NCBI RefSeq assembly: GCF_900104695.1
Contig: NZ_FNSW01000001.1
Location: forward strand, 2,418,001-2,482,000
Direction of reading: 5' to 3'
Length of the DNA stretch: 64,000 bases
Source of the DNA: Paenibacillus sp. GP183
GTDB lineage: Bacteria > Bacillota > Bacilli > Paenibacillales > NBRC-103111
Part shown: in pieces, positions 1 to 64,000 of the stretch
Position numbering within the stretch: position 1 is the stretch's first letter
Layout of the letters: the number at the start of each line of letters is the position of its first letter
Position numbers and translations under genes: made by a program
The notes under the pieces: model-generated
The model's input: the letters and a program-made list of their open reading frames with translations, nothing else
Told to the model about the DNA's origin: nothing
Databases searched by the model: none

Positions 1-878
1 TTTCCGCTGGATTGTTTATTTTGAATCGCAAAGCCCGGATGATTCTCCAGAGCAGGGTAATACACTTCTGCAATGAGCGGGTGTGTGAGCAAAAACTTCG
101 CTAATGCAGTCGCATTAAATTCATGCCGTTCCATACGAAGGGCTAATGTCTTCATACCTCTCATCAGCAGCCAGCTATCTTGAGGTCCAAGTACGGCTCC
201 AATGGAGTTGTGCAAAATGGCCATCTGCTCGGAAAGCTCTTTCCCCTTGGTCACGATCAGTCCGGCAAGCACATCATTATGTCCACCCAGGTATTTCGTG
301 GCGCTATGAATGATAATATCCGCACCCAGCTCAATAGGGCGTTGCAAGAATGGGGTCAGCAGTGTGTTATCGACAATGCTCACGATTCCTTTATTGCGAG
401 CCCAAGTACAAACCAGCTCAAGGTCAGTTACCATCATAAGCGGATTAGTTGGTGTTTCAACGACAATTCCTTTGGTATTTGGCTTGGCAGCTGCTTCAAG
501 GGCATCCATGTCGTTCGTATCGACATAGGTCGCGGTCACTCCAAATCTCGACATGATCTTCTCCAGCAAACGATAAGTGCCTCCATACAGATCAAGTGAA
601 ACAATCAGATGGTCGCCATGGCTGAACATCGCAAAGATCGTTTGCAGTGCGGCCATGCCTGATGAGCAGGCAAATCCCTGATCTCCGGATTCAAGCTGAG
701 CAATGGCTTGTTCAAGGATGGCCCGGGTAGGGTTCTTGGTCCGCGAATAATCAAAGCCTGTGCTCTGCCCGAGCTTGGGGTGACGAAATGCGGTGGACTG
801 ATAAATCGGAAAGCTGACGGCTCCGGTATCTGGATCGGACTGGGAGCCAATCTGGGCGAGATGACTTTCTATTTTCAT
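1..878 (-). CDS. metI: Cystathionine gamma-synthase / O-acetylhomoserine thiolyase, partial (3' end outside window)
   Basis: PLP-dependent enzyme of the Cys/Met metabolism family that joins an activated homoserine ester to cysteine or sulfide in methionine synthesis. The first 292 residues are visible (start MKIESHLAQIGS); the gene runs off the left edge. Seen: the N-terminal FDYSRTKNPTRAILE segment and the PLP-lysine motif HSATKYLGGHNDV, both typical of the family. The ATG at 878 lies 42 bases downstream of metA and shares its SAM riboswitch. The acetyl-specific MetA upstream suggests O-acetylhomoserine as substrate (inference). MetI and a MetB/MetZ-type name cannot be separated from sequence alone. 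Confidence 0.9.
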   Translation of the reverse strand, partial: MKIESHLAQIGSQSDPDTGAVSFPIYQSTAFRHPKLGQSTGFDYSRTKNPTRAILEQAIAQLESGDQGFACSSGMAALQTIFAMFSHGDHLIVSLDLYGGTYRLLEKIMSRFGVTATYVDTNDMDALEAAAKPNTKGIVVETPTNPLMMVTDLELVCTWARNKGIVSIVDNTLLTPFLQRPIELGADIIIHSATKYLGGHNDVLAGLIVTKGKELSEQMAILHNSIGAVLGPQDSWLLMRGMKTLALRMERHEFNATALAKFLLTHPLIAEVYYPALENHPGFAIQNKQSSG

Positions 879-920
879 AATCAATGCGCCTGCCTCTCTA
901 TAATAATAATCATGAAATCA

Positions 921-1832
921 CTAAATACTAAAATCATAAGGGGTTTCCTGGTACACATAATAATTGAGCCAATTCGAGAACAGCAGGTTGGCATGAGCTC
1001 GCCAGGTGATGTAAGGAGCTTTGGTTGGATCGTCATTGGGATAATAATTTTTGGGAACGGCGATCTCAAGCCCTTTATTGATGTCGCGGTCATATTCCCA
1101 CTTGAGCGTATGCCCGTCATATTCCGAATGTCCTGTCACAAAAATATGCTTGCCGTCCTTCGTTGCCGCGATATAAACGCCAGCCTCTGATGATTCCGAA
1201 AGTATTTCCAGATCCTTATGCTTCTGAATGTCCTCTTTGCGCACTTCCGTGTGTCGGGACTGGGGAACGAAGAAAACCTCGTCAAACCCGCGCAGCAGCT
1301 TGGTATTCACTACCTCTACCGAATGCGGGAACACACCAAACATTTTCTCTTCAAGCGGGTATTTGGGCACTCCAAAATGGTGATATAACCCGGCTTGCGC
1401 TGCCCAACAAATATGCAGGGTAGATGTCACATTGGCCTTGGTCCAATCCAGGATTTCCTGAAGCTCTTCCCAGTAATGCACATCCTTGAAATCCATTTGT
1501 TCAACCGGGGCGCCGGTGATGATCATTCCGTCCATTTTTTGATCCTTGATATCATCAAAGGTTTTATAGAACGTCTCCAGATGCTCGGCGGAGGTGTTCT
1601 TGGATAGGTGTGTTTTAGGATGTAAAAGCACAAATTCCACCTGCAAGGGAGTATTCCCGATCAACCGCAGAAGCTGTGTCTCCGTTGTTTCTTTGGTCGG
1701 CATCAGGTTCAGTAACGCTATGCGCAAGGGGCGAATATCCTGATGATAGGCAACGGATTCATCCATGGTGAAAATATTCTCTTGATTCAGTATTTCTTTA
1801 GCCGGCAGATTGTCTGGAATTTTAATCGGCAT
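921..1832 (-). CDS. metA: Homoserine O-acetyltransferase (MetA family)
   Basis: Activates homoserine with an acyl-CoA, the committed step of methionine synthesis; cytoplasmic. 303 residues from [10 protein letters not shown], chosen because GAAGGAGTGAGTGAG directly precedes this ATG and the family starts here; the reading frame stays open 48 bases further upstream without a comparable site. The nucleophile Cys142 sits in HICWAAQAG. Residue 111 in TGAPVEQM is Glu: in MetA enzymes Glu here goes with acetyl-CoA use and Gly with succinyl-CoA, so this is predicted to be an acetyltransferase despite the usual 'succinyltransferase' label. First gene of the metA-metI operon. Confidence 0.95.
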
Positions 1833-1861
1833 CTCACTCACTCCTTCAAATCGATTGAAAA

Positions 1862-1892
1862 CAAAAAATAGCCCTCTCAATAGAGAAAGGCC
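1862..1892 (-). terminator. Riboswitch expression-platform terminator before metA
   Basis: On the minus strand a GGCC(T)TTCTC / GAGAGGGCT stem with a four-base loop is followed by TTTTTTG, between the SAM aptamer and the metA ribosome binding site. This position and shape fit transcription attenuation by the S-box: SAM bound gives termination. Confidence 0.8.
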
Positions 1893-1915
1893 ATTCCTAA
1901 TAAACAGTCAATGTC

Positions 1916-2050
1916 CTCTCTCATCTCTCAGAAACAACGCCATAAACGCGCCTCTGCAAGAATTAGCACCGTTCATTCCTTTGCATCCAAAGGATTGTCG
2001 GTTGCCGGGTATCATCGGGCTAGTCCCTCCACCTACTCTTGATAAGAAAA
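1916..2050 (-). promoter_or_regulatory. SAM-I (S-box) riboswitch aptamer
   Basis: The minus strand carries the S-box consensus blocks in order: CTTATCAAGAG, AGGTGGAGGGACTAGCCC, GATGATACCCGGCAACC, and a closing CTGAGAGATGAG that pairs with the first block to form P1. It lies between a sigma-A-type promoter and the metA terminator, so it controls metA-metI in response to S-adenosylmethionine. Boundaries are approximate. Confidence 0.93.
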
Positions 2051-2070
2051 GTCTGTATTCTTTGTATTTA

Positions 2071-2098
2071 ATAATACAACAAATTGATCTGATGTCAA
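2071..2098 (-). promoter_or_regulatory. Promoter of the SAM riboswitch-metA-metI transcript
   Basis: Minus-strand TTGACA (2098-2093), 16-base spacer, TATTAT (2076-2071). Transcription would start about 15 bases before the S-box P1 strand. Confidence 0.75.
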
Positions 2099-2121
2099 TA
2101 ATTCCTGCTTAATTTTGATCC

Positions 2122-2149
2122 TTGAAGAATACAAATTGAGGTTTATACT
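2122..2149 (+). promoter_or_regulatory. Candidate promoter for the corA leader and corA
   Basis: TTGAAG (2122-2127), 16-base spacer, TATACT (2144-2149) on the plus strand, divergent from the metA promoter. A transcript from here would carry a roughly 185-base leader before corA, including the small ORF at 2198. Confidence 0.5.
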
Positions 2150-2197
2150 AGACAAGCAAGTATGGGATCTTATCAACGAATAAAGGGGGGAACACGC

Positions 2198-2293
2198 ATG
2201 GACGGGGAACCGAGGAGTAGAAGCTTAATCAAAGCATTACAAATTCATAAAGTCGGAATGCTGCCGGTACTCTATTCATGCGTGTCTTCTTAA
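2198..2293 (+). CDS. Possible 31-residue leader peptide / small protein upstream of corA
   Basis: ATG at 2198 is preceded by AAAGGGGGGAACACGC, a strong ribosome binding site at good spacing, and opens 31 codons (MDGEPRSRSLIKALQIHK...) ending in TAA at 2293. It ends 48 bases before the corA start. The only structure between them is a small GCCGA-GTT-TCGGC hairpin. Upstream leader peptides are known for some Mg transporter genes in enterobacteria, but no homology is claimed. It could be a chance ORF; the Shine-Dalgarno sequence is the main support. Confidence 0.4.
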   Translation: MDGEPRSRSLIKALQIHKVGMLPVLYSCVSS

Positions 2294-2341
2294 GATACGC
2301 CGAGTTTCGGCTGCTTCCAATCCACAAAGGAGTGGAGACAG

Positions 2342-3277
2342 GTGAAAGCACGGTGGGTTCAGGACGGCGTATTTACATTGATTGAAGATATTAGCGTCAC
2401 GCTGACACCTCCCGAAAGCGGTTTTTATTGGATTGATGCAGGCATTGAGGATTTGGAAGTACTCCAGCCTTTGTTTCATCTGCATGATCTGGCCGTAGAG
2501 GATTGTTTAAGCGAGGAAGAACAGCGACCTAAGATTGAGATTTATGATTCACACTATTTTGTAGTTATAAACAGCATACGATTTGATGATGAGGAGATAT
2601 TTCTCCGTGCACTGAATATATTTCTAGGCAAGCATTTCATTATAACGGTTACTCGTCAAAAGATTAGAGAAATTCGTGCGCTCAAGCCTTTTCTCTGGGA
2701 AGAGGAAGTGAACAGCGCAGACCGATTCCTGTACCATTTAGTCGATCTCGTGGTCGATAACTATGTTGCTGTAGGCGACCGGATTGAGGATAAGATTGAG
2801 AAGCTGGAAGAAGATATCCTGATGAGGACGAAGAAATCGCATTTGAACGAGATCATCGGACTGCGCGGGGAAATCCTGTGGCTGAAGAAGGTGCTCGTTC
2901 CGCAGCGCGATGTCATCGCTACGCTCAACAAGAAGGAACTGCGGCTCATCAGCCATCAGCTGCAAAAATATTTCGGCGACATTCACGAAAATGCAGTGAA
3001 AATCGTCGACACGTTTGATACGCTGCGCGACTTGATGGGCAACTTGCGAGAAGCCTATCAGTCCAGCGTCGCTAACCGAGCGAACGAAATCATGAGGGTG
3101 TTCACGGCGCTCACGACGATCTTTATGCCGCTCACCTTCATTACCGGCGTATTCGGGATGAACTTTGATAATATTCTGGGCCTGCATTTTGCCCACGGTG
3201 ATGAGATTGTGATAGCTTTTATGGTCTTTCTAGGTATCGGCATGTACGTGTTTTTTCGCAAAAAAGAGTGGCTCTGA
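2342..3277 (+). CDS. corA: CorA-type magnesium/cobalt transport protein
   Basis: Divalent-cation channel of the 2-TM GxN family, 311 residues, the usual length. An acidic cytoplasmic N-terminal domain is followed by a long helix (about residues 150-250) and two C-terminal membrane segments. The signature GMN is at about 272-274 in FGMNFDNI, between them, with the typical Lys/Glu-rich tail. The start is GTG, supported by AAAGGAGTGGAGACAG just upstream. The gene is convergent with the coiled-coil gene, sharing a terminator. No M-box was recognised in the leader; see the small ORF at 2198. Confidence 0.93.
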   Translation: MKARWVQDGVFTLIEDISVTLTPPESGFYWIDAGIEDLEVLQPLFHLHDLAVEDCLSEEEQRPKIEIYDSHYFVVINSIRFDDEEIFLRALNIFLGKHFIITVTRQKIREIRALKPFLWEEEVNSADRFLYHLVDLVVDNYVAVGDRIEDKIEKLEEDILMRTKKSHLNEIIGLRGEILWLKKVLVPQRDVIATLNKKELRLISHQLQKYFGDIHENAVKIVDTFDTLRDLMGNLREAYQSSVANRANEIMRVFTALTTIFMPLTFITGVFGMNFDNILGLHFAHGDEIVIAFMVFLGIGMYVFFRKKEWL

Positions 3278-3293
3278 GAGTCACTCTTTTTTT
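3266..3293. terminator. Bidirectional terminator between corA and the coiled-coil gene
   Basis: AGAGTGGCT-CTGAG-AGTCACTCT hairpin flanked by A-run and T-run, so it can end both the plus (corA) and the minus transcript. Its left arm lies inside the last codons of corA. Confidence 0.8.
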
Positions 3294-3594
3294 AAGGTTT
3301 AGGTATGGTCATCTCGGCGACTTGAACCATGGTTACGTCCAAATCGGTTTCAATCAGTTTTATACGTCGATCTAGCTTCTTGAAGTTCACGTCTGTTTCA
3401 CTGCGGAAGGTGTGCAGGATATCCTTGGTTTCTCCCAGATCCTCTTTCACTTCTTTGATTTCGGCTCTCACTTCTTTGAGTTCGGCTCTCACTTCTTTCA
3501 TATCGCTCGATAATTCCTCAACACGAGCATTCGTATTTCCGACCATTTGAATTAGAGTACCGATCATATCCTCGAGTCTTTGGAAATCACTCAT
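3292..3594 (-). CDS. Small coiled-coil protein of unknown function
   Basis: 100 residues, start ATG preceded by GAGGTGAGTGTGAA. The middle (about residues 25-80) is charged heptad sequence, with a tandem LKEVRAE/IKEV unit also visible at DNA level as a 21-base repeat, so it should form a long coiled coil. There is no signal peptide or membrane segment and no catalytic motif. Similar short coiled-coil proteins are common in Bacillales. It is monocistronic, convergent with corA and downstream of the HRDC gene terminator. Confidence 0.75.
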   Translation of the reverse strand: MSDFQRLEDMIGTLIQMVGNTNARVEELSSDMKEVRAELKEVRAEIKEVKEDLGETKDILHTFRSETDVNFKKLDRRIKLIETDLDVTMVQVAEMTIPKP

Positions 3595-3657
3595 TTCACA
3601 CTCACCTCTTGATCATTATAGCATATGTTGCTAGAAAACATTGCTAGATTTTACGAC

Positions 3658-3684
3658 AAAGGAGCGGCTGAGAGCCGCTCCTTT
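3658..3684 (-). terminator. Terminator downstream of the HRDC-domain gene
   Basis: Perfect 12-bp inverted repeat AAAGGAGCGGCT-GAG-AGCCGCTCCTTT beginning 17 bases after the stop of the minus-strand HRDC gene. The T-run is weak (CTTTGTC), but the stem is very stable. Confidence 0.65.
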
Positions 3685-3700
3685 CCAGTTCCGCCGCAGC

Positions 3701-4700
3701 TTAGCTGGCGCGGGAATTCATGCTTTCCTTTTCCTTGCGGAAACGCAGACGAAGCAGGCGCAGCCATTCATAGGCGCGGTCCAAATCCTTATCTTTGAGC
3801 TCATTAGCGGCAAAGATACGGTGGAGTACAGGCTTCAAATAACGGTCGCCTTCGGTTTCAAAAGCGTTCCAGGCTTTGATCTGATCCTCCTCCGATATCG
3901 CAGCTAGCTCAGCCTCCACCAACGGCTCCATATCGTAGCCTTCTCGCTCCAGTTCCTCTATCCAAAGCAGCAAATCTCTGCGCTGCATCGATAGACCTGC
4001 CTGCAGGCTATCCAAGCTAGCTCCTCCGGCAACCATCTCCAGCAGCTTGCGCTTGTTTGTCTCCTTGTCGAGCTCCACCCGTACTTTTTGTTCCTTTTGC
4101 TCAAGGACCCATGCCTCAAACTTGTTCATATCGATCGACCGGGTCACCCAATCCAGCGGGAAACTCGTTTCTCTCTGAAGCTCGCCTGTCAGCTTCAAAA
4201 TATCCGTGCCGTACATGGCTGTTTTTTGCTCACCGAATCCGGGGATCTGCAATAGCTCCTCCATAGACTGTGGAAGGAAAGCGGAAATGATCCGCAGCAC
4301 ACGGTTTGTTGCTAATATAAAAGGTGCTTTACCTTCCCTTGAAGCTTGTTCCCTTCTCCACTTTCTCAGGCCCCTCATTGGGATTCAGCTCACTGTAGTA
4401 ATAAAGCATCTGCGTCAGTTTGGCTTTACCTGATAATCCTTGTGAGGCGTCCCACTCACCATTTACCAAAGGACGAAATCCTTGACGGATCTTGTCCTTC
4501 AGCCCGAGGCGAAATGCGGTCAACAGCTCGTCCCAGCTTACGCCTTGATACCAACTGTCTTGCAGCACCTTGCCGCTCTCACCAGCCTCGCTCCAAAACA
4601 CGTTCCATACCCCTTGCTCCTCACCGATGGTGACTTGTGCCGATTTCACTCTGTCCTCCTCAACCTGCTTCTCCAGGGTGTTCAAAAATACGACGTTCAT
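3701..4700 (-). pseudogene. HRDC-domain protein, split by a one-base frameshift
   Basis: Two overlapping reading frames make one protein. Frame one (4700-4329) starts MNVVFLNTLEKQ after AGGAGGAATGGA and runs to SELNPNE. Frame two resumes with LRKWRREQASREGKAP and carries the HRDC fold (nucleic-acid-binding helical domain of RecQ/RNase D type: NRVLRIISAFLPQ, LLQIPGFGEQKTAMYG). Dropping one G from the GGGG run at 4374-4371 joins them as NPNE-GLRKW with no stop and gives 333 codons, the expected shape of a single gene. This is either a real recent inactivation or a homopolymer sequencing error. Function unknown; HRDC proteins usually bind DNA or RNA. Confidence 0.8.
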
Positions 4701-4731
4701 TCCATTCCTCCTAGTGGAAATATAGCTTCAG

Positions 4732-4775
4732 AAAACAAAAAGCACCCCTCCTACGATGACGTCGGAGAGGTGCTT
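4732..4775 (-). terminator. Intrinsic terminator in the leader of the HRDC gene
   Basis: Minus strand: AAGCACCTCTCC, 12-base loop, GGAGGGGTGCTT (one mismatch) followed by TTTTTGTTTT, lying between a possible promoter (4796-4825) and the HRDC ribosome binding site. No other minus-strand gene lies upstream, so it either attenuates the HRDC gene or stops antisense transcription. Confidence 0.65.
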
Positions 4776-4795
4776 CCTCTTTCTAAATTATCCAA

Positions 4796-4825
4796 ATGAT
4801 ACCATAAAATCCATAGTCATTGCAA
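4796..4825 (-). promoter_or_regulatory. Candidate promoter of the HRDC gene
   Basis: Minus strand TTGCAA (4825-4820), 18-base spacer, TATCAT (4801-4796). Transcription would begin a few bases before the terminator hairpin at 4775. Confidence 0.45.
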
Positions 4826-4896
4826 CACGTTTTTATTTTGTTCGCCAACATTTTCAGGTATACTGAAGAAACAGGATAAGGATGGAGGAACAAGGC

Positions 4897-5190
4897 ATGT
4901 CTGATTTTGATTATTTATATGACCATACGGAGGAAACCTCGACCCGTTTTGTTTGTTTTGTAGGGGAGAGCTTGCGCCGCTTTGATATAGCGATCATGTC
5001 ATCAACTCGTTATTATGGAAAAAAATTGGTGATTGACCTGCAGTCAGGACGCAGCGCAGTCATCGGGCCGGATGATTTGGAAGCAGAAGGCTATCTGGAA
5101 TATGCGTTCAAAATTAATGAAGAAGAAGCTCAGGAGCTGGAAAGCTTTTTGTCGCAGGTTATCGGAAGCGTAAATTTCACGGATATTTAA
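4897..5190 (+). CDS. DUF3055 domain-containing protein
   Basis: 97 residues, soluble and acidic; start MSDFDYLYDHTEETSTR. An in-frame ATG 15 bases upstream was rejected because GGAGG overlaps it and sits correctly for the ATG at 4897. The pattern TRYYGKKLVIDLQSGR ... IGPDDLEAEGYLEYAF matches the DUF3055 family of Bacillales, whose function is unknown. It is followed 43 bases later by another small gene and probably co-transcribed, with a shared terminator at 5517. Confidence 0.85.
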   Translation: MSDFDYLYDHTEETSTRFVCFVGESLRRFDIAIMSSTRYYGKKLVIDLQSGRSAVIGPDDLEAEGYLEYAFKINEEEAQELESFLSQVIGSVNFTDI

Positions 5191-5233
5191 CCACCCTTTG
5201 AGGAAGACTGGAAAAAGCGAGGAGGCTGTTTCT

Positions 5234-5506
5234 ATGACCAAAGATGGTTTTATGGATGAGAAGCGTGATGAATTTACAGATGTGTCAACGGTTGAATCAC
5301 AACGTAATGATTTAACGGCGGAAGAATTCCCGGAAGGACCTTACGGTTCAGCCATAGAGGCGGAATTTTTGGGCAAAAGCACTCCTTGGCGCAGAGATCA
5401 ACGGCCGCCTAATTCCTTTACCTATGAAAATCGCGAATTTCATGCCGGCAGGCCGCGGGAATATCCAGGTGACCATCCATTACACAATGATGACAAAGAA
5501 GAGTAG
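5234..5506 (+). CDS. Small conserved hydrophilic protein, function unknown
   Basis: 90 residues starting MTKDGFMDEKRDEF; GAGGAGG lies 8 bases before this ATG, which decides it over an upstream in-frame ATG. Very acidic N-terminus, then a Pro/Arg-rich C-terminus (RRDQRPPNSFTYENREFH, PGDHPLHND). I recall similar small 'cytosolic' proteins in Paenibacillus but cannot assign a role. No signal peptide or membrane segment. Second gene after DUF3055. Confidence 0.75.
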   Translation: MTKDGFMDEKRDEFTDVSTVESQRNDLTAEEFPEGPYGSAIEAEFLGKSTPWRRDQRPPNSFTYENREFHAGRPREYPGDHPLHNDDKEE

Positions 5507-5516
5507 ATACAAATTG

Positions 5517-5554
5517 AAGTCAGTCTAACCTCCACGGACGCGGCTGGCTTTTTC
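5517..5554 (+). terminator. Terminator after the DUF3055 operon
   Basis: AAGTCAGTC pairs with GGCTGGCTT (9 bp including G-U pairs), loop of 16, followed by TTTTT. Confidence 0.7.
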
Positions 5555-5604
5555 CATTCCGGAATCATCATTTATCTAAAATACACATGGTTCAGTTCTT
5601 AATA

Positions 5605-5632
5605 TTGACATATCTAGAAATATAGATATAAT
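5605..5632 (+). promoter_or_regulatory. Promoter with embedded palindromic operator for the ArsR-type gene
   Basis: TTGACA (5605-5610), 16-base spacer, TATAAT (5627-5632). The spacer contains the perfect inverted repeat TATCTA-GAAATA-TAGATA (5611-5628). The ATG at 5639 is seven bases after the -10, about where transcription should start, so the mRNA may be leaderless. A related palindrome stands at 6001-6024. Confidence 0.75.
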
Positions 5633-5638
5633 AAAAGT

Positions 5639-5950
5639 ATGAAAAACATGATGATATTTAAAGTATTGTCCAATGAAGCCCGACGTCAAATTTTAGAATG
5701 GCTAAAGCATCCTGAAGAAAATTTCGATCCTCAACTATACTTACCTAAAGACGCCGACTTCAAAGGGGGGATTTGCGTCGGCAGTATTCAGACTAAATCC
5801 GGATTAACGCAATCTGTCGTTTCAAGCTATTTGTCGATGATGCAGAAAGCTGATCTTTTAGAATCCAGACGTTACGGTCAATGGACTTACTATCGGAGAA
5901 ATGAAAAAACGATACGTGAATTTACTGAATACATTCAAAATGAATTATAG
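5639..5950 (+). CDS. ArsR-family winged-helix transcriptional regulator
   Basis: 103 residues: FKVLSNEARRQILEWLKHPEE, then GSIQTKSGLTQSVVSSYLSMMQ (recognition helix region) and ADLLESRRYGQWTYYRRNE (wing), the ArsR/HxlR-type HTH layout. Only one Cys (in GGICVGSI), so classic metal sensing is not evident. No Shine-Dalgarno sequence precedes the ATG, consistent with a leaderless transcript; in-frame ATGs at 5648 and 5651 are alternatives. It probably represses itself and the EthD-MFS pair through the shared palindromes (inference). Confidence 0.88.
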   Translation: MKNMMIFKVLSNEARRQILEWLKHPEENFDPQLYLPKDADFKGGICVGSIQTKSGLTQSVVSSYLSMMQKADLLESRRYGQWTYYRRNEKTIREFTEYIQNEL

Positions 5951-6000
5951 GCTTGCCTGAAATCTTGGCAAGATCCTATAATTTTGTTTTACACTAGTTA

Positions 6001-6024
6001 ATCTATATTTTCAGATATATAGAT
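6001..6024 (+). promoter_or_regulatory. Palindromic operator upstream of the EthD-MFS genes
   Basis: Perfect inverted repeat ATCTATAT-(8)-ATATAGAT, sharing the TATCTA/TAGATA core of the palindrome in the ArsR-gene promoter. A short CTTGCC/GGCAAG hairpin (5952-5972) after the regulator gene may be a weak terminator; no clear -35/-10 pair could be fixed here. Confidence 0.55.
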
Positions 6025-6084
6025 ATATGTATCGATTCCAACATTAAGGCTAAATTAAAATAACACGAGGGAGGCAGCAAAAGC

Positions 6085-7110
6085 ATGAACCATCGAAAAC
6101 CACACGAGGTTGAACATTCCCATCGCCAGCCTTATCTGACTAACTACCATTCAAACCGGAATCCATTAACGGTTTTAGCATCATTATTATCTCGCGCAGA
6201 CAACTCGCCGCTGAGTCAACGCCGCCGCGATCCGAACAACCTTCTTGATAGTGAAGGTAATGTAATAACAGATCCCGCCGAGTCATCGCACAATCTTGCT
6301 TTAACGTCCGATCCAAATATCAGTTATGAAAAATGGGCAGAGTATTGGCGCAAAGTTCACGGTCCCCGCTTTATCTATGCACAAGATACTGAAGATGGGA
6401 AGATTCGACAGCTTATTCGTTATGATCAGGTACACCGCTTTTCCGGTGGACCAACTAATTTCACCGCACCTCCCTACATGGCCCCAACCGACGAAACTGG
6501 CGAACTGTTCGATACGGTCATCGGCCACATTCCGGAATATAGACGACCGCAATGGGATGGCATGGCCTACCTCGCTTTTGAGACGCCAGAGGAGCTGAAA
6601 GCCGTTTTAAGCCAAGAGAACCTCCAGACGAAAATTCTTCCTGAAGACCAGGCAATCTTTCGGGAGTTGGCTCCTGTTGTTTCGATGGAACACATTATAT
6701 TGCCTAGCGTAACGCAGCGAGACCCGATCCTGCTGGTGAAAACTCATCGTAAACAAGAAGGAATGAGTCGGTTGGAGTTTCAGGAGTACTGGCTCCACCA
6801 ACATGCGGATCTTGTCCTTGCGAAGCTCGCGACACATAAATATGTAAAGCGTTACGCGCAGCTGCATAATGTAGGTCCGATATCGGAAGGAGAGCCATTT
6901 TGGCATCGAGCAGGAAGTCAAATTGATGGAATAACAATCATGGCATTTGCCAATATAAACGATGTGGAAGATTTTCTGATGACGATTGATTATAAAGAAA
7001 TAGAAGCGGATGAACACCGGGTCACCGATCCGGAAAAATCTGAATATTGGACTGCGTTGAACTACAATGTAGTTAACCGTGTTTATCCTGAACACGCAAC
7101 GAGAGGGTAG
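6085..7110 (+). CDS. EthD domain-containing protein (dimeric alpha/beta-barrel)
   Basis: 341 residues, ribosome binding site GGGAGGC. After a Pro/Asn-rich N-terminus there are two ferredoxin-like segments: one around residues 75-195 (ISYEKWAEYWRKVHGP ... FETPEELKAVL) and a second around 210-335 (MSRLEFQEYWLHQHADLV ... DVEDFLMTIDYKEIEADE). Each shows the EthD pattern of an EYW-x-x-HxP/HAD turn and a distal acidic helix. EthD-like proteins include small-molecule monooxygenases and cyclases; the substrate is unknown here. Paired with an MFS transporter and a local repressor, which suggests handling of a small toxic compound or metabolite. Confidence 0.8.
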   Translation: MNHRKPHEVEHSHRQPYLTNYHSNRNPLTVLASLLSRADNSPLSQRRRDPNNLLDSEGNVITDPAESSHNLALTSDPNISYEKWAEYWRKVHGPRFIYAQDTEDGKIRQLIRYDQVHRFSGGPTNFTAPPYMAPTDETGELFDTVIGHIPEYRRPQWDGMAYLAFETPEELKAVLSQENLQTKILPEDQAIFRELAPVVSMEHIILPSVTQRDPILLVKTHRKQEGMSRLEFQEYWLHQHADLVLAKLATHKYVKRYAQLHNVGPISEGEPFWHRAGSQIDGITIMAFANINDVEDFLMTIDYKEIEADEHRVTDPEKSEYWTALNYNVVNRVYPEHATRG

Positions 7111-7178
7111 CCCCTACAGCTGAGTCCTAATTTCGATAAAACCGCTAGTCGTTAGATTGCAAGAAAGGAATAGATATT

Positions 7179-8381
7179 ATGGGAGATAGAGATAGGATTA
7201 CCCTTGGACTTACCTTGGTCTTGGCCGTAGCTACTGGCTTATCGATCGCAAATATTTACTATAATCAACCCCTGCTGGGCGTAATAGCAAAAAGTTTCGG
7301 GGCTGACAGTAGTGGCAGTGTCAACTTCTTACCCGCCGCTACGCAACTTGGTTATGCGTTGGGGCTAGTTGTTCTTGTTCCGCTGGGGGATGCTTTTGAT
7401 CGACGTGGTTTGATTTTATGGCAAACGGTGGGACTCGTTCTCTCACTTGCTGCGGCCGCATTCGCATCTTCCCCGTTACAACTTATCTTGTCATCCATTG
7501 CCGTTGGCGTAACCGCAACGATTGCACAGCAAATTATTCCGCTTGCAGCAGAATTGGCTCCGCCGGAAGAACGCGGCCGCGTGGTAGGAACGGTCATGAG
7601 CGGCTTGCTAACGGGTATTTTGTTGGCCAGAACCATAAGCGGTTTTGTAGGCAAATACTTTAGTTGGCGCGTTATGTACTTTTTAGGTGCGATTGTCGCT
7701 GTAATAATTGGGGTGATGCTTTTCATAAGTTTGCCACGTCGGAGACCGGAGAATAGGCACTCTTACAAACATTTGATGCTTTCTCTTGTAAAACTGGTTC
7801 GTTCTTATCCCGAGCTTCGATGGGCAGTCATTACCCAAGGATCCCTTTTTGCTAGTTTTTCCGCCTTTTGGGCAACTTTAGCGCTCTTGCTGCAAAGCCC
7901 CCCATACTATCTCGGCAGTGACGTGGCCGGTCTTTTTGGAATCATTGGATTGGCGGGAATATTGGCTGCTCCACTGGCTGGACGAATTGCCGATAAACGC
8001 GGCACGGGCGGTATTATAGGTCTGAGCGCTTTATTAGTGCTGGCAGGATTTATACTTTTTGCAGTTTTTCCTGCCATTCCGGGATTAAGCTTGGGTATCG
8101 TTCTGCTGGATGTGGGGGTTCAAATGGCGATGGTTTCCAACCAATCGGTAATTTTCGCTTTGGAGCCTGGGGCGCGCAACCGTATCAATACCATCTATAT
8201 GACGGGATTGTTTCTTTTTGGTGCAATTGGATCAGCCGCGGGTAGTGCCGCGTGGAATACAATAGGTTGGATTGGTGTCAGCAGTTTGGGTTTGGTACTC
8301 GCCGCATTCTCATTTCTTTCCCATCATTTGAATAGACGTCGTGCTAGGGTTAAAAGCCTACTTAAACAGAATGAATTATAA
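7179..8381 (+). CDS. MFS transporter (12-TM drug/metabolite exporter type)
   Basis: 400 residues, strongly hydrophobic with about 12 membrane segments. N-terminal IANIYYNQPLLGVIA and the loop motif GDAFDRRG (motif A, between TM2 and TM3) are typical of the Bcr/CflA/YcnB-like efflux branch; a second DKRGTGG loop marks the C-half. Ribosome binding site AAAGGA, 68 bases downstream of the EthD gene, so one operon. Substrate unknown; it may export the compound acted on by the EthD protein. Confidence 0.85.
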   Translation: MGDRDRITLGLTLVLAVATGLSIANIYYNQPLLGVIAKSFGADSSGSVNFLPAATQLGYALGLVVLVPLGDAFDRRGLILWQTVGLVLSLAAAAFASSPLQLILSSIAVGVTATIAQQIIPLAAELAPPEERGRVVGTVMSGLLTGILLARTISGFVGKYFSWRVMYFLGAIVAVIIGVMLFISLPRRRPENRHSYKHLMLSLVKLVRSYPELRWAVITQGSLFASFSAFWATLALLLQSPPYYLGSDVAGLFGIIGLAGILAAPLAGRIADKRGTGGIIGLSALLVLAGFILFAVFPAIPGLSLGIVLLDVGVQMAMVSNQSVIFALEPGARNRINTIYMTGLFLFGAIGSAAGSAAWNTIGWIGVSSLGLVLAAFSFLSHHLNRRRARVKSLLKQNEL

Positions 8382-8394
8382 AAGAAAATAATCT

Positions 8395-9336
8395 TTATTG
8401 ATCCATTTTTGATGTAGCGACTTCCTGAAATGAGATCAAGAGCTGGTCAACTTTCTCTTCGGCTTCACCGAGTATTTTAACAAGACCGCCAAACTCAAGC
8501 TCTTCGAATTTTCGCGCGGCCGCTTCTTTTTGTAAATTCCAGATACAATCAGCAAGATAACACTCAACAGGCGCATCAAGGCGAATACGAGCCAAATCTC
8601 GGGATAGTTGAAGCATTTCGATATCCAGATCAATCTTGGCTTTCACGCTTTTGGGCAGCAAGTGCAAGCTCTCAAGCACGCCTTCGACCGACTTGTATTC
8701 AAGAATCAGCTTTAAGGCCGTCTTTTCACCGATTCCTCGTACTCCCGGATAATTATCGCTGGTATCCCCCATAAAAGCTTTTAAATCAATGACCTGCTGA
8801 GGAGTCAGTTGTTTCTCTGTCCATAATGTATCGAGGTCATATACGGCATAATTAAGCTTGCCCTTTTTCATGATAATGACCTTAATTCGCTCGGAAACCA
8901 GCTGCAGCATATCGTGGTCTCCCGTCAAGATGAGCACTTCCGTATCTGTTCCAAAACGGCTGCCCAAGGTACCGATACAGTCATCGGCTTCAAAACCGGC
9001 AATGCCAATGTTCGGCACTCCCATTTCCTGCACAACTTCTTTGACTAATTCGAATTGGGGAATTAATTCTTCCGGAGCCGCACCTCGATTAGCTTTGTAC
9101 TGATCGTACTGCTCAGTTCGAAACGTAGTGCTCCCCATATCCCAGCAGCAAACGACGTGTGTAGGTTTAAAGGTTTGAATCGCATCGAAAAAATATTGAA
9201 TGAAGCCATATACCGCATTGGTCGGTATGCCTGCTTTGGTTTTACGGATAAACCCGCTGTAGGATGTGGCATAAAAAGCTCTGAACAAAAGAGCCATACC
9301 ATCGACTAATAATACTTTATTCTCTATACCTGACAA
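8395..9336 (-). CDS. ypcP: 5'-3' exonuclease (FEN/PolA N-terminal-like, YpcP type)
   Basis: Stand-alone flap/5' nuclease, 313 residues, resembling the 5' nuclease domain of DNA polymerase I; likely removes RNA primers or flaps. Metal-binding acidic residues are seen in LLVDGMALLFRAFYA, HVVCCWDMGSTTFR, GFEADDCIGTL, LTGDHDMLQLV and GDTSDNYPGVRGIGEKTA (helix-hairpin-helix). The start is TTG, with GGGAGG eight to nine bases before it; no ATG fits. Followed 53 bases later on the other side by the glycosyltransferase gene, both on the minus strand. Confidence 0.92.
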   Translation of the reverse strand: MSGIENKVLLVDGMALLFRAFYATSYSGFIRKTKAGIPTNAVYGFIQYFFDAIQTFKPTHVVCCWDMGSTTFRTEQYDQYKANRGAAPEELIPQFELVKEVVQEMGVPNIGIAGFEADDCIGTLGSRFGTDTEVLILTGDHDMLQLVSERIKVIIMKKGKLNYAVYDLDTLWTEKQLTPQQVIDLKAFMGDTSDNYPGVRGIGEKTALKLILEYKSVEGVLESLHLLPKSVKAKIDLDIEMLQLSRDLARIRLDAPVECYLADCIWNLQKEAAARKFEELEFGGLVKILGEAEEKVDQLLISFQEVATSKMDQ

Positions 9337-9389
9337 GGTTTATGCCTCCCATACACACTAAAACTTTAATAGAATTATACCATAGTTTT

Positions 9390-12300
9390 CTAGAAGTAGT
9401 TCCATCCCGGCAGCCAACGTAGCCAGAACGAATAAGTTTTGGGAATGACCATTCCGGACAACAAAGGATAAAAGATAACGAACATGAGAAGGACACCGCC
9501 CAGATACACATATACCCAGCTTTTATGCTGTGGACGTTGTTCTATAAATTCCTTGAGATACCAAGTTAAAATGAGAATCATAAAAGGCACCATGGCAAAA
9601 TAATGGTAGATAAAAGTCAACCTCGGCACGAGCACCCATGGCAGGTATTGTGAACAATAGGCGACGAGCAGAACACCCAGCCTGCGATCCATGCTGCGGA
9701 AAGCCATATAGAACGAGACCAGCACAGCGATAAAGCCAGGCCACCAAATGAGCGGATTGCCGAAGGAAATGATGCTCGACAGCTTGCCTTCCGGCATGAA
9801 ATGCGCCTGATAATACCAGATCGGTCGCAGCATGAGCGGCCATTCAAACCATTTGGAGGAAAACGGATGTGTCGCTTGCAGATTTTTATGGTATTCATAG
9901 ATGTGCTTTTGATAAGTGATAACATCCTTCCAGCCATGGCCAGGACCGGGCACCATCATGAAAGGAATGTAGGACAAGAAATAGATGATCGCGGGAATGA
10001 TAATGAACATGACGATGCACCAAAGCAGAGTAAGCAAGGTATACCTCGGGAAAACACGCACGATTCGCTGAAGCTGAAGGCGCTCTTCTTCGAAAAGAAG
10101 AGGCTGTACGGCAGTTGGCTCCAACGGTGGGAGTGATTCTGCGGCTATCTCAGATGCAGCAGGTTCCGACAGATTGACGGTATCAGTCGATACTGTTTGC
10201 AGCTGCTCCATAGCTTCATCGTGCCGCAGACTGCGGTGTGCTTTGTGGTACTCTCGATACCGCACGATCAACACAAAAAATAGCAGTGCGGCCAATCCCG
10301 CCCCTCCATAAATGACAATCCATTTGGAGGCAGCTCCTATACCAAAGAAAAGACCGGATAAACTTAACGGAACAAGTGTTTTACGCAGTGAAACTTTGTA
10401 GAAGCTGACCGAAATGTAACGGTACATATAATAAAACATCAGCATAATGAAAAACACGCCGTATACATCAATAGTTGAAATCCGGGTCTGGGCAAAATGC
10501 ATAAAATCAAAGGCCATCAGGAAGCTTGCGATAAACGCATATTCGGATTTGCCGAACATTCTTTTGGCGAAAACGTACATGATTGGAAGCATGCCTACGC
10601 CGAAGAGTGTACCGACAATTCTCCAGCCAAAGGGATTGAGTCCAAACAGCCAGATGCCCAAGGAAATGAAAATTTTACCGAGCGGGGGATGCGTACTCTC
10701 ATAGGGCTCGATCTTGTGAAGATGCTCATAAGCTGTTCGGGCATGATAAATCTCATCAAAATAACTACCCTCCATATAGGTCGGCGTGTAGGGAACCACT
10801 TCCTGCTCGTCGAAAACATTCTCAGGTTTACCTAGTGTGCTGCTCGTGCTGTCCAAGGATTTAAGACTGCGAATAGGCAGCGGTTTATCTCCGTTTTCTC
10901 CGTAAATCCCAACCTCATGAAGATAAAATCCAGTTGTGTCCGTAACAATTTTTACATAACGGGCATGCTGATTCGGTTCTGCCGTGTTCCAAGTGAACAC
11001 TTTGGTATGGTCGGATTTCACGATAGTCTGATTTTTCCAATCCTGACCATCCATCGAGAACCAATACGAATAAGCGCCTTCCCCTACTCCGGCAAAGCTG
11101 TTTATTCGCGAAAGCGTATGCGGCTCCCCGAGATCCACCACAATGGCCTCACCCGCCGATCCAGGCTTCCAGTACGTCTCAGGATCCTGATGTCCGCCGA
11201 GATGATACAAGGCAATAATCGTATAAACCAGCACCAAGCCACCTAGATAAAGAGCATCTTTTTTCTTAAAAAAACGACCTGGTTCCGGCTCAGGTTCTGG
11301 TAACGGGTAGCGCTTCTTTTTTGGCAATGGGGATATATTCTTCGCATCTGAAGTTTCTAGAGGACCCGGCATCGCTTCAGCAAAGTCTGATTCGGCTTGA
11401 AGCGTGGACTTCACCCTCGCAAAGAGCTTCCAACCCAGCCAAGCCGCATAGACAAGCAGCAGTACATTAACAGCCGAAACACCCAGCATCAAGCTATCAT
11501 TTCGGGGGATATGATAATGCTTGTCCAAGCTGCGGATGAAAACATCGGCCACATTGATTGCATGAGTGACGCTAAAGCCAATAAAAAGCCCAAGAATTCG
11601 CCGGTCTCGGATATACAGGAAGCTCGCAAGAGCAAGCAGTAAACCGTAATAAAGGTAGCGCTCATGCATTTTGGTTGTACACATGAAAACAGCTGTAATA
11701 AATAAGAAGCTTATGTAGAAAAGCGCGCCAGGCTTGCCTTTGCCTTTGGCATAAAGCAAACAGGCGTACAGCAGCGAGACAGCCATCAGGACCCAGCCCA
11801 GCAACGAGTAAGGCACTCCAAATACTTTTTCCGAATTATCGATAAAATTCCCGCCGAGCAGCGCGAATAAGTTGAACGCATTTAATGAAGCGTAATTATA
11901 AGAGGCCAAGGTGTTAAAATAAAGCTCGAACAGCCATGTATATCCCTGGCCCAGTGTAAAAGGAATCGTCATCACCACGATCGTCACCAAGCCGGTTATG
12001 AGGCATTTCACCAGAAGCTTCCCATTTCTGCGATTCAGCACATCAATCAAAATAAAAGGACCAAACAACAAGGCCTGCGGCTTAAGCAAGATAGCCAAGG
12101 CAAGAACAGCGGAAGCGTCAACAAATTTACCCTTTTGCTGCAGGAGAAAGCTCCACAGCATAAATAACATGAAGAAGGCGTCAACCTGCCCCCACAGAGT
12201 GGAATTGAGCCATACAGCCGGATTGAATACATAGATAGCGGCGATTCCAAGACTTTGTGCTTTGTTCAAATGGCCCTGATCGCGCGCGATTTGGTAAAGC

Positions 12301-12665
12301 AAATAAGAAAGCAGGAGATCTGCCAGCATAGCAGGAAATTTGAGAATGATCAAGGACAGGCCGGAGCCCCACTGCAGGTCCAAAGCATGATGGATAAATC
12401 CGATTAAATAAAGAACATACATATAACCCGGCGGATAATCCAAAAAGTAGTTCTTGTCCGCATAGAGCCCGAAAAGTCCATTTGTAAAAGCGTGGCTGGA
12501 CCAAGCCATAAAGGTGTTAACATCTGTATCATATCCGGTCCAAATGGGTGCCAGTACGAGCCTTAGCAGCAAGCCTGAGAGTAACAATAACCAAATTTCG
12601 AATGTATCCCGGTGCTTCTTTTTTGAATCAAGCTGTTGACTCGTATGACTTAAAAAGCTGAACAT
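9390..12665 (-). CDS. Giant fused membrane glycosyltransferase: GT-C domain + discoidin-like domain + PMT/GT39 domain
   Basis: 1091 residues from MFSFLSHTSQQ (GGAAGGAAGATC precedes it; the frame stays open upstream to 12773 without a good site). Residues about 1-470 are a polytopic GT-C glycosyltransferase with acidic first loop GYDTDVNTFMAW and DYPPGYMYVLY. About 510-620 is a soluble beta-rich segment like F5/8 type C (FSMDGQDW, ARYVKIVTDTTG). About 620-1090 is a protein-mannosyltransferase-like domain with YFDEIYHAR and THPPLGKIF. It presumably transfers sugars from polyprenyl phosphate carriers to extracellular acceptors. A hydrophilic, proline-rich linker with PLPEPEPEPG joins the halves. 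Acceptor unknown. Confidence 0.85.
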   Translation of the reverse strand: MFSFLSHTSQQLDSKKKHRDTFEIWLLLLSGLLLRLVLAPIWTGYDTDVNTFMAWSSHAFTNGLFGLYADKNYFLDYPPGYMYVLYLIGFIHHALDLQWGSGLSLIILKFPAMLADLLLSYLLYQIARDQGHLNKAQSLGIAAIYVFNPAVWLNSTLWGQVDAFFMLFMLWSFLLQQKGKFVDASAVLALAILLKPQALLFGPFILIDVLNRRNGKLLVKCLITGLVTIVVMTIPFTLGQGYTWLFELYFNTLASYNYASLNAFNLFALLGGNFIDNSEKVFGVPYSLLGWVLMAVSLLYACLLYAKGKGKPGALFYISFLFITAVFMCTTKMHERYLYYGLLLALASFLYIRDRRILGLFIGFSVTHAINVADVFIRSLDKHYHIPRNDSLMLGVSAVNVLLLVYAAWLGWKLFARVKSTLQAESDFAEAMPGPLETSDAKNISPLPKKKRYPLPEPEPEPGRFFKKKDALYLGGLVLVYTIIALYHLGGHQDPETYWKPGSAGEAIVVDLGEPHTLSRINSFAGVGEGAYSYWFSMDGQDWKNQTIVKSDHTKVFTWNTAEPNQHARYVKIVTDTTGFYLHEVGIYGENGDKPLPIRSLKSLDSTSSTLGKPENVFDEQEVVPYTPTYMEGSYFDEIYHARTAYEHLHKIEPYESTHPPLGKIFISLGIWLFGLNPFGWRIVGTLFGVGMLPIMYVFAKRMFGKSEYAFIASFLMAFDFMHFAQTRISTIDVYGVFFIMLMFYYMYRYISVSFYKVSLRKTLVPLSLSGLFFGIGAASKWIVIYGGAGLAALLFFVLIVRYREYHKAHRSLRHDEAMEQLQTVSTDTVNLSEPAASEIAAESLPPLEPTAVQPLLFEEERLQLQRIVRVFPRYTLLTLLWCIVMFIIIPAIIYFLSYIPFMMVPGPGHGWKDVITYQKHIYEYHKNLQATHPFSSKWFEWPLMLRPIWYYQAHFMPEGKLSSIISFGNPLIWWPGFIAVLVSFYMAFRSMDRRLGVLLVAYCSQYLPWVLVPRLTFIYHYFAMVPFMILILTWYLKEFIEQRPQHKSWVYVYLGGVLLMFVIFYPLLSGMVIPKTYSFWLRWLPGWNYF

Positions 12666-12898
12666 GCAAAGATCTTCCTTCCCCTGGATGGCTATTCCTA
12701 TTATAACTGCGACTTCCATCCAAATACAATAATGGGGTATACATCCGCCTCGCTGCTGCCTGTTTTTACACATCCATTTTATACTTTCTTATGTGATAAG
12801 AAAATTTCAAATTTACATTCTAGCCCCATCGCTGTATCGTTTAGTTAATCATCTAATCTAGATTGATTACAAACTATTTAAAAAGGTGAGTGATCTCA
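12666..12898. other. Divergent intergenic region between the glycosyltransferase and DinB-like genes
   Basis: 233 bases, AT-rich near the plus-strand gene. It holds the perfect 10-base palindrome AATCTAGATT (12855-12864) nested between TAATCA and TGATTA, just before the DinB-like gene. No confident -35/-10 pair could be set for either direction. Confidence 0.4.
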
Positions 12899-13426
12899 AT
12901 GACCAGTCCACAGCTCGATTTTGCCGGTGAATACTTACAGGAAGCGCTCCTCACATTTAAAAGCATGAAAAAATTGGCCGATAAGACTTTGGTTCAGCTC
13001 GACGACCCGCATTTTTATGTAGCTCTTGATCCGGAATCCAATTCATTGGAAATTTTGATCAAGCACATGCATGGCAATATGCTTTCCCGGTGGAAGGATT
13101 TTCTCACCACCGATGGAGAAAAACCAACCCGTAACCGGGACGGCGAATTTGAGGAGAGCCATTTTACTCGCGAACAACTCATGCATCTATGGGAAGACGG
13201 CTGGACTACCTTATTTGCCACACTTCAAAGCCTCACTCCCGAAAACTTGCTGCAAACGATCTATATCCGCGGTGAAGCGCATACCGTAATGAAAGCCATC
13301 CAAAGACAAATTTCGCACTACGGCTACCATGTCGGCCAAATGGTTTTCCTGGGCAAACATCTCAAGCATGAAACATGGCAAACACTGAGCATCGCCCGTG
13401 GGCAATCCAAGCCCTTCAATCCTTAA
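12899..13426 (+). CDS. DinB-superfamily protein (DUF1572)
   Basis: 175 residues, probable four-helix-bundle metal-binding protein. Seen: an early helix LQEALLTFKSMKKLADKTL, ILIKHMHGNMLSRWKDFL with a conserved His, and the late QISHYGYHVGQMVFLGKHL, where the His pair completes the DinB-type metal site. The GTG nine bases upstream was rejected because AAAGGTGAG is correctly placed for the ATG at 12899. DinB/YfiT relatives act as thiol transferases or metal-dependent hydrolases; the reaction here is unknown. Confidence 0.85.
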   Translation: MTSPQLDFAGEYLQEALLTFKSMKKLADKTLVQLDDPHFYVALDPESNSLEILIKHMHGNMLSRWKDFLTTDGEKPTRNRDGEFEESHFTREQLMHLWEDGWTTLFATLQSLTPENLLQTIYIRGEAHTVMKAIQRQISHYGYHVGQMVFLGKHLKHETWQTLSIARGQSKPFNP

Positions 13427-13480
13427 TTTAAATTGTACAGTAGAAACTAATACCCCACTCCAATAACCTCACCACAACAA

Positions 13481-13545
13481 AATGCACCCCATAGAATTCA
13501 TCGGATTAACCAAGGGTTATTCCAATAGATTCTATGGGGTGCATT
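13481..13545. terminator. Long near-perfect hairpin, convergent terminator
   Basis: A 17-bp perfect inverted repeat (AATGCACCCCATAGAAT and its complement, 13481-13497 / 13529-13545) encloses a second 9-bp arm pair with one mismatch (GGATTAACC / GGTTATTCC). It sits between converging genes. On the minus strand the stem is followed by TTGTTGTGG, so it can stop the DGQHR operon. Confidence 0.65.
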
Positions 13546-13575
13546 GCATTTCCCGTGCGGGAAAGGTTCTAACAA

Positions 13576-14751
13576 CTATGCCGGAGAAGCGGTATCTTCC
13601 GATTGTTCAGCATCTGTGCCTTCAAGGAAAAAGCGAATCATCTTCGCATGCTTTTTCAGTGACTTTTCGTGGATGAGATTGATTTTGCCGTTATCCAGGG
13701 TGCCGAATACGTAAATCAGCTCTTCATTGTCATGCGACCAGTCGAAGCCATCCAGGATATGCAAGCACTGCGTCCATTTCTCATTGTAGACTCCATCCTG
13801 GAACAAGAATCGGTTCGCGTGCAAAGCGATGCTTTCCTGCATGACCCGATTGGCAGAGGTATACTGCGGAAGCCCGGGCTGTTCCGGCATCAAAGGCAAG
13901 AGCGTGTAGAAAAACTGATGAAACAGCTCCACGTAGAGCGATGGCTCTTGTCGAATCCTGCGCTGCAGCTCGTAGGAAGGCTGCATTTTACCGGAAAAGA
14001 GCATGGTTGCCATTGAATAGAGCCAGCTGAAGCAGGTGAAGTTGCGATTGAAGGCAGTTAAATTGCTCCGGCGTTCAACCCCTGCACCTTTCAAATAAAT
14101 GTTATGGTCCACAACCTGCTGGATAATCAAATTCAGCGGATCAATGGAATCAAAAGAGTGACCCAGCTCCTTGCTCACCAGCTGGACCTTCGAGTTGATA
14201 TCCCCGAACAGCTGCTGCTCCTCTTCCTCCGACAAACCTATATAAATCTGCACAGCCAGCTGAGTCTCCATGAGATCGAGCCGTCTGCCTTCCATTTGCT
14301 TGACCAAGCCCTCTACTTGTTCCAGCTCCTGTTCGACAGCCGAATCCTGTGGAAATTTCCGCTGCTTGATTTTGAGTATGGCGATCTGCTTCTCATAGCG
14401 CCTGACTTCCTTATGCATCTGCTCATTGACATAGCCTAGCGCCAAGATCCGATGCTGCCCATCCAACACGCTAAGCTTCGAGCCATGCCGCAAATAAAGA
14501 TCACTTTGCTCTTTAGCCAGCTGGTTCACTTCACGCAAAGACAAGGTAACCGGGCCAAAAAAGACATGATCCAGCTCACGCTCCTGTAGGTAGTTGGCAA
14601 TTTTACGCCGCTGCATGTGACTTAATTTGCGCTGCACCATAGGGTCAATCATCGTGTAATTCAACAAATTTTGTACATTCATCGCAATGGTTGCAAGTCC
14701 AAACCGATCACAAAACGGGTGAATCGTCATATTAAGCCGTAAACCCTCCAT
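13576..14751 (-). CDS. DGQHR-domain protein (DndB-like), second of a tandem pair
   Basis: 391 residues. Carries the DGQHR motif at residues 97-101 (SVLDGQHRILAL) and, further on, the GLSEEEEQQLFGDINSKVQ segment typical of this domain, followed by a helical C-terminal half. The family is named from DndB, the regulator of DNA phosphorothioation, but many members stand alone and their biochemistry is unknown. No dndC/D/E or ssp genes are in the window. Its ATG overlaps the stop of the upstream paralogue by one base (TGATG), so translation is probably coupled. Confidence 0.82.
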   Translation of the reverse strand: MEGLRLNMTIHPFCDRFGLATIAMNVQNLLNYTMIDPMVQRKLSHMQRRKIANYLQERELDHVFFGPVTLSLREVNQLAKEQSDLYLRHGSKLSVLDGQHRILALGYVNEQMHKEVRRYEKQIAILKIKQRKFPQDSAVEQELEQVEGLVKQMEGRRLDLMETQLAVQIYIGLSEEEEQQLFGDINSKVQLVSKELGHSFDSIDPLNLIIQQVVDHNIYLKGAGVERRSNLTAFNRNFTCFSWLYSMATMLFSGKMQPSYELQRRIRQEPSLYVELFHQFFYTLLPLMPEQPGLPQYTSANRVMQESIALHANRFLFQDGVYNEKWTQCLHILDGFDWSHDNEELIYVFGTLDNGKINLIHEKSLKKHAKMIRFFLEGTDAEQSEDTASPA

Positions 14752-15887
14752 CAGCTGACATCCTCCTTATCCCGAACCGAGAACGGATTTTGTTCCTGAT
14801 AAAAGTTCTTGATAAATTGGAAAGCCTTCGTGATCCGCGAGCGCCTAGGCAGACGATCTTTTTCATCTCCGCTGTAAATGGCATTCCAGTTCAAACGAGG
14901 TAATGCCTGCATGGCATGCTCTAACGCATATCGATTGAATTTCCCTGTCTTCACAGCTTCTTCGTGCATATAAAGAGCCAGTGCAATTTGAATATTCTCA
15001 GTCCAAACCGGTTCACCCTTGGCAGGAGCAGGCAGGTGGTGGAGCAAGCCGTTGAAATATTGGGTCGCTAAATAGATGTGCTCCTGCACATCCTGTGTTT
15101 CAAATTGGTACCCGTTGTTGCGCGCTCCCGATTTCATTCGGCCTTCGAATAAAGCAATCAGGATCTCGATCAGCAAATGGTACGAAAATAAATATTCAGG
15201 CGATTTCCCCCGTTCCGTGAAACGATCGACCGACAAGCTTTGCATCACGATCGATTTCTCGGCAAGCTCAGAGGCCACCACATGGTAAAAACGTCTCTGA
15301 TCGCGCAGCACTGCCAGATTTCCGCCTATTTTACGGGGCAGTTTATTAATGTCAGAAAATAACTGACGCTCTTGCCGCGCATTGATGTCCATATAGATCA
15401 TCGTCGATATGGGGAATGCATACAAACGGCTGAGCTTCTCGCTAATTTCGTCCATTCGTTCATACTCTCTTCGGTCTTTAGCTCTTGCCATTTGACTTTG
15501 CAGCGTTTCCATAATGCGTTGAAAAGCTACCAGGCGATGCTGGCCATCAACCACATACAACTTTTCGATAGGCTGCAGCCTGAAGACTTCGCTGGATTTG
15601 TCGTAGTAGCCGGCTCCCCTCGCGGAGAAAATAATACCCGGAAAGTAAACAGGCTGGCGATTATCCAGATACAAATTAATGTAATCCATCAACTTCGATA
15701 AATTACGCGGGATAATCGCGCGCTGAACCTCCAGATCGACCTCATACACAGAAAAAAGCTTGCTCATCGGCAGCGTGGTGGATAAGGTGGTTTGTCCGAA
15801 TGTTTGTCCGAGCATCCCTCCGATTTCCACATAAGAAGATGGCTTTTGTTCTGCTAAAAGTTCGGATAAAGAAGAAATTGAATCCAT
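14751..15887 (-). CDS. DGQHR-domain protein (DndB-like), first of a tandem pair
   Basis: 378 residues from the second ATG of ATGGACATG, placed seven bases after AAAGGGGA; the frame is open upstream to 15968 but lacks a ribosome binding site there. DGQHR is at 114-118 (YVVDGQHRLVAF) and MDINARQERQLFSDINKLP follows about 80 residues later, mirroring its neighbour. The two proteins look like diverged paralogues that may work together. The 193 bases upstream contain a TTGACA on each strand but no convincing complete promoter. Role unknown; DNA-modification regulation is only suggested by the family name. Confidence 0.8.
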   Translation of the reverse strand: MDSISSLSELLAEQKPSSYVEIGGMLGQTFGQTTLSTTLPMSKLFSVYEVDLEVQRAIIPRNLSKLMDYINLYLDNRQPVYFPGIIFSARGAGYYDKSSEVFRLQPIEKLYVVDGQHRLVAFQRIMETLQSQMARAKDRREYERMDEISEKLSRLYAFPISTMIYMDINARQERQLFSDINKLPRKIGGNLAVLRDQRRFYHVVASELAEKSIVMQSLSVDRFTERGKSPEYLFSYHLLIEILIALFEGRMKSGARNNGYQFETQDVQEHIYLATQYFNGLLHHLPAPAKGEPVWTENIQIALALYMHEEAVKTGKFNRYALEHAMQALPRLNWNAIYSGDEKDRLPRRSRITKAFQFIKNFYQEQNPFSVRDKEDVS

Positions 15888-16080
15888 GTCCATTCCCCTT
15901 TCGTTGTAATCCAATCCAATACTTTTCAGTTTAGTCAATTTTCTTATGTTTAAACCACGCTGATTCATTATTTTGTTGTTCGATTGTCAAGGATAAACGG
16001 CTAAGCCGTCCTAAATGACGAGCGCGTTTGACAAGGTTGATGCGAAGCAAGATAAGTTTAGAAAAACTTATATTTTCTGA

Positions 16081-17247
16081 TCAACTGAGAAAAGCTCCAA
16101 TCCGCTTGGCTGCTTCTAACAGTCTAGCTTCCTCCTGCACCATGGCTATACGAACATAGCCTTCTCCCTCGGCTCCAAAAGCATCTCCCGGAATTATGAC
16201 AACACCCGCGTTGTAAAGTATTTCCCGGGAAATTTGTCGAGACGTCCAGCCCTCAGGAATACGTGCCCATATGAACATGGTTGCTTTAGGCGGTGCTATC
16301 TCCCATCCCGCATCATGCAAAGCTGCTATAAAAGCATTTCGTCTCCGTTCATAAACAATTGCAACTGTATGATCGTTATGCATATCTTCTTCCATAGCAG
16401 CAATTCCTGCCCTTTGTATAGCTTGAAATACGCCGTAATCAATATTGGATTTTAATTTTTGAAGTGCTCCCACTACCTCGGAATTCCCAACTAGGAAAGC
16501 AATCCGGCAGCCCGCCATGCTAAAGCTTTTCGACAAAGAATGAAATTCTACCGCCACATCCTTAGCCCCATTAACCTCTAACAAGCTAAGGGGCCTATAC
16601 CCATCGAACGCCATTTCCGAATAAGCCAAATCATGGACCAGCAAAAGCTGATGTTCTTTGGCAAAAGCGACCCATTCTTCAAAAAATGCACGATCAGCTA
16701 CTGCAGAAAGAGGATTGCTCGGATAATTAAGCAGCATAAATTTGGCTCTGGCCAATGTTTCTTTAGGGATCTCCAGGAGGTTGGGCAAATAGTTATTTTC
16801 TGATCGCAGAGGCACTTTGTAAGATTCCACACCTGCCAGAACAAGGCTGGCTTCATAAATGGGATACCCGGGGTCAGGCACAATGACCACATCTCCAGGA
16901 TCGCACAAAGCCATCGCCAAATGAGCAAGGCCATCCTGGGAACCCATAAGAGTCAAAATTTCCTTAACGGGGTTAAGCTCTACTCCAAATCGATGATGAT
17001 ACCAATGTGCTGCCGTTTGGCGAAATTCCAAGCTTCCTTCGGAGCTCGGATATCCGTACAAGCTGGTATCCGATACCGCTTCAACCATAGCTTTCAAGAT
17101 CGCATCGGAAGGAGGAAGGTCCGGACTGCCAATACCTAAATCTATGACATCTACCCCTTGATTTATGACCTCACGCTTCCATGCAGCTACCTCCGAAAAA
17201 ATGGCTGAGCCCAGCTGTGACAATCTTTTTGAGCCTGTTATTTTCAT
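16081..17247 (-). CDS. Class I/II aminotransferase, LL-diaminopimelate aminotransferase-like
   Basis: PLP enzyme, 388 residues. Seen: VIDLGIGSPDLPPSDAI near the N-terminus, GYPSSEGSLEFRQ, LLNYPSNPLSA (Asn stacking region), HDLAYSEMAFDG and the PLP-lysine segment HSLSKSFSMAGCRIAF. This subgroup is commonly labelled LL-diaminopimelate aminotransferase in Bacillales, but substrate specificity is not proven and an alanine or branched-chain role is possible. Start ATG with GAGGTTATAAG upstream. Next gene after the site-2 protease on the same strand, 23 bases apart. Confidence 0.85.
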   Translation of the reverse strand: MKITGSKRLSQLGSAIFSEVAAWKREVINQGVDVIDLGIGSPDLPPSDAILKAMVEAVSDTSLYGYPSSEGSLEFRQTAAHWYHHRFGVELNPVKEILTLMGSQDGLAHLAMALCDPGDVVIVPDPGYPIYEASLVLAGVESYKVPLRSENNYLPNLLEIPKETLARAKFMLLNYPSNPLSAVADRAFFEEWVAFAKEHQLLLVHDLAYSEMAFDGYRPLSLLEVNGAKDVAVEFHSLSKSFSMAGCRIAFLVGNSEVVGALQKLKSNIDYGVFQAIQRAGIAAMEEDMHNDHTVAIVYERRRNAFIAALHDAGWEIAPPKATMFIWARIPEGWTSRQISREILYNAGVVIIPGDAFGAEGEGYVRIAMVQEEARLLEAAKRIGAFLS

Positions 17248-17270
17248 CTTATAACCTCTTTACCATGTTC

Positions 17271-18353
17271 TTATCTCAGTAATGGCAGCATATGCACCTG
17301 TCTGATCATAAAAAACAAGAACAGCGCAAGCGCCAAATAGGCCATTCCGAATTTCCAACGGGTTGCAATCGGAACATCAAAGTAAGCGTCATTTACATAG
17401 GGGGTATACTCGATTTGTACATGAATGCCCAGATGCAGGCCAGTTTCTTTTTGCACTTGCTCAACTCGAACGACCTCAATTTTTTTGATCAAAATTTGCG
17501 CTGGCACTTCTATGCGTTGGTGGAAGCCGATTCCTTCCCATGCGATTTCGATAGTCTGCGCCCCTTCCTCCGAGCCGCTTAGCTCCGAGTAAGTGGTGTA
17601 GGAAAGCTCTCTCCGATGATTTTCTCCAGGTATAAAGTAACCCTGCGCCAGCAAATGCTCAGCCGAAAAGTCAAAGCGGGTGGTCGAGACCATGATCTTT
17701 TCGCGTTTTCTGAATTTGACGAATTTTTGATACAGATCCCAGGCAAAAGTCGCCCAAATGATGAAGAAAATGATGCTTTTCAAGTAAATAATAATGACTA
17801 GTCCGCCTACCAAGCCCACCAGCCACAGCCAGCGAGTTACAGCGGTAGAAATTCTGCCTCCATCCAGCGGATGAATCGGCAGCAAATTAATCAGGTTCAA
17901 ATAAAAACCTAAATAGGACATGTAAATGAGCAGCTCCGAGTTTAACCCTTGACCGAGCAGATAGGCGGCTGCTGCGCCAATCGTTCCAAGTAAGGGGCCG
18001 CCGAAAGCGACAAATGCCTCCGTGGCGGCATCCCGGGGATTTCTCTTTAAAGTGATTAAAGCCCCAAGGAAGGGGATAAAAACAGGAGCCGTTACAGGCA
18101 GTTTTTTATATTTTGCCGCAAACACATGACCCATTTCATGAATCAAAATCATAATTACCAATCCGATGGCAAAGGACCATGGAGCGATCAAGGCATAAGC
18201 ACCTATCGTAACAAACATGCTGATGACGGCGCCGCCGACTTTGCCTAATTTCAATAATGGAATAATGAGCTTGGCTTGAGTGAGCAAAAATGCTCCCAGC
18301 GCGCCAAGATACCACAATGGATTCCTCTTCTTCGCTTCACGCTTTTCGGCCAA
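17271..18353 (-). CDS. Site-2 protease family (M50) membrane metalloprotease
   Basis: 360 residues. Intramembrane zinc protease core in residues about 20-215: HEMGH (His72, Glu73, His76) in IMILIHEMGHVFAA and the distal LLPIHPLDGGR (Asp164). The C-terminal about 130 residues form a soluble beta-rich extension ending in one more membrane helix. The start is TTG, supported by AAAGGGTGA; that AAAGGGTGA also contains the stop of the upstream ArsC-like gene, so the two are coupled. It may process anti-sigma factors or other membrane substrates; no target is evident. Confidence 0.88.
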   Translation of the reverse strand: MAEKREAKKRNPLWYLGALGAFLLTQAKLIIPLLKLGKVGGAVISMFVTIGAYALIAPWSFAIGLVIMILIHEMGHVFAAKYKKLPVTAPVFIPFLGALITLKRNPRDAATEAFVAFGGPLLGTIGAAAAYLLGQGLNSELLIYMSYLGFYLNLINLLPIHPLDGGRISTAVTRWLWLVGLVGGLVIIIYLKSIIFFIIWATFAWDLYQKFVKFRKREKIMVSTTRFDFSAEHLLAQGYFIPGENHRRELSYTTYSELSGSEEGAQTIEIAWEGIGFHQRIEVPAQILIKKIEVVRVEQVQKETGLHLGIHVQIEYTPYVNDAYFDVPIATRWKFGMAYLALALFLFFMIRQVHMLPLLR

Positions 18354-18359
18354 TCTCAG

Positions 18360-18725
18360 TCACCCTTTCCCCCATGCTTCCTCATATATGTTTTCCTTAA
18401 AACCAACGGTAACCTTGTGGCCATCTGTAACAATAGGACGCTTGATCAGCCTTCCGTTAGAAGAGAGCAGCTTCAGCATCTGCTTCTCTGTCATTCCTGG
18501 CAGCTTATCCTTAAGCCCCATTTCCTTGTAAACCTCACCGGAGGTATTGAAAAACTTCTTGATCTCCAGACCACTGTCGGTCAGCAACTTTTTTAGCTCC
18601 TTCGCGGTAGGCGGCGTCTCAAAAAGCGGGATGCTTTCCTCGATCTTCACATCGTGGGCTTTCAGCCATTTGGTCGCATCAGAGCAGGTGCCGCATTTAT
18701 GATATCCATAAAATTTGACGCTCAT
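18360..18725 (-). CDS. ArsC/Spx-family thioredoxin-fold protein (YusI/YffB-like)
   Basis: 121 residues. N-terminal KFYGYHKCGTCSDATKWL places a CxxC (Cys11, Cys14) at the first helix, and NGRLIKRPIVTDG is the conserved Arg-Pro segment of the family. Spx proper has a CxxC and RNA-polymerase contact residues; the sequence here looks closer to the ArsC-like reductase branch, so a redox or regulatory role is possible. Start ATG with GGAGAACTTATTC. First gene of a three-gene set with the protease and aminotransferase. Confidence 0.87.
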   Translation of the reverse strand: MSVKFYGYHKCGTCSDATKWLKAHDVKIEESIPLFETPPTAKELKKLLTDSGLEIKKFFNTSGEVYKEMGLKDKLPGMTEKQMLKLLSSNGRLIKRPIVTDGHKVTVGFKENIYEEAWGKG

Positions 18726-18801
18726 GAATAAGTTCTCCTTTATATAGCAATGGTTAAATTTTGGGCTAAGACGGGGTTAAAGTCAAGCAATGGCAAGGTC
18801 A

Positions 18802-18843
18802 AAATGAAAGGCCGCAAAACGAACTTTCGCCCTTTTTGCGACC
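18802..18843 (-). terminator. Terminator at the end of the cobalamin operon
   Basis: Minus strand GGTCGCAAAA, 14-base loop, TTTTGCGGCC, then TTTCATTTTG, 25 bases after the rluA-like stop codon. It separates the cobalamin transcription unit from the ArsC-like gene. Confidence 0.75.
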
Positions 18844-18868
18844 TCCTATGGAAAGAGAAAGTATCCTG

Positions 18869-19810
18869 TCAGGACTGGCCAAAACGCAGCCAATCCTTCA
18901 ATTGTATAAGATCCTCGGGCAGCGGCGCAGTGAACTCCACGTGCTCTCGTGTTCCCGGATGCCGGAAACCCAATTTATATGCATGCAGCGCCTGCCTCCG
19001 AAGATTGTCTTCCGGCAACAAAGATGCTGCCTCTGCGAATTTTTCCAACGTATACAGCTTATCGCCGATGAGCGGGTGGCCAAGGTGCCTCATATGCACG
19101 CGAATCTGATGGGTCCGGCCCGTCTCCAGCCATATCCGCACACAAGCGCCCTGGTCAAATTGTTCCACGACCTCATAATGGGTAACCGCCGAATATCCGT
19201 CCGGTGTTACGATGCGCACATGCGGCTGCTCCGGATCGCGGTCAATGGGCTCGTTGATGGTTCCGCTGCCTGTTTCCACAACGCCCCATACAAAGGCCAA
19301 ATATTCTTTTCTCACTTGGTGGGCAATCATTTGCTCCGAGATTTGTTGATGCGCATAGGGTGTTTTGGCAATCGCGAGGACACCCGAGGTTTCCTGGTCA
19401 AGCCGGTGGACAGGGCGAAACCGGTAACTGAGACCTGACTGCTTCCAATGGTACACCACTCCATTTGCGAGAGTGTTCATGTAATGCCCGTGCGTAGGAT
19501 GCACGATGATCCCAGCTTCTTTGGCGAGAATCAACAGCTGTTCGTCTTCATGGATGATTGTAAGAGGCAGATCCTGAGGCAAAATATCCTCCGACTCCTC
19601 GTGCTCCATTCGCAGTTCTACCCGATCTCCCGCCCGTACATGCACACTGATGTATTGACGCACCCCGTTTACGGTGATGCCTTGCTCCGACAGCTTCACA
19701 CGGGAAATCAGCTTGCGGGAAACACCCATTCTTTTTTGTAAAATAGTTTTCAGCAAAAAGCCGTCTTCCTCAGGAGGAACGAGATAAATAAGAGGTTCAT
19801 AGTAGCTCAT
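18869..19810 (-). CDS. RluA-family pseudouridine synthase
   Basis: 313 residues; converts uridine to pseudouridine in rRNA. N-terminal S4-like RNA-binding segment (residues about 15-70, MGVSRKLISRVKLSEQGITVNG), then the catalytic motif HRLDQETSG with Asp138 and the conserved GRTHQIRVHMRHLGHPLIGD. The ATG overlaps the stop of pduO by four bases (ATGA), so this RNA-modification gene is translated from the cobalamin operon. The exact rRNA site (RluC/RluD-like) cannot be told. Confidence 0.93.
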   Translation of the reverse strand: MSYYEPLIYLVPPEEDGFLLKTILQKRMGVSRKLISRVKLSEQGITVNGVRQYISVHVRAGDRVELRMEHEESEDILPQDLPLTIIHEDEQLLILAKEAGIIVHPTHGHYMNTLANGVVYHWKQSGLSYRFRPVHRLDQETSGVLAIAKTPYAHQQISEQMIAHQVRKEYLAFVWGVVETGSGTINEPIDRDPEQPHVRIVTPDGYSAVTHYEVVEQFDQGACVRIWLETGRTHQIRVHMRHLGHPLIGDKLYTLEKFAEAASLLPEDNLRRQALHAYKLGFRHPGTREHVEFTAPLPEDLIQLKDWLRFGQS

Positions 19811-20376
19811 TTTTTATGTCTGAATACTTCAGCACTGCGGAGATACTCCACGTCAGCTACACCTTCGCGAAAATTGGCAGTACGAGCAACCGTGAAGAAT
19901 AGGTCGGACAATCGATTTAAATACCGGCGAACCTCCGGATTGATTTCCTGCGTCCTTGCCAAGGTCACCACTCTGCGCTCCGCACGTCTGCACACTGTTC
20001 TGCAAATATGCAATGCCGATGATGCTTGATTGCCTCCAGGTAAAATGAACCGGGTAATGTCAGGTGTTTCCGCATCGTATTTATCAATCCATGCTTCAAG
20101 CACATCCACCATCCCAGCCGTTACTTTAAAAGGACGAAGCTCAGGCTTGAGCGTTGCCAGATCAGACCCGCAATCAAACAGCTCATGCTGAACCTGGAGC
20201 AAATCTTCCAATAGATCGTTAAACGTATCCGGGTTCATAAAACTTATGGCCTGCCCCAAATAGCAGTTCAACTCATCCACAGTGCCATAGGCTTCTACGC
20301 GAATATCATCTTTATCGACCCTGCCGCCAATAACACCCGTTTGACCGGCATCTCCGGTGCGTGTATAAATTTTCAT
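19807..20376 (-). CDS. pduO: Cob(I)alamin adenosyltransferase, PduO type
   Basis: 189 residues; transfers the 5'-deoxyadenosyl group of ATP to cob(I)alamin or cob(I)yrinic acid a,c-diamide. Hallmarks: N-terminal MKIYTRTGDAGQTGV (ATP loop), EAYGTVDELNCYLG, FILPGGNQASSALHICRTVCRRAER (active-site helix). Ribosome binding site CAGGAGGGAC. It lies 22 bases downstream of cobQ and overlaps the next gene. Confidence 0.95.
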   Translation of the reverse strand: MKIYTRTGDAGQTGVIGGRVDKDDIRVEAYGTVDELNCYLGQAISFMNPDTFNDLLEDLLQVQHELFDCGSDLATLKPELRPFKVTAGMVDVLEAWIDKYDAETPDITRFILPGGNQASSALHICRTVCRRAERRVVTLARTQEINPEVRRYLNRLSDLFFTVARTANFREGVADVEYLRSAEVFRHKK

Positions 20377-20398
20377 CCATAAGTCCCTCCTGAAATCA

Positions 20399-21958
20399 TC
20401 AGTTTACATTTAAGCCCATCATCTCATAAACCTGCCGCATATCCAAGTGCTCTCGCACGTGTTCGGCCAGTCTGTCAAAGGCTGCTTCACGCCGCTCTTT
20501 AAATCGCAGCTCCGCTGGCAAAGGCGTCAGCCCCTTGCTGCTTCGAATTCGATTCAACCAGTCCCGGCGAAAATCATCATTATGTAAAATTCCATGTACA
20601 TAGGTGCCCCATACTTTACCGTCCAAAGCAACGGCGCCTTCCTCATGCGGGATTTCCGTGGATAATCCGTTTCGAATCCGAAAGGGATGCGCTGCCGGCT
20701 CCAGAAATCGCGTGCGGCCCATGTGAATCTCATAGCCTTCAATCGGGATTTCCTCTTGTCCCGTGTAAAGACGGCTGGTGCCTTCCACTTGAACCGTTCG
20801 TTTGTCAGCGGAGAACATGGTTTCCGCGGGAAATAAATCAAGGCCGCTGAGCTGCGGCGTGTCCGATTCCCATCCATCCGGATCCAGCAGCGTGCGACCC
20901 ATCATCTGATAGCCTGCGCAGATCCCCAATACCCAGCGCTGCTCCTCAAGAGCGTGCAGCTTGATTTGGTCGGCAAAGCCGGATTCCTGCAGAAACTGCA
21001 AATCCGCCATCGTGTTCTTGCTGCCGGGAAGGATGACGACATCCGGATCTCCCCACTCCGAGATGTGCGTGATATACCGGAAATGCACATCCTGCTCCTG
21101 CTGCAACGGATCAAAATCCGTAAAGTTCGAAATGCGCGGCAAGCGAATGACGGCTATATCGAGCTGATCCGCAGATTTAGCTGCAGCGTCTTGGTCGTAG
21201 ACCCGCTGCTTGCGCTTGGAATCCAGCGAAGCCGAATCCTCGTCCTCGATGCCAAGCTGAGGCAGATAGGGGATGACGCCGAGCACGGGCTTGCCTGTGC
21301 GTTCCTCCAGCCACTCCAAACCCGGCTGCAGCAGGCTGACATCTCCGCGAAACTTGTTGATGATGAAGCCCTTAACTCTGGCTCTCTCTTGGTCGGTAAG
21401 GATGTCCAGCGTCCCGACGATCGAAGCGAACACTCCACCCCGATCAATATCGGCGACAAGGATCACAGGTGCATCCGCCCAACCGGCCAATCGCATGTTG
21501 ACGATATCCCGATCTTTTAAATTGACCTCGGCCGGGCTGCCCGCCCCCTCCAGCACAACCAAATCATACTCGCCGCGCAATCTTGCAAGAGCATCCTTGA
21601 CGATCTGCTCTGCCTGAGGCAGGTAAGATTCCCGATAGGTTCTTGCGTCGAGATCCATATAAGGCTTGCCATGCACGACAACCTGTGAAACCATATCCTG
21701 CTTGGGCTTTAAGAGGATCGGATTCATATCTGTGGTAGCCAGAATTTTGCAAGCATCCGCCTGAACGCCCTGGGCTCTTCCGATTTCCTTGCCATCATAA
21801 GTCACGTACGAATTAAGCGACATATTTTGTGATTTATAGGGAGCTGTGCGCCAGCCGTCCTGGACAAAGATGCGGCAAAGCGCAGCGGTCAGAATGCTTT
21901 TGCCTACATCCGATGCAGTACCTTGAACCATAATGGTTTTCGCGATCCGCTCGCTCAC
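20399..21958 (-). CDS. cobQ: Cobyric acid synthase (glutamine-hydrolysing)
   Basis: Amidates the b, d, e and g carboxylates of adenosylcobyrinic a,c-diamide. 519 residues. The N-terminal P-loop-like MVQGTASDVGKSILTAALCR and YKSQNMSLNSYVT mark the synthetase half; the C-terminal class I glutamine amidotransferase half has the nucleophile in LGICAGYQMMG and the catalytic His in GTYVHGILHND. The start is GTG, overlapping the cobD stop by one base, with GGGGAGGGG upstream. Also called CbiP. Confidence 0.96.
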   Translation of the reverse strand: MSERIAKTIMVQGTASDVGKSILTAALCRIFVQDGWRTAPYKSQNMSLNSYVTYDGKEIGRAQGVQADACKILATTDMNPILLKPKQDMVSQVVVHGKPYMDLDARTYRESYLPQAEQIVKDALARLRGEYDLVVLEGAGSPAEVNLKDRDIVNMRLAGWADAPVILVADIDRGGVFASIVGTLDILTDQERARVKGFIINKFRGDVSLLQPGLEWLEERTGKPVLGVIPYLPQLGIEDEDSASLDSKRKQRVYDQDAAAKSADQLDIAVIRLPRISNFTDFDPLQQEQDVHFRYITHISEWGDPDVVILPGSKNTMADLQFLQESGFADQIKLHALEEQRWVLGICAGYQMMGRTLLDPDGWESDTPQLSGLDLFPAETMFSADKRTVQVEGTSRLYTGQEEIPIEGYEIHMGRTRFLEPAAHPFRIRNGLSTEIPHEEGAVALDGKVWGTYVHGILHNDDFRRDWLNRIRSSKGLTPLPAELRFKERREAAFDRLAEHVREHLDMRQVYEMMGLNVN

Positions 21959-23061
21959 TATACCCCTCCCCCTTTGTCCGCCGAAAGCTCCTGTATCATT
22001 TGCTTGAGGCCTGTTACAAGGCGTTCATTCTCGGGACGAAGGCGTATGGCTGTACGACAATAGCGCTGATTTAATCCTTGGAACAAGGAGGCGTCGCGGA
22101 TTAATATCCCTTGGGCGCCCATATGCTTTTGAGCCTGTTTGGCATCAATTCCGGATGCTTCAGAAAACGCAAACAGCAGGAAGTTCACATCACTTCGCAC
22201 CACATGAAGCCCTAACTGCTCGAGCTGTTCGGTCAGCCAAGGCTTTTCAGTCCGAAGCCATTCATGGGTCGCATTCTCGAAGGCATGGTCGTCCAATACG
22301 GCAGCACCGATCAGTTGAGCCAAGTAATTCACACTCCACTGAACCTGCAGCTTAGCGAGCTCACGAATTCGGTTAGGGTGGGCAACGATAAACCCAAGAC
22401 GGATGCCCGGGATCGAGTAAAATTTGGTCATGGAACGAATGACATAAAGGTCCGGTTGAATGGCTGCACGGCGCAGCATGGATCTTTCCTTTTCATCCAC
22501 AGTAAAATCAATGAAGGCCTCATCCAGTATGAGCGGTTTCCCGCTATCGACAAGCTGTTCCAGCAGCATCTGAGGGATGAGCTTCCCGGTTGGATTGTTA
22601 GGATGGCCAAGGAACAACAGATCGCTTTTCATGGAAGCTTCCATCAAGGCCGCTTTCTGAAGCACAAAGCTTGTCTTCGCTTGCAGCTCCATATTGTGGA
22701 TACTGCCTCGGGAATTACGGATCGCTTCTTCATACTCGGAAAAAGAGGGTCTGGCCAGCCCCGTAATATCAGGCTGGAGCACCCGTACAATAAGATCAAT
22801 CAGCTCGGCAGCACCATTTCCTACAAGAATGCTTTCGGGTGGAATGCCATATTTGCGAGAAAGCTTATCTCTCAGCTCTCGTACTGCAGGATCGGGATAC
22901 TTCACGATATCCTTCCAATGCCTAGCCATCAATTCCTCAACGATTGGAGGAGGACCCAGAGGATTCATATTGGAGCTAAAATCGAGAAATTGTTCCTTGG
23001 GAAGCCCGAAGGACTCTTGCGCCGTCCATAAGTCCCCTCCGTGCCCGAATCTTTCCAGCAT
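21958..23061 (-). CDS. cobD: Threonine-phosphate decarboxylase
   Basis: PLP enzyme that makes (R)-1-amino-2-propanol phosphate, the linker between the corrin ring and the nucleotide loop. 367 residues; starts MLERFGHGGDLWTAQE, the usual CobD N-terminus, then LDFSSNMNPLGPP and the PLP-Lys region IRSMTKFYSIPGIRLGF. Start ATG with GAAGGAGTGAAG. Located 14 bases after cobS and overlapping cobQ. The product feeds CbiB, encoded two genes upstream. Confidence 0.94.
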   Translation of the reverse strand: MLERFGHGGDLWTAQESFGLPKEQFLDFSSNMNPLGPPPIVEELMARHWKDIVKYPDPAVRELRDKLSRKYGIPPESILVGNGAAELIDLIVRVLQPDITGLARPSFSEYEEAIRNSRGSIHNMELQAKTSFVLQKAALMEASMKSDLLFLGHPNNPTGKLIPQMLLEQLVDSGKPLILDEAFIDFTVDEKERSMLRRAAIQPDLYVIRSMTKFYSIPGIRLGFIVAHPNRIRELAKLQVQWSVNYLAQLIGAAVLDDHAFENATHEWLRTEKPWLTEQLEQLGLHVVRSDVNFLLFAFSEASGIDAKQAQKHMGAQGILIRDASLFQGLNQRYCRTAIRLRPENERLVTGLKQMIQELSADKGGGV

Positions 23062-23075
23062 GATGCTTCACTCCT

Positions 23076-23921
23076 TCAATGGAAAAGCAAAATTACAGCT
23101 AAAAGCAGTACTGTTTCCAACAACTCATTAAGCGCTCCATAAGTATCGCCGGTAAGTCCACCAAGCTTATGCGCCAAATAGGCCGCGATGCCATAGCCGC
23201 AGCAGAAGGTCAGCAGCGGAAAAGCAGCAATGTACTGCCAAGCAAGCCCTTGTATGGCTGGCCATTCATTAGGTATATCCGGTATGATCTGGTTGCCAGC
23301 CCACATCCATGCAGCTGTCAGCGCCATTCCCAATACTAATCCCGCATAAACGTGCTTTAGCCCCACACTTTGATAAAAACTGCCCATCCCTGATTCACGT
23401 CTCGCATACGGCCAGCCTTGAATGCCGACCGACATAAACCAGCGGCTCCAGATGGGTACGACTGCCAGCAATAGGCTAGCTGCAGGCCATTTGGCGGAAG
23501 AAAGCAGCGCATAGAGCAGAGCAAACTTCAACAGCAGTTGAAGCACACAGACGATCACACCCATTGCGCCAACACGGCTGTCTTTCATGATCTCCAGCAT
23601 TTGCTCCCGAGGCCGGTGGCTGAGTATTCCATCTGCGGTATCCATCAAGCCGTCCAGATGGAGCCCGCCCGTAAGACCGACCCATAATACCAGGAGTAAG
23701 CAGGCCGCCGGGAGAACGGGGACAATGTGCAGCAATCCTGCGCCAGCAAAGCTGAGCAAGAGACCGATGACGGCGCCAACCAACGGATAAAAAATTACGC
23801 TGCGTCGGCAGATGGTCTCCGTGTATTCAAACCTAAACGGGATCGGCAATCGTGTAAGAAATTGAAAAGCCGCCACGAGCGCTTGTCCATAACCGATCCC
23901 TAGAGAAAGAGCAGTACGCAT
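23076..23921 (-). CDS. cobS: Adenosylcobinamide-GDP ribazoletransferase (cobalamin synthase)
   Basis: Integral membrane enzyme joining alpha-ribazole to adenosylcobinamide-GDP. 281 residues, about six to seven membrane segments, with the acidic motif GLHLDGLMDTADG near residues 95-105 typical of CobS, and LTGDTYGALNEL near the C-terminus. Ribosome binding site GGGAGG within the end of cbiB; the two genes overlap by 22 bases. Confidence 0.95.
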   Translation of the reverse strand: MRTALSLGIGYGQALVAAFQFLTRLPIPFRFEYTETICRRSVIFYPLVGAVIGLLLSFAGAGLLHIVPVLPAACLLLVLWVGLTGGLHLDGLMDTADGILSHRPREQMLEIMKDSRVGAMGVIVCVLQLLLKFALLYALLSSAKWPAASLLLAVVPIWSRWFMSVGIQGWPYARRESGMGSFYQSVGLKHVYAGLVLGMALTAAWMWAGNQIIPDIPNEWPAIQGLAWQYIAAFPLLTFCCGYGIAAYLAHKLGGLTGDTYGALNELLETVLLLAVILLFH

Positions 23922-24868
23922 ATAAGGCCTCCCATCACAGCAAAGCTGATGCCGTACAGGATGCGTACGGTCCCTACAATATCCCGCTGCGTCCGTTCAC
24001 GCAGCGGCCAGCCGAGGCGGGCGCGTTCGCTTGCCACGCCGCCGTACACATTCAGCCCGCCAAGCTCAATCCCGAGCGCACCGGCTACCGCCGACTCCGG
24101 GATCCCGCTGTTCGGGCTGGGGTGCAAATGCGCGAAGCGGCGGATGGCCCGCCACGCGCGCTTCGCGGAAAGCCCCGGCTGCAGGAGCGCGACGAAGATC
24201 AGAAGGAGGCCGGTCAGCCGGGCGGGGATCCAGTTCAGCACGTCGTCCCAGCGTGCTGAGGCCCAGCCGAAAAACAAATACTTCTCGCTCTTATAGCCCA
24301 CCATCGAATCGAGCGTGTTGGAAGCGCGGTACAGCATGGCCAGCGGAGCCGCACCCAAAAAAGCATAAAACAGCGGCGCTATCACCGCATCGACGATATT
24401 CTCGGATACCGTTTCCACGACGGCGCGGGTTAGCTCTGCCTCGCCGAGCTCTGCCGTATCCCGGCCTACGATATAGCCCGTATAGGTGCGCGCTTCTTGG
24501 ATATCGCCGTTACTTAGCGGTACATAGACGCGGTAGGCTGCGTCTTTCAAGCCTTTTATCGCAATGGTCGTTGAAATAAACCAGGTGGAGACGATATATC
24601 CAAGCCACTCTTGGATGGCTTGGGCTGCGGAAACAATGAGCAGCATGACGGCAAAGCTGAGTAATATCGTGGACAGGGTCAGCAGAATGCCTTTCACTTT
24701 TTGGGATGCAGGGTTCCCGGTTGCAGCCAGCTTACGCTCCATGAAGCGAATCCATCTGCCTATGTAAATAACAGGATGGGTCGGCCATTTGGGGTCACCG
24801 ACTAACCAATCAATCGCAATAGCTGCAGCCAGCATCCAGATTATTTCTTCAAATGAATAAAACAGCAT
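23900..24868 (-). CDS. cbiB: Adenosylcobinamide-phosphate synthase
   Basis: Membrane enzyme attaching aminopropanol (phosphate) to cobyric acid. 322 residues; the N-terminal AIAIDWLVGDPKWPTHPVIY is the family signature, later VSENIVDAVIAPLFYAFLG and several membrane segments. Residues roughly 200-290 are encoded by markedly GC-rich DNA (about 24,000-24,260) compared with the rest of the gene. ATG start, AGGGTGAAG upstream, 42 bases after cobU. Confidence 0.95.
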   Translation of the reverse strand: MLFYSFEEIIWMLAAAIAIDWLVGDPKWPTHPVIYIGRWIRFMERKLAATGNPASQKVKGILLTLSTILLSFAVMLLIVSAAQAIQEWLGYIVSTWFISTTIAIKGLKDAAYRVYVPLSNGDIQEARTYTGYIVGRDTAELGEAELTRAVVETVSENIVDAVIAPLFYAFLGAAPLAMLYRASNTLDSMVGYKSEKYLFFGWASARWDDVLNWIPARLTGLLLIFVALLQPGLSAKRAWRAIRRFAHLHPSPNSGIPESAVAGALGIELGGLNVYGGVASERARLGWPLRERTQRDIVGTVRILYGISFAVMGGLICVLLFL

Positions 24869-24910
24869 AAGCGTCGCTTCACCCTGCCTTCCATCATGCT
24901 TACAAGGGGA

Positions 24911-25477
24911 TTACTCCAGTCTGTATGCTCTGCTTTTCAGCTCGACAGGAATTCCCGCTGTTACCAAAAACACCTGATCACACAATGCAGCCAGCCTTTG
25001 ATTCATTTTGCCCGCGAGATCACGGAAGCTCCGTCCCAATGGGTATTCCGGTACAATACCGCTTCCCACTTCATTGGTAACCAACAATACCTGTCCTTTG
25101 CAGGAGGACACTCCTGCCAGCAATTCATCGACTTTCCCGGTGAGCTTCCCGGCCTTGTCAGGATCATGTTCATAACGAAGCAGCCAATTCGAAAGCCATA
25201 AGGTTAAACAATCCACAAGCACTATGGGAGCATCGTCATCTGTCCCGCTAACTTGCTTTAATTGCTCGCTTAGCTCATAAGGCTCTTCGATCGTCATCCA
25301 GTTGAAGCCGGATAGGTGCCGCTGTTCCTGATGCTGCAAGATGCGTTCGCGCATCTCTTCATCGTATATTTGTGCAGTGGCTATATAAATACCCTGCTTT
25401 TCGTTAAGCTGAACAGCGAGCTGCTCGGCGAATGTGCTTTTCCCGCTTCTCGCACCGCCTGTCACCAAAATCGCCAT
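24911..25477 (-). CDS. cobU: Adenosylcobinamide kinase / guanylyltransferase
   Basis: Bifunctional enzyme phosphorylating adenosylcobinamide and adding GMP. 188 residues from MAILVTGGARSGKST, where the P-loop lies at residues 7-14. The longer reading frame back to 25528 was rejected because GGAGGTGAAGCAT directly precedes this ATG. The LVDCLTLWLSNWL and VTNEVGSGIVPEYPLGR motifs are typical. Sits 22 bases after cobT, whose product supplies alpha-ribazole phosphate for the same pathway. Confidence 0.95.
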   Translation of the reverse strand: MAILVTGGARSGKSTFAEQLAVQLNEKQGIYIATAQIYDEEMRERILQHQEQRHLSGFNWMTIEEPYELSEQLKQVSGTDDDAPIVLVDCLTLWLSNWLLRYEHDPDKAGKLTGKVDELLAGVSSCKGQVLLVTNEVGSGIVPEYPLGRSFRDLAGKMNQRLAALCDQVFLVTAGIPVELKSRAYRLE

Positions 25478-25499
25478 ATGCTTCACCTCCAGCCAGCTC

Positions 25500-26549
25500 T
25501 TAAGATCGAGAAACCCCTGCGCTTTCAAAAGTTGCCATTTCCCTCATGATATGGCCTGCGGCGTCAATCAGGGAAAAACTAAGCACAGCGCCGGTGCCTT
25601 CACCCAATCGCATATCCATCTGGAGCATGCTGCCAAGCCCAATCGCTTCCAGCATTTTATGGTGTCCCCGCTCTTGGGACAAATGAGAGCCAAGCATATA
25701 TGGAACGCTGAGCGGAGCCAGTCTTGCTGCAATCAAGGCTGCCGCTGAAGAGATATAACCATCAATAACCACCGGACAGCGATTAGCAGCTGCTGCAAGA
25801 ATAACGCCCACCAGGCCGGCAATCTCGAGTCCTCCGACCTTGGAGAGTACATCCAGCGCATCATTAGCGTCGGGAGCATTTACCTCAAGAGCTCGGCGTA
25901 CGACCGACTGCTTATGGATTCGTTTGGCCTCATCTATGCCTGTTCCGCTGCCTACGGCCGCATCTACATCCAACTCTGTCAATGCGCATAGAATCGAAGC
26001 GCTCGCTGTCGTATTGCCAATCCCCATCTCGCCTGTGGCAAAGAGGCGATAGCCTTTAGCATAAAGCTCCTCCGTGATCTGTGCCCCCACCGCAATGGCC
26101 TGGGCGGCTTCCTCTCGCGTCATAGCTGCCTCAAGGGCTATATTGTTCGTTCCGCGTTTGATTTTGCGTGAAACCAACTCAGGATGCTCCAAATCGGCGT
26201 TCACCCCGATATCGACACATACAACCTGCGCTCCGGCATGCCGCGCCAGCACATTCACCGCTGCGCCGCCGCTGAGGAAATTCAGCACCATTTGCGGTGT
26301 GACCTCAGCTGGAAAAGCGCTGACGCCCTCCGCGCAAACACCATGATCTCCCGCCATGACGATGACGGCTTTCTTCTCGAATGAAGGGATCGTTTCACCC
26401 GTTATCCCTGCCAGCTGGCGCGCGATATCTTCAAGCTTCCCCAAGCTGCCGGGCGGCTTTGTCAGCGAGTCCAATCGACGGCTGGCCAGCTCTATTTGCC
26501 GGGCATCCAGCGGCTGAATTCGTTCTATGAATGTTTCCACTATTTTCAT
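25500..26549 (-). CDS. cobT: Nicotinate-nucleotide-dimethylbenzimidazole phosphoribosyltransferase
   Basis: Activates the lower ligand of cobalamin. 349 residues from MKIVETFIERIQPLD, chosen for AGAGGTTGTGG upstream and family length (the frame is open to 26606). Seen: RLDSLTKPPGSLGKLE, VMAGDHGVCAEGVSAFP, GEMGIGNTTASAS and, near the C-terminus, MRLGEGTGA with the catalytic Glu. No lower-ligand synthesis gene (bluB or bza) is visible nearby, so the base must be made elsewhere or imported. Confidence 0.96.
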   Translation of the reverse strand: MKIVETFIERIQPLDARQIELASRRLDSLTKPPGSLGKLEDIARQLAGITGETIPSFEKKAVIVMAGDHGVCAEGVSAFPAEVTPQMVLNFLSGGAAVNVLARHAGAQVVCVDIGVNADLEHPELVSRKIKRGTNNIALEAAMTREEAAQAIAVGAQITEELYAKGYRLFATGEMGIGNTTASASILCALTELDVDAAVGSGTGIDEAKRIHKQSVVRRALEVNAPDANDALDVLSKVGGLEIAGLVGVILAAAANRCPVVIDGYISSAAALIAARLAPLSVPYMLGSHLSQERGHHKMLEAIGLGSMLQMDMRLGEGTGAVLSFSLIDAAGHIMREMATFESAGVSRS

Positions 26550-26562
26550 AATCCACAACCTC

Positions 26563-27354
26563 TCAACGTTCCTGCATCCCAGGCTGTAATAATATCTGCG
26601 GCGCATGATTAATCGGGTGCCTTAGCACAATGGGCTCGGTCCCATATACCTGGGCGATCAGCTCGCTCTTGATGATTTCTTCCGGTGTGCCGATGGCAGC
26701 CAGTCTGCCTTCATGCACAACAAGCAGCCTGCTGCAATACTGAGCGGCGAGGTTAAGATCGTGCAGCACAGCCACGACGGTCAAGCTTGTTTCGCGCTGC
26801 CAGCCTTTGATGTAATCCATCATCTGGATCTGATAGCCAATGTCCAGAAAGGTCGTCGGTTCATCCAGCATCAGCAGGCGCGGCTGTTGAGCCATCACTT
26901 TGCCAAGTGCAACACGCTGCCGTTCTCCACCGCTGAGCAGCTCAATCGTTCGCTCCAACAAAGGCCCAAGATCGAGTTTGGCGATGATTTCGTCGATCAG
27001 AGAAGAGGCATCGTCCGAATCTTCCCCGAGCCAGTTTTGGAAGGGATAGCGGCCCATCTCCACAACCTCGCGCACGGTGAAGCCCAAAGGAGGAAGCGCG
27101 TCCTGCTGTAAAACCGCCAGCCATCGCGCCAGCTCCTTGCGGGAATAAGCGGCAATAGGCTTACCTTGCAGCTTGATGCTTCCTGCAGAAGCGGGATCCA
27201 CACCCGATAATAAGCGGAGCAGTGTTGATTTGCCGCTGCCGTTGGGGCCAATAATGCCAAAAAACTCCCCGGGCTTTACCTCAAACCCAATATCAAGAAG
27301 CACCTGCTGGCCGTCAAACTTTTTATCCAAATGCTCGACCTGGATCATACCCAT
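26563..27354 (-). CDS. btuD: Corrinoid ABC transporter ATP-binding protein
   Basis: 263 residues. Walker A GPNGSGKSTLL, signature LSGGERQRVALGKVMAQ, Walker B LLMLDEPTTFLD, H-loop VLHDLNLAA: a FecE/BtuD-type ATPase. The start ATG overlaps the permease stop by one base (TGATG); a TTG one codon earlier and an ATG two codons later are alternatives. Its place in the cobalamin-riboswitch operon indicates vitamin B12 or cobinamide as substrate rather than siderophore. Confidence 0.92.
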   Translation of the reverse strand: MGMIQVEHLDKKFDGQQVLLDIGFEVKPGEFFGIIGPNGSGKSTLLRLLSGVDPASAGSIKLQGKPIAAYSRKELARWLAVLQQDALPPLGFTVREVVEMGRYPFQNWLGEDSDDASSLIDEIIAKLDLGPLLERTIELLSGGERQRVALGKVMAQQPRLLMLDEPTTFLDIGYQIQMMDYIKGWQRETSLTVVAVLHDLNLAAQYCSRLLVVHEGRLAAIGTPEEIIKSELIAQVYGTEPIVLRHPINHAPQILLQPGMQER

Positions 27355-28391
27355 CAACCTCTTAACGTTTTCTTATGCTTATGCAGCAGGTAGGCGAAAA
27401 ACGGCGCTCCCAAAAATGCAGTAATGACACCCAGTGGAATTTCTGTCGGACTAAGCAGCGTTCGGGCAATCGTATCCGCCCACAATACATAGATCCCGCC
27501 GCCGATGGCGGATAACGGCAAAATCAACCGATAGTCTGGTCCCGCCAATAAACGAACAAGGTGAGGGACAATCAATCCCACGAAACCAATGACCCCCGCA
27601 ACAGAAACCGCTGCCGCAGTAATGAACGTAGCAACGATCAGAACTACTAGCTTGGTTCGTTCTACATGGATTCCGAGATGAGCAGCCTGACGTTCACCCA
27701 GCGCGAATAAATTCAGTGACCTTGTGTAACCAAGTAATATAATAAAGCCTATCAACCAATAAGGAGCGATCACACCCGTGTAACTCCAACCCCTCATCGC
27801 CAAACTGCCCATCAGCCAAAATATGATCTCATTGATCACTTTATTGGAAAGCGAGACCATAAAAGAAACCATCGCCCCCAAAAAGGCTTGCATAATAACA
27901 CCTGACAAAATGAGTGTTTCCATCTTCAGCTTTCCATCAATTTGCGCCAGCCTCAGAACGAGCAGCAGCGAAACCAGACCTGTTCCGAAAGCTACTACCG
28001 GAATTGTCCATTGACCAAACAGTGCATATTGAAGCCCAAAATAAATCAAAAATGCTGCCCCCACGGATGCGCCGGATGAGACACCCAGCGAGTATGGATC
28101 AGCTAGAGGATTGCGCAAAACGCCTTGGAAGGCTGCGCCGGCAACGGATAGAGAAGCCCCTACAAGAATACCGAGCACTATGCGCGGGAACCGTACCTTC
28201 ATAATAATCTGTTCGGAGGATTGAGGCCAGCTTGCAGGGATATAATCTCCTAGCCAGGGCAACTGCTTAACGAGAATTCCGGCAATTTGCGGAATGGGAA
28301 GCTTTGCGCTGCCTATCGATAAGCTGATTAAAATAGAAAGAAGAAGGAGCATGACTCCCGCTCCTCCCCACCACATCAATTTACGCTTCAT
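27354..28391 (-). CDS. btuC: Corrinoid ABC transporter permease (FecCD family)
   Basis: 345 residues, about ten membrane segments. Family landmarks: FPRIVLGILVGASLSVAGAAFQ, NPLADPYSLGVSSGASVGA, AGVIGFVGLIVPHLVRLL and FLGAPFFAYLL. ATG overlaps the btuF stop by one base (TAATG) and its own stop overlaps btuD, so the three transporter genes are translationally coupled. Confidence 0.93.
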   Translation of the reverse strand: MKRKLMWWGGAGVMLLLLSILISLSIGSAKLPIPQIAGILVKQLPWLGDYIPASWPQSSEQIIMKVRFPRIVLGILVGASLSVAGAAFQGVLRNPLADPYSLGVSSGASVGAAFLIYFGLQYALFGQWTIPVVAFGTGLVSLLLVLRLAQIDGKLKMETLILSGVIMQAFLGAMVSFMVSLSNKVINEIIFWLMGSLAMRGWSYTGVIAPYWLIGFIILLGYTRSLNLFALGERQAAHLGIHVERTKLVVLIVATFITAAAVSVAGVIGFVGLIVPHLVRLLAGPDYRLILPLSAIGGGIYVLWADTIARTLLSPTEIPLGVITAFLGAPFFAYLLHKHKKTLRG

Positions 28392-29413
28392 TATTTCACC
28401 AGTTCCGGATAAATTCCTTTCGCCATTTCGAGCAGTCCGTCCGTAAGCCTTGGACCTGGTCGGCTGAGCAGATTTCCATCCAATCCTATAACTCTGTTAT
28501 TTTTGATCGCATCAATCTGGTTCCATCCGCTGCGTTCACGAATGATTTGATCGAGTGTTTTCTTGGATTTATCATCGATAGCATCTTTAGCGAATAGAAT
28601 GACATTCGGATTTTGCTGAATGATTTTCTCCTCACTGATTTGGTGCCAGCCTTTCGTATCGGCAGCCACATTCACGCCCCCTGATAAGGTGATCAGTTCG
28701 TCCATGAATTCACCGCTTCCAACCGTCCAGCCTGCTGAGAACTCGACATAAACTTTCTTTTTGGCTTCTGGCTTCACACTTTTAACGGCATCGACAACCT
28801 TTTGGCGATCAGCCTTCATTTTGGACACGACCTTTTCTGCTTGCTCCTGATGATCTGTAATTTGTCCGAACAAAGTGATATCCGCCATCGCATCATCCAA
28901 ATTTTTCGGCTCTACCTTGAAGACATTCAGATTCAAAGCCCGAAGCTTTTCCACAGTATCCGGCTTCATGGAAACCCCTGTAATGATGAAATCTGCGTTA
29001 GCCGCAATCATCGCTTCTGTATTAGGCTTAACAATGCCACCCATTTTCTTTTTGGATTTGGCTGCTTCCGGATAATCATCAAAATCGGAAACTCCCACAA
29101 TTTGATCGCTCAGCCCAATTGCAAATAAGGCCTCTGTTTCAGCTGGAGATACGGATACTATGTGCGTGGGTGCTTTATCGAAAACAAATTCCTTGCCGGT
29201 AGCATCCTTCACAGTTAATGGAAATTTAGTTTGTTTCGGCGTTGGAGCCGGAGCTGCTGTTGCACTCGCGCTCTTCGTTGCTTCCGAGCTGAGCTTGGCA
29301 GGAGCTGTTAATTCTCCTCCGCCATCACTTTTCTTTCCACAGCCTGCCAGGCTGATTGCCAATACAAGCGCAAGAACGATTAGTGCTAATTGATTCCACG
29401 AGCTTTTCTTCAT
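28391..29413 (-). CDS. btuF: Corrinoid ABC transporter substrate-binding lipoprotein
   Basis: 340 residues. Signal peptide with lipobox SLAGC (Cys25), a Ser/Thr/Ala/Pro-rich linker, then a class III periplasmic-binding fold: PTHIVSVSPAETEALFAIGLSDQIVGVSDF, ITGVSMKPDTVEKLRALN, NNRVIGLDGNLLSRPGPR. Anchored on the outer face of the membrane to capture corrinoid. First gene after the cobalamin riboswitch, ribosome binding site GGGAGGAACGG. Confidence 0.93.
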   Translation of the reverse strand: MKKSSWNQLALIVLALVLAISLAGCGKKSDGGGELTAPAKLSSEATKSASATAAPAPTPKQTKFPLTVKDATGKEFVFDKAPTHIVSVSPAETEALFAIGLSDQIVGVSDFDDYPEAAKSKKKMGGIVKPNTEAMIAANADFIITGVSMKPDTVEKLRALNLNVFKVEPKNLDDAMADITLFGQITDHQEQAEKVVSKMKADRQKVVDAVKSVKPEAKKKVYVEFSAGWTVGSGEFMDELITLSGGVNVAADTKGWHQISEEKIIQQNPNVILFAKDAIDDKSKKTLDQIIRERSGWNQIDAIKNNRVIGLDGNLLSRPGPRLTDGLLEMAKGIYPELVK

Positions 29414-29452
29414 TTGATCCCGTTCCTCCCATTATTTCAATAGCCAAACATC

Positions 29453-29481
29453 AAAAAACCTCCAACCTAAAAGGATGGAGG
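29453..29481 (-). terminator. Terminator in the cobalamin riboswitch leader
   Basis: Minus strand CCTCCATCC / GGTTGGAGG stem (one mismatch) followed by TTTTTT, between aptamer and btuF start. Fits riboswitch-controlled termination when cobalamin is bound. Confidence 0.78.
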
Positions 29482-29564
29482 GAACGGTAAACCGGAAATT
29501 TGCGGGAAACCTGCCGCTTTCTGATTTAACGCGATCCTTTCCTCGAAGGATGCATACTGCGATT

Positions 29565-29750
29565 CAGCAAAAGGCAGGTCTCCTGACTTACGGGCCATGC
29601 TATCTTCACGCCTTCCCATTCCTTGCTGGAAACAGTGGCATCGTGAAGAAATTCCCGTGTTACAGTGGCGGGACCGTGCCGGAATTACACCGGCTTCCCT
29701 ATTAAGCAGCAAGCTTCATGATTCGAATAGTTCGAAGCTTGTCAGCACCT
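29565..29750 (-). promoter_or_regulatory. Cobalamin (B12) riboswitch
   Basis: Minus strand shows the conserved blocks of the class: AATAGGGAAGCCGGTG, AATTCCGGCACGGTCCCGCC with the B12-box core GCCACTGTAA, and GTAAGTCAGGAGACCTGCC. It controls the whole btuFCD-cob-pduO-rluA unit. Ends are approximate; the remaining bases around it form the leader and a terminator. No clear promoter was identified upstream. Confidence 0.93.
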
Positions 29751-29837
29751 TCGGCTTTGTAGCTATTTAATTCTTGTAAAATGTCCTTCGAGCTAGCAAT
29801 CTCTATCGATTATAGGCTAGATGCCGAAAACTTACAA

Positions 29838-30365
29838 CTACTTTTCAGCGATGATTTTAAGCACTTGCTTGGCTTCTGCTTGTTTCTTCGCATTCTGCGG
29901 AATAAAAGCAAACAGCCCTTTGCCGTTCATATTCTGTTCCTTCATCCATTTGGTATCCTCCAGCGGAATCCCGTATAGATGCTTTTCCGTCTTCCCCTGA
30001 TCGGTTATTTCCATGATCCCTGTCGGATAGTCCTCAGGCTTGATGATATCATCCAGCGGTACATAACCGCCTTGTTTACCCAAATTACGAAATTGATCTT
30101 CAGGTATAATAAGAATCCCATTCTCACCGGCGGCAATCTCTACTATCATTTTCTCTACTGAAAACATGGGGGACGCGTTTAAAACAATAGTTGGAACTGC
30201 ACCTACCTTGGCTGCTAGAGAGCTTTGCAGTTTTTGTGCACCATCACTTGGAATCCCTTGAGGCCCCATCATGAAAATGGTAACATCCGCCTTCGGTCCT
30301 CCACACCCGGCTAAGAGAACCATAAGAATCATTACCCATAATGCAAGCTTCAAATTCACTTTCAT
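29838..30365 (-). CDS. Predicted lipoprotein of unknown function
   Basis: 175 residues. Signal peptide with lipobox LLAGC (Cys21), ribosome binding site GGGGGTGAC. The mature part begins with TIFMMGPQGIPSDGAQKL and resembles an alpha/beta binding-protein-like half (TIVLNASPMFSVEKMIVEI, GILIIPEDQF), but it is too short for a full substrate-binding protein. Extracytoplasmic and membrane-anchored. Not recognised beyond that; similar short lipoproteins are found in Paenibacillus. It lies upstream of the B12 leader on the same strand but probably is not part of that unit. Confidence 0.75.
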   Translation of the reverse strand: MKVNLKLALWVMILMVLLAGCGGPKADVTIFMMGPQGIPSDGAQKLQSSLAAKVGAVPTIVLNASPMFSVEKMIVEIAAGENGILIIPEDQFRNLGKQGGYVPLDDIIKPEDYPTGIMEITDQGKTEKHLYGIPLEDTKWMKEQNMNGKGLFAFIPQNAKKQAEAKQVLKIIAEK

Positions 30366-30405
30366 CTTGATGTCACCCCCTCTGTCTGAAAAGTAAAGCG
30401 CAGAA

Positions 30406-30428
30406 GAAAAGCCGGTTTCTCACCGGCC
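30406..30428 (-). terminator. Possible terminator at the end of the Spo0E-like gene
   Basis: GCCGGT-TTCTC-ACCGGC hairpin overlapping the stop codon region, followed on the minus strand by CTTTTCTTC. Short stem, weak T-run. Confidence 0.45.
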
Positions 30429-30683
30429 CTTAGCAGAATTCTTCATATATTCATTTATTTTGGAATCTAGAATCGTGCTGAGTTCTATCACAGCGTCGGA
30501 AGTCATCAATCTTCCTTCAAGTACCATTTGCTCCAGCATTGAGCGCAAGGAATAGATTTCTTCTTCCAGATGGGATGCTAAGGATGATCTTTTAGCTGTC
30601 TTGATCAACCAACGCTGTTCAGAATCGTTTTCGCGAAGGTGCATATGATTTCTAGGGTTTAGTTGATAATCAAGAAAAGCCAC
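30420..30683 (-). CDS. Spo0E-like aspartyl-phosphate phosphatase
   Basis: 87 residues. C-terminal helical hairpin LEEEIYSLRSMLEQMV and VIELSTILDSKINEYMK carries the Spo0E signature Ser-x-x-x-Asp, so it probably dephosphorylates Spo0A~P or another response regulator and delays sporulation. GTG at 30683 is chosen because AAAGGAGG is six bases upstream; the ATG two codons earlier abuts the Shine-Dalgarno sequence. The N-terminal about 40 residues are unusual for the family. Confidence 0.82.
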   Translation of the reverse strand: MAFLDYQLNPRNHMHLRENDSEQRWLIKTAKRSSLASHLEEEIYSLRSMLEQMVLEGRLMTSDAVIELSTILDSKINEYMKNSAKGR

Positions 30684-30794
30684 GCTCATCCTCCTTTTTT
30701 CGGTTATTCGAAGAAATAAATGACTGCTTCAGAAAAGCTATATAAATTATAGCAGTTTTTCTTCATGTTGGATACTACAAAATCTATTAGTATT

Positions 30795-31991
30795 TTACAA
30801 TTTTTTTATAAAATTTCCTATGCGTTCTATGGCTTCATTCAATTGCGAGACAGAGCTCGCATAAGAGCAGCGTAGAAAGCCTTCCCCGCCAAGACCAAAA
30901 GCAGATCCGGGTACAGCTGCGACTTTAGCCTCATACAGCAAACGCTGGGCAAACTCCTCGGAACTAAGTCCGGTTGATTGGATAGAAGGGAAGGCATAAA
31001 ACGCACCTTGCGGCTCGTGGCACTGCAATCCAATCTCACGAAAGCCGCTGACTACCAAACGCCGCCGCTGATTGTACGATTCTACCATACGATCCTTCTC
31101 TTCCAGACCGTTCGTTAATGCTTCATGTGCAGCAACCTGCCCCATGACTGGAGCGCACATCACGGTGTACTGGTGAATTTTCAGCATCGCTGCAATCAGC
31201 TCCGAATGACCACAGGCATAGCCCATCCGCCATCCTGTCATCGCGAACGCCTTGGAAAAGCCGCTCACCAGAATCGTTCTGTCTTTCATACCCGGCATTG
31301 TGGCAAAGCTCGCATGCTTCTGATCATAAGTCAATTCCGCATAAATCTCATCGGAAATAACAATAAGATCCTGTTCCTCCACCACCTTGGCGATGGGCAG
31401 CCAATCCTCGTAAGTCATGATACCTCCAGTTGGATTACTGGGATAACAGAGGATAAGCACCTTGGAGCGAGGGGTAAGAACGCTGCGAAGCGCTTCAGCC
31501 GTCAGCTTGAACTTATTTTCGGAAGTCGTCTCAATCCCTACCGGAACTCCTCCGCCAATAACAGCGATAGGAGAATAGGAAATATAGCAAGGCTCCGGAA
31601 TCAGAATTTCATCTCCGGGAACAATCAGCGCTCTTAGGGCAAGATCAATCGCCTCGCTGCCGCCAACCGTAACCAGCACTTCATTTGAAGGCTCATAGGT
31701 GATTTGAAAGCTGTTATGCAAATATTCGGCAATAGCTTCCCGCAGCTCAAGTATTCCGGAATTGGGGGTATATTTGGTTCTGCCGCGCTCTAATGAAAAC
31801 ACAGCGGCTTCCCTGACGTGCCACGGTGTTGAAAAATCCGGCTCACCTACGCCAAGTGAAATAATATCCTTGCTGCCGCTCACCAAATCAAAAAATTTGC
31901 GAATCCCGGAAGGCGGGATATCACGGACGAGCGGTGACAGGTAATCCTTCATCGATCTCGACTTCTGCCCGAGCTGCTCTTCTTTAATCAC
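30795..31991 (-). CDS. alaT: Class I/II aminotransferase, AlaT (YugH)-like
   Basis: 398 residues, PLP enzyme: DIISLGVGEPDFSTP, KYTPNSGILELREAIAEY, LCYPSNPTGG, ISDEIYAELTYD and PLP-Lys in SGFSKAFAMTGWRMGY. GTG start with GGGAGATGCGAA. It follows an Lrp-family regulator by 13 bases, the same gene order as yugG-yugH (alaR-alaT) of B. subtilis, which supports alanine transaminase. Substrate not proven. Confidence 0.85.
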   Translation of the reverse strand: MIKEEQLGQKSRSMKDYLSPLVRDIPPSGIRKFFDLVSGSKDIISLGVGEPDFSTPWHVREAAVFSLERGRTKYTPNSGILELREAIAEYLHNSFQITYEPSNEVLVTVGGSEAIDLALRALIVPGDEILIPEPCYISYSPIAVIGGGVPVGIETTSENKFKLTAEALRSVLTPRSKVLILCYPSNPTGGIMTYEDWLPIAKVVEEQDLIVISDEIYAELTYDQKHASFATMPGMKDRTILVSGFSKAFAMTGWRMGYACGHSELIAAMLKIHQYTVMCAPVMGQVAAHEALTNGLEEKDRMVESYNQRRRLVVSGFREIGLQCHEPQGAFYAFPSIQSTGLSSEEFAQRLLYEAKVAAVPGSAFGLGGEGFLRCSYASSVSQLNEAIERIGNFIKKL

Positions 31992-32004
31992 TTCGCATCT
32001 CCCT

Positions 32005-32496
32005 TTACGGTGAGATCAGCATCCGGTGATCATCTTCATGATCCTCGAAAATAATGCCGTCCTGTTTGTATTTTTTCAATATAAAATGGGTTTTGGTAGA
32101 AAGCACCCGATCAATCGGGGAAAGCTTGTTGGAAACGAATGAAGCCACATCTCTCAGTGTTCTGCCTTCAATTTCAACCAGCAAATCATAAGCGCCCGAC
32201 ATCAGGTAAACCGATTTCACTTCGGGATATAGGTAAATCCGCTCGGCGATCGCGTCAAAGCCGCGGCCCCGCTCCGGAGTAATCTGCACCTCAATCAGGG
32301 CGGTTACCTTTTCTTCATCAACCCTGCCCCAGTTGACAACCGTTGCATATTTCACAATGACCTTCTCAGCTTCCATCTCGCTGATTGCACTCGCCACGGC
32401 CGCCTCCGTCGTGCCTAGCATCGTGGCGATCAGCTGGGCGCTGCGGCGTGCGTCTTCCTTTAACAAATCGAGAATTTTGAGCTTCAAAGTATCCAT
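32005..32496 (-). CDS. alaR: Lrp/AsnC-family transcriptional regulator, AlaR (YugG)-like
   Basis: 163 residues from MDTLKLKILDLLKEDAR with GCGAGGG upstream (nine further codons are open before it). N-terminal HTH (SAQLIATMLGTTEAAVASAISEMEAEKVI), then the RAM/AsnC ligand domain (VTALIEVQITPERGRGFDAIAERI, VYLMSGAYDLLVEIEG). Expected to bind an amino acid and to control the adjacent aminotransferase. Confidence 0.9.
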   Translation of the reverse strand: MDTLKLKILDLLKEDARRSAQLIATMLGTTEAAVASAISEMEAEKVIVKYATVVNWGRVDEEKVTALIEVQITPERGRGFDAIAERIYLYPEVKSVYLMSGAYDLLVEIEGRTLRDVASFVSNKLSPIDRVLSTKTHFILKKYKQDGIIFEDHEDDHRMLISP

Positions 32497-32584
32497 AGTT
32501 GTCCCTCGCTTTCGGAAAATCATATTCCTTCATCTTACAACGAAGCGGCATGTATTTCAATAAGTACGAAATCATTATTGCGTG

Positions 32585-32619
32585 AGAAAAGAGCCGCAGC
32601 TAAATCAGCTTTGGCTCTT
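32585..32619 (-). terminator. Terminator after the small GNAT-like gene
   Basis: AAGAGCC-(GC)-AGCT/AGCT-(TT)-GGCTCTT hairpin followed on the minus strand by TTTTCTC. Beside it a 13-base unit TTTGGCTCTTCTC is duplicated in tandem (32610-32635). Confidence 0.65.
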
Positions 32620-32648
32620 CTCTTTGGCTCTTCTCTTGACTTCTTGTT

Positions 32649-32960
32649 TTAGTGAGCTGCAGTTACGGGGCAATATTTCCACTCCGCAAGCAGAAGCTTA
32701 TAGACATTGCTTTCAATTCCTCTCGTTCGATAATCAGGCAGCACATAAATTTCGGCCGACTCCATCTGCGGCGCCGATGCATCGGCAGGCGTATATCCTA
32801 TGGCAACCAAACGATTATTATCATAAGCCGAGATGACATGGCCGGTGTCATGCTCCTTGATGGCAGTCAATCCGGTGCGCCCATGCTCTATTCGGTATTC
32901 CTGCATAAAATCTCCGAGGCTGCTTTCCTCCGGAGCTTGATTTATATAAGCAATTTTCAT
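32649..32960 (-). CDS. Small GNAT-like acetyltransferase-fold protein
   Basis: 103 residues from MKIAYINQAPEES; AGGTGATAATC precedes this ATG and an in-frame ATG three codons earlier was rejected. The strand-helix part GHVISAYDNNRLVAIGY ... SAEIYVLPDYRTRGIESNVYKLLL resembles the central GNAT core with a degenerate RxxGxx acetyl-CoA loop. It is shorter than usual (about 140-170), lacking the C-terminal strands, so activity is doubtful. It has its own promoter and terminator. Confidence 0.65.
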   Translation of the reverse strand: MKIAYINQAPEESSLGDFMQEYRIEHGRTGLTAIKEHDTGHVISAYDNNRLVAIGYTPADASAPQMESAEIYVLPDYRTRGIESNVYKLLLAEWKYCPVTAAH

Positions 32961-32996
32961 GATTATCACCTGGTCCTTTTAGACTTCTTATTTATA

Positions 32997-33025
32997 ATTA
33001 TACATCTTGGTGTATATTTATTCAA
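32997..33025 (-). promoter_or_regulatory. Promoter of the small GNAT-like gene
   Basis: Minus strand TTGAAT (33025-33020), 17-base spacer, TATAAT (33002-32997). Confidence 0.7.
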
Positions 33026-33043
33026 TTTATTTTTGGATTTTAC

Positions 33044-33078
33044 AAAAAATAAAAAACAGGAATGCTTTAGCACCCCTG
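33044..33078 (-). terminator. Terminator after cysK
   Basis: Minus strand CAGGGGTGCT-AA-AGCATTCCTG (10 bp, two G-U pairs) followed by TTTTTTATTTTTT. Confidence 0.85.
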
Positions 33079-33095
33079 CATAGTATGCTGTTTGT

Positions 33096-34028
33096 TTAAA
33101 AAAGATCCATACTCAAATATCTTTCTCCCGAATCCGGGGCTATACAGAGCACTCGTTTGCCTGCACCAAGCTTGCGTGCAACCTGAAGTCCTGTCCAAAC
33201 CGAAGCCCCTGCTGAAGGTCCGACAAGAATCCCTTCCCTGTGGGCCAAATCTCTCATCGTCTGTACCGCATCTTCATCCGTTACCTGGACGATTTCATCG
33301 TAGACACTTGTATTCAAGATGGCGGGGATAAAGCCTGGACTCGTTCCTACCAGCTTATGAGGTCCTGGCTGCCCTCCGGAAAGCACAGGAGATCCCTTTG
33401 GCTCGACCACATAAATTTGGATGCCCGGAATCTTGTCACGCAGCACTTCCCCCGTGCCCGTTATCGTTCCGCCCGTTCCTGAGGTAGCTACAAAAGCATC
33501 GAGCCGACCGTCCATTTGCCCCAGAATTTCAAGTGCCGTAGTAACGCGATGAATATCCGGGTTGGCCGGATTTTCAAATTGCTGGGGAATAAAGCTGCCA
33601 GGAATTTGATCCCTTAGCTCAATCGCTTTCCTGATCGCCCCGGGCATGCGTTCCGATGCAGGAGTAAGCACGACCTGTGCTCCATATGCTTTGAGAATAT
33701 TAATTCGCTCTTTACTCATATTATCCGGCATAATCATGATGGCCTTATAGCCCTTTGCTGCTGCATTCATCGCAAGTCCAATCCCCGTATTGCCGCTTGT
33801 AGGCTCTATAATGGTAGCTCCCGGCTTCAGCCGCCCGTCTAGTTCCGCTTGCACAATCAAATTGAAAGCGGCGCGATCTTTCACACTGCCGCTAGGATTC
33901 ATGAACTCCAATTTTACATATAATTCTGCGTCACCCTTTTGAACCAATCGATTGATTCGCACGGCGGGTGTATCGCCAATGATATCTGTGATGCTATTTA
34001 CCATTTTTCTTGATGCCAAGGTGCTCAC
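33096..34028 (-). CDS. cysK: Cysteine synthase (O-acetylserine sulfhydrylase)
   Basis: 310 residues, PLP beta-family enzyme making cysteine from O-acetylserine and sulfide. Lys50 in MNPSGSVKDRAA is the PLP lysine; EPTSGNTGIGLA and TSGTGGTITGTGEVL bind phosphate. The start is GTG and overlaps the stop of the MFS gene as GTGA, so translation is coupled to an efflux-type transporter, an unusual partner. TTG and ATG codons further in lack a ribosome binding site. A cystathionine beta-synthase-like or CysM specificity is less likely. Confidence 0.92.
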   Translation of the reverse strand: MSTLASRKMVNSITDIIGDTPAVRINRLVQKGDAELYVKLEFMNPSGSVKDRAAFNLIVQAELDGRLKPGATIIEPTSGNTGIGLAMNAAAKGYKAIMIMPDNMSKERINILKAYGAQVVLTPASERMPGAIRKAIELRDQIPGSFIPQQFENPANPDIHRVTTALEILGQMDGRLDAFVATSGTGGTITGTGEVLRDKIPGIQIYVVEPKGSPVLSGGQPGPHKLVGTSPGFIPAILNTSVYDEIVQVTDEDAVQTMRDLAHREGILVGPSAGASVWTGLQVARKLGAGKRVLCIAPDSGERYLSMDLF

Positions 34029-35335
34029 TCTCTCCTTTTGCTCAAGCCGTCATTACCCACTAGTTTAGCGGGTATTGACCAGTTGTCAAGCGATTTCGGC
34101 GGAGAATCGCCGGCGATTTTTTTGCGAATAAACCACCAATTTACGAGCGTGAAGCTGCCGATAACAAGCAGAAAAACGTTTAGCACCCATGTTGATTGGC
34201 TCCACGTAACTACAATAATAAACAACAGCACTCCCAGCATTCGACCTGCATTTAGCGCCAATTCCCTAAGCACGATATATTCTTCACGCCTAGAAACACT
34301 CTGGTCATTGCCTCCAATCAAATCAAATACAGTAGAAATCACTGGGATCGAATACAAGGGAAGAAAAAGCGCAGTGCCGATTCCATAAATCAACAGGGTC
34401 ACCATATTGACCTTCCAAAAAAACGGCAAAATCACAATCGTCATAGCTAGTGCGCCAATGAACATCGCCCTGTTCCTATTACGTTTTTTCATCCATTTGC
34501 CAGTCGCCCAAAAGCTGATCAACGAAACTCCGGAGGTTATGAGCAAAAAGGTACCCAAACGTTCCTCACTTGCCGTTGCAATGTATACCATAAGTCCGAT
34601 TAAAAACGCAAAGACGCCTTCTCTGATGCCCTGAGCTACCAGAGCCGCACTGACTGGCCTCCATGGCGTATCCTTACTGCTAATACTGCGAATGGGCAGA
34701 AGCCACTCGTATGTGCCCGCGACCTTGCGTTTTTTTAAAAAGAAGCTCACGATCACCCCGATCATAAAAACGCCCAGGGACAAGGTAAAAATAAGCCGAT
34801 ACCCGCTCGCCCCTGCCATATGTACAATGAGCGCACCCGATATCCACGGTGCCGCCATACCTGCTCCCGATCCGATCAGTCCCGCCAAGCCGTTAAATCG
34901 ATCCCGATTTTCCGGATTCGTCACTTCAAAATAAACGACATTGAAAGCAAGCCAAAAAAATCCCGAGCCGATTCCTTGTACCACACCAAGGACAAGCACT
35001 AATTCCATAGCGCGGGTTCCGAGCCAGAGCACCAGCAGGTAGAACAATGCCGAAACAATCACACCCATACGCAAGCAGTTCATTTTATTATGTTCCTTGA
35101 CCCATTTCCCAGCCAGCCAAAAGGTAACGGCCATTGCGACATGGCCCGACAGAGCAAACCATCCGAGCAGCGCCAAGTCATTTTTGGCCTTCCACAGGTA
35201 TACCCCGACGAATGACCCGGAAAGCAGGCTGGCCACAGTGAAAAGCCCGTTGACCAACAGCAATAGAATGGATTGTGGATCAAGCTTGCCGCTCCATTTA
35301 CGGTGATTCCCATGCTGAATATGTTCCTGCTGCAT
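34025..35335 (-). CDS. MFS transporter, coupled to cysK
   Basis: 436 residues with about 12 membrane segments: ILLLLVNGLFTVASLLSGSF at the start, GIGSGFFWLAFNVVYFEV in the middle of the N-half, then a long cytoplasmic loop (residues about 200-225, KKRKVAGTYEWLLPIRSISS). ATG at 35335 has AAAGGTGGAGCGT upstream; the GTG three codons before does not. Its last four bases overlap cysK. Substrate unknown; the coupling suggests cysteine, O-acetylserine or another thiol metabolite (inference only). Confidence 0.8.
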   Translation of the reverse strand: MQQEHIQHGNHRKWSGKLDPQSILLLLVNGLFTVASLLSGSFVGVYLWKAKNDLALLGWFALSGHVAMAVTFWLAGKWVKEHNKMNCLRMGVIVSALFYLLVLWLGTRAMELVLVLGVVQGIGSGFFWLAFNVVYFEVTNPENRDRFNGLAGLIGSGAGMAAPWISGALIVHMAGASGYRLIFTLSLGVFMIGVIVSFFLKKRKVAGTYEWLLPIRSISSKDTPWRPVSAALVAQGIREGVFAFLIGLMVYIATASEERLGTFLLITSGVSLISFWATGKWMKKRNRNRAMFIGALAMTIVILPFFWKVNMVTLLIYGIGTALFLPLYSIPVISTVFDLIGGNDQSVSRREEYIVLRELALNAGRMLGVLLFIIVVTWSQSTWVLNVFLLVIGSFTLVNWWFIRKKIAGDSPPKSLDNWSIPAKLVGNDGLSKRRE

Positions 35336-35407
35336 ACGCTCCACCTTTGACAGGGATTAAGATTGCTTCATTAAGCTTCCCCAATTCCGCTGAAATAACG
35401 CAAGAAC

Positions 35408-35438
35408 ATAAAAAAACCGAACCCTTGCGGATCCGGTT
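35408..35438 (-). terminator. Terminator after the zinc-ribbon gene
   Basis: Minus strand AACCGGATCC-GCAA-GGGTTCGGTT (10 bp with a GNRA loop) followed by TTTTTTT. It ends the pspA-DUF350-zinc-ribbon unit. Confidence 0.88.
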
Positions 35439-35440
35439 GC

Positions 35441-35935
35441 TCAGGATTCTTTCTTGATACGGTCGACCATCAAGGCGCGATCTGAATCGGACAAATACTT
35501 CTCGACCTTGAAGCAGGATGGGCAAATATACACATGCATTGTAAAGGGAGCTTTGAGTGTAGGTGTACCCAAAATCTTGGATACATAAGGAATATAAATT
35601 TCCTTTGACTGGATTTCACTGCCCGCCAGAAGCATCAGTTCGTTACAGTTGGAGCAATCCGGCGCCTCTTCCTGTTCGTCGGTCATTTGCAGTACCTTTT
35701 CACCGTAGCTGTCAATCGGCTCATTCGTTTCATCCCATACCGCCGAAAGATCATCTTCATCGGCTTCTTCCCCTAACAACAGCGGTTGACCGGTCTGCTT
35801 CACCGTTAATTGAATGGTGCGATAATCATTTAGTTCATTAAAACAATGCGGACATTCGTCCTCCGGGCCGATTTCCGGATCCCAAACGATCTCCGTCTGG
35901 CACCAGGGACAAACGACTTCATCCTTTGCACTCAT
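35441..35935 (-). CDS. Zinc-ribbon protein of unknown function
   Basis: 164 residues. N-terminal CPWCQTEIVWDPE ... CPHC is a rubredoxin-like four-Cys zinc knuckle; two further pairs CSNC and CPSC occur in the second half, so two zinc sites are likely. The middle is very acidic (GEEADEDDLSAVWDETNE). No membrane segment. GGAGG ten bases before the ATG. It lies downstream of pspA, DUF350 and a tiny membrane peptide on the same strand and probably belongs to a membrane-stress unit. Precise role unknown. Confidence 0.78.
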   Translation of the reverse strand: MSAKDEVVCPWCQTEIVWDPEIGPEDECPHCFNELNDYRTIQLTVKQTGQPLLLGEEADEDDLSAVWDETNEPIDSYGEKVLQMTDEQEEAPDCSNCNELMLLAGSEIQSKEIYIPYVSKILGTPTLKAPFTMHVYICPSCFKVEKYLSDSDRALMVDRIKKES

Positions 35936-35956
35936 TGATGGTCTACCTCCAAACCT

Positions 35957-36040
35957 TTAAGAATACTTCAGTATATAATAAACGCCCGCTATGACAAAAA
36001 CAAACGCTATCACGAATAAGGTACCCCATAGATACTTCAC
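35957..36040 (-). CDS. 27-residue single-pass membrane peptide
   Basis: GTG AAG TAT CTA TGG ... TAA encodes a 27-residue peptide that is almost entirely one hydrophobic helix (WGTLFVIAFVFVIAGVYY) with Lys near both ends. The GTG overlaps the stop of the DUF350 gene as GTGA, the classic coupled-translation arrangement, and the ORF exactly fills the gap before the zinc-ribbon gene. Probably a real small membrane protein working with DUF350/PspA. Conservation in relatives would settle it. Confidence 0.6.
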   Translation of the reverse strand: MKYLWGTLFVIAFVFVIAGVYYILKYS

Positions 36041-36456
36041 GTTACACAGGCTCCGATAACATAAGAAAAGGAAATGGAAATCATCATCGACAAAAAGCCG
36101 ACAGCTTTGTTGTCCTTTTTGATCTCTTCATCAATTTTAAAGTAAGGGGTCAAAAATTCAAAAATAAAATAAGAGACCAGAAGCAGAATAAAGCCGTAGC
36201 CCGCCCAAATGAGTGATTGCATCATCGTATCATTATTTAGAATAGCAAACCTGAATATATTGCAGATCCCAAAAATCTTCCCGCCGGTTGCCATAGCCAC
36301 CGACAAGTTCCCTGACTTGATTTCCTTCCAATCATCATATTTGGTGACCAGCTCGAAAATCGTCAAGAACACCACAAGCGCAATCACCGCAATCGCAAAA
36401 AACGCGAGCGTCCCCACATATGGGTTGTTTAGCAACAGTTCCACCTCTTTGTTCAT
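36037..36456 (-). CDS. DUF350 family membrane protein (YjfL-like)
   Basis: 139 residues from MNKEVELLLNNPYVG, chosen for AGCAGGGATC upstream and because the preceding frame (to 36588) runs into the pspA 3' hairpin. Four membrane segments; the SVAMATGGKIFGICNIFRFA segment and the matching AVGFLSMMISISFSYVIGA reflect the internal DUF350 duplication. Such proteins often neighbour PspA. Role in membrane homeostasis is inferred. Confidence 0.85.
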   Translation of the reverse strand: MNKEVELLLNNPYVGTLAFFAIAVIALVVFLTIFELVTKYDDWKEIKSGNLSVAMATGGKIFGICNIFRFAILNNDTMMQSLIWAGYGFILLLVSYFIFEFLTPYFKIDEEIKKDNKAVGFLSMMISISFSYVIGACVT

Positions 36457-36489
36457 GTTAAGATCCCTGCTCTCTCTCCAAAATGGTAG

Positions 36490-36515
36490 AAGAGACTGGG
36501 TTTCCCCAGCCTCTT
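36490..36515 (-). other. Strong hairpin between pspA and DUF350
   Basis: Perfect 11-bp stem AAGAGGCTGGG-GAAA-CCCAGTCTCTT with a GNRA loop, but followed by CTACCATTTT rather than a T-run. It could stabilise the upstream pspA mRNA or partly terminate, setting different levels of PspA and DUF350. Confidence 0.55.
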
Positions 36516-36538
36516 GCAGGACTTCAATTATTATAGCA

Positions 36539-37216
36539 TTACTGCTGCTTTTTTTCAGCAATCTTTGCTTTGAGCGCAGCGAGCTCATCGTCTACGCCGT
36601 CGCCTTTTCCAAGCTTATCCAGCTCATCGTCAAGGCTGCGGTTGGATGCGCGAAGCTCCCCGCTGGCTTGTGCTTCAGCTTCCATCTGCAGGACTTTTTC
36701 CGACATGCGGTCAAAGCCTTTGGCGCCGTTATCGACACCAAAACCGGACATGGCCTGGTTGATTTGCTTTTGCGCTTTGGCCGATTCGGCACGGGCAACG
36801 AGCAGATCTTTTTTGTTCTTCATTTTGCCGAATTGATCTTTCATTTCAGTCAATTGACTGCGAAGGTTATCGGCATTTGTTTTGGAAATATCGTATTGGC
36901 GCTTAAACTCATCCAAACGAGCCTGATGCTCTTTCTTGTCTTCGAGCGCACGGCGAGCCAAATCTTCGTTCCCGGACTCCAATGCCTTCATGGCCTGCTC
37001 GGTACGTTTGGTCACCATTTCTTCTGCTTCTTCATACTGCTGCTTAAACTTCTTCTCAATAGCAATTTGCTTGGCTACGGAGGTCTCAGCTTCCAAAATG
37101 TCCTCCTCCATGTCGCGAAGGAACTGGTTTAGCATTTTCACCGGATCTTCAGCTTTGTCCAGTAAGTCATTGATCGATCCCATCGTTAAATCTCTTAATC
37201 TTTTAAAAATTCCCAT
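36539..37216 (-). CDS. pspA: PspA/IM30 phage-shock protein
   Basis: 225 residues, almost all coiled coil. N-terminal amphipathic helix MGIFKRLRDLTMGSINDLLDK, then FLRDMEEDILEAETSVAKQIAIEKK, the ESCRT-III-like PspA fold. It polymerises on damaged cytoplasmic membrane. Ribosome binding site AGGAGGAAATG. No pspF/liaRS-type regulator is adjacent. First gene of the unit with DUF350, the 27-residue peptide and the zinc ribbon. Confidence 0.93.
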   Translation of the reverse strand: MGIFKRLRDLTMGSINDLLDKAEDPVKMLNQFLRDMEEDILEAETSVAKQIAIEKKFKQQYEEAEEMVTKRTEQAMKALESGNEDLARRALEDKKEHQARLDEFKRQYDISKTNADNLRSQLTEMKDQFGKMKNKKDLLVARAESAKAQKQINQAMSGFGVDNGAKGFDRMSEKVLQMEAEAQASGELRASNRSLDDELDKLGKGDGVDDELAALKAKIAEKKQQ

Positions 37217-37343
37217 TCTTCATTTCCTCCTAATAATATATGTGGTAGGTACTTGAGCTTGCCTTTGCTGCACCGGTGTTTACACTCATACATACGCATC
37301 ACATAAAATAGGGTTTCAAAATTAAATGTAATTTTTTTTCTGA

Positions 37344-39731
37344 TTAAGCAAGCTCCACGACAGTCACACCGTTGCCGCCCTCGTTATAATTGCCCATGCG
37401 GTAGTTCTTGACGTGCTTATGGCGGCGCAAATATTCCTGCATCCCGGTTCGCAGCACACCCGTTCCCTTGCCATGGATCAGATACACCTGGCCCAGGTTG
37501 GAGAGAAAGGACTCATCGAGAAAGCGGTCCGCTTCAATTAAAGCTTCCTCAAGGTTCATGCCGCGCATATCCAGCTCAGTGCGAATGTTATCGTCACGGG
37601 AACGCTTCACGATCGTGGCTGTTTGCATCTGCGGTTTTTTAGCCGCTGCGGCGGCGCCCAGCTTCTCCAAGTCCGCCAAGCGGACTTTCATCTTCATGAT
37701 GCCGAGCTGCACCAAGGCGTCCGTGTCGCTCGCCATCTCGACCACGTGGCCCTTCTGGCCGAGGCTCACGACCCGGACCTCGTCGCCCGGCTCGATGGTC
37801 TCCGCCCGCTTCCGGGCGGCCGACTTCGCATCGGCGGCGCGCTTCGTGCGCAGCTCCGGCGCGGCCTGCTCGAGCCGCCGCTTCGCGTCAATGAGCCGGT
37901 GCTCCTTGACCCCGCCCGCTTCCTCCAAGGCCATGCGCCGCAGCTCGGCGATGACCTCGTCGGCCTCGCGCCGCGCCTTCGCGACCGCCTCGCGCGCTTC
38001 GCGCTCGGCCTTCTCGAGCAGCTTATCGCGCTGCTCCTCGAAGCGGCTCTGCTGCGCCTCCAGCTTGGCGCGCAGCTCATCCGCCTCGCGGCGCGCCTCT
38101 TCCGCGCTGAGCCGCTCGGCTTCCGCGACGCGGCGGTTCTCCTCGAGCGACGCGATCATCGAGTCGACGCGCACGTCCTCCTCGGCCACCTGGCCGCGTG
38201 CGTGCTCGATGATCGAGCGCGACAGCCCGAGCCGCTCGGCAATGGCAAAGGCGTTGCTGCGCCCGGGGACGCCCACAAGCAGGCGGTAGGTCGGGCTCAG
38301 CGTCTGCACGTCAAACTCCATGCTGGCGTTGATCGTTCCCGGTTTCTGGTACGCATACGCTTTAAGCTCCGGATAATGCGTTGTAGCGACCATGCGGCAG
38401 CCCATACGATGCATATAATCTAAGATGGATATTGCAAGTGCCGAGCCTTCGGCTGGATCCGTACCCGCTCCTAGCTCATCAAGAAGCACCAGACTCTTAG
38501 GTGTCATATCACGTAATATGTTAATAATATTCGTCATGTGGCTGGAAAAAGTACTTAAGTTCTGTTCGATACTTTGCTCATCACCGATATCTGCAAAAAT
38601 CGCATCGAACACGCAAAGCTGGCTGGCTTCTTCTGCTGGGACAAATAGACCGGACATGGCCATAAGGCTCAACAGGCCAACCGTCTTAAGCGAGACGGTT
38701 TTACCTCCCGTATTTGGTCCGGTTACAATGATAGCGGAATACTGGTTCCCAAGCTCAAGATCAAGCGGCACCACTGAGTCCGCAGCGATTAACGGATGGC
38801 GGCCGCGCTTGATTTTAATAAAACCACGGTCATTGAGCCGCGGCAGCGTCGCTTTCATGTCTCTAGCCAAACCCGCTTTGGCAAAGGTGAAGTCGAGCAA
38901 GGCAAGCATCTCCACGTCTGATAACAGCATATCCGCGTGTTCAGCAACCAGCTCGGTTAGCGCACGCAGAATTTTCTCGACTTCTACTTCTTCCTTAAGC
39001 TTCAATTCTCTTAGTTTATTGTTCAGCTGTACAACAGCTTCGGGCTCAATAAAAAGTGTCGCACCCGACGCCGATTGATCATGGATCATCCCGCCGAAGC
39101 TCGATCGGTACTCCTGTTTGACCGGGATCACATAACGATCATTGCGGATGGTGATGAGTACATCCTGCAGCATTTTTTGCGAAGATGGATTGCGGATGAT
39201 TTGCTCCAAACGCTCACGCACCCTCGCTTCCCCGTTTCTGAGCTCACTGCGGACTCGGCCAAGCTCCGGACTGGCACTGTCCATCACGGCCGCATTCTCG
39301 TCGATGCAGCTGTTGATCCGATCCTCAACCGCCTTGTTTTCAGTCAGCAGCTCGGATTGCTCTTTGAGCATAGGAACCGCATATTCTTCGTGGACTGCCG
39401 CTATAAAACGCTTCAGCCGGCGTGAGCCGAACATCGTTGTGGATATATCCAGCAGCTCGGCCGGATTCAGCATACCGCCAATGCTTGACCGATGAAGGGC
39501 CGACCGAATATCGCGTATTCCGCCAAAAGGCGCATTTCCTTTCAGCCGCTCTACGTTGACCGCTTCATCGGTCGCTTGAAGCCTTAATTTGACTTGCTCA
39601 AAATCGCCAAGCGGATCCAAATTCTCTGCGGCTTGCTTGCCTAGAGAAGTTTCTGCCTGGCTGCTTAATCTATGTAAAATTTTTTCGAATTCCAAGGTTT
39701 TCAAGATTTTTGCATTCAATGCTGGTTCCAC
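37344..39731 (-). CDS. mutS2: Endonuclease MutS2
   Basis: 795 residues. MutS-type core with Walker A TGPNTGGKTVSLK, Walker B LVLLDELGAGTDP and ATTHYPELKAYA; a coiled-coil/KOW linker (about 500-690); C-terminal Smr nuclease domain with LDMRGMNLEEAL, HGKGTGVLR. Acts in suppression of recombination or rescue of collided ribosomes. DNA for residues about 485-675 (37,700-38,280) is far richer in GC than the rest of the gene. The GTG at 39731 lies very near GGGAGGGG; a TTG four codons later is the alternative start. Confidence 0.95.
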   Translation of the reverse strand: MEPALNAKILKTLEFEKILHRLSSQAETSLGKQAAENLDPLGDFEQVKLRLQATDEAVNVERLKGNAPFGGIRDIRSALHRSSIGGMLNPAELLDISTTMFGSRRLKRFIAAVHEEYAVPMLKEQSELLTENKAVEDRINSCIDENAAVMDSASPELGRVRSELRNGEARVRERLEQIIRNPSSQKMLQDVLITIRNDRYVIPVKQEYRSSFGGMIHDQSASGATLFIEPEAVVQLNNKLRELKLKEEVEVEKILRALTELVAEHADMLLSDVEMLALLDFTFAKAGLARDMKATLPRLNDRGFIKIKRGRHPLIAADSVVPLDLELGNQYSAIIVTGPNTGGKTVSLKTVGLLSLMAMSGLFVPAEEASQLCVFDAIFADIGDEQSIEQNLSTFSSHMTNIINILRDMTPKSLVLLDELGAGTDPAEGSALAISILDYMHRMGCRMVATTHYPELKAYAYQKPGTINASMEFDVQTLSPTYRLLVGVPGRSNAFAIAERLGLSRSIIEHARGQVAEEDVRVDSMIASLEENRRVAEAERLSAEEARREADELRAKLEAQQSRFEEQRDKLLEKAEREAREAVAKARREADEVIAELRRMALEEAGGVKEHRLIDAKRRLEQAAPELRTKRAADAKSAARKRAETIEPGDEVRVVSLGQKGHVVEMASDTDALVQLGIMKMKVRLADLEKLGAAAAAKKPQMQTATIVKRSRDDNIRTELDMRGMNLEEALIEADRFLDESFLSNLGQVYLIHGKGTGVLRTGMQEYLRRHKHVKNYRMGNYNEGGNGVTVVELA

Positions 39732-39760
39732 CCCCTCCCTATTATTATAACCAAACCCTA

Positions 39761-39838
39761 GCTGATTAGCTACGGAACAGACGGTTATAGCTAATCAGCC
39801 CAACTAATTAGCTACGGAAAAAACGGTTATGGCTAATC
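39761..39838. repeat. Two tandem palindromic units (REP-like)
   Basis: Two copies of a 33-base unit (39764-39796 and 39806-39838, period 42) match at 29 of 33 positions. Both contain TTAGCTACGGAA and ACGGTTAT...GCTAAT. Copy one is a perfect 12-bp inverted repeat GCTGATTAGCTA / TAGCTAATCAGC around 15 bases; copy two pairs ATTAGCTA with TGGCTAAT. It lies in the divergent region between mutS2 and the holin-like gene, where no terminator is expected. Confidence 0.75.
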
Positions 39839-39947
39839 CTTCCTGCCATAATTGGCCGTCAAATGGTTACACTATTTTCGTACCTATCTTTTAGCAATAG
39901 ACAATTTTTAACCTATCCAGATTAACACCGGGAAGGAGGTACGAGCG

Positions 39948-40319
39948 ATGCATGTTCTCGGACATTTGATCAGGTTTATTGTATCCGCTTTGGTTTTAAT
40001 GATCGTCAGTTGGCTGGTTCCCGGCTTTAGTGTAGGAGGCTTCTGGAGCGCTATCCTTCTGGCATTAGTCATAGCGGTAGCCTCTTGGATCATCGAAGGC
40101 ATCTTTGGCAAAAGAATCTCTCCCTTCGGAAGAGGAATTGTGGGCTTCCTGGTCAGCGCACTTGTGATTTATATTGCCCAGTTTATTGTCTCAGGTGTTG
40201 CCACAAGCATGATCGGGGCTATTTTAGCCGCATTGGTGATCGGGATTATCGATCTGTTCATCCCTATGACCACTCCGTTCGAAGTCGGGACTTCCAGGCG
40301 GAAGAGTAAAATCGACTAA
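39948..40319 (+). CDS. Phage holin family / YvlD-like membrane protein
   Basis: 123 residues with four membrane segments (FIVSALVLMIVSWLVPGF, AILLALVIAVASWIIEGIFG, GIVGFLVSALVIYIAQFIV, AILAALVIGIIDLFI) and a basic tail, the DUF/PF04020 'mycobacterial 4-TM holin' type, as in B. subtilis YvlD. GGGAAGGAGG upstream. Despite the family name there is no phage context; a role in the cell envelope is more likely. Confidence 0.85.
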   Translation: MHVLGHLIRFIVSALVLMIVSWLVPGFSVGGFWSAILLALVIAVASWIIEGIFGKRISPFGRGIVGFLVSALVIYIAQFIVSGVATSMIGAILAALVIGIIDLFIPMTTPFEVGTSRRKSKID

Positions 40320-40340
40320 ATCCGATTGACTTGCACCTTA

Positions 40341-40384
40341 AGATCGGTCTGCTGCGGATCTCCGCCGGATCGTTCTTTTTTATT
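40341..40384 (+). terminator. Terminator after the holin-like gene
   Basis: Imperfect hairpin built on GCGG-ATCT-CCGC with an outer GATCGG.. / ..CGGATC pairing, followed by TTCTTTTTTATTT. Confidence 0.6.
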
Positions 40385-40492
40385 TCACAAAGCCTTCACC
40401 AAATGGACACCGACGTGCGTGAAAATTTTACATTAATTGAGGTAATATAATGGATAGATCAAATTATTATTTCATTTTATAGGAGGGAAATC

Positions 40493-40933
40493 ATGAAAAA
40501 AATTGTTGCAATCCTTTTTGGGTTGACCCTTATTTTTGCCTTAGCCGCATGTGGCAGCAAGCCGGATGCCAGCGCATCAAAAACACCGGCCTCAACATCC
40601 GCAGCTACCTCGACACCAGCAGCATCTGCAGGAGCGTCTGCATCTGCATCACCGGCAGCTGGCGGAGCCGCTCAAGCCATAAACCTTACAGCTACCAACT
40701 TCAAGTTCGATCAAGCAGAATATAAAGTGAAAAAGGGCCAGCCTGTAACTATTAGTCTTAAAGAGGGAGAAGGCATGCATGGAGCAGCCATTAGTGAATT
40801 TAAAGTCAATTTGAAAAAAGACGGTGACACCGCAACCTTCACTCCGGATAAAGCTGGAACTTACACCATCCAATGTTCAATCATGTGCGGCGCAGGCCAC
40901 GCTAATATGAAATCTACCCTGATTGTGGAATAA
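40493..40933 (+). CDS. CuA-type cupredoxin lipoprotein (cytochrome oxidase subunit II-like)
   Basis: 146 residues. Signal peptide with lipobox ALAAC (Cys20), a Ser/Thr/Ala/Pro-rich spacer (about 25-62), then a cupredoxin domain. The C-terminal CSIMCGAGHANM matches the CuA binuclear copper motif: Cys128, Cys132, His136, Met139, with His96 in MHGAAI as the remaining ligand. There are no transmembrane hairpin and no oxidase subunit genes nearby, so it is a stand-alone extracytoplasmic CuA protein, perhaps for copper delivery or electron transfer. Ribosome binding site AGGAGGGAAATC. Confidence 0.88.
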   Translation: MKKIVAILFGLTLIFALAACGSKPDASASKTPASTSAATSTPAASAGASASASPAAGGAAQAINLTATNFKFDQAEYKVKKGQPVTISLKEGEGMHGAAISEFKVNLKKDGDTATFTPDKAGTYTIQCSIMCGAGHANMKSTLIVE

Positions 40934-40950
40934 TAAATTTCCTGATAACC

Positions 40951-40999
40951 AAAAAAGCTGCCTGTCCTCTTCATCGCAGAAGGGGCTGGCAGCTTTTTA
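40951..40999. terminator. Bidirectional terminator between the CuA gene and cvpA
   Basis: AAAAAGCTGCC ... GGCAGCTTTTT stem with further pairing toward the centre, A-run on the left and T-run on the right, between converging genes. Confidence 0.82.
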
Positions 41000-41000
41000 T

Positions 41001-41549
41001 CTATAAAGGGATGCCCTGCTTCCAAAGCTCATGAAGCTTTCCGGCGAATGAAGGAAGATGATCAATCAAGTAAGGGGCGAACACGGAGCCGGATAAAAGC
41101 TTCTGCACGCCATCGGAGGGAATAATCGTCATCACATTGACAGAGATGATGATCAGGAGCAAAGCTTCTGCAATACCCAGCAGTGCGCCGCTCCAGCGAT
41201 TTACAAAATTAATGCCAGGGGCTTTGGCAATAAAATGGAGCAGTCTTCCTATAACCGAAAGGGAGAGTTTAACTCCGAAAAACAAGAGGGCAAACGCGAG
41301 AGCATTATAGATATAAGTATCCAGATGCAGGATTTTGACGGCAAACTCGTATTTTTGGTAGTTTGACGAGGCAGGTAGTGCAAATGTGCGCTGCAGCACA
41401 GGGGCAAAATCGCGATAAAACTTGAAGGCCACGATGTAAGCAATGAAAAAACCGGCCAGGGATACAATTTGGGCGATTAAACCGCGCCAAAATCCCACAA
41501 TCAGTCCGCCAGCGGCCAATGCCAGCATGATAAAATCCAGCGTGTTCAT
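41001..41549 (-). CDS. cvpA: CvpA family membrane protein
   Basis: 182 residues, four membrane segments: TLDFIMLALAAGGLIVGFWRGLIAQIVSLAGFF is the CvpA signature start, then LHLDTYIYNALAFALLFF and GALLGIAEALLLIIISVNV. ATG at 41549 used; a GTG two codons earlier is possible since GGAGAAG lies upstream of it. Twelve bases after the ZapA-like gene. In enterobacteria CvpA is linked to colicin V and bile tolerance; the Bacillales role is unclear. Confidence 0.85.
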   Translation of the reverse strand: MNTLDFIMLALAAGGLIVGFWRGLIAQIVSLAGFFIAYIVAFKFYRDFAPVLQRTFALPASSNYQKYEFAVKILHLDTYIYNALAFALLFFGVKLSLSVIGRLLHFIAKAPGINFVNRWSGALLGIAEALLLIIISVNVMTIIPSDGVQKLLSGSVFAPYLIDHLPSFAGKLHELWKQGIPL

Positions 41550-41561
41550 CTTCACGTTTCG

Positions 41562-42317
41562 TTACTTCTCCGGACTGTCGATTTCGGCCAGTTCGATCCA
41601 TTCGTTATATTCGTTTTTCAGCTTTCCATACTCTTCTTGAAGCGCTCTGTACTCCGACTCCACCTTGGCAAGCTCCTGCTGCAGCACTTCATCCTGACTG
41701 CCGCCCTGTCGGAAAAGCTCTTCCTTTTCTCTGCGGTGACGTTCAAGCAGCTCTTCTTTTTCAGCCAGAAACTGCTCACGCAGCTGATTCATTTGCTCCT
41801 GCGCCGAAAGTCCAAGCTCCCTTTCCTTCTCCGTTTGCAGAAAAAGACCGGATATTTGTTCGGATAACAGCTCGTTTTGCTCGGTAATCTTCACCATGTC
41901 CTGATACACCACATCCACCTTATCGGCATGCTCCTGCATCTGCTTCAGGTTTGATTCATGCTCCCGCTTCAGTTCTTCATGGCTTTGCAGCAGGTTGTTG
42001 TAGCTCATCAGCAAATCATCATGGTTCATCTGCAATTTGTCATACTTCGCTTGCGAATTTGTAGAATCTTGCTGACCTTTGCTCAGCTCCTCGATCCTTT
42101 CTTTCAAGCGTAAATTCTCATCCGCCATATTTACCGAAGCGAGGACGGCTATACGCTGCGAATCCAGGCGCGGAAAGGTTTTGGCAATGCGAAACATTTG
42201 ATCATTGACCAACTCAGCCACACTTTTCATGTAGGCAGAGCTTGTAGTGGCCATCAGTTTATAGGAATTTCCATATATATCCACAGTAATTCTCGTTTTT
42301 TCCTCAGGGCTGGTCAT
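41562..42317 (-). CDS. zapA: ZapA-type cell division protein with long coiled-coil extension
   Basis: 251 residues from MTSPEEKTRITVDIYG (AAGGAGG upstream). Residues 8-90 are a ZapA domain (KTRITVDIYGNSYKL, VAELVNDQMFRIAKTFPRLD, RIAVLASVNMADENLRLKERIEEL), which bundles FtsZ. The remaining about 160 residues are a continuous, Glu/Gln/Leu-rich coiled coil, while typical ZapA has fewer than 110 residues. It follows pheT and precedes cvpA. Confidence 0.88.
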   Translation of the reverse strand: MTSPEEKTRITVDIYGNSYKLMATTSSAYMKSVAELVNDQMFRIAKTFPRLDSQRIAVLASVNMADENLRLKERIEELSKGQQDSTNSQAKYDKLQMNHDDLLMSYNNLLQSHEELKREHESNLKQMQEHADKVDVVYQDMVKITEQNELLSEQISGLFLQTEKERELGLSAQEQMNQLREQFLAEKEELLERHRREKEELFRQGGSQDEVLQQELAKVESEYRALQEEYGKLKNEYNEWIELAEIDSPEK

Positions 42318-42414
42318 GAAAAATTCCTCCTTCACGTTTGCAATGAATAGGCTGGCTCTACCGATTAGTTCGATATGACCAGCCCCTTTTCCTGCTGTGG
42401 AGCCATGGGTTTGT

Positions 42415-44871
42415 TTATTTTCTTAACTCCGCTTCAAACCGTTCTTCCAAAGCCTGAACCACTTTTCCATGCAGCTCTGTTACCTCTTCATCCAGCAGCG
42501 TGCGATCCGGGTGACGATAGAGCAGTGCGAACGCAACACTCTTCTTGCTGGCACCTAGACGTTCTCCGGTGTAAATATCAAAAACCTGCAAAGATTCCAG
42601 CAGATCTCCGGCAATCTTCGCAATCACATCCTGCATGTGGTCGACGGCTGCGGATTGATCCACTACAACAGCAAGATCCCGTCCAATTGCAGGGAATCTT
42701 GGCAGCAGCTTATACGCAATGGAAGCGTTGGCCGCCGCCAGGATAGGCGCAAGCTCGACTTCGAGTGCATACGTGTCGTCCAGATCACGGCGCTGCTGAA
42801 GCGCAGGATGAAGCTGTCCGATGGTTCCAATCCGTTTGCGGCCCTTACCGGTATCCAAGAAAAGCTCAGCCGTTCTACCCGGATGGAAGCCATCGGTCTG
42901 TGCAGCATTATAAGTTAGGCCTTCAATGCCCAGATAGGACGTCAAGCGCTCAAATATTCCTTTTACATCGTAGAAATCCACACTCTCGGCTTTCAATGCC
43001 CAATGCGCTTGACGGCGTTTGCCTGTCAGCACAATGGCAAGCAGCAGCTTTTCCTCCGGCAGTTGGTTAAGTGACTCTTCCTCGGTCACGAACACCTTGC
43101 CGATTTCAAAAATCGCTACATCGTCCATGTTCCGATTGCGGTTGTAGCTTACCACATCCAGCAGATGCGGCAGCAGGCTGGTGCGCAGTGTACTGCGCTC
43201 CTCGCTCATGGGCATAGCGAGAGCGATAGGTTTCGCTGAGGGATAGAGCCCGGCGAAATCCGAGGTTTGGCCGGGCTGCGTGAAAGCATACGTGATGACT
43301 TCATGCAGCCCGCTTTGTGTGAGCAGAGCCCGCACCGCGCGGCGAATCGCTTGCTCTTTGGTCAGCGAGCCGGGCGTCGTCACCCCGCTCATCAAGGTCG
43401 TCGGGATATTGTCGTAGCCGAAGAGTCGAGCGACCTCTTCGATCAAATCGACATCCCGGGTAATGTCGCCGCGGCGGCTTGGCACATGCACACGCAGCGA
43501 GCTTTCAGGCGCAGGATCGTAGGCGAAATGCAGACGATCGAGTGTTTCCCGAACCTGGGCGAGCGTCAGCTCTGTGCCCAGGTAGGCGTTGACCCTGGTG
43601 AGCGAAAGGTTGATGCTCACGGGCTCCTGCTCGGAGGCAACGGCCTCGACGATGCCGGAAGCCACTTGGCCGCCGGCATACTCGGCCATGAGTGCCGCTG
43701 CGCGGTTTAATGCCGGAAGCACTGCTTCCGGGTTCACTTCCTTCTCGAAGCGCAGACTCGCTTCAGAGCGAAGACCGAGCTGGCGCGAGGTTTTGCGCAC
43801 GGAGCTGCCGGCGAAGCGGGCGGATTCGAGCAAAATCCGCGTTGTGCCGCCGCTGACCTCAGAGTTCGCGCCGCCCATGACCCCGGCAAGGCCGACAGGC
43901 TTGGAGCCGTCCGTGATGAGCAGCATATGCGGCTCCAGCGTGCGCTCCACATCGTCCAGCGTGACCAGCGTCTCGCCGGGCTTGGCGAGACGCACCTCGA
44001 TGTGACCGCCCTGCAGCCGGTCTGCATCGAACGCGTGCAGCGGCTGCCCGTACTCGAGCATCACGAAATTCGTGATGTCGACGATGTTATTGATGGGGCG
44101 GATGCCTGCAGCCATCAGGCGATTTTGCATCCACAGCGGCGCGGGGCCGATGTGCACGCCCTCGATGAGGCGAGCTGCGTAGCGCGAGCACTGCTCAGCG
44201 GCAGCGATGCTGACGCTGATGCGGTCCGCGGCGCGCGTGGCGCCGGCTGTGTCGGCGGATTGGAGCGCGGCTTCCGCATCAGGAAGCTGCACGCTGCGGC
44301 CGAGGATCGCCGCGATCTCGTAAGCCACGCCGAGCATGCTGAGGGCATCGGAGCGATTCGGCGTCAGGTCGAGCTCGAGCACCTGGTCGTCGATGGCCAG
44401 CACCTCGAGGATCGAGCTGCCGATCTCGGTTTGTTCCGGAAGCACGAGGATACCTTCCTGGATTTCTTTGGGCAGCAATTTGTCATTGAGCCCCAGCTCC
44501 TTGGCGGAACAAATCATCCCTTGGGATTCCAAACCGCGCAGCTTGGCGCGCTTGATCTCTAATCCTCCGGGAAGCTGAGCGCCTACCAGCGCCACAGGTA
44601 CTTTTTGGCCTGCCGCTACATTCTTGGCTCCGCATACGATCTGCAGATCTTCGCCTTGTCCGGCGTCCACGATGCATACGTTGAGCTTATCCGCGTCCGG
44701 ATGCTTTTCACAGGACTTCACATACCCTGTGACAACGTTTGAAACCCCTTTGTTGCGATTTTCTACAACATCGACTTCAATTCCGCTGCGGGTCAGCATT
44801 TCTGCCAATTGTTCCGCCGTATGACCTGTTACGTCCACATATTCCGATAACCATTTATAGGATACTTTCAT
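42415..44871 (-). CDS. pheT: Phenylalanine-tRNA ligase beta subunit
   Basis: 818 residues, usual length. N-terminal tRNA-binding (Pro-rich EMAP-like) domain at about 40-150 (VVTGYVKSCEKHPDADKLNVC), B3/4 editing domain, B5, and the C-terminal anticodon-binding FDX-ACB domain (LPRFPAIGRDLAVVVDQSA). Forms the alpha2-beta2 enzyme with PheS. Ribosome binding site AGGAGGGACAAC. DNA coding for residues about 150-390 (43,700-44,430) is unusually GC-rich. Confidence 0.96.
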   Translation of the reverse strand: MKVSYKWLSEYVDVTGHTAEQLAEMLTRSGIEVDVVENRNKGVSNVVTGYVKSCEKHPDADKLNVCIVDAGQGEDLQIVCGAKNVAAGQKVPVALVGAQLPGGLEIKRAKLRGLESQGMICSAKELGLNDKLLPKEIQEGILVLPEQTEIGSSILEVLAIDDQVLELDLTPNRSDALSMLGVAYEIAAILGRSVQLPDAEAALQSADTAGATRAADRISVSIAAAEQCSRYAARLIEGVHIGPAPLWMQNRLMAAGIRPINNIVDITNFVMLEYGQPLHAFDADRLQGGHIEVRLAKPGETLVTLDDVERTLEPHMLLITDGSKPVGLAGVMGGANSEVSGGTTRILLESARFAGSSVRKTSRQLGLRSEASLRFEKEVNPEAVLPALNRAAALMAEYAGGQVASGIVEAVASEQEPVSINLSLTRVNAYLGTELTLAQVRETLDRLHFAYDPAPESSLRVHVPSRRGDITRDVDLIEEVARLFGYDNIPTTLMSGVTTPGSLTKEQAIRRAVRALLTQSGLHEVITYAFTQPGQTSDFAGLYPSAKPIALAMPMSEERSTLRTSLLPHLLDVVSYNRNRNMDDVAIFEIGKVFVTEEESLNQLPEEKLLLAIVLTGKRRQAHWALKAESVDFYDVKGIFERLTSYLGIEGLTYNAAQTDGFHPGRTAELFLDTGKGRKRIGTIGQLHPALQQRRDLDDTYALEVELAPILAAANASIAYKLLPRFPAIGRDLAVVVDQSAAVDHMQDVIAKIAGDLLESLQVFDIYTGERLGASKKSVAFALLYRHPDRTLLDEEVTELHGKVVQALEERFEAELRK

Positions 44872-44889
44872 TGTTGTCCCTCCTAAGTG

Positions 44890-44980
44890 TTTTGCTTTAG
44901 CAAAACTGACTTCGTAAGCATAATCTTGAGTTTTGCTTTAGCAAAACTGACTTCGTAAGCATAATCTTGAGTTTTGCTTT
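44890..44980. repeat. 41-bp tandem repeat between pheS and pheT
   Basis: Two identical 41-base units (44890-44930, 44931-44971) plus nine bases of a third. Each unit contains the hairpin TTTTGCT-TT-AGCAAAA followed by ACTTCGTAAGC and ATAATCTTGAG. On the minus (mRNA) strand the repeat lies in the pheS-pheT spacer, so transcripts carry two hairpins between the cistrons. Confidence 0.9.
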
Positions 44981-44991
44981 GCACTCCCTAC

Positions 44992-46026
44992 CTACAAACG
45001 CACAAACTGCTTCAAGAAACGCAGGTCGTTAGTGTAAAAATGGCGAATGTCCTCGATGCCATACTTCAGCATGGCAATTCGTTCCACGCCCATGCCAAAG
45101 GCAAAACCGGAATACTCCATAGGGTCATACCCGCCCATTTCCAAAACACGCGGATGAACCATCCCCGCTCCGAGAATTTCCAGCCAGCCGCTTTGCTTGC
45201 ACGTTCTGCAGCCTTGACCGCCACACATGGCGCAGCTCACATCGACCTCGACACTCGGCTCCGTGAACGGGAAAAAACTGGGGCGCAAACGAATTCGGGT
45301 CTGATTCCCGTACATCTCCTGGACGAATTGCAGCAAAGTTCCTTTGAGGTCACTCATGCGAATGTTGCGATCTATGACGAGACCCTCGATTTGGGTGAAC
45401 ATATGGGAGTGGGTTGCATCATCATCATCGCGGCGATAAACCTTGCCAGGGCAAATGATTTTGATCGGAACTTCGCCTTGACGCTTTTCCATAGTTCTAA
45501 CTTGTACAGGAGATGTTTGCGTCCGCATGAGAATCTCTTCCGTAATATAGAACGAATCCTGCATGTCGCGTGCAGGGTGATCTTTTGGTAAATTGAGCGC
45601 CTCGAAGTTGTAATAATCCTGCTCGACTTCCGGGCCTTCCGCAACGGTATAGCCCATCCCAATAAAAATATCCTCAATCTCCTGAATGATTTTATTAAGT
45701 GGATGCACCGCACCTTGTGTAGAAGGTCGGCCTGGCAAGGTGACGTCTATTCTTTCAGAACGTAGACGATTCTCGGTCTCCTCCGCTTGATAAGCCGCTT
45801 GCTTCTCATCTATTACGCTCTCAATGGCCGCACGAACATCATTTGCCACTTGTCCGATTAAAGGACGCTCTTCGGCGCTTAAAGCTCCCATTCCGCGGAG
45901 CACCTCGGTGAGCGGCCCCTTTTTGCCCAAATATTTGATTCGCAGATCGTTAAGCTCTTGTTGGCTTTGAACCTGATTAAGCTCCTGCAGAGCTTCCAGC
46001 TTGAGCGCTTCTAAACGTTCTTTCAT
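44992..46026 (-). CDS. pheS: Phenylalanine-tRNA ligase alpha subunit
   Basis: 344 residues, catalytic class II core: N-terminal coiled coil (residues 1-90), motif 2 around [21 protein letters not shown] and [13 protein letters not shown], motif 3 in [20 protein letters not shown] with CAGGAGGGAATAAG. Controlled by an upstream T-box leader and followed by pheT after the 41-bp repeats. Confidence 0.96.
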
Positions 46027-46089
46027 CTTATTCCCTCCTGGTTAAAATCTACTTTTCCACTGCTTTATTTGGAGTTCCAACCCTTATAT

Positions 46090-46365
46090 GCACGCAAAAA
46101 AGGCCTCTTCTCCCGGTAAGGGACGAAAAAGCCGTGGTACCACCCTTGTTAGATCCTGCAATCGAATCTCACTTCATTGAACATAACGGATCTTGTGTCC
46201 GGTTCCCTCTACTGAAGCCTGCCGGTTATGGCTGCTTGTTCAAAGGACTGCTCGGGAGCGAACTTCGGCAGCCTATTCTTTGGGGTCGCTCTCAATCTGC
46301 GGCTTCCCCTCCCTGTAAAGAGGCACTGCTTACTCTTCTCCGTCCACGCATTTGCTTGCTATGTA
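46090..46365 (-). promoter_or_regulatory. T-box leader (tRNA-Phe sensing) of pheST
   Basis: The minus strand carries the T-box AGGGTGGTACCACGG (46145-46131), preceded by a long Stem I region containing GAGAAGAGTAAGCAG, and followed by a terminator GGCTTTTTC(G)TCCC / GGGAGAAGAGGCC with TTTTTT (about 46118-46088). A TTC in GAAGTTCGCTCC is a possible Phe specifier codon; this was not folded. Uncharged tRNA-Phe should promote read-through into pheS. Confidence 0.92.
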
Positions 46366-46375
46366 ATTATCCATA

Positions 46376-46404
46376 ATTATATGCAAGTTACGCAAGGGAT
46401 GCAA
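46376..46404 (-). promoter_or_regulatory. Promoter of the pheST T-box transcript
   Basis: Minus strand TTGCAT (46404-46399), 17-base spacer, TATAAT (46381-46376). Confidence 0.78.
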
Positions 46405-46482
46405 GTATAGTGAAACAAATTGGCTGTTACCGCGTCTATAGGGTAAGTAAATATTTTCCAATTCGAGCGGAGGTCTTCATTT

Positions 46483-47304
46483 ATGAAAAAATTTATTGCC
46501 GGTTTATCCATTGGGGTTTTGATCTCATTATCAAGCGCTGCTTTTGCCGCGGATTCCATCCAGGCTTTGCTGTTTCCAGCCAAATTTGAGTTTAACGGAA
46601 AAGCTGTTGATCCCGGGGAAGAATATACAGTCCTCAATTATCAGGGCCATGCCTATGTGCCCATTCGTTTTATAGCTGAGCAGATCGGCGCAACCGTCGG
46701 TTATGAAGCAGAAACAAGGCAGATTTTTGTGAAAAATGAAGCCTTGACTGTGACCGATCCTGATTACTCAACTGTTTCCGTTGGCAATTTAATCCTCGTT
46801 AAAGAAGGCTCGAATACCAAAGTGACGGGGCAAATAAGAATAGCGGGTACTGGAATAAACGAAAATATGATCGGTGCGAGTCTCACCTTTTACAATGATA
46901 AATCTGAAAAAATCGGAGAAGTTCCCCTGCTCGGCTCTAAATTTGGGGAATCCCTTCAGCAGTTTGAAGCGGTAGGAACAGGTGATTTCAGGAAATATGC
47001 CCGTGTAAATCTTCATATAGAAGCCGCAAATTATAGAATGGTTGGAAAAAGTCCCGCTCCGTATCCTTACATCTCCAAAGAGGCTGCCTTCCTGGAGGCA
47101 AAAAGAATGGCTCCAACTGCTGATGAAGGCTGGACAGCGGAGCTGATTATGGTCCATAACTTTGAGTATTCCTTGCCGGGAAATCGAGCCATTTGGAGAG
47201 TATCCTTAACTCATCGGCCTTATGGCAATATGATGATTGTGTATTTAGACGCCGTTACAGGCAAGCAGTTGGCCCTTACCGAAACGGAACCGCCAGGTAT
47301 TTGA
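46483..47304 (+). CDS. Secreted stalk-domain (copper amine oxidase N-terminal-like) protein
   Basis: 273 residues. Signal peptide MKKFIAGLSIGVLISLSSAAFA (cleavage after AFA), then a stalk domain (about 30-90: KFEFNGKAVDPGEEY, AYVPIRFIAEQIGATV), a beta-rich middle with a FxxAM-like fold, and a C-terminal part with GNRAIWRVSL ... VYLDAVTGKQLAL that resembles a PepSY unit. Exported to the wall or medium. GAGCGGAGG upstream. Stalk domains are abundant in Paenibacillus surface proteins; the role here is unknown. Confidence 0.85.
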   Translation: MKKFIAGLSIGVLISLSSAAFAADSIQALLFPAKFEFNGKAVDPGEEYTVLNYQGHAYVPIRFIAEQIGATVGYEAETRQIFVKNEALTVTDPDYSTVSVGNLILVKEGSNTKVTGQIRIAGTGINENMIGASLTFYNDKSEKIGEVPLLGSKFGESLQQFEAVGTGDFRKYARVNLHIEAANYRMVGKSPAPYPYISKEAAFLEAKRMAPTADEGWTAELIMVHNFEYSLPGNRAIWRVSLTHRPYGNMMIVYLDAVTGKQLALTETEPPGI

Positions 47305-47464
47305 GTTAATTTTGCGAACGGTTATTCCACTTGTTATGGATCGAAAACGTGAACAATCACAAAAATTTACCATAGTGTTTACAGTCTCTCTTGAAGGGTA
47401 ATAAAAGATAGCGGCCTGACAACTAGGCACATACTTTTATATAATCCGAAAGGTAGTGGACGAT

Positions 47465-47995
47465 ATGGCAGAACAACCGAAAAAAGTAGCTTTTTTGTTG
47501 GCGAATGATTTTATAGATGCCGAAATGAGTAATACGTATGATGCCATTACCAAAAATGGCAATGAAGCGGTTATTATCAGTCTTGGTAAACGCGAAAATC
47601 TAACTGGCACAAATGGAATGAAGTTTACCTCTCACTTGTCTGTAGACGAAGCAGTTGCGGACGATTATGATGCTGTGATCATACCTGGAGGCAAGTCGCC
47701 ATCACATCTCATCGATAACGAGAAGATCCTTAATTTGGTTCGGAAAATGGATAAAGCAGGCAGCACGATCGCCGCTATAAGCCACGGGCCTGAATTACTT
47801 ATCAAAGGCAGGCTGGTTGAAGCGCGAAGCCTGACAGCTCATTCAGATCTGACTTCTGACATTGAAAAAGCAGGGGGCCGATTCGTCGATAAATCGGTGG
47901 TTGTTGACAAAAACCTGATCACCTCGCGCTCAACTGAGGATGTCCCTTTCTTTATCGAGGCAATCATCAACAAGCTCGGCGTTTCCGCTTATTGA
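47465..47995 (+). CDS. DJ-1/PfpI family (YfkM-like) protein with Ser in place of the nucleophile Cys
   Basis: 176 residues, type 1 glutamine amidotransferase-like fold: VAFLLANDFIDAEM, DDYDAVIIPGG, then the nucleophile elbow reads IAAISHGPELL. Family members have Cys in AxCHGP; here codon 106 is AGC (Ser). The conserved Glu equivalent (Glu20) and the His after the elbow are kept. ATG at 47465 has AAAGGT ten bases upstream; the GTG three codons earlier is too close to it. General stress protein, glyoxalase or deglycase activity is doubtful without the Cys. Confidence 0.9.
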   Translation: MAEQPKKVAFLLANDFIDAEMSNTYDAITKNGNEAVIISLGKRENLTGTNGMKFTSHLSVDEAVADDYDAVIIPGGKSPSHLIDNEKILNLVRKMDKAGSTIAAISHGPELLIKGRLVEARSLTAHSDLTSDIEKAGGRFVDKSVVVDKNLITSRSTEDVPFFIEAIINKLGVSAY

Positions 47996-48005
47996 ACAAC
48001 TCAAA

Positions 48006-48036
48006 AAAGCCACCCCGGAGAGATGACTTTCCAGGT
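48006..48036 (-). terminator. Terminator after the small membrane protein
   Basis: Minus strand GCACCTGGA ... TCCGGGGTGGC imperfect stem followed by TTTTTTGAG, seven bases past the stop codon at 48043. Convergent with the DJ-1 gene. Confidence 0.65.
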
Positions 48037-48042
48037 GCATTT

Positions 48043-48441
48043 CTACACTTGTTTTCGCCTTGAGTTCTTAATCCATACAATAGCTTCCACCAATAAACCT
48101 GCCACGAACCCAATTACAACGGCTTCACCGAATACAAGTAAACTGATTAAGTCTTGCCAGCCTGTCAGGTCCTTGGTCACATAGATGAACATCAGCATTA
48201 AGCCGAGGACCAGTGCAATCGTGGTAATCAGCCATACCCAGCGGGCGCCGAGCCATCCGAAACCGTTCACCACAAGAGACAAAATAAACGCCAACATCAC
48301 AAAACGCAGGGCAATCGCCGAATCAAAGGTTTGACCCAACACAACGAATCGGTTAATCTCCAGCAGCACCGTTAAGAGCAGCCAATAAGTAAATGTCCAA
48401 ATCAGCCACTTTTCACTTTTTCGAGCAGGAATTCTATTCAC
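48043..48441 (-). CDS. Four-TM membrane protein of unknown function
   Basis: 132 residues, GTG start with GGGGTGAAGCGAAG. Four hydrophobic segments (LIWTFTYWLLLTVLLEI, IALRFVMLAFILSLVVNGF, WVWLITTIALVLGLMLMFIYV, AVVIGFVAGLLVEAIVWI) and basic ends. No motif recognised. Twenty bases downstream of the MFS gene, so probably co-transcribed with it. Confidence 0.7.
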   Translation of the reverse strand: MNRIPARKSEKWLIWTFTYWLLLTVLLEINRFVVLGQTFDSAIALRFVMLAFILSLVVNGFGWLGARWVWLITTIALVLGLMLMFIYVTKDLTGWQDLISLLVFGEAVVIGFVAGLLVEAIVWIKNSRRKQV

Positions 48442-48461
48442 CTTCGCTTCACCCCATCCAG

Positions 48462-49679
48462 TTAAACGGCTCTAAGCTTACCCCGGTCATAAATCAGAAA
48501 GCATATCAGCCCCATACAACAAATCAGCATGAGTACAATAACCAGTACATGGAAGTTGTAATTTTCAAAAAGCAGCCCGCCTACCAAGGGTCCTATCATT
48601 CTGCCAAATGTGGAAAATCCGTTGACCATACCTTGATATATCCCATTTTTCCCTGGAGGTGCGAGCTCGGATGCCGCTGTTGGAACTACCGGCCAAAGGA
48701 AAATTTCTCCGCAAGTAATCACCATCATGCCGATCATAAAGCCTGCATAAGATGAGCTTAAGTTTAGGGTCACCAGACAAATCATAAAAAATATGACACC
48801 TGTCACCATCTGGGATTTTAACGTGGATAAAGTGCGCCGGGTTAATAATGCGATAAGCGGGGATCCGATCAGAATGAGAACACCATTAATCGTCCATAAA
48901 AGGCTGTATGATGAGATCGACAACCCCAATTGCTTCATGTAAGTCGGAATGATAACCGTCCATTGTACGTAAATCACCAAGCAGAACATAAAACCGAAGC
49001 AAAGAATCATCAAGGAAGGGAATGTGCTTTTGGCCAAATAAATAGGGGCTCCATTTGATTGAACAGCCGTCGCAGCGGTTTCATCGGAAGATTCCAGTAA
49101 CGTATCTCTCGCTTGCTTCGATATGCCAATGGCAATAATGATAAAAAAGATCACAAAGGCCAGGGCATTTACAATAAATACAACGGAAAAAGAGGTTTTT
49201 TGAGCGACAATACCGCCCATCGCCGAGCCTAGGGCTACCCCAAGATTTTGAGAAATGTACAGAAGATTAAACCCTTTTCGGCCTCCTTCCGGCCAGATTC
49301 CCTTAACGAGCGCATAAAGCGCAGGGAAATAAATACCGTTACTGAAGCCAAGAAGCGCCATTATTATAATATATGGAATCCATTCCCGAAATGACGCTAA
49401 ACCCAAAAGACACAAGCAGGACATGAAGGTCCCTATGAGAACCGTGATTTTCCCGCCAATCCGATCATGAAGATAACCGCCAAGAAGGCTTCCCAGAACA
49501 CCGGATCCTGCATAACCCATTAATACTAATGCCGATATGGAAATGGACCGTCCCAGCTCTTGAGTCATATAGATCGTATTCAAAGGCCAAAGAAAGGAGG
49601 AGCCCGTAGAGCTTATCACCGCTGCGATCGCCAAAATCCACATTTCCTTGGGATAAGCCAACTTCCATTTGCTAAACAT
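48462..49679 (-). CDS. MFS transporter (drug-efflux type)
   Basis: 405 residues, about 12 membrane segments. Loop motif A is GYLHDRIGGKITV after TM2; a substrate-channel Pro-rich loop PEGGRKGFNLLYISQNLGVALG follows TM4; ATG with GAGAGAAGG. Resembles YttB/MdtH-like multidrug exporters of Bacillales. Its own promoter lies at 49721-49750. Confidence 0.84.
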   Translation of the reverse strand: MFSKWKLAYPKEMWILAIAAVISSTGSSFLWPLNTIYMTQELGRSISISALVLMGYAGSGVLGSLLGGYLHDRIGGKITVLIGTFMSCLCLLGLASFREWIPYIIIMALLGFSNGIYFPALYALVKGIWPEGGRKGFNLLYISQNLGVALGSAMGGIVAQKTSFSVVFIVNALAFVIFFIIIAIGISKQARDTLLESSDETAATAVQSNGAPIYLAKSTFPSLMILCFGFMFCLVIYVQWTVIIPTYMKQLGLSISSYSLLWTINGVLILIGSPLIALLTRRTLSTLKSQMVTGVIFFMICLVTLNLSSSYAGFMIGMMVITCGEIFLWPVVPTAASELAPPGKNGIYQGMVNGFSTFGRMIGPLVGGLLFENYNFHVLVIVLMLICCMGLICFLIYDRGKLRAV

Positions 49680-49720
49680 GATGTAGTGCCTTCTCTCCTA
49701 TTGGGTAAACCCGCTTTTTC

Positions 49721-49750
49721 ATTGTGTGCTAGCCAAGAAAAGGTTGTCAA
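49721..49750 (-). promoter_or_regulatory. Promoter of the MFS transporter gene
   Basis: Minus strand TTGACA (49750-49745), 18-base spacer, CACAAT (49726-49721). Confidence 0.55.
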
Positions 49751-49764
49751 GAGAATATTACAGA

Positions 49765-49798
49765 TAAAAACAGCCCAAGCAGCATTTCGCCTGAGCTG
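49765..49798 (-). terminator. Orphan minus-strand terminator upstream of the MFS gene
   Basis: CAGCTCAGGC, 8-base loop, GCTTGGGCTG (10 bp), then TTTTTATC on the minus strand. No minus-strand gene lies between it and the start of the NUDIX gene (plus strand) at 49926, so it ends either an unrecognised short RNA or antisense transcription from the helicase unit. Confidence 0.65.
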
Positions 49799-49925
49799 AT
49801 ATTATGAGAGAGATTAGCTTCATATTTTTCTGCATTCAATCACATAAGATTATTTTAGTTACTAATCCGTGTACATCTTTTTATATTAAGTTATACTAAT
49901 CCTAAACAATTTAAGGAGCTTCTGA

Positions 49926-50321
49926 ATGAAAAAAGTAGACGTTGTTGGCGCTGTTATATTAAACGAAAAAAACGAAGTGCTATGTGCACTTCGCTCTCAA
50001 AAGATGTCTTTGCCTGGATTGTGGGAATTCCCGGGAGGTAAGATCGAAGAAAATGAAACACCTGAAACATGCCTCATTCGAGAGATCAAGGAAGAGTTAA
50101 ACTGTACCATTGAGGTGGGAGAGCTCGTGGCAGATGCAACTCATGAATACCCAACAATAATAGTAAGGTTGATTACATATCTCTCTCGAGTCGTAGAGGG
50201 GACACCAACCGCAAATGAACATGAGAAACTCATCTGGTTACCAATGAATTCATTACATACATTGGAATGGGCACCCGCCGATCTACCAACAATTGAAGCA
50301 CTCAAGCGTACTATTCTCTAG
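49926..50321 (+). CDS. NUDIX hydrolase (MutT-like NTP pyrophosphohydrolase)
   Basis: 131 residues. Full Nudix box in GGKIEENETPETCLIREIKEEL (Gly, Glu and REIKEE residues at about 37-59). Hydrolyses nucleoside diphosphate-linked substrates such as oxidised dNTPs. TTAAGGAGC upstream. Its stop codon shares the palindrome CTAG (50318-50321) with the stop of the convergent helicase gene. Both genes look more AT-rich than their neighbours. A role with the helicase in defence or nucleic acid repair is an inference from position. Confidence 0.92.
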   Translation: MKKVDVVGAVILNEKNEVLCALRSQKMSLPGLWEFPGGKIEENETPETCLIREIKEELNCTIEVGELVADATHEYPTIIVRLITYLSRVVEGTPTANEHEKLIWLPMNSLHTLEWAPADLPTIEALKRTIL

Positions 50322-53300
50322 CGAACTAGGTCCGAATATAACGAATCAGGAATAGGATTAACCAGCTTCCAACGAATATTCATTGGCTTATCTCCGTGGC
50401 TGCTCACATAATTAATTTCACCTAAATAAGTAAAAGGTAAAACAGCACCATGCATTTCTGAAAATTTCCGAATAAATAGATGAATGTGAATGCCTTTTTC
50501 TTTATGAAAAATATATTCTTGCCCTCTCCCAGATTCGTGAGAGGTATCATTTTGACTTTGCCAATGAAAATGCTGCTGATCTTCAAAATAATCATGATAG
50601 AGCAAATGATCAGCAACTTTTTCACCTTTATTCAGGTTAATGAATAATAAATAGTGTTCTCCAACCCTGCTTACCCCTTCACGCCACGAACCCTCTTTTG
50701 CCTCAGATTCAAACAAATAAATAAGATCATTCCTTGTATAATTCTGATACAAAACAACACTTTTTTCTGCCGAAAAGAACACATTCGGTCGATATATCCT
50801 CCTAAATTCGGCTAATCCATACTCGATTCGATCTTTTATGTAAGATTTGAATGATCCATCCAGGAACATAAACTTAGCTTCATCTGAAATAACAAAGATA
50901 CCTTCTTTATATTGACCCCAGTTCCAATCGTGTTTACTGATAGAGGTTGCAAGTTTTTGCATCCCTTTTTCAATTTTTCCTTTATGAGCATCTACTGAAA
51001 TTGGAATTGCAAAACGGTATATTAAATCTGAAACTACATCATCGACCGATACTCGATCTTTTTGCAGCATAATCGATATTATGGAGCACTCGTACGGCCA
51101 TTTAATTGGCATCAAACTCTCGAGACGTTGAATCATTTGTAGCTTCCGTGCATCTAACAAAACTTCTTCATCAAACTCGTTCAAATCACTCATTTTACGC
51201 TTAGTCTCAATCCATGACCCATACTTGTTTATGAAGAAATGAAAGCTAGGTGCACCCTCAAAATATAAGAAATCATTAATCTCAGGAGAGCGACCAATCT
51301 CTTTCTTGAATTGATTATATAAGTCCATCAAGAGTAAATTACGGTCCATCCTAAGACTCTCGATTTTATTTAAAATTTGTTGTCTGGACACCTCTTCCAG
51401 ATCAACAAAACATCCATCGGGTAAGTCCGCAAATTCTGTTTCAATAGCAATTCTAAGAGAATCCCGATCAAAAGCTTTATGATTGTGTTGCCCAGTAAGT
51501 GCGAGGGGAACTATAAACGATTTATGATAATTACCAATAAAATCTAGAACAGTAACAAATGCTTTTCCTGGAACTTTTCGTAAACCACGTCCGAGTTGTT
51601 GGATGAATATAGTCGCAGATTCAGTTGGTCTTAAGAATAAAACTACATTCAGCTTCGGAATATCCACGCCTTCATTAAAAATATTAACCGTAAAAATAAT
51701 CTGCAAGGGATCTGAATCATCTTCCAATCTCGAGATAAGCTCCTGTCTTCTTTCTGGTTTATCATCCCCAGTAAGACAACCTGTCACAAACCCCCGCTTG
51801 TTAAATTCCTCAGACATATACTTAGCGTGATTAATCGAGGCGCAAAAGCATAGAGCCCTCATGATGCTTCCATCGTACCCAAACTTATGAATCATTTGGA
51901 TAATATAATCGACCCGTTCATGTGTATTCAAGGCACGAACCAGTTCATCCTCAACAAATTGACCATTATTTTGAGTTTCGACTTCGGTATAGTCCACAGT
52001 AGGATCACTTAACCCAAAATAGCGAAAAGGAGTTAGCAATTTTTCACGCAATGCTTCTCTCAAACGAATTTCATAAACTACATTATTATCACATATTGTC
52101 AATACATCTCTCCCATCCATACGATCAGGAGTGGCTGTTAGTCCTAATAGAAATTTCGGGTTAAAATAATCAATGACTTTTCTATACGTGGAAGCTTCAG
52201 CATGGTGAAACTCGTCTACAACGATATAATCAAAATAATCCGTGGGATAACTACTCAACACTTCATCCCGCGACAGGGTCTGAATCGTGCTGAATAAATA
52301 AGGCTTATCTCCTTCTTTTGAAATCCCTGTCAGCTTTCCGCTTTCCAGTCCGCTGCCAAATACATTCTCAAAAGTCTTTTTTGAGCTTTCCAGAATTTCA
52401 TCCCGATGTGCTAAAAACAACATTCGCTTAGCATCAAAATCTCTCACATCAAACGCCGACAAATACGTCTTTCCTGTTCCAGTGGCGGCAATTACAACAC
52501 CTTTTTTATGACCATTCATTCGAGTTTGCTTCAATGCATCTAGAGCATTTTGCTGCATTTGATTCGGTTCGATAGGCTTCGTTTCCGTCTGCGCATTGTC
52601 TTCCTCCAACTCAGCAAAATCCGCGTGTTGAGTAATAACAAATGGATTCACTTGCATGACCAGCTTTTTGTTATATTCTTTCTCGTATTCTTCAATAAAA
52701 GCTTCAGTAAGAGGAACGGCTTTCTCATCTTCCCAATGTTTTTGAAAGGATTGAGATGCCTTCTCATAAATCGAATTTTTCTCAATACCTGGTAGCTTCA
52801 CATTCCATTCATAACCCGTTTGCAAAGCGGAATATGACAAATTTGAAGAACCTATAATAGCTGTATGTAATCCAGAGAACCTTTCAAATAAATATGCTTT
52901 GGTATGAAAAGATACCTTTCCCGAATCAAAAACTCTAACCTCCACATTTGTGATTTCTAATAATCTCCGAAGTGCTTTTGGTTCAGTGATTTTTAAATAG
53001 GTTGAAGTTAAAATTCTTAATCTCTTTGTTTCATCAGTTTTGCGGAAATCATCAATACTTCGAATTAATAATTGCAAACCAGACCAGCGGATGAAACTTA
53101 CCATGAAATTGGCTTGCTCTGCCGTTTGTAGCTCATATTTTAATGCTTTGAATAGATTAAAAGGATCACTCTCAGCGTTTGTTAACAAATATGGATTCGA
53201 TAGGAAAAATTCTGGATAAAACGGAAGTGGTTTGTCGTCATTGCGATAATGAATCGCCTTAAGAGGCATTTGCAGCTCATTTTCTTCTACTTGCTTAACC

Positions 53301-53509
53301 AATTTTCTAAGCTCGCTCGTTAACTCAAGAATCTGGGCATATTGGTCTTTCTCGGCCAGTTGTCGATAAGCTTCATTTATTTCTTTCATAAGTTGCTGAG
53401 ACAAGGCACTGTTGTATTGTTGAGGGAGCAAAGAAAACGTATGTTGGTTATTTGGATATGTTTTGTTTTTATGTACAATTTCCTCGAAAACACCTTTATG
53501 TTCGCTCAT
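50318..53509 (-). CDS. PLD-nuclease / SF2 helicase / DUF3427 protein
   Basis: 1063 residues, GGAGG before the ATG. Domain order: N-terminal helical region (1-115); phospholipase-D-like nuclease (about 120-260) with a single HxK motif, HTKAYLF near 201, and GSSNLS near 220; SF2 helicase (about 320-700) with Walker A AATGTGKT near 345, DEFHH near 432, ATPDR, and QQLGRGLRK as motif VI; DUF3427 at the C-terminus (about 770-1060, ending in ...HLFIRKF..., TYLGEINY). Related type III restriction-like proteins occur in defence islands. No methyltransferase or specificity gene is nearby. Confidence 0.93.
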   Translation of the reverse strand: MSEHKGVFEEIVHKNKTYPNNQHTFSLLPQQYNSALSQQLMKEINEAYRQLAEKDQYAQILELTSELRKLVKQVEENELQMPLKAIHYRNDDKPLPFYPEFFLSNPYLLTNAESDPFNLFKALKYELQTAEQANFMVSFIRWSGLQLLIRSIDDFRKTDETKRLRILTSTYLKITEPKALRRLLEITNVEVRVFDSGKVSFHTKAYLFERFSGLHTAIIGSSNLSYSALQTGYEWNVKLPGIEKNSIYEKASQSFQKHWEDEKAVPLTEAFIEEYEKEYNKKLVMQVNPFVITQHADFAELEEDNAQTETKPIEPNQMQQNALDALKQTRMNGHKKGVVIAATGTGKTYLSAFDVRDFDAKRMLFLAHRDEILESSKKTFENVFGSGLESGKLTGISKEGDKPYLFSTIQTLSRDEVLSSYPTDYFDYIVVDEFHHAEASTYRKVIDYFNPKFLLGLTATPDRMDGRDVLTICDNNVVYEIRLREALREKLLTPFRYFGLSDPTVDYTEVETQNNGQFVEDELVRALNTHERVDYIIQMIHKFGYDGSIMRALCFCASINHAKYMSEEFNKRGFVTGCLTGDDKPERRQELISRLEDDSDPLQIIFTVNIFNEGVDIPKLNVVLFLRPTESATIFIQQLGRGLRKVPGKAFVTVLDFIGNYHKSFIVPLALTGQHNHKAFDRDSLRIAIETEFADLPDGCFVDLEEVSRQQILNKIESLRMDRNLLLMDLYNQFKKEIGRSPEINDFLYFEGAPSFHFFINKYGSWIETKRKMSDLNEFDEEVLLDARKLQMIQRLESLMPIKWPYECSIISIMLQKDRVSVDDVVSDLIYRFAIPISVDAHKGKIEKGMQKLATSISKHDWNWGQYKEGIFVISDEAKFMFLDGSFKSYIKDRIEYGLAEFRRIYRPNVFFSAEKSVVLYQNYTRNDLIYLFESEAKEGSWREGVSRVGEHYLLFINLNKGEKVADHLLYHDYFEDQQHFHWQSQNDTSHESGRGQEYIFHKEKGIHIHLFIRKFSEMHGAVLPFTYLGEINYVSSHGDKPMNIRWKLVNPIPDSLYSDLVR

Positions 53510-53610
53510 TATTAGCCTCCGTGGTTTGGTGTTCTCAAAAAAGCAGATCAGGTAGTAATTTTCAAAAAGATTATATCATACATATTTGCTGCCTGTACCA
53601 AAGACTCGGC

Positions 53611-53641
53611 AAAAAAAAGACAGCCCGCCAAAAGACGGACT
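53611..53641 (-). terminator. Terminator after ribokinase
   Basis: Minus strand AGTCCGTC-TTTT-GGCGGGCT (8 bp with two G-U pairs) followed by GTCTTTTTTTT. Confidence 0.82.
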
Positions 53642-53658
53642 ATCCGAACTGTCTACTT

Positions 53659-54549
53659 TTATACGATCTCCGAGAGATAAGGGATTCCACTTTGCGCGCC
53701 TAATCGCGTTACGGCTATGGATGAGGCATGCTGCGCCATGTCGACGGCTTCGTCGATAGTTTTGCCTGCAATGATCATCGCGGCCAGCGTCCCTGAGAAC
53801 GTATCCCCGGCAGCGGTTGTATCCACAGTCTCGACTTTGCGGCCTTCCTTGTACACGTTATCGGTCCCGTTAAAATAGACAAGTCCCCTCTCGCCAAGCG
53901 TAACCAGCGGATAACGAATTCCTTTGGCACGTAAAATGTTTAGGGCGTTAAAAGCATCATCGATGCTTTTAACATCTACCTCCGTATATAGTCGGCACTC
54001 AATTTCATTCGGGGTAAAATAGTCCACTCCCTGCAAAATGGCATCTTCGATTGGAACCGCAGGGGCTGGATTGAGGAAAATAGGCACTTTTCCTTTCACC
54101 AAATGAATCGCTTCATATACAGTTTCAATTGGAATCTCCAGCTGCAGCATGATCGCCTTGGCAGAGAGAAGCTCCTCTCTATAGCTTTGTATATATGCGG
54201 GAGTTACTTTATTGTTGGCGCCGCCGTCAAGAATAATGCTATTGTTTCCTTCGCATACCGTGATCGCGGCAATTCCTGTATTGACCCCTGGCTCGACCTT
54301 GATCAAATCTGTGTGCACGCCGAATCCCGCAAGACTGTCCATCAGGGATTGACCGAAGATATCGTCCCCCACTTTTGCCAAAAACCACGTATCCGCACCC
54401 ATCTTGGCACAAGCGACGGCTTGATTGGCTCCCTTGCCTCCAGCCGACAGGAAGAAACCATTGCCCCTAATCGTCTCGCCCATTTCCGGAATACGGCTTG
54501 TTTGCACGACCATGTCCATATTTGCGCTGCCTATCACGATGATTTTCAT
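53659..54549 (-). CDS. rbsK: Ribokinase (PfkB family)
   Basis: 296 residues from MKIIVIGSANMDMVV; sixteen more codons are open upstream but the family starts here. PfkB signatures: GGKGANQAVACAKMG near the N-terminus and DTTAAGDTFSGTLAAM with the catalytic Asp. Phosphorylates ribose (or a related sugar) using ATP. No rbs transporter genes are near. Its ATG overlaps the stop of a 44-residue ORF as ATGA. It may belong to the operon of the ABC exporter. Confidence 0.92.
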   Translation of the reverse strand: MKIIVIGSANMDMVVQTSRIPEMGETIRGNGFFLSAGGKGANQAVACAKMGADTWFLAKVGDDIFGQSLMDSLAGFGVHTDLIKVEPGVNTGIAAITVCEGNNSIILDGGANNKVTPAYIQSYREELLSAKAIMLQLEIPIETVYEAIHLVKGKVPIFLNPAPAVPIEDAILQGVDYFTPNEIECRLYTEVDVKSIDDAFNALNILRAKGIRYPLVTLGERGLVYFNGTDNVYKEGRKVETVDTTAAGDTFSGTLAAMIIAGKTIDEAVDMAQHASSIAVTRLGAQSGIPYLSEIV

Positions 54550-54680
54550 AGCTCGGTCACTCGAATATCGCGAAAGTTGGTTTGATTGAATTGCCAATTA
54601 AAAATGCCACCCACCAGCTTTTTATAACTAAAATTTTTGATTGTCCGTGAAAAAGTGCTTGAACTCTGAATAAGGGCCAT
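54546..54680 (-). CDS. 44-residue small ORF translationally coupled to ribokinase
   Basis: ATG at 54680 follows GCGAGGTAATGCA, a good ribosome binding site, and encodes 44 residues (MALIQSSSTFSRTIKNF ... NFRDIRVTEL) whose TGA overlaps the ribokinase ATG as ATGA. The ribokinase start itself has only a weak Shine-Dalgarno sequence, as expected if it depends on coupling. Mixed polar composition, no membrane helix. Could be a real small protein or the remnant of a larger gene's C-terminus. Not recognised. Confidence 0.55.
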   Translation of the reverse strand: MALIQSSSTFSRTIKNFSYKKLVGGIFNWQFNQTNFRDIRVTEL

Positions 54681-54737
54681 TGCATTACCTCGCTAACTTT
54701 TCTGTGGAGCATAAACCGAACAAGATACAGGAGTCTG

Positions 54738-56654
54738 TCACGCCACCGACTCTTCGGAGAATTGGCTGTTGTACATCTCGGCATACAAGCCTCCAGCTGC
54801 CAACAACTCCTCATGCGTTCCTTGTTGAACGACACTGCCATGCATCATGACGAGAATCAGATCTGCATCCCTGATGGTGGATAATCGGTGCGCGATAACG
54901 AAGTTCGTTCGTCCCAGCATAAGCTTGTGCATCGCTTGCTGAATGTAGATTTCCGTCCGAGTGTCAACACTGCTGGTCGCTTCATCGAGAATAAGAATCG
55001 CCGGATCAGCCAATATAGCGCGCGCGATAGTCAGAAGCTGCTTTTGACCCTGCGAAATGTTCGACGCCTCCTCATTCAACACCGTGTCATACCCCTCAGG
55101 CAATGTGCGGATGAAGTGGTCGGCCTGTGCAGCTTGCGCGGCTTCGATGATCTCTGCTTCTGATGCTCCCATTCGGCCGTAACCGATGTTATCGCGGATC
55201 GTGCCGTTGAACAGCCACGTATCCTGAAGCACCATACCGAACAGGTTTCGCAGCTGCCCCCGCTTCAGGTCCGTAATGTTCTTACCGTCGATCGTAATCG
55301 CTCCATCCTTGATCTCGTAGAATCGCATCAACAAGTTGACTAGCGTTGTTTTGCCAGCGCCAGTCGGACCGACGATGGCAATCGTTTGCCCCTGCTTCAC
55401 GTCGATGTTCATGTTCTCGATCAAAGTCACATCTTCCTTATAACCGAAGCTGACTTTCTCGAAACGAACATCGCCGCGAGGTTTTTCCAAGACCGTTCCG
55501 CCCACAGCGTCCGGTATCTCCTCTTGCTCGTCAAGAATCTCAAACACGCGCTCTGCGGAAGCCAGCGTGGACTGAATGATGTTGGCGATATTCGCGGTCT
55601 GGACAATCGGCATCGAGAATTGGCGCGCATATTGAATGAACGCTTGCATATCACCGATTGCGATCGATCTATTCGTTACCAGCAGCCCGCCGACAACACA
55701 GATAAGCACATAGCCGATGTTATTGATTACCATCATCAGCGGCATCATCACACCACTGATGAACTGCGCTCGCCAGCCCGATTCGTACAACCGATCGTTA
55801 ACGTCATCGAACTTACCTACGGACTTCCGTTCATATCCAAAGGCTTTGACAATTTTATGCCCCGTGTACATTTCTTCAACATGGCCATTAAGCTCGCCCA
55901 GAGCCTTCTGCTGCCCCATAAAATGAGTCTGCGAACGGGATGCGATCGCTTTGATGACGAGAAAGCTCAGCGGCAGCGTCAACACTAATATTAAGGTTAG
56001 CAGGGGACTAATTGTCAGCATCATGACGATGATCCCGATTATGGTAATCACGGAGGTAATGACCTGGGTCAAGCTTTGCTGCAATGTCCCTGCGATGTTG
56101 TCCATATCGTTCACGGTACGGCTCATAATATCTCCATGCGCTTGCGAATCAAAATACTTAAGGGGTAGACGCGTGAGCTTTTCGTTGACATCCTTTCGAA
56201 GCCCATACACTGTCTTTTGCGCGACTCCTGCCATCAAATACTGTTGGACATAGGAGAATAATGAACTGAGCACATACAATCCGATCAGGATGAAAATGAT
56301 GTTCGAAATATACGTGAAATCGATCCCGGCTCCTGGTACGCCTTTCATCTTCGCCATCAAGCCTTCAAAAAGCTTGGTCGTGGCCTTTCCCATAATCTTC
56401 GGGCTCAAAATGCTGAACGTGGTGCTGAGTACCGCCATAAAAAGTACGGTGACCAATTGCGTTCTATAAGGCTTCAAGTAGCTCAGCAGCCTGCGAAATG
56501 TTTTTTTGACATTCTTGGCTTTTTGTCCCGGCATGCCCATCGGCATTCCAAAGCCGCCTCCCATGGGGCCTCGACCGGGTCCACCCATGAAGCCTCGACC
56601 CTGATTTCCACCCGGGCCTCCTCCAAATCCTTGAGGCTTGCGTTCATCACTCAT
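54738..56654 (-). CDS. ABC exporter subunit 2 (catalytically competent half)
   Basis: 638 residues. A Gly/Met/Pro-rich N-terminal tail of about 45 residues (GGPGGNQGRGFMGGP), six membrane segments, then the ATPase domain with Walker A GPTGAGKTTLVNLL, Walker B LILDEATSSVD with the catalytic Glu, and a signature reading ISQGQKQLL instead of LSGGQ. This pattern belongs to heterodimeric multidrug exporters of the LmrCD/BmrCD/YheHI type. Start overlaps subunit 1 by four bases (ATGA). Confidence 0.93.
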   Translation of the reverse strand: MSDERKPQGFGGGPGGNQGRGFMGGPGRGPMGGGFGMPMGMPGQKAKNVKKTFRRLLSYLKPYRTQLVTVLFMAVLSTTFSILSPKIMGKATTKLFEGLMAKMKGVPGAGIDFTYISNIIFILIGLYVLSSLFSYVQQYLMAGVAQKTVYGLRKDVNEKLTRLPLKYFDSQAHGDIMSRTVNDMDNIAGTLQQSLTQVITSVITIIGIIVMMLTISPLLTLILVLTLPLSFLVIKAIASRSQTHFMGQQKALGELNGHVEEMYTGHKIVKAFGYERKSVGKFDDVNDRLYESGWRAQFISGVMMPLMMVINNIGYVLICVVGGLLVTNRSIAIGDMQAFIQYARQFSMPIVQTANIANIIQSTLASAERVFEILDEQEEIPDAVGGTVLEKPRGDVRFEKVSFGYKEDVTLIENMNIDVKQGQTIAIVGPTGAGKTTLVNLLMRFYEIKDGAITIDGKNITDLKRGQLRNLFGMVLQDTWLFNGTIRDNIGYGRMGASEAEIIEAAQAAQADHFIRTLPEGYDTVLNEEASNISQGQKQLLTIARAILADPAILILDEATSSVDTRTEIYIQQAMHKLMLGRTNFVIAHRLSTIRDADLILVMMHGSVVQQGTHEELLAAGGLYAEMYNSQFSEESVA

Positions 56655-58378
56655 GCGATTACCTCCTCTGCCATTTGCGAGGATACGATTTCCCGATACA
56701 CCGAGCTTGTTTCCATCAATTCCCGGTGAGTTCCAATCCCGGAAATCTCCCCTTCATTCAGAACGATGATGTGATCCGCATCCATAACCGTGCTGACCCT
56801 TTGCGCTACGATGATTATGGTGGATTCGGTCGTTTCCCTCTTTAACGCGGCGCGCAAATTCGCGTCCGTCTTCAAATCCAATGCCGAAAAGCTGTCATCG
56901 AAAACGTAGATTTCAGGCCTTCTGACCAGCGCCCTTGCAATGGACAACCGCTGCTTCTGTCCGCCTGACAGGTTGGCGCCGCCTTGTTCAATGATCGACT
57001 CGTAACCCTCCTTCATCTCTAAAATGAATGAGCTGGCTTGTGCAATTTCAGCCGCTTTCCGGATCTCATCGTCTGTGGCGTCTTCTTTGCCATAGCGGAT
57101 ATTTTCTCGAACCGTCCCTGTAAAAAGTAATGCCTTCTGCGGCACAAATCCAATTTTTGCCCGCAAACTCTCTTGGGTCATACCTCGCACTTCGACGCCA
57201 TCCACATAGATGCTGCCGCTATCTATATCATACAATCGCGGAATCAAGCTGATCAGCGTCGACTTACCGGATCCCGTACCGCCAATGATTGCCGTGACTT
57301 CTCCAGGCTTAGCCTCAAACGATATGTTTGAGATCGCAGGCTTCTCTGCGCCCGGATAGCTGAAGGTCACACGATCGAAAACGATGTGCCCGCCTCTCCT
57401 CGTCGCCGCCTTCGCTGCTACACTATCGACAATCTCGGGTGCAGTGTCCAAAACCTGATTGATCCGCACCGCGGAAGCGGAGGCGCGAGGCACCATGACC
57501 AACATCATCGATACCATGACCAGCGAAAACATGATCTGCATCGCATATTGCAGGAACGCCATCAAATCGCCGATTTGCATGCCTCCAGTGCTGATGCGGT
57601 TTCCACCGAACCAAATGATGGCGACAGACGTAAGGCTCATGATCAGCATCATCATGGGCATCAGTGCAGCCATGATTTTGTTCGCTCTCACCGCGGTATC
57701 GGTCAAATCGAGATTCGCTGCATCGAAACGCTGCTTTTCGTGCTCTGTACGATTGAAAGCTCTGATGACGCGAACGCCAGTCAGATTCTCACGCAGGACT
57801 AGATTGAGCTTATCGATCTTGGTTTGCATCGACTTGAACAATGGGATGCCTTTCCGCACGATTAAATAGATGACCAGTGCCAGTATCGGAATGACGCTGA
57901 TAATGACAAGTGACAGCTTAGGATCTTTAGAGATCGCCATGATGGTTCCTCCGATGCACATCATCGGGGCTGAGATCATCATCCGCATCATCATCAAAAG
58001 CACCTGCTGCACTTGAGTAATGTCATTCGTCGTGCGAGTAATTAGCGATGCCGTGCCGATTCGGTCGAATTCCTGCAGCGAGAAGCTCTCGACATGCGAG
58101 AAAGTTCTACCACGCACAATCTTCCCGAATCCAGAGGATATCTTCGATGAATGATAGCTGGTGATAATCGAAAACACACCGCTTGCGACAGATACCAGAA
58201 GCATGAACCCCCCTATGCGCCATATATATCCGTTATCCCCCGTAACGATTCCTTTATTGACGATGTCCGCCATAAGCGTCGGCAAGTACAACTCGGATAA
58301 CGACTGCAGGAAAATGAGGATAAGCACCAACCCAATCGCCCATCGATACGGCTTTAAATACTTGAATAACTTGATCAA
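56651..58378 (-). CDS. ABC exporter subunit 1 (degenerate-site half)
   Basis: 575 residues, six membrane segments plus ATPase: Walker A IGGTGSGKSTLI, normal signature NLSGGQKQRLS, but Walker B reads YVFDDSFSALD, with Asp where the catalytic Glu should be. Together with subunit 2 this gives one active and one degenerate ATP site. Start ATG overlaps the tetR stop (ATGA). Multidrug or lipid export is likely; substrate unknown. Confidence 0.93.
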   Translation of the reverse strand: MIKLFKYLKPYRWAIGLVLILIFLQSLSELYLPTLMADIVNKGIVTGDNGYIWRIGGFMLLVSVASGVFSIITSYHSSKISSGFGKIVRGRTFSHVESFSLQEFDRIGTASLITRTTNDITQVQQVLLMMMRMMISAPMMCIGGTIMAISKDPKLSLVIISVIPILALVIYLIVRKGIPLFKSMQTKIDKLNLVLRENLTGVRVIRAFNRTEHEKQRFDAANLDLTDTAVRANKIMAALMPMMMLIMSLTSVAIIWFGGNRISTGGMQIGDLMAFLQYAMQIMFSLVMVSMMLVMVPRASASAVRINQVLDTAPEIVDSVAAKAATRRGGHIVFDRVTFSYPGAEKPAISNISFEAKPGEVTAIIGGTGSGKSTLISLIPRLYDIDSGSIYVDGVEVRGMTQESLRAKIGFVPQKALLFTGTVRENIRYGKEDATDDEIRKAAEIAQASSFILEMKEGYESIIEQGGANLSGGQKQRLSIARALVRRPEIYVFDDSFSALDLKTDANLRAALKRETTESTIIIVAQRVSTVMDADHIIVLNEGEISGIGTHRELMETSSVYREIVSSQMAEEVIA

Positions 58379-59058
58379 TTTTCATCATCTCCTTTCGAGT
58401 TAACTTGCATAGGCGGCGCAACAAGAGACATACAACAAGCAATCGCATCCTTGATATCTTGTTGTATCGTCTGAGCGATTTCTGCTTTGCTCTTGCCTTG
58501 ATTCTGCAGCTCTTGATTCATCTGCCTTAGGTACATCATGCCGGACATCACCACTCCCCAATACTGTCCTGCAAGGAGTTTTGGGGCCATTCGCCGAATT
58601 TCTCCAGACTCCATGCCTCTTGTCAGCGTATTTTGGATGACCTGGATATTCTCGAAATGCCAGGTCAAGTTTTTCAATTCGTCCGGTTTAAACAGCTCGT
58701 TCAGATCATGACGCATGCGCATAAAGAATTGAACGCTCTCAGACTGCTCCAGCATGTTGTTGTACATCGAGCTTACAAATTTCTCTAGTATCTCGCAGAC
58801 GGGATCTTCCTTGTCGAAATGGGAATGAAGGTGCTTTTGGGATTGGTCGAACATATACTTAAACAATTCCCGGAAAAGCGCGAGCTTATCTTTGAAATAG
58901 TAATAGACCAGTCCTCTGGCGACTCCTGCCTGCTCCGCCACATCGCCGATTTCGGCCGCGGCGTATCCTTTCTCCACATATACTTTCAATGCGCCGCGAA
59001 TAATGGCGTCTCTGCGTTGACATCGGATTTCTTCGTTCTGCTCTTTATTGCGTGGCAA
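58375..59058 (-). CDS. TetR-family regulator of the ABC exporter
   Basis: 227 residues. N-terminal HTH: CQRRDAIIRGALKVYVEKGYAAAEIGDVAEQAGVARGLVYYYFKDKLALF. The start is TTG, preceded by AGAGGTGATG, with no ATG in a sensible place. The C-terminal ligand-binding helices end in a repeated Gln-rich part. First gene of tetR-ABC-ABC, whose genes overlap by four bases each. A palindrome just after the promoter is the likely operator, so it represses its own unit until an exporter substrate binds. Confidence 0.9.
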   Translation of the reverse strand: MPRNKEQNEEIRCQRRDAIIRGALKVYVEKGYAAAEIGDVAEQAGVARGLVYYYFKDKLALFRELFKYMFDQSQKHLHSHFDKEDPVCEILEKFVSSMYNNMLEQSESVQFFMRMRHDLNELFKPDELKNLTWHFENIQVIQNTLTRGMESGEIRRMAPKLLAGQYWGVVMSGMMYLRQMNQELQNQGKSKAEIAQTIQQDIKDAIACCMSLVAPPMQVNSKGDDEN

Positions 59059-59080
59059 CTTACATCACCTCTTTTTTTCA

Positions 59081-59096
59081 TTGACTTTCATGTCAA
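59081..59096. promoter_or_regulatory. Putative TetR operator
   Basis: Inverted repeat TTGAC-TTTCAT-GTCAA located directly downstream of the presumed transcription start, 23 bases before the TTG start codon. A second ATGTCAA half-site falls on the -35 element at 59124-59130. Confidence 0.55.
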
Positions 59097-59102
59097 CCAA
59101 AG

Positions 59103-59130
59103 TATATAACTGATTCAAACCTCATGTCAA
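59103..59130 (-). promoter_or_regulatory. Promoter of the tetR-ABC operon
   Basis: Minus strand TTGACA (59130-59125), 16-base spacer, TATATA (59108-59103). Confidence 0.72.
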
Positions 59131-59225
59131 GTGCTCCACTCACCCACCCTCCGGCTCCACAGGTCGGTTTGCTACACTCTTGGAAAAAACCATGCTTCCA
59201 GTGTTGGTGTTGTAACTTTTTCAAA

Positions 59226-59258
59226 AGAAAAAAACCGTCAGGAAATTCACCTGACGGT
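59226..59258 (-). terminator. Terminator after the serine hydrolase gene
   Basis: Minus strand ACCGTCAGG-TGAATTT-CCTGACGGT (9 bp perfect) followed by TTTTTTTC. Confidence 0.88.
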
Positions 59259-59296
59259 CCTTGCCCAGGGATGATCCCAGGAATAAGTAACCAAGT

Positions 59297-60469
59297 TTAC
59301 AATGCGCCGTATACAACCGACCTGATTCTCGCCTGATAATTTGATTCGAAATTCGGCCACATCTGCTGCATAAAGACAACAGACAGCTCCTCCTTCGGAT
59401 CAATGAAAGCAAAAGTGCCGGCCATGCCGCTCCAACCGTACTCACCCGGATTGCTATTGCTCCCTGATGCCGGGGGATCTATGTGAACGCGAACACCTAA
59501 ACCATAGCCATAACCTGCATGATGAGGAGATTTGTGAAAATCCGCCAACTGCTGCGGTCCTAGATGGTTAGAGGACATTAGCTGAATCGTGTTTGGGCTC
59601 AAGATTCGTACCCCGGAGAACTCGCCGCCATGAGCAAACATCTGTGCAAATCGGTCGTAATCCGCAAGCGTCGACAGCAGGCCGCCGCCGCCGCTTTCAA
59701 AGACACCATCCAATTGGTAATTCGCATCCAAGGATGTATTTTTAGTTAATGTTCCATCTTCAGAATAACTATATAGGCTGCATAGGCGATCTTTTTTCTC
59801 GTCAGGAATTCGAAAGAAAGTGTCATTCATGCCGAGCGGATCAAAAATCTCATCCTTCAGGAATTGGCCAAAGGATTGGCCGGACAAGACCTCGATCAAT
59901 GCGCCCAAGATATCGTGATTCAAGCCATATTTCCATTGTGTGCCCGGGTCGAAAGCCAAAGGCACTCCAGCCAATACCTTGGTCACCATCCGATTGTCGT
60001 ATTTTTCACCGCCTGCGTCTTCTTTTTGCTGTTGCTCCAGCATAAGCTTACTGATATGGCGCTCGGTCTCGGTCTGATTCCCTCCATAGCTGATTCCGGA
60101 GGTCATCGTAAACAAGTCCTTAATCTTGATGGAGCTCGCTGCCGGAGACGTGAACAGCTCACCGTCCTCGTTATATCGATACACCTGCGGATTGGCAAAC
60201 TCCGGGAGGTATTTCTCTAGCGGATCGTTCAGCAAATATAGCCCTCGTTCGAATAACATCAATGCTGCGGTGCAGGTAATCAGCTTGGTCATGGAATAAA
60301 TGCGATAAATGGTATCCAAAGCAATCGGCTTCTTCATATCTAAATCTGCATATCCAAAGCATGATTGATATAAGGTTTCTCCACGCCTAGTAACTAAACA
60401 TGCAGCACCCGATGGTCCCTTTTCGATAAAGCCTTTAATGAGCGGATCGAGCCTTTTAAACTTATCCAT
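59297..60469 (-). CDS. Beta-lactamase-family serine hydrolase
   Basis: 390 residues from MDKFKRLDPLIKG (GAGGTGCATTCA upstream; a GTG three codons earlier was rejected). Catalytic SxxK is Ser59-Met-Thr-Lys62 in IYSMTKLITC, with YGLN near 171 as the second motif and HHAGYGYGLGVRV toward the end. Penicillin-binding/esterase type (EstB-like), no signal peptide, so probably a cytoplasmic esterase or peptidase; it is not expected to give beta-lactam resistance by sequence alone. Confidence 0.88.
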   Translation of the reverse strand: MDKFKRLDPLIKGFIEKGPSGAACLVTRRGETLYQSCFGYADLDMKKPIALDTIYRIYSMTKLITCTAALMLFERGLYLLNDPLEKYLPEFANPQVYRYNEDGELFTSPAASSIKIKDLFTMTSGISYGGNQTETERHISKLMLEQQQKEDAGGEKYDNRMVTKVLAGVPLAFDPGTQWKYGLNHDILGALIEVLSGQSFGQFLKDEIFDPLGMNDTFFRIPDEKKDRLCSLYSYSEDGTLTKNTSLDANYQLDGVFESGGGGLLSTLADYDRFAQMFAHGGEFSGVRILSPNTIQLMSSNHLGPQQLADFHKSPHHAGYGYGLGVRVHIDPPASGSNSNPGEYGWSGMAGTFAFIDPKEELSVVFMQQMWPNFESNYQARIRSVVYGAL

Positions 60470-60551
60470 TGAATGCACCTCATAAATTTATTTGATAGTT
60501 AAAAATGCCAAAAATAGATGTAAGCTTTGCAATTAGCCGATACTGAATAAA

Positions 60552-61538
60552 TTACTTCAAATCCGCCGCAAAAACCAACCCGATCTGACGTCTAGTCTCA
60601 TCAATTACCTCCATGGCAGCCAAAGAATTCGCATGCGAATTTACGGTAGACTCTACCCTTCCGCTCTTCATTAGTTCGATAAATTCCTTCACTTCGTAAT
60701 GCATCGATGGCTTCACTTGCGGCACGGTTATATCCTCAACGCTTCCGTCTTTGTAATGTATCCTCACGCTTCCCGGCTGATTGATTTTATCGATCACGAT
60801 CGTGCCGTTCTCTCCTTGAATTTCGGCTGGCAAATAAGAGTTGGAAATTTTCGAGTGCTGAATAACTGCGTCCATGTCTTTGTAGCTCATTACCATGCTC
60901 CCTTCGCCATCCACTCCGGATGACAGCAGGACGCCCGCCGCTTGAACAGAGTTCGGCTTTCCAAAAAGCGTCACCAGCGGGTAAAGGCAATAAATACCCA
61001 GATCCATCAAGGAACCATTGGAGTAAGCAGGATTAAACGCATTAAGGATGTTCCCTTGCTTAAAAGCATCATAGCGCGAGGAGTATTGGCAATAGCTCGC
61101 AAAATATCGGCGTACCGTGCCAATTTTATGCAAGTTATCCACAACGGCTCTAAAATTCGGCATCAAGGTGGATTTTAATGCCTCCATCAGAAGGACATTG
61201 TTCATTTGGGAGGCGGCTATCATTGCTTTGGTCTCGGCTGCATTAGAGGCGATGGGCTTCTCGCATAGTACGTGCTTTCCATGGTTCAAAAATACAATCG
61301 TTTGCTTGGCGTGAAAAGAGTTCGGGCTAGCGATGTAGACTGCATCCACTTGGTCGCTCGCGGCCATGCTTTCCAGATCCGTGTAAAGGTTGGGGATATC
61401 GTATTTAGCAGCAAAATCCTTCGCCCGCTCTTCTGTACGGGAATAAACAGCAGATAACGCGAACTCCTCCGACTCAAGCGCTGCTTGAATGAACTGCTCT
61501 GTAATCCAGTTCGTTCCGATGACTCCGAATCGTATCAT
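60552..61538 (-). CDS. Gfo/Idh/MocA-family oxidoreductase
   Basis: 328 residues from MIRFGVIGTNWITEQFIQ (AAAGGAAGAACC upstream; the frame is open 36 codons earlier). N-terminal Rossmann fold GVIGTNWI, then VDAVYIASPNSFHAKQ and HGKHVLCEKPIASNAAE with the conserved EKP lysine, and a C-terminal beta sheet. NAD(P)-dependent dehydrogenase of sugars or cyclitols; substrate unknown. Divergent from the MBL gene, sharing the promoter region. Confidence 0.9.
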   Translation of the reverse strand: MIRFGVIGTNWITEQFIQAALESEEFALSAVYSRTEERAKDFAAKYDIPNLYTDLESMAASDQVDAVYIASPNSFHAKQTIVFLNHGKHVLCEKPIASNAAETKAMIAASQMNNVLLMEALKSTLMPNFRAVVDNLHKIGTVRRYFASYCQYSSRYDAFKQGNILNAFNPAYSNGSLMDLGIYCLYPLVTLFGKPNSVQAAGVLLSSGVDGEGSMVMSYKDMDAVIQHSKISNSYLPAEIQGENGTIVIDKINQPGSVRIHYKDGSVEDITVPQVKPSMHYEVKEFIELMKSGRVESTVNSHANSLAAMEVIDETRRQIGLVFAADLK

Positions 61539-61629
61539 GGTTCTTCCTTTCTGTGCGGGAGTTAGATAACTTCCGCCTCTTTCTTCTACAATAATTGTAT
61601 CAGATTTCACAAAGAGACCCAAAGAATAG

Positions 61630-61680
61630 TTGCAATTAAATGACACGTCATCTATTATTGGTTAAATGACACATCATCTA
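61630..61680 (+). promoter_or_regulatory. Promoter and two operator copies of the MBL-MarR operon
   Basis: TTGCAA (61630-61635), 17-base spacer, TATTAT (61653-61658). A 19-base unit TTAAATGACACRTCATCTA occurs twice (61636-61654 and 61662-61680, one difference); the core ATGAC-AC-GTCAT is a palindrome. Copy one fills the promoter spacer and copy two lies just after the start site, the layout of a MarR repressor site. Confidence 0.75.
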
Positions 61681-61702
61681 ATTGGAGGCAAATCAATCAA
61701 CT

Positions 61703-62509
61703 ATGACGAATATTCACGTTTGGCACACCGGATCGGTATATATTGATCAAGCCCTGGCATTTCGGGAAAAAACCTTTCACCCGGCTCCGTACACCGGCTT
61801 ACTGCGGCCAAGCTCCAAAAAACAATGGGTCCCCGTATCCGCCTATTTTATCGAGCATCCGAAAGGGAAAATATTGATAGATACCGGCTGGAGCGAGGAA
61901 ATTCGCATCGATCAACGCAAGCATTTGGGTTGGTTATCAAACGCGATGTATAAGGGCCTCCTGCCAGCGGGTGAATCCGTTCGTGAGCGCTTGGACTCGC
62001 TCGGAGTTAAGGATTCTGAGCTTGACTATGTACTGCTTACGCATCTTCATTCGGATCATGTCAGCGGTGTAAAGCATGTCCGGCATGCCCGGAGTATCTT
62101 GACGAGTGAACAGGAGTGGACTGCCGCGCAGCGAGATTTCGGTTATATCCGTTCCATGTGGCATGGAGTCCCCATCCAAACCTTTGCATTGGAAACGATC
62201 CCGTTCGGACCTTATAATAAAGGGGTCGATCTTTTTCAAGACGGTTCGCTTTACCTGGTATTTACCCCTGGCCACAGCAAGGGGCTGTTTTCCGTAATGG
62301 TACAAACCTCGGAGGGATGGGTGTTGCTGGTCAGTGATGTGGGATACGCTGAGCGTTCCTGGAAAGAATTTGTTCTTCCGGGCTTAACCCCGCTGTCAGA
62401 GGAAGCGATCCATTCTTTGCGTTGGGTTCAGGAGTTCTCAAGAAGAGACGATTGTCGAGCAGTGCTCGCCAACCATGACCCTGCTGTATCCCCGCAGATT
62501 ATTACTTGA
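61703..62509 (+). CDS. MBL-fold metallo-hydrolase (lactonase-like)
   Basis: 268 residues from MTNIHVWHTGSVYID; seven more codons are open upstream to a TTG. The zinc motif is HLHSDHVSG (HxHxDH), followed by a distal His in FTPGHSKG and Asp in LLVSDVGYAE, and a final His in ANHDP. The N-terminal part with TGLLRPSSKKQWVPVSAYFIEHP is like the N-acyl-homoserine lactonase (AiiA) branch, but other lactones are possible. In an operon with marR. Confidence 0.87.
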   Translation: MTNIHVWHTGSVYIDQALAFREKTFHPAPYTGLLRPSSKKQWVPVSAYFIEHPKGKILIDTGWSEEIRIDQRKHLGWLSNAMYKGLLPAGESVRERLDSLGVKDSELDYVLLTHLHSDHVSGVKHVRHARSILTSEQEWTAAQRDFGYIRSMWHGVPIQTFALETIPFGPYNKGVDLFQDGSLYLVFTPGHSKGLFSVMVQTSEGWVLLVSDVGYAERSWKEFVLPGLTPLSEEAIHSLRWVQEFSRRDDCRAVLANHDPAVSPQIIT

Positions 62510-62530
62510 ACAAATGGAGGATGGCTCACA

Positions 62531-62995
62531 ATGAGAGCTTTACATCTTGAAGCTGAGCGGTTCCGCTACTACATTCTTGCTGCTCAGCGACTGGGACAAC
62601 GACAGTTAAATGATTTTATGAAAACGATAGAGCTGACCGTTTCACAATCAGAGGTAATTCGAGTGCTGGAACAGTGGCAGCCGATTTCACTAAAAGACTT
62701 GGGCTCCCTATTGATATGTGAAACGGGAAGCCCGTCGCGGTTAATCGAACGAATGGTTGAGGACGGACTTGTCGATAAGGTTGCCAACCCTTCCGATGCA
62801 AGGTTTGTATGGCTGCAGTTGACGGAAAAAGGCATGGGCAAAGCAAAACAAATCATGGAATTCGAAGAGAAGCTGTATAAAGACCTGGAGTCAATATTGT
62901 CGAATGATGAGATGACTTCCGTCAGTTCAACGCTTGAGAAAATGTTGTCGCACTTCCCCATTATCGATACTTTGCGCAAGCGGAATCTACTCTAA
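62531..62995 (+). CDS. MarR-family transcriptional regulator
   Basis: 154 residues: ELTVSQSEVIRVLEQWQPISLKDLGSLLICETGSPSRLIERMVEDGLVDKVANPSDARFVWLQLTEKG gives the MarR winged helix with the DxR wing motif (SDARFV). GGAGG ten bases upstream. Co-transcribed with the MBL gene and probably the repressor acting on the two palindromes at 61636-61680. Confidence 0.9.
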   Translation: MRALHLEAERFRYYILAAQRLGQRQLNDFMKTIELTVSQSEVIRVLEQWQPISLKDLGSLLICETGSPSRLIERMVEDGLVDKVANPSDARFVWLQLTEKGMGKAKQIMEFEEKLYKDLESILSNDEMTSVSSTLEKMLSHFPIIDTLRKRNLL

Positions 62996-63042
62996 ATTTG
63001 TTAAGTTAAATCTAACAAGGTTTCAAATTCGATCAAGACCTA

Positions 63043-63067
63043 CAATGTATGAAAATGCATTGTTTTT
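63043..63067 (+). terminator. Terminator after marR
   Basis: CAATGTAT-GAAA-ATGCATTG (8 bp, one G-T) followed by TTTTT. Confidence 0.75.
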
Positions 63068-63120
63068 GATCGAAACGTAAACCATAGTCGCAAAGGGTTT
63101 ATGGAAAGGAATAGAGAACA

Positions 63121-63825
63121 ATGAAGAATTCAGCACACAAAGAACACACTGAAAAACATTTTGCGGCTCCCGATTTGATTCGGGATATTGTGATTGGCAT
63201 GTCGGATGGGCTAACGGTTCCATTTGCTCTTGCCGCGGGATTATCAGGGTCTACTTCTTCAACGAATATTGTAGTTATTGCTGGACTTGCTGAAATCGCA
63301 GCTGGTTCTATCGCCATGGGGCTAGGCGGTTATCTGGCTGCACGAACCGACAGGGAACATTATACAAATGAGTTGGAGAGAGAACGACGAGAAATCATCG
63401 AGGTTCCGGACCGGGAACGCGAGGAGGTCGCCGACGTTCTAAGAAGCTGGGGACTTCGTGAACCGGATATCAACTCGGCTGTTGATGCGATTATTGAAGA
63501 TTCAGATCGATGGGTTGACTTCATGATGAAGCATGAGCTTGGGCTGGAAGAACCTGAACCCAAAAGGGCAAGAAACAGCTCATTAACCATTGGTCTATCG
63601 TATATTGTAGGCGGATTCATCCCTTTGTCACCTTATATATTCATCCATCAAGCCAATACAGCGTTATTGACATCTGTGATTGCAACCTTGATTGCATTGT
63701 ACATTTTTGGTTATGTCAAGGGGAGATTTACCGGTTCAAGACCATTTAGAAGCGCCTGGCAAACAACACTGGTCGGTGGTTTGGCAGCGGGCATGGCTTT
63801 TCTGATCGCCAAGCTTATCTCTTAG
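63121..63825 (+). CDS. VIT1/CCC1-family iron/manganese transporter
   Basis: 234 residues. TM1 start IRDIVIGMSDGLTVPFALAAGLSG is the family signature; five membrane segments surround a cytosolic helical insert (about 80-150, RERREIIEVPDREREEV ... DFMMKHELGLEEPEP) that binds metal in VIT proteins. Probably moves Fe2+ or Mn2+ out of the cytosol. GGAAAGGAATAG upstream. Stand-alone gene. Confidence 0.92.
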   Translation: MKNSAHKEHTEKHFAAPDLIRDIVIGMSDGLTVPFALAAGLSGSTSSTNIVVIAGLAEIAAGSIAMGLGGYLAARTDREHYTNELERERREIIEVPDREREEVADVLRSWGLREPDINSAVDAIIEDSDRWVDFMMKHELGLEEPEPKRARNSSLTIGLSYIVGGFIPLSPYIFIHQANTALLTSVIATLIALYIFGYVKGRFTGSRPFRSAWQTTLVGGLAAGMAFLIAKLIS

Positions 63826-63871
63826 GTGATTGATTCTCCATTTTGGATTCTTTTTTGCTCCTCGCAAAATG

Positions 63872-63906
63872 AGAAAAAGCTGCATCCCTTATCGGGAAGC
63901 AGCTTT
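63872..63906. terminator. Terminator after the VIT-family gene
   Basis: AAAGCTGC-A-TCCC / GGGA-A-GCAGCTTT hairpin, flanked by an A-run on the left, so a minus-strand gene beyond the window may also end here. The remaining bases to 64000 hold nothing I recognise. Confidence 0.7.
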
Positions 63907-64000
63907 ATTATGGCTGATTAGAATGCATGTATCTCGTTGCTCTTGATTTTACAAACAATCATATTATGGCGCTTATATTTCAAGACAACGGCCTTTAAGC

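Follow-up and report, generated by a model that had tools for sequence, protein, structure and literature searches.

The window, the whole 64-kb stretch of Paenibacillus sp. GP183 DNA that was analysed, carries a convergent gene pair between an MFS transporter gene (48462-49679, reverse strand) and a ribokinase gene (53659-54597, reverse strand). The pair consists of a gene for a NUDIX hydrolase of the NudG/PDC-S07 type (49926-50321, forward strand, 131 aa) and one for a predicted SauUSI-type nuclease (50318-53509, reverse strand, 1063 aa). As described in the original prediction, both open reading frames are present and their stop codons interlock in a single CTAG (50318-50321), where TAG is read on each strand; L162-L164, three members of the family, and L018 likewise have convergent ends that interlock or nearly touch. 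Both genes had been described as richer in A/T than their flanks, and they are indeed the two most AT-rich of the 48 genes of the window, which served as the yardstick for composition. The nuclease gene is the lowest in both GC (37.1%, z -3.4) and GC3 (32.1%), followed by the NUDIX gene (GC 42.4%, z -1.9; GC3 37.9%). For deviant codon usage they rank third and first, respectively, the value for the NUDIX gene being a noisy one based on 131 codons. Close orthologues of the pair lie between differing flanking genes but always together, which supports the suggested transfer as a unit.

The 1063-residue protein is homologous to SauUSI (PDB ID: 7clg) across residues 106-1037 (E 2.5e-134) and matches the PADLOC mREase_IV model PDLC03658 (3e-142). 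The fusion of a PLD-like nuclease, an SF2 helicase and DUF3427 that had been read from the sequence was recovered in full by Pfam. The PLD nuclease domain (52733-53020, reverse strand; PLDc_2, residues 164-259) contains H202-x-K204 (FHTK) and GSSN motifs, which align with FHAK and GSSN of SauUSI, in the region of its catalytic residues H119/K121 (PMC7913695). The SF2 translocase/ATPase (51518-52573, reverse strand; residues 313-664), composed of ResIII (313-463) and Helicase_C (546-644), has intact Walker A (ATGTGKT, 342), DExH (DEFHH, 432), TAT (TATPDR, 458) and QxxGRxxR (QQLGRGLR, 637) motifs. The C-terminal DUF3427 (50327-51118, reverse strand; residues 798-1061, Pfam E 4e-50) corresponds to an SRA-type reader of modified cytosine, its profile matching 7clg at the C-terminus (E 1.7e-58), a region with an SRA fold (PMC7913695). 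Enzymes of the PLD-SF2-DUF3427 class are known to cut DNA containing 5mC or 5hmC (PMC3874153, PMC7913695), and SauUSI requires ATP or dATP (PMC3874153). Judging from its sequence, the protein is almost certainly a PLD-SF2-DUF3427(SRA) Type IV restriction enzyme of the SauUSI family. The defence role proposed for the locus is thus supported, both by this family membership and by the listing of the NUDIX family as a phage-defence candidate, although the original prediction overlooked that the class and its activity were already known. The gene annotation of the locus shows no methyltransferase gene adjoining the nuclease; two C5-cytosine methyltransferases are encoded elsewhere in the same genome, in NgoFVII/CglI-like loci. 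Should these mark S-5mC-NGS sites, the nuclease would have to differ in specificity or be kept in check.

The smaller protein has a Pfam NUDIX domain at residues 4-124 (E 2e-21) with an intact Nudix box (GGKIEENETPETCLIREIKEEL). It matches the PADLOC model PDC-S07 over its full length (PDLC04899, 7.9e-53, positions 3-130 of 135) and PDB 5x1x with an E-value of 2.6e-38, while its similarity to NudG (E about 1e-20) and to the 3GWY enzyme (E about 1e-18) is moderate. Several relatives of the NUDIX have solved structures, as does SauUSI. The 3GWY enzyme, Q5LBB1 from B. fragilis, hydrolyses 5-methyl-dCTP and 5-hydroxymethyl-dCTP with a kcat/Km of about 4.5e6 /M/s, and NudG hydrolyses 5-methyl-dCTP with one of 1.3e6 /M/s (PMC5158307). 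In a residue comparison with NudG and MutT from E. coli, equivalents of E33 and D118 of NudG are present in the NUDIX protein. The Asp118 is found in all 93 aligned NUDIX sequences, none of which has Asn119, the residue through which MutT recognises 8-oxo-guanine. The columns of R72 and R77 of NudG hold H and I, and since these positions are not conserved, the specificity could differ from that of NudG. The score for the NudG equivalog model PRK10546 (100 bits) lies below the cut-off of 156; we infer that the protein works like NudG and do not claim membership of that equivalog. A 5-substituted dCTP is its likely substrate, so that the damaged nucleotides proposed earlier as a target came close. 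An ordinary MutT-like 8-oxo-dGTPase, or a pyrophosphohydrolase with a general housekeeping role, that travelled with the island would agree with the name mutT given to several of these genes in databases (L223; PDB 5x1x) and with a score for the MutT model TIGR00586 (97.5 bits) just under its cut-off of 97.9, but the NudG-type Asp disfavours an 8-oxo-dGTPase, and the genomic context described below bears on this reading as well.

A sample of 398 genomes from the phylum contains 16 full-length SauUSI homologues, and this NUDIX is the immediate neighbour of 14 of them; under random placement, with relatedness ignored, the chance of this is about 1e-36. The pairing is therefore not confined to this genome. 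Such confinement was one of two findings named in the original prediction as speaking against it; the other, average composition, was likewise not encountered. The pair occurs in three orientations, with at least six changes of arrangement on the nuclease tree. All five SauUSI-type orthologues found among the family and order relatives of the window carry the NUDIX gene, and SauUSI from S. aureus and a homologue on a Hymenobacter plasmid each have one directly upstream. A contig scan seeded with P0001 alone returned 10 loci. When the nucleases are divided by class, a NUDIX neighbour is present for 21 of 29 proteins in class A and 11 of 35 in class B, both of which carry DUF3427/SRA, versus 1 of 46 in the PLD-SF2 class without SRA; adjacency to NUDIX follows the reader domain. 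Homologues with no such neighbour include L010 and L124 (where a NUDIX gene lies 14 kb away), L015, L037, L038 and L145, from a Rhodobacter plasmid. These exceptions, together with a proportion of only about a third in class B, indicate that the NUDIX is not strictly required. The two genes are very probably functional partners.

Relatives of the NUDIX also adjoin HNH nucleases that resemble EcoKMcrA/TagI and are unrelated to SauUSI, and in six genomes they are fused to McrA/TagI-like HNH nucleases. One NUDIX with 64% identity to that of the window is paired with an MrcB_N-HNH protein. Unrelated nucleases linked to the recognition of modified cytosine hence share one kind of partner, and the fusions to another such nuclease suggest that the NUDIX guards host DNA against its own nuclease. 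The N-terminus of the HNH partner gave only weak matches to SRA; with the SauUSI SRA profile the match is colinear, at a probability of 4% (E 0.01). Frames of 414-491 aa containing NUDIX, considered as MutY, proved to be HNH-NUDIX fusions, leaving L250 (402 aa) as the sole frame that looks like MutY. Next to unlinked NUDIX genes, certain neighbours recur (HD domain, GGDEF/EAL, chemotaxis, GHL10, DUF6062); these look lineage-specific and were set aside. Within the PLD-SF2 class without SRA, 31 of the 46 proteins have a MazG-like pyrophosphohydrolase as a neighbour. A MutT-like hitchhiker would not be expected to track the SRA domain, to keep its pairing in varied orientations, or to have relatives that pair with and fuse to unrelated nucleases, which makes that explanation quite improbable.

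The explanation that we favour, with moderate confidence, is a Type IV restriction module made up of two genes, in which the NUDIX cleans the nucleotide pool. By homology, the C-terminal SRA of the nuclease would recognise 5-methyl- or 5-hydroxymethyl-cytosine, and the ATP-driven PLD nuclease would move along incoming marked DNA and cut it. The NUDIX would hydrolyse 5-methyl-dCTP and 5-hydroxymethyl-dCTP, which might originate from degraded foreign DNA, from salvage or from the cell's own methylated DNA, to the monophosphates. Modified cytosine would in this manner be barred from the chromosome and would not trigger the host's own nuclease; since Type IV systems lack a methyltransferase for protection, 'self' would stay unmarked through the cleaning of nucleotides. 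The NUDIX may also clear away modified nucleotides that belong to phages during infection. Self-protection as its main purpose is a tentative proposal. The same enzymology (PMC5158307) would serve an offensive defence in two layers, where the NUDIX destroys the modified dNTPs of T-even-like or XP12-like phages, so that these must build in unmodified cytosine or come to a halt, the nuclease attacks DNA that is still marked, and self-protection is incidental. Both genes together would then halt modified phages at two stages, copies are present on plasmids, and the suggestion has been made in a review that phages might be sensed through the 5-hydroxymethyl-dCTP pool during T-even infection (PMC12707154). 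The association and the fusions fit this arrangement and self-protection alike, but blocking the modification would erase the mark needed by the partner nuclease, so that the two layers would partly counteract each other. This defence is the main rival explanation, and we regard it as rather unlikely. It could also be imagined that the NUDIX gates the nuclease by acting on its product, regulator or signal nucleotide (dATP/ATP supply, ADP-ribose, alarmone), as NUDIX enzymes work in nucleotide signalling elsewhere and SauUSI depends on ATP or dATP (PMC3874153). The closest characterised relatives are, however, cleaners of the nucleotide pool, and the neighbour in the branch without SRA has a MazG-like fold and is not a signalling enzyme, making such gating very improbable. 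No recurrent sensor, cyclase or effector gene was found near the pair or at the loci of its relatives, which led us to reject a signal-based defence resembling CBASS or Thoeris and leaves the signalling role once suggested for the NUDIX unsupported.

Type IV enzymes have long been regarded as working without a protective partner. The kind of nuclease is already known, and its co-localisation with NUDIX has a single earlier mention, for S. suis; the wide occurrence of the pairing, the HNH fusions, the MazG parallel and the reading as sanitation appear to be new. It is conceivable, as a generalisation put forward with some reserve, that Type IV enzymes are commonly paired with a pool pyrophosphohydrolase (NUDIX for the SRA type, MazG-like for another branch) that prevents modified cytosine from entering host DNA, 'self' being defined by cleaned precursors instead of marked DNA, and that both functions are fused in some HNH-type enzymes. 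If so, Type IV restriction would possess an immunity partner of general occurrence that plays, on nucleotides instead of DNA, the part taken by the methyltransferase in classical restriction-modification, and PDC-S07, an unexplained single-gene candidate in several defence surveys, would be assigned a mechanism. The scheme would further help to understand why a 5mC-triggered nuclease does not harm the cells that carry it, and would allow strains tolerant of modified DNA to be predicted.

Compared with SauUSI, the nuclease shares the PLD-SF2-DUF3427/SRA architecture, homology over nearly the full length, and the catalytic HxK and SF2 motifs. It differs by an N-terminal extension of ~105 residues that has no match in SauUSI; the sequences are distant, and the ATP-dependent cleavage of S-5(h)mC-NGS DNA that defines the SauUSI type is a prediction for this protein. 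The NUDIX gene, which lies upstream of the nuclease in S. aureus, is convergent here. NudG (Orf135) and B. fragilis Q5LBB1 (3GWY) are related NUDIX 5-methyl-dCTP hydrolases, the E33 and D118 of the former being kept, but nudG of E. coli has no adjoining nuclease. The HNH Type IV enzymes EcoKMcrA, ScoMcrA and TagI are matched by the alternative NUDIX partner in their HNH domain, and weakly in the SRA region of TagI; these enzymes, of an unrelated nuclease fold, are absent from this window. Human DCTPP1, which is MazG-like and acts on 5-methyl-dCTP (PMC4491611, PMC10742078), may follow a logic analogous to that of the MazG-like gene beside the PLD-SF2 branch without SRA, with a fold other than NUDIX. 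PDC-S07, to which the whole length of the NUDIX corresponds, is found alongside Type IV RM in S. suis in 23/23 cases (PMC12813430); there it is a single-gene candidate with no mechanism, whereas the present analysis links it to nucleases for modified cytosine, fusions included.

In the window, a 131-aa NUDIX gene starting at position 49926 on the forward strand converges on a reverse-strand gene for a 1063-aa nuclease, whose Pfam domains run PLDc_2, ResIII, Helicase_C, DUF3427 from N- to C-terminus. The pair spans 49926-53509, and a single CTAG at 50318-50321 contains both TAG stops, as in the original prediction. The two genes had also been described as A/T-rich, and they are indeed the two lowest in GC and GC3 among the 48 window genes (means of 48.8% and 53.0%), with 37.1% and 32.1% for the nuclease, which is lowest, and 42.4% and 37.9% for the NUDIX gene, which is second lowest. 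Their codon usage ranks among the most deviant of the same set. The proposed transfer as a unit agrees with the SauUSI-type orthologues from relatives of the same family or order (genomes G442, G427, G412, G445 and G408): all five adjoin a NUDIX gene. The genes flanking the pair vary among these genomes, and a pair that remains constant while its flanks differ therefore moves as a unit.

Judged by its sequence, the larger protein is a SauUSI-family Type IV, modification-dependent restriction enzyme. It matches the PADLOC family mREase_IV (3e-142) and SauUSI itself (PDB ID: 7clg; 2.5e-134, residues 106-1037 aligned), while nothing in SauUSI corresponds to its residues 1-105. The active-site His119/Lys121 of SauUSI correspond to His202/Lys204, and the SF2 motifs are intact. 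The DUF3427 stretch of the window protein aligns with the C-terminal part of 7clg (1.7e-58), which serves SauUSI as an SRA domain for reading 5mC and 5hmC; the ATPase of SauUSI is a DNA translocase (PMC7913695; PMC3874153). As shown by this homology, the nuclease would cut DNA bearing 5mC or 5hmC.

The small protein matches, over its whole length, PADLOC PDC-S07, a defence candidate to which no mechanism is assigned there. With the NUDIX beside S. aureus SauUSI it shares 52% identity, and its best structural match is PDB 5x1x. In NudG (Orf135), Glu33, Arg72, Arg77 and Asp118 take part in recognizing the base. In an alignment of 93 members with E. coli references, the Nudix glutamates are intact and all 93 have an Asp where NudG has Asp118 and MutT Asn119, whereas Arg72 and Arg77 of NudG are not conserved. 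Substrates have been measured for two related enzymes: E. coli NudG prefers 5-methyl-dCTP to CTP (kcat/Km of 1.3e6 vs 4.7e4), and B. fragilis Q5LBB1 (PDB ID: 3GWY) hydrolyses 5-methyl-dCTP and 5-hydroxymethyl-dCTP with a kcat/Km of about 4.5e6 per M per s (PMC5158307).

The adjacency extends well beyond Paenibacillus sp. GP183. One set of 398 genomes of the phylum was screened for both the nuclease and NUDIX: 14 of the 16 full-length SauUSI homologues (E <= 1e-140) had a NUDIX gene directly adjacent; of the other two, one has a NUDIX 14 kb away and one lies in a genome without any. Random placement would give 14/16 with a probability of about 1e-36, a figure which ignores relatedness. The safer argument is orientation: convergent, NUDIX-upstream and NUDIX-downstream arrangements occur, switching at least six times along the nuclease tree, and the association has therefore survived repeated rearrangement. 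NUDIX lies directly upstream of SauUSI in Staphylococcus aureus (in the record used, the SauUSI gene is unannotated and its first open stretch counts 504 codons) and 9 bp upstream of the homologue on a Hymenobacter plasmid. The SauUSI-like DUF3427 gene on a plasmid of Rhodobacter sp. CZR27 (L145) has no NUDIX and stands beside SIR2-family and plasmid mobilisation genes.

With all loci combined, a set which takes in relatives and loci fetched because NUDIX was present, adjacency was 21/29 for the SauUSI class, 11/35 for a second DUF3427 class and 1/46 for PLD-SF2 nucleases without DUF3427 (Fisher 4e-11 for the SauUSI class against the last; 9e-9 for both DUF3427 classes together). The one positive of the last class comes from a locus also holding a SauUSI-class gene. 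The unbiased counts from the 398 genomes are 14/16 and 7/25 for the two DUF3427 classes, respectively.

The class without DUF3427 has another small neighbour, a MazG-like gene less than 1 kb from the nuclease match in 31/46 cases, vs 2/64 in the DUF3427 classes (Fisher 8e-14). Examples among further loci are L020:489-794 (-), L024:431-730 (-), L164:10110-10433 (+), L169:1728-2054 (+) and L170:2650-2991 (+). Similarity of the MazG-like products to Pfam and PDB entries is weak (PRA-PH at 4e-6 for one member, MazG-like at 2e-5 for another), and the EExxE...EExAD pattern is that expected for MazG-type pyrophosphohydrolases. The human MazG-like enzyme DCTPP1 has 5-methyl-dCTP as a substrate (PMC4491611; PMC10742078). 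Thus, two branches of a single nuclease family each come with a pyrophosphohydrolase, of unrelated fold. Tandem loci (L192 and L197 from genomes G268 and G395, L169, L170 and L164), in which a MazG-linked nuclease stands beside a DUF3427-type nuclease with NUDIX, have both pairs stacked in one island.

Around 69 NUDIX genes with no PLD-SF2 nuclease beside them, the commonest defence family among the 128 immediate neighbours was once more mREase_IV, here an HNH protein of roughly 270 aa. Its HNH domain relates it to EcoKMcrA (PDB ID: 6ghc) and ScoMcrA, and it matches the SRA-HNH enzyme TagI weakly but over more of its length; this match and a YTGxGxxGD-type motif support a putative SRA domain at its N-terminus, with which the SauUSI SRA profile aligned colinearly at a probability of 4% (E 0.01). 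Conversely, NUDIX adjoins 6/9 full-length copies of this protein, and the two genes overlap by 4 bp on a Priestia megaterium plasmid. In six genomes (G002, G362, G038, G249, G273 and G388), HNH and NUDIX share one open frame of 414-491 aa (L239:1468-2715, +; L240:773-2014, -; L241:1033-2304, -; L244:1128-2561, +; L245:2495-3961, -; L246:2673-4145, -), which we read as natural fusions of a McrA-like, probably SRA-bearing and putatively modification-dependent HNH nuclease with a pyrophosphohydrolase. A NUDIX 64% identical to that of the window directly follows a 469-aa HTH-MrcB_N-HNH protein (L172:4364-5773, +), which may be yet another kind of modification-dependent nuclease sharing this partner. 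One kind of NUDIX is therefore common to unrelated nucleases linked mainly by recognition of modified cytosine.

The NUDIX-nuclease link is statistically conserved and includes NUDIX relatives fused to another nuclease. The NUDIX would hydrolyse 5-methyl-dCTP and 5-hydroxymethyl-dCTP and, one step further, may serve to prevent their incorporation into the host chromosome, since Type IV systems lack a self-marking methyltransferase and any stray mark endangers the host. Alternatively, NUDIX could starve modified phages of their nucleotides, an explanation which relies on chemistry identical to that of self-protection, and genomics cannot separate the two. A caveat comes from the host's own methylation: a 398-kb contig of the GP183 genome carries genes for two C5-cytosine methyltransferases with a Vsr gene next to each, one in the restriction locus L167:2368-7087, where genes for a Z1 ATPase and an NgoFVII-like PLD nuclease lie upstream, the other in the similar locus L168:2128-6825, with like-sized genes. 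NgoFVII and CglI recognize GCSGC, which would overlap the S-5mC-NGS site of SauUSI; if both loci are active with that specificity, the window nuclease must prefer another site or be restrained. On the other hand, host 5mC would supply the cell with methylated nucleotides of its own and thereby make pool cleaning useful.

SauUSI and its architecture are already known, and PDC-S07 is already listed as a candidate. Its co-localisation with Type IV RM in S. suis (23/23) was reported in 2026, with mention of neither mechanism nor NUDIX (PMC12813430), and open-access full text, searched for Type IV restriction together with NUDIX or MazG and for 5-methylcytosine together with NUDIX and HNH, yielded nothing else relevant. 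What appears to be new is the wide distribution of the pair, the change of partner with its fusions, the parallel with MazG and the interpretation as pool sanitation.
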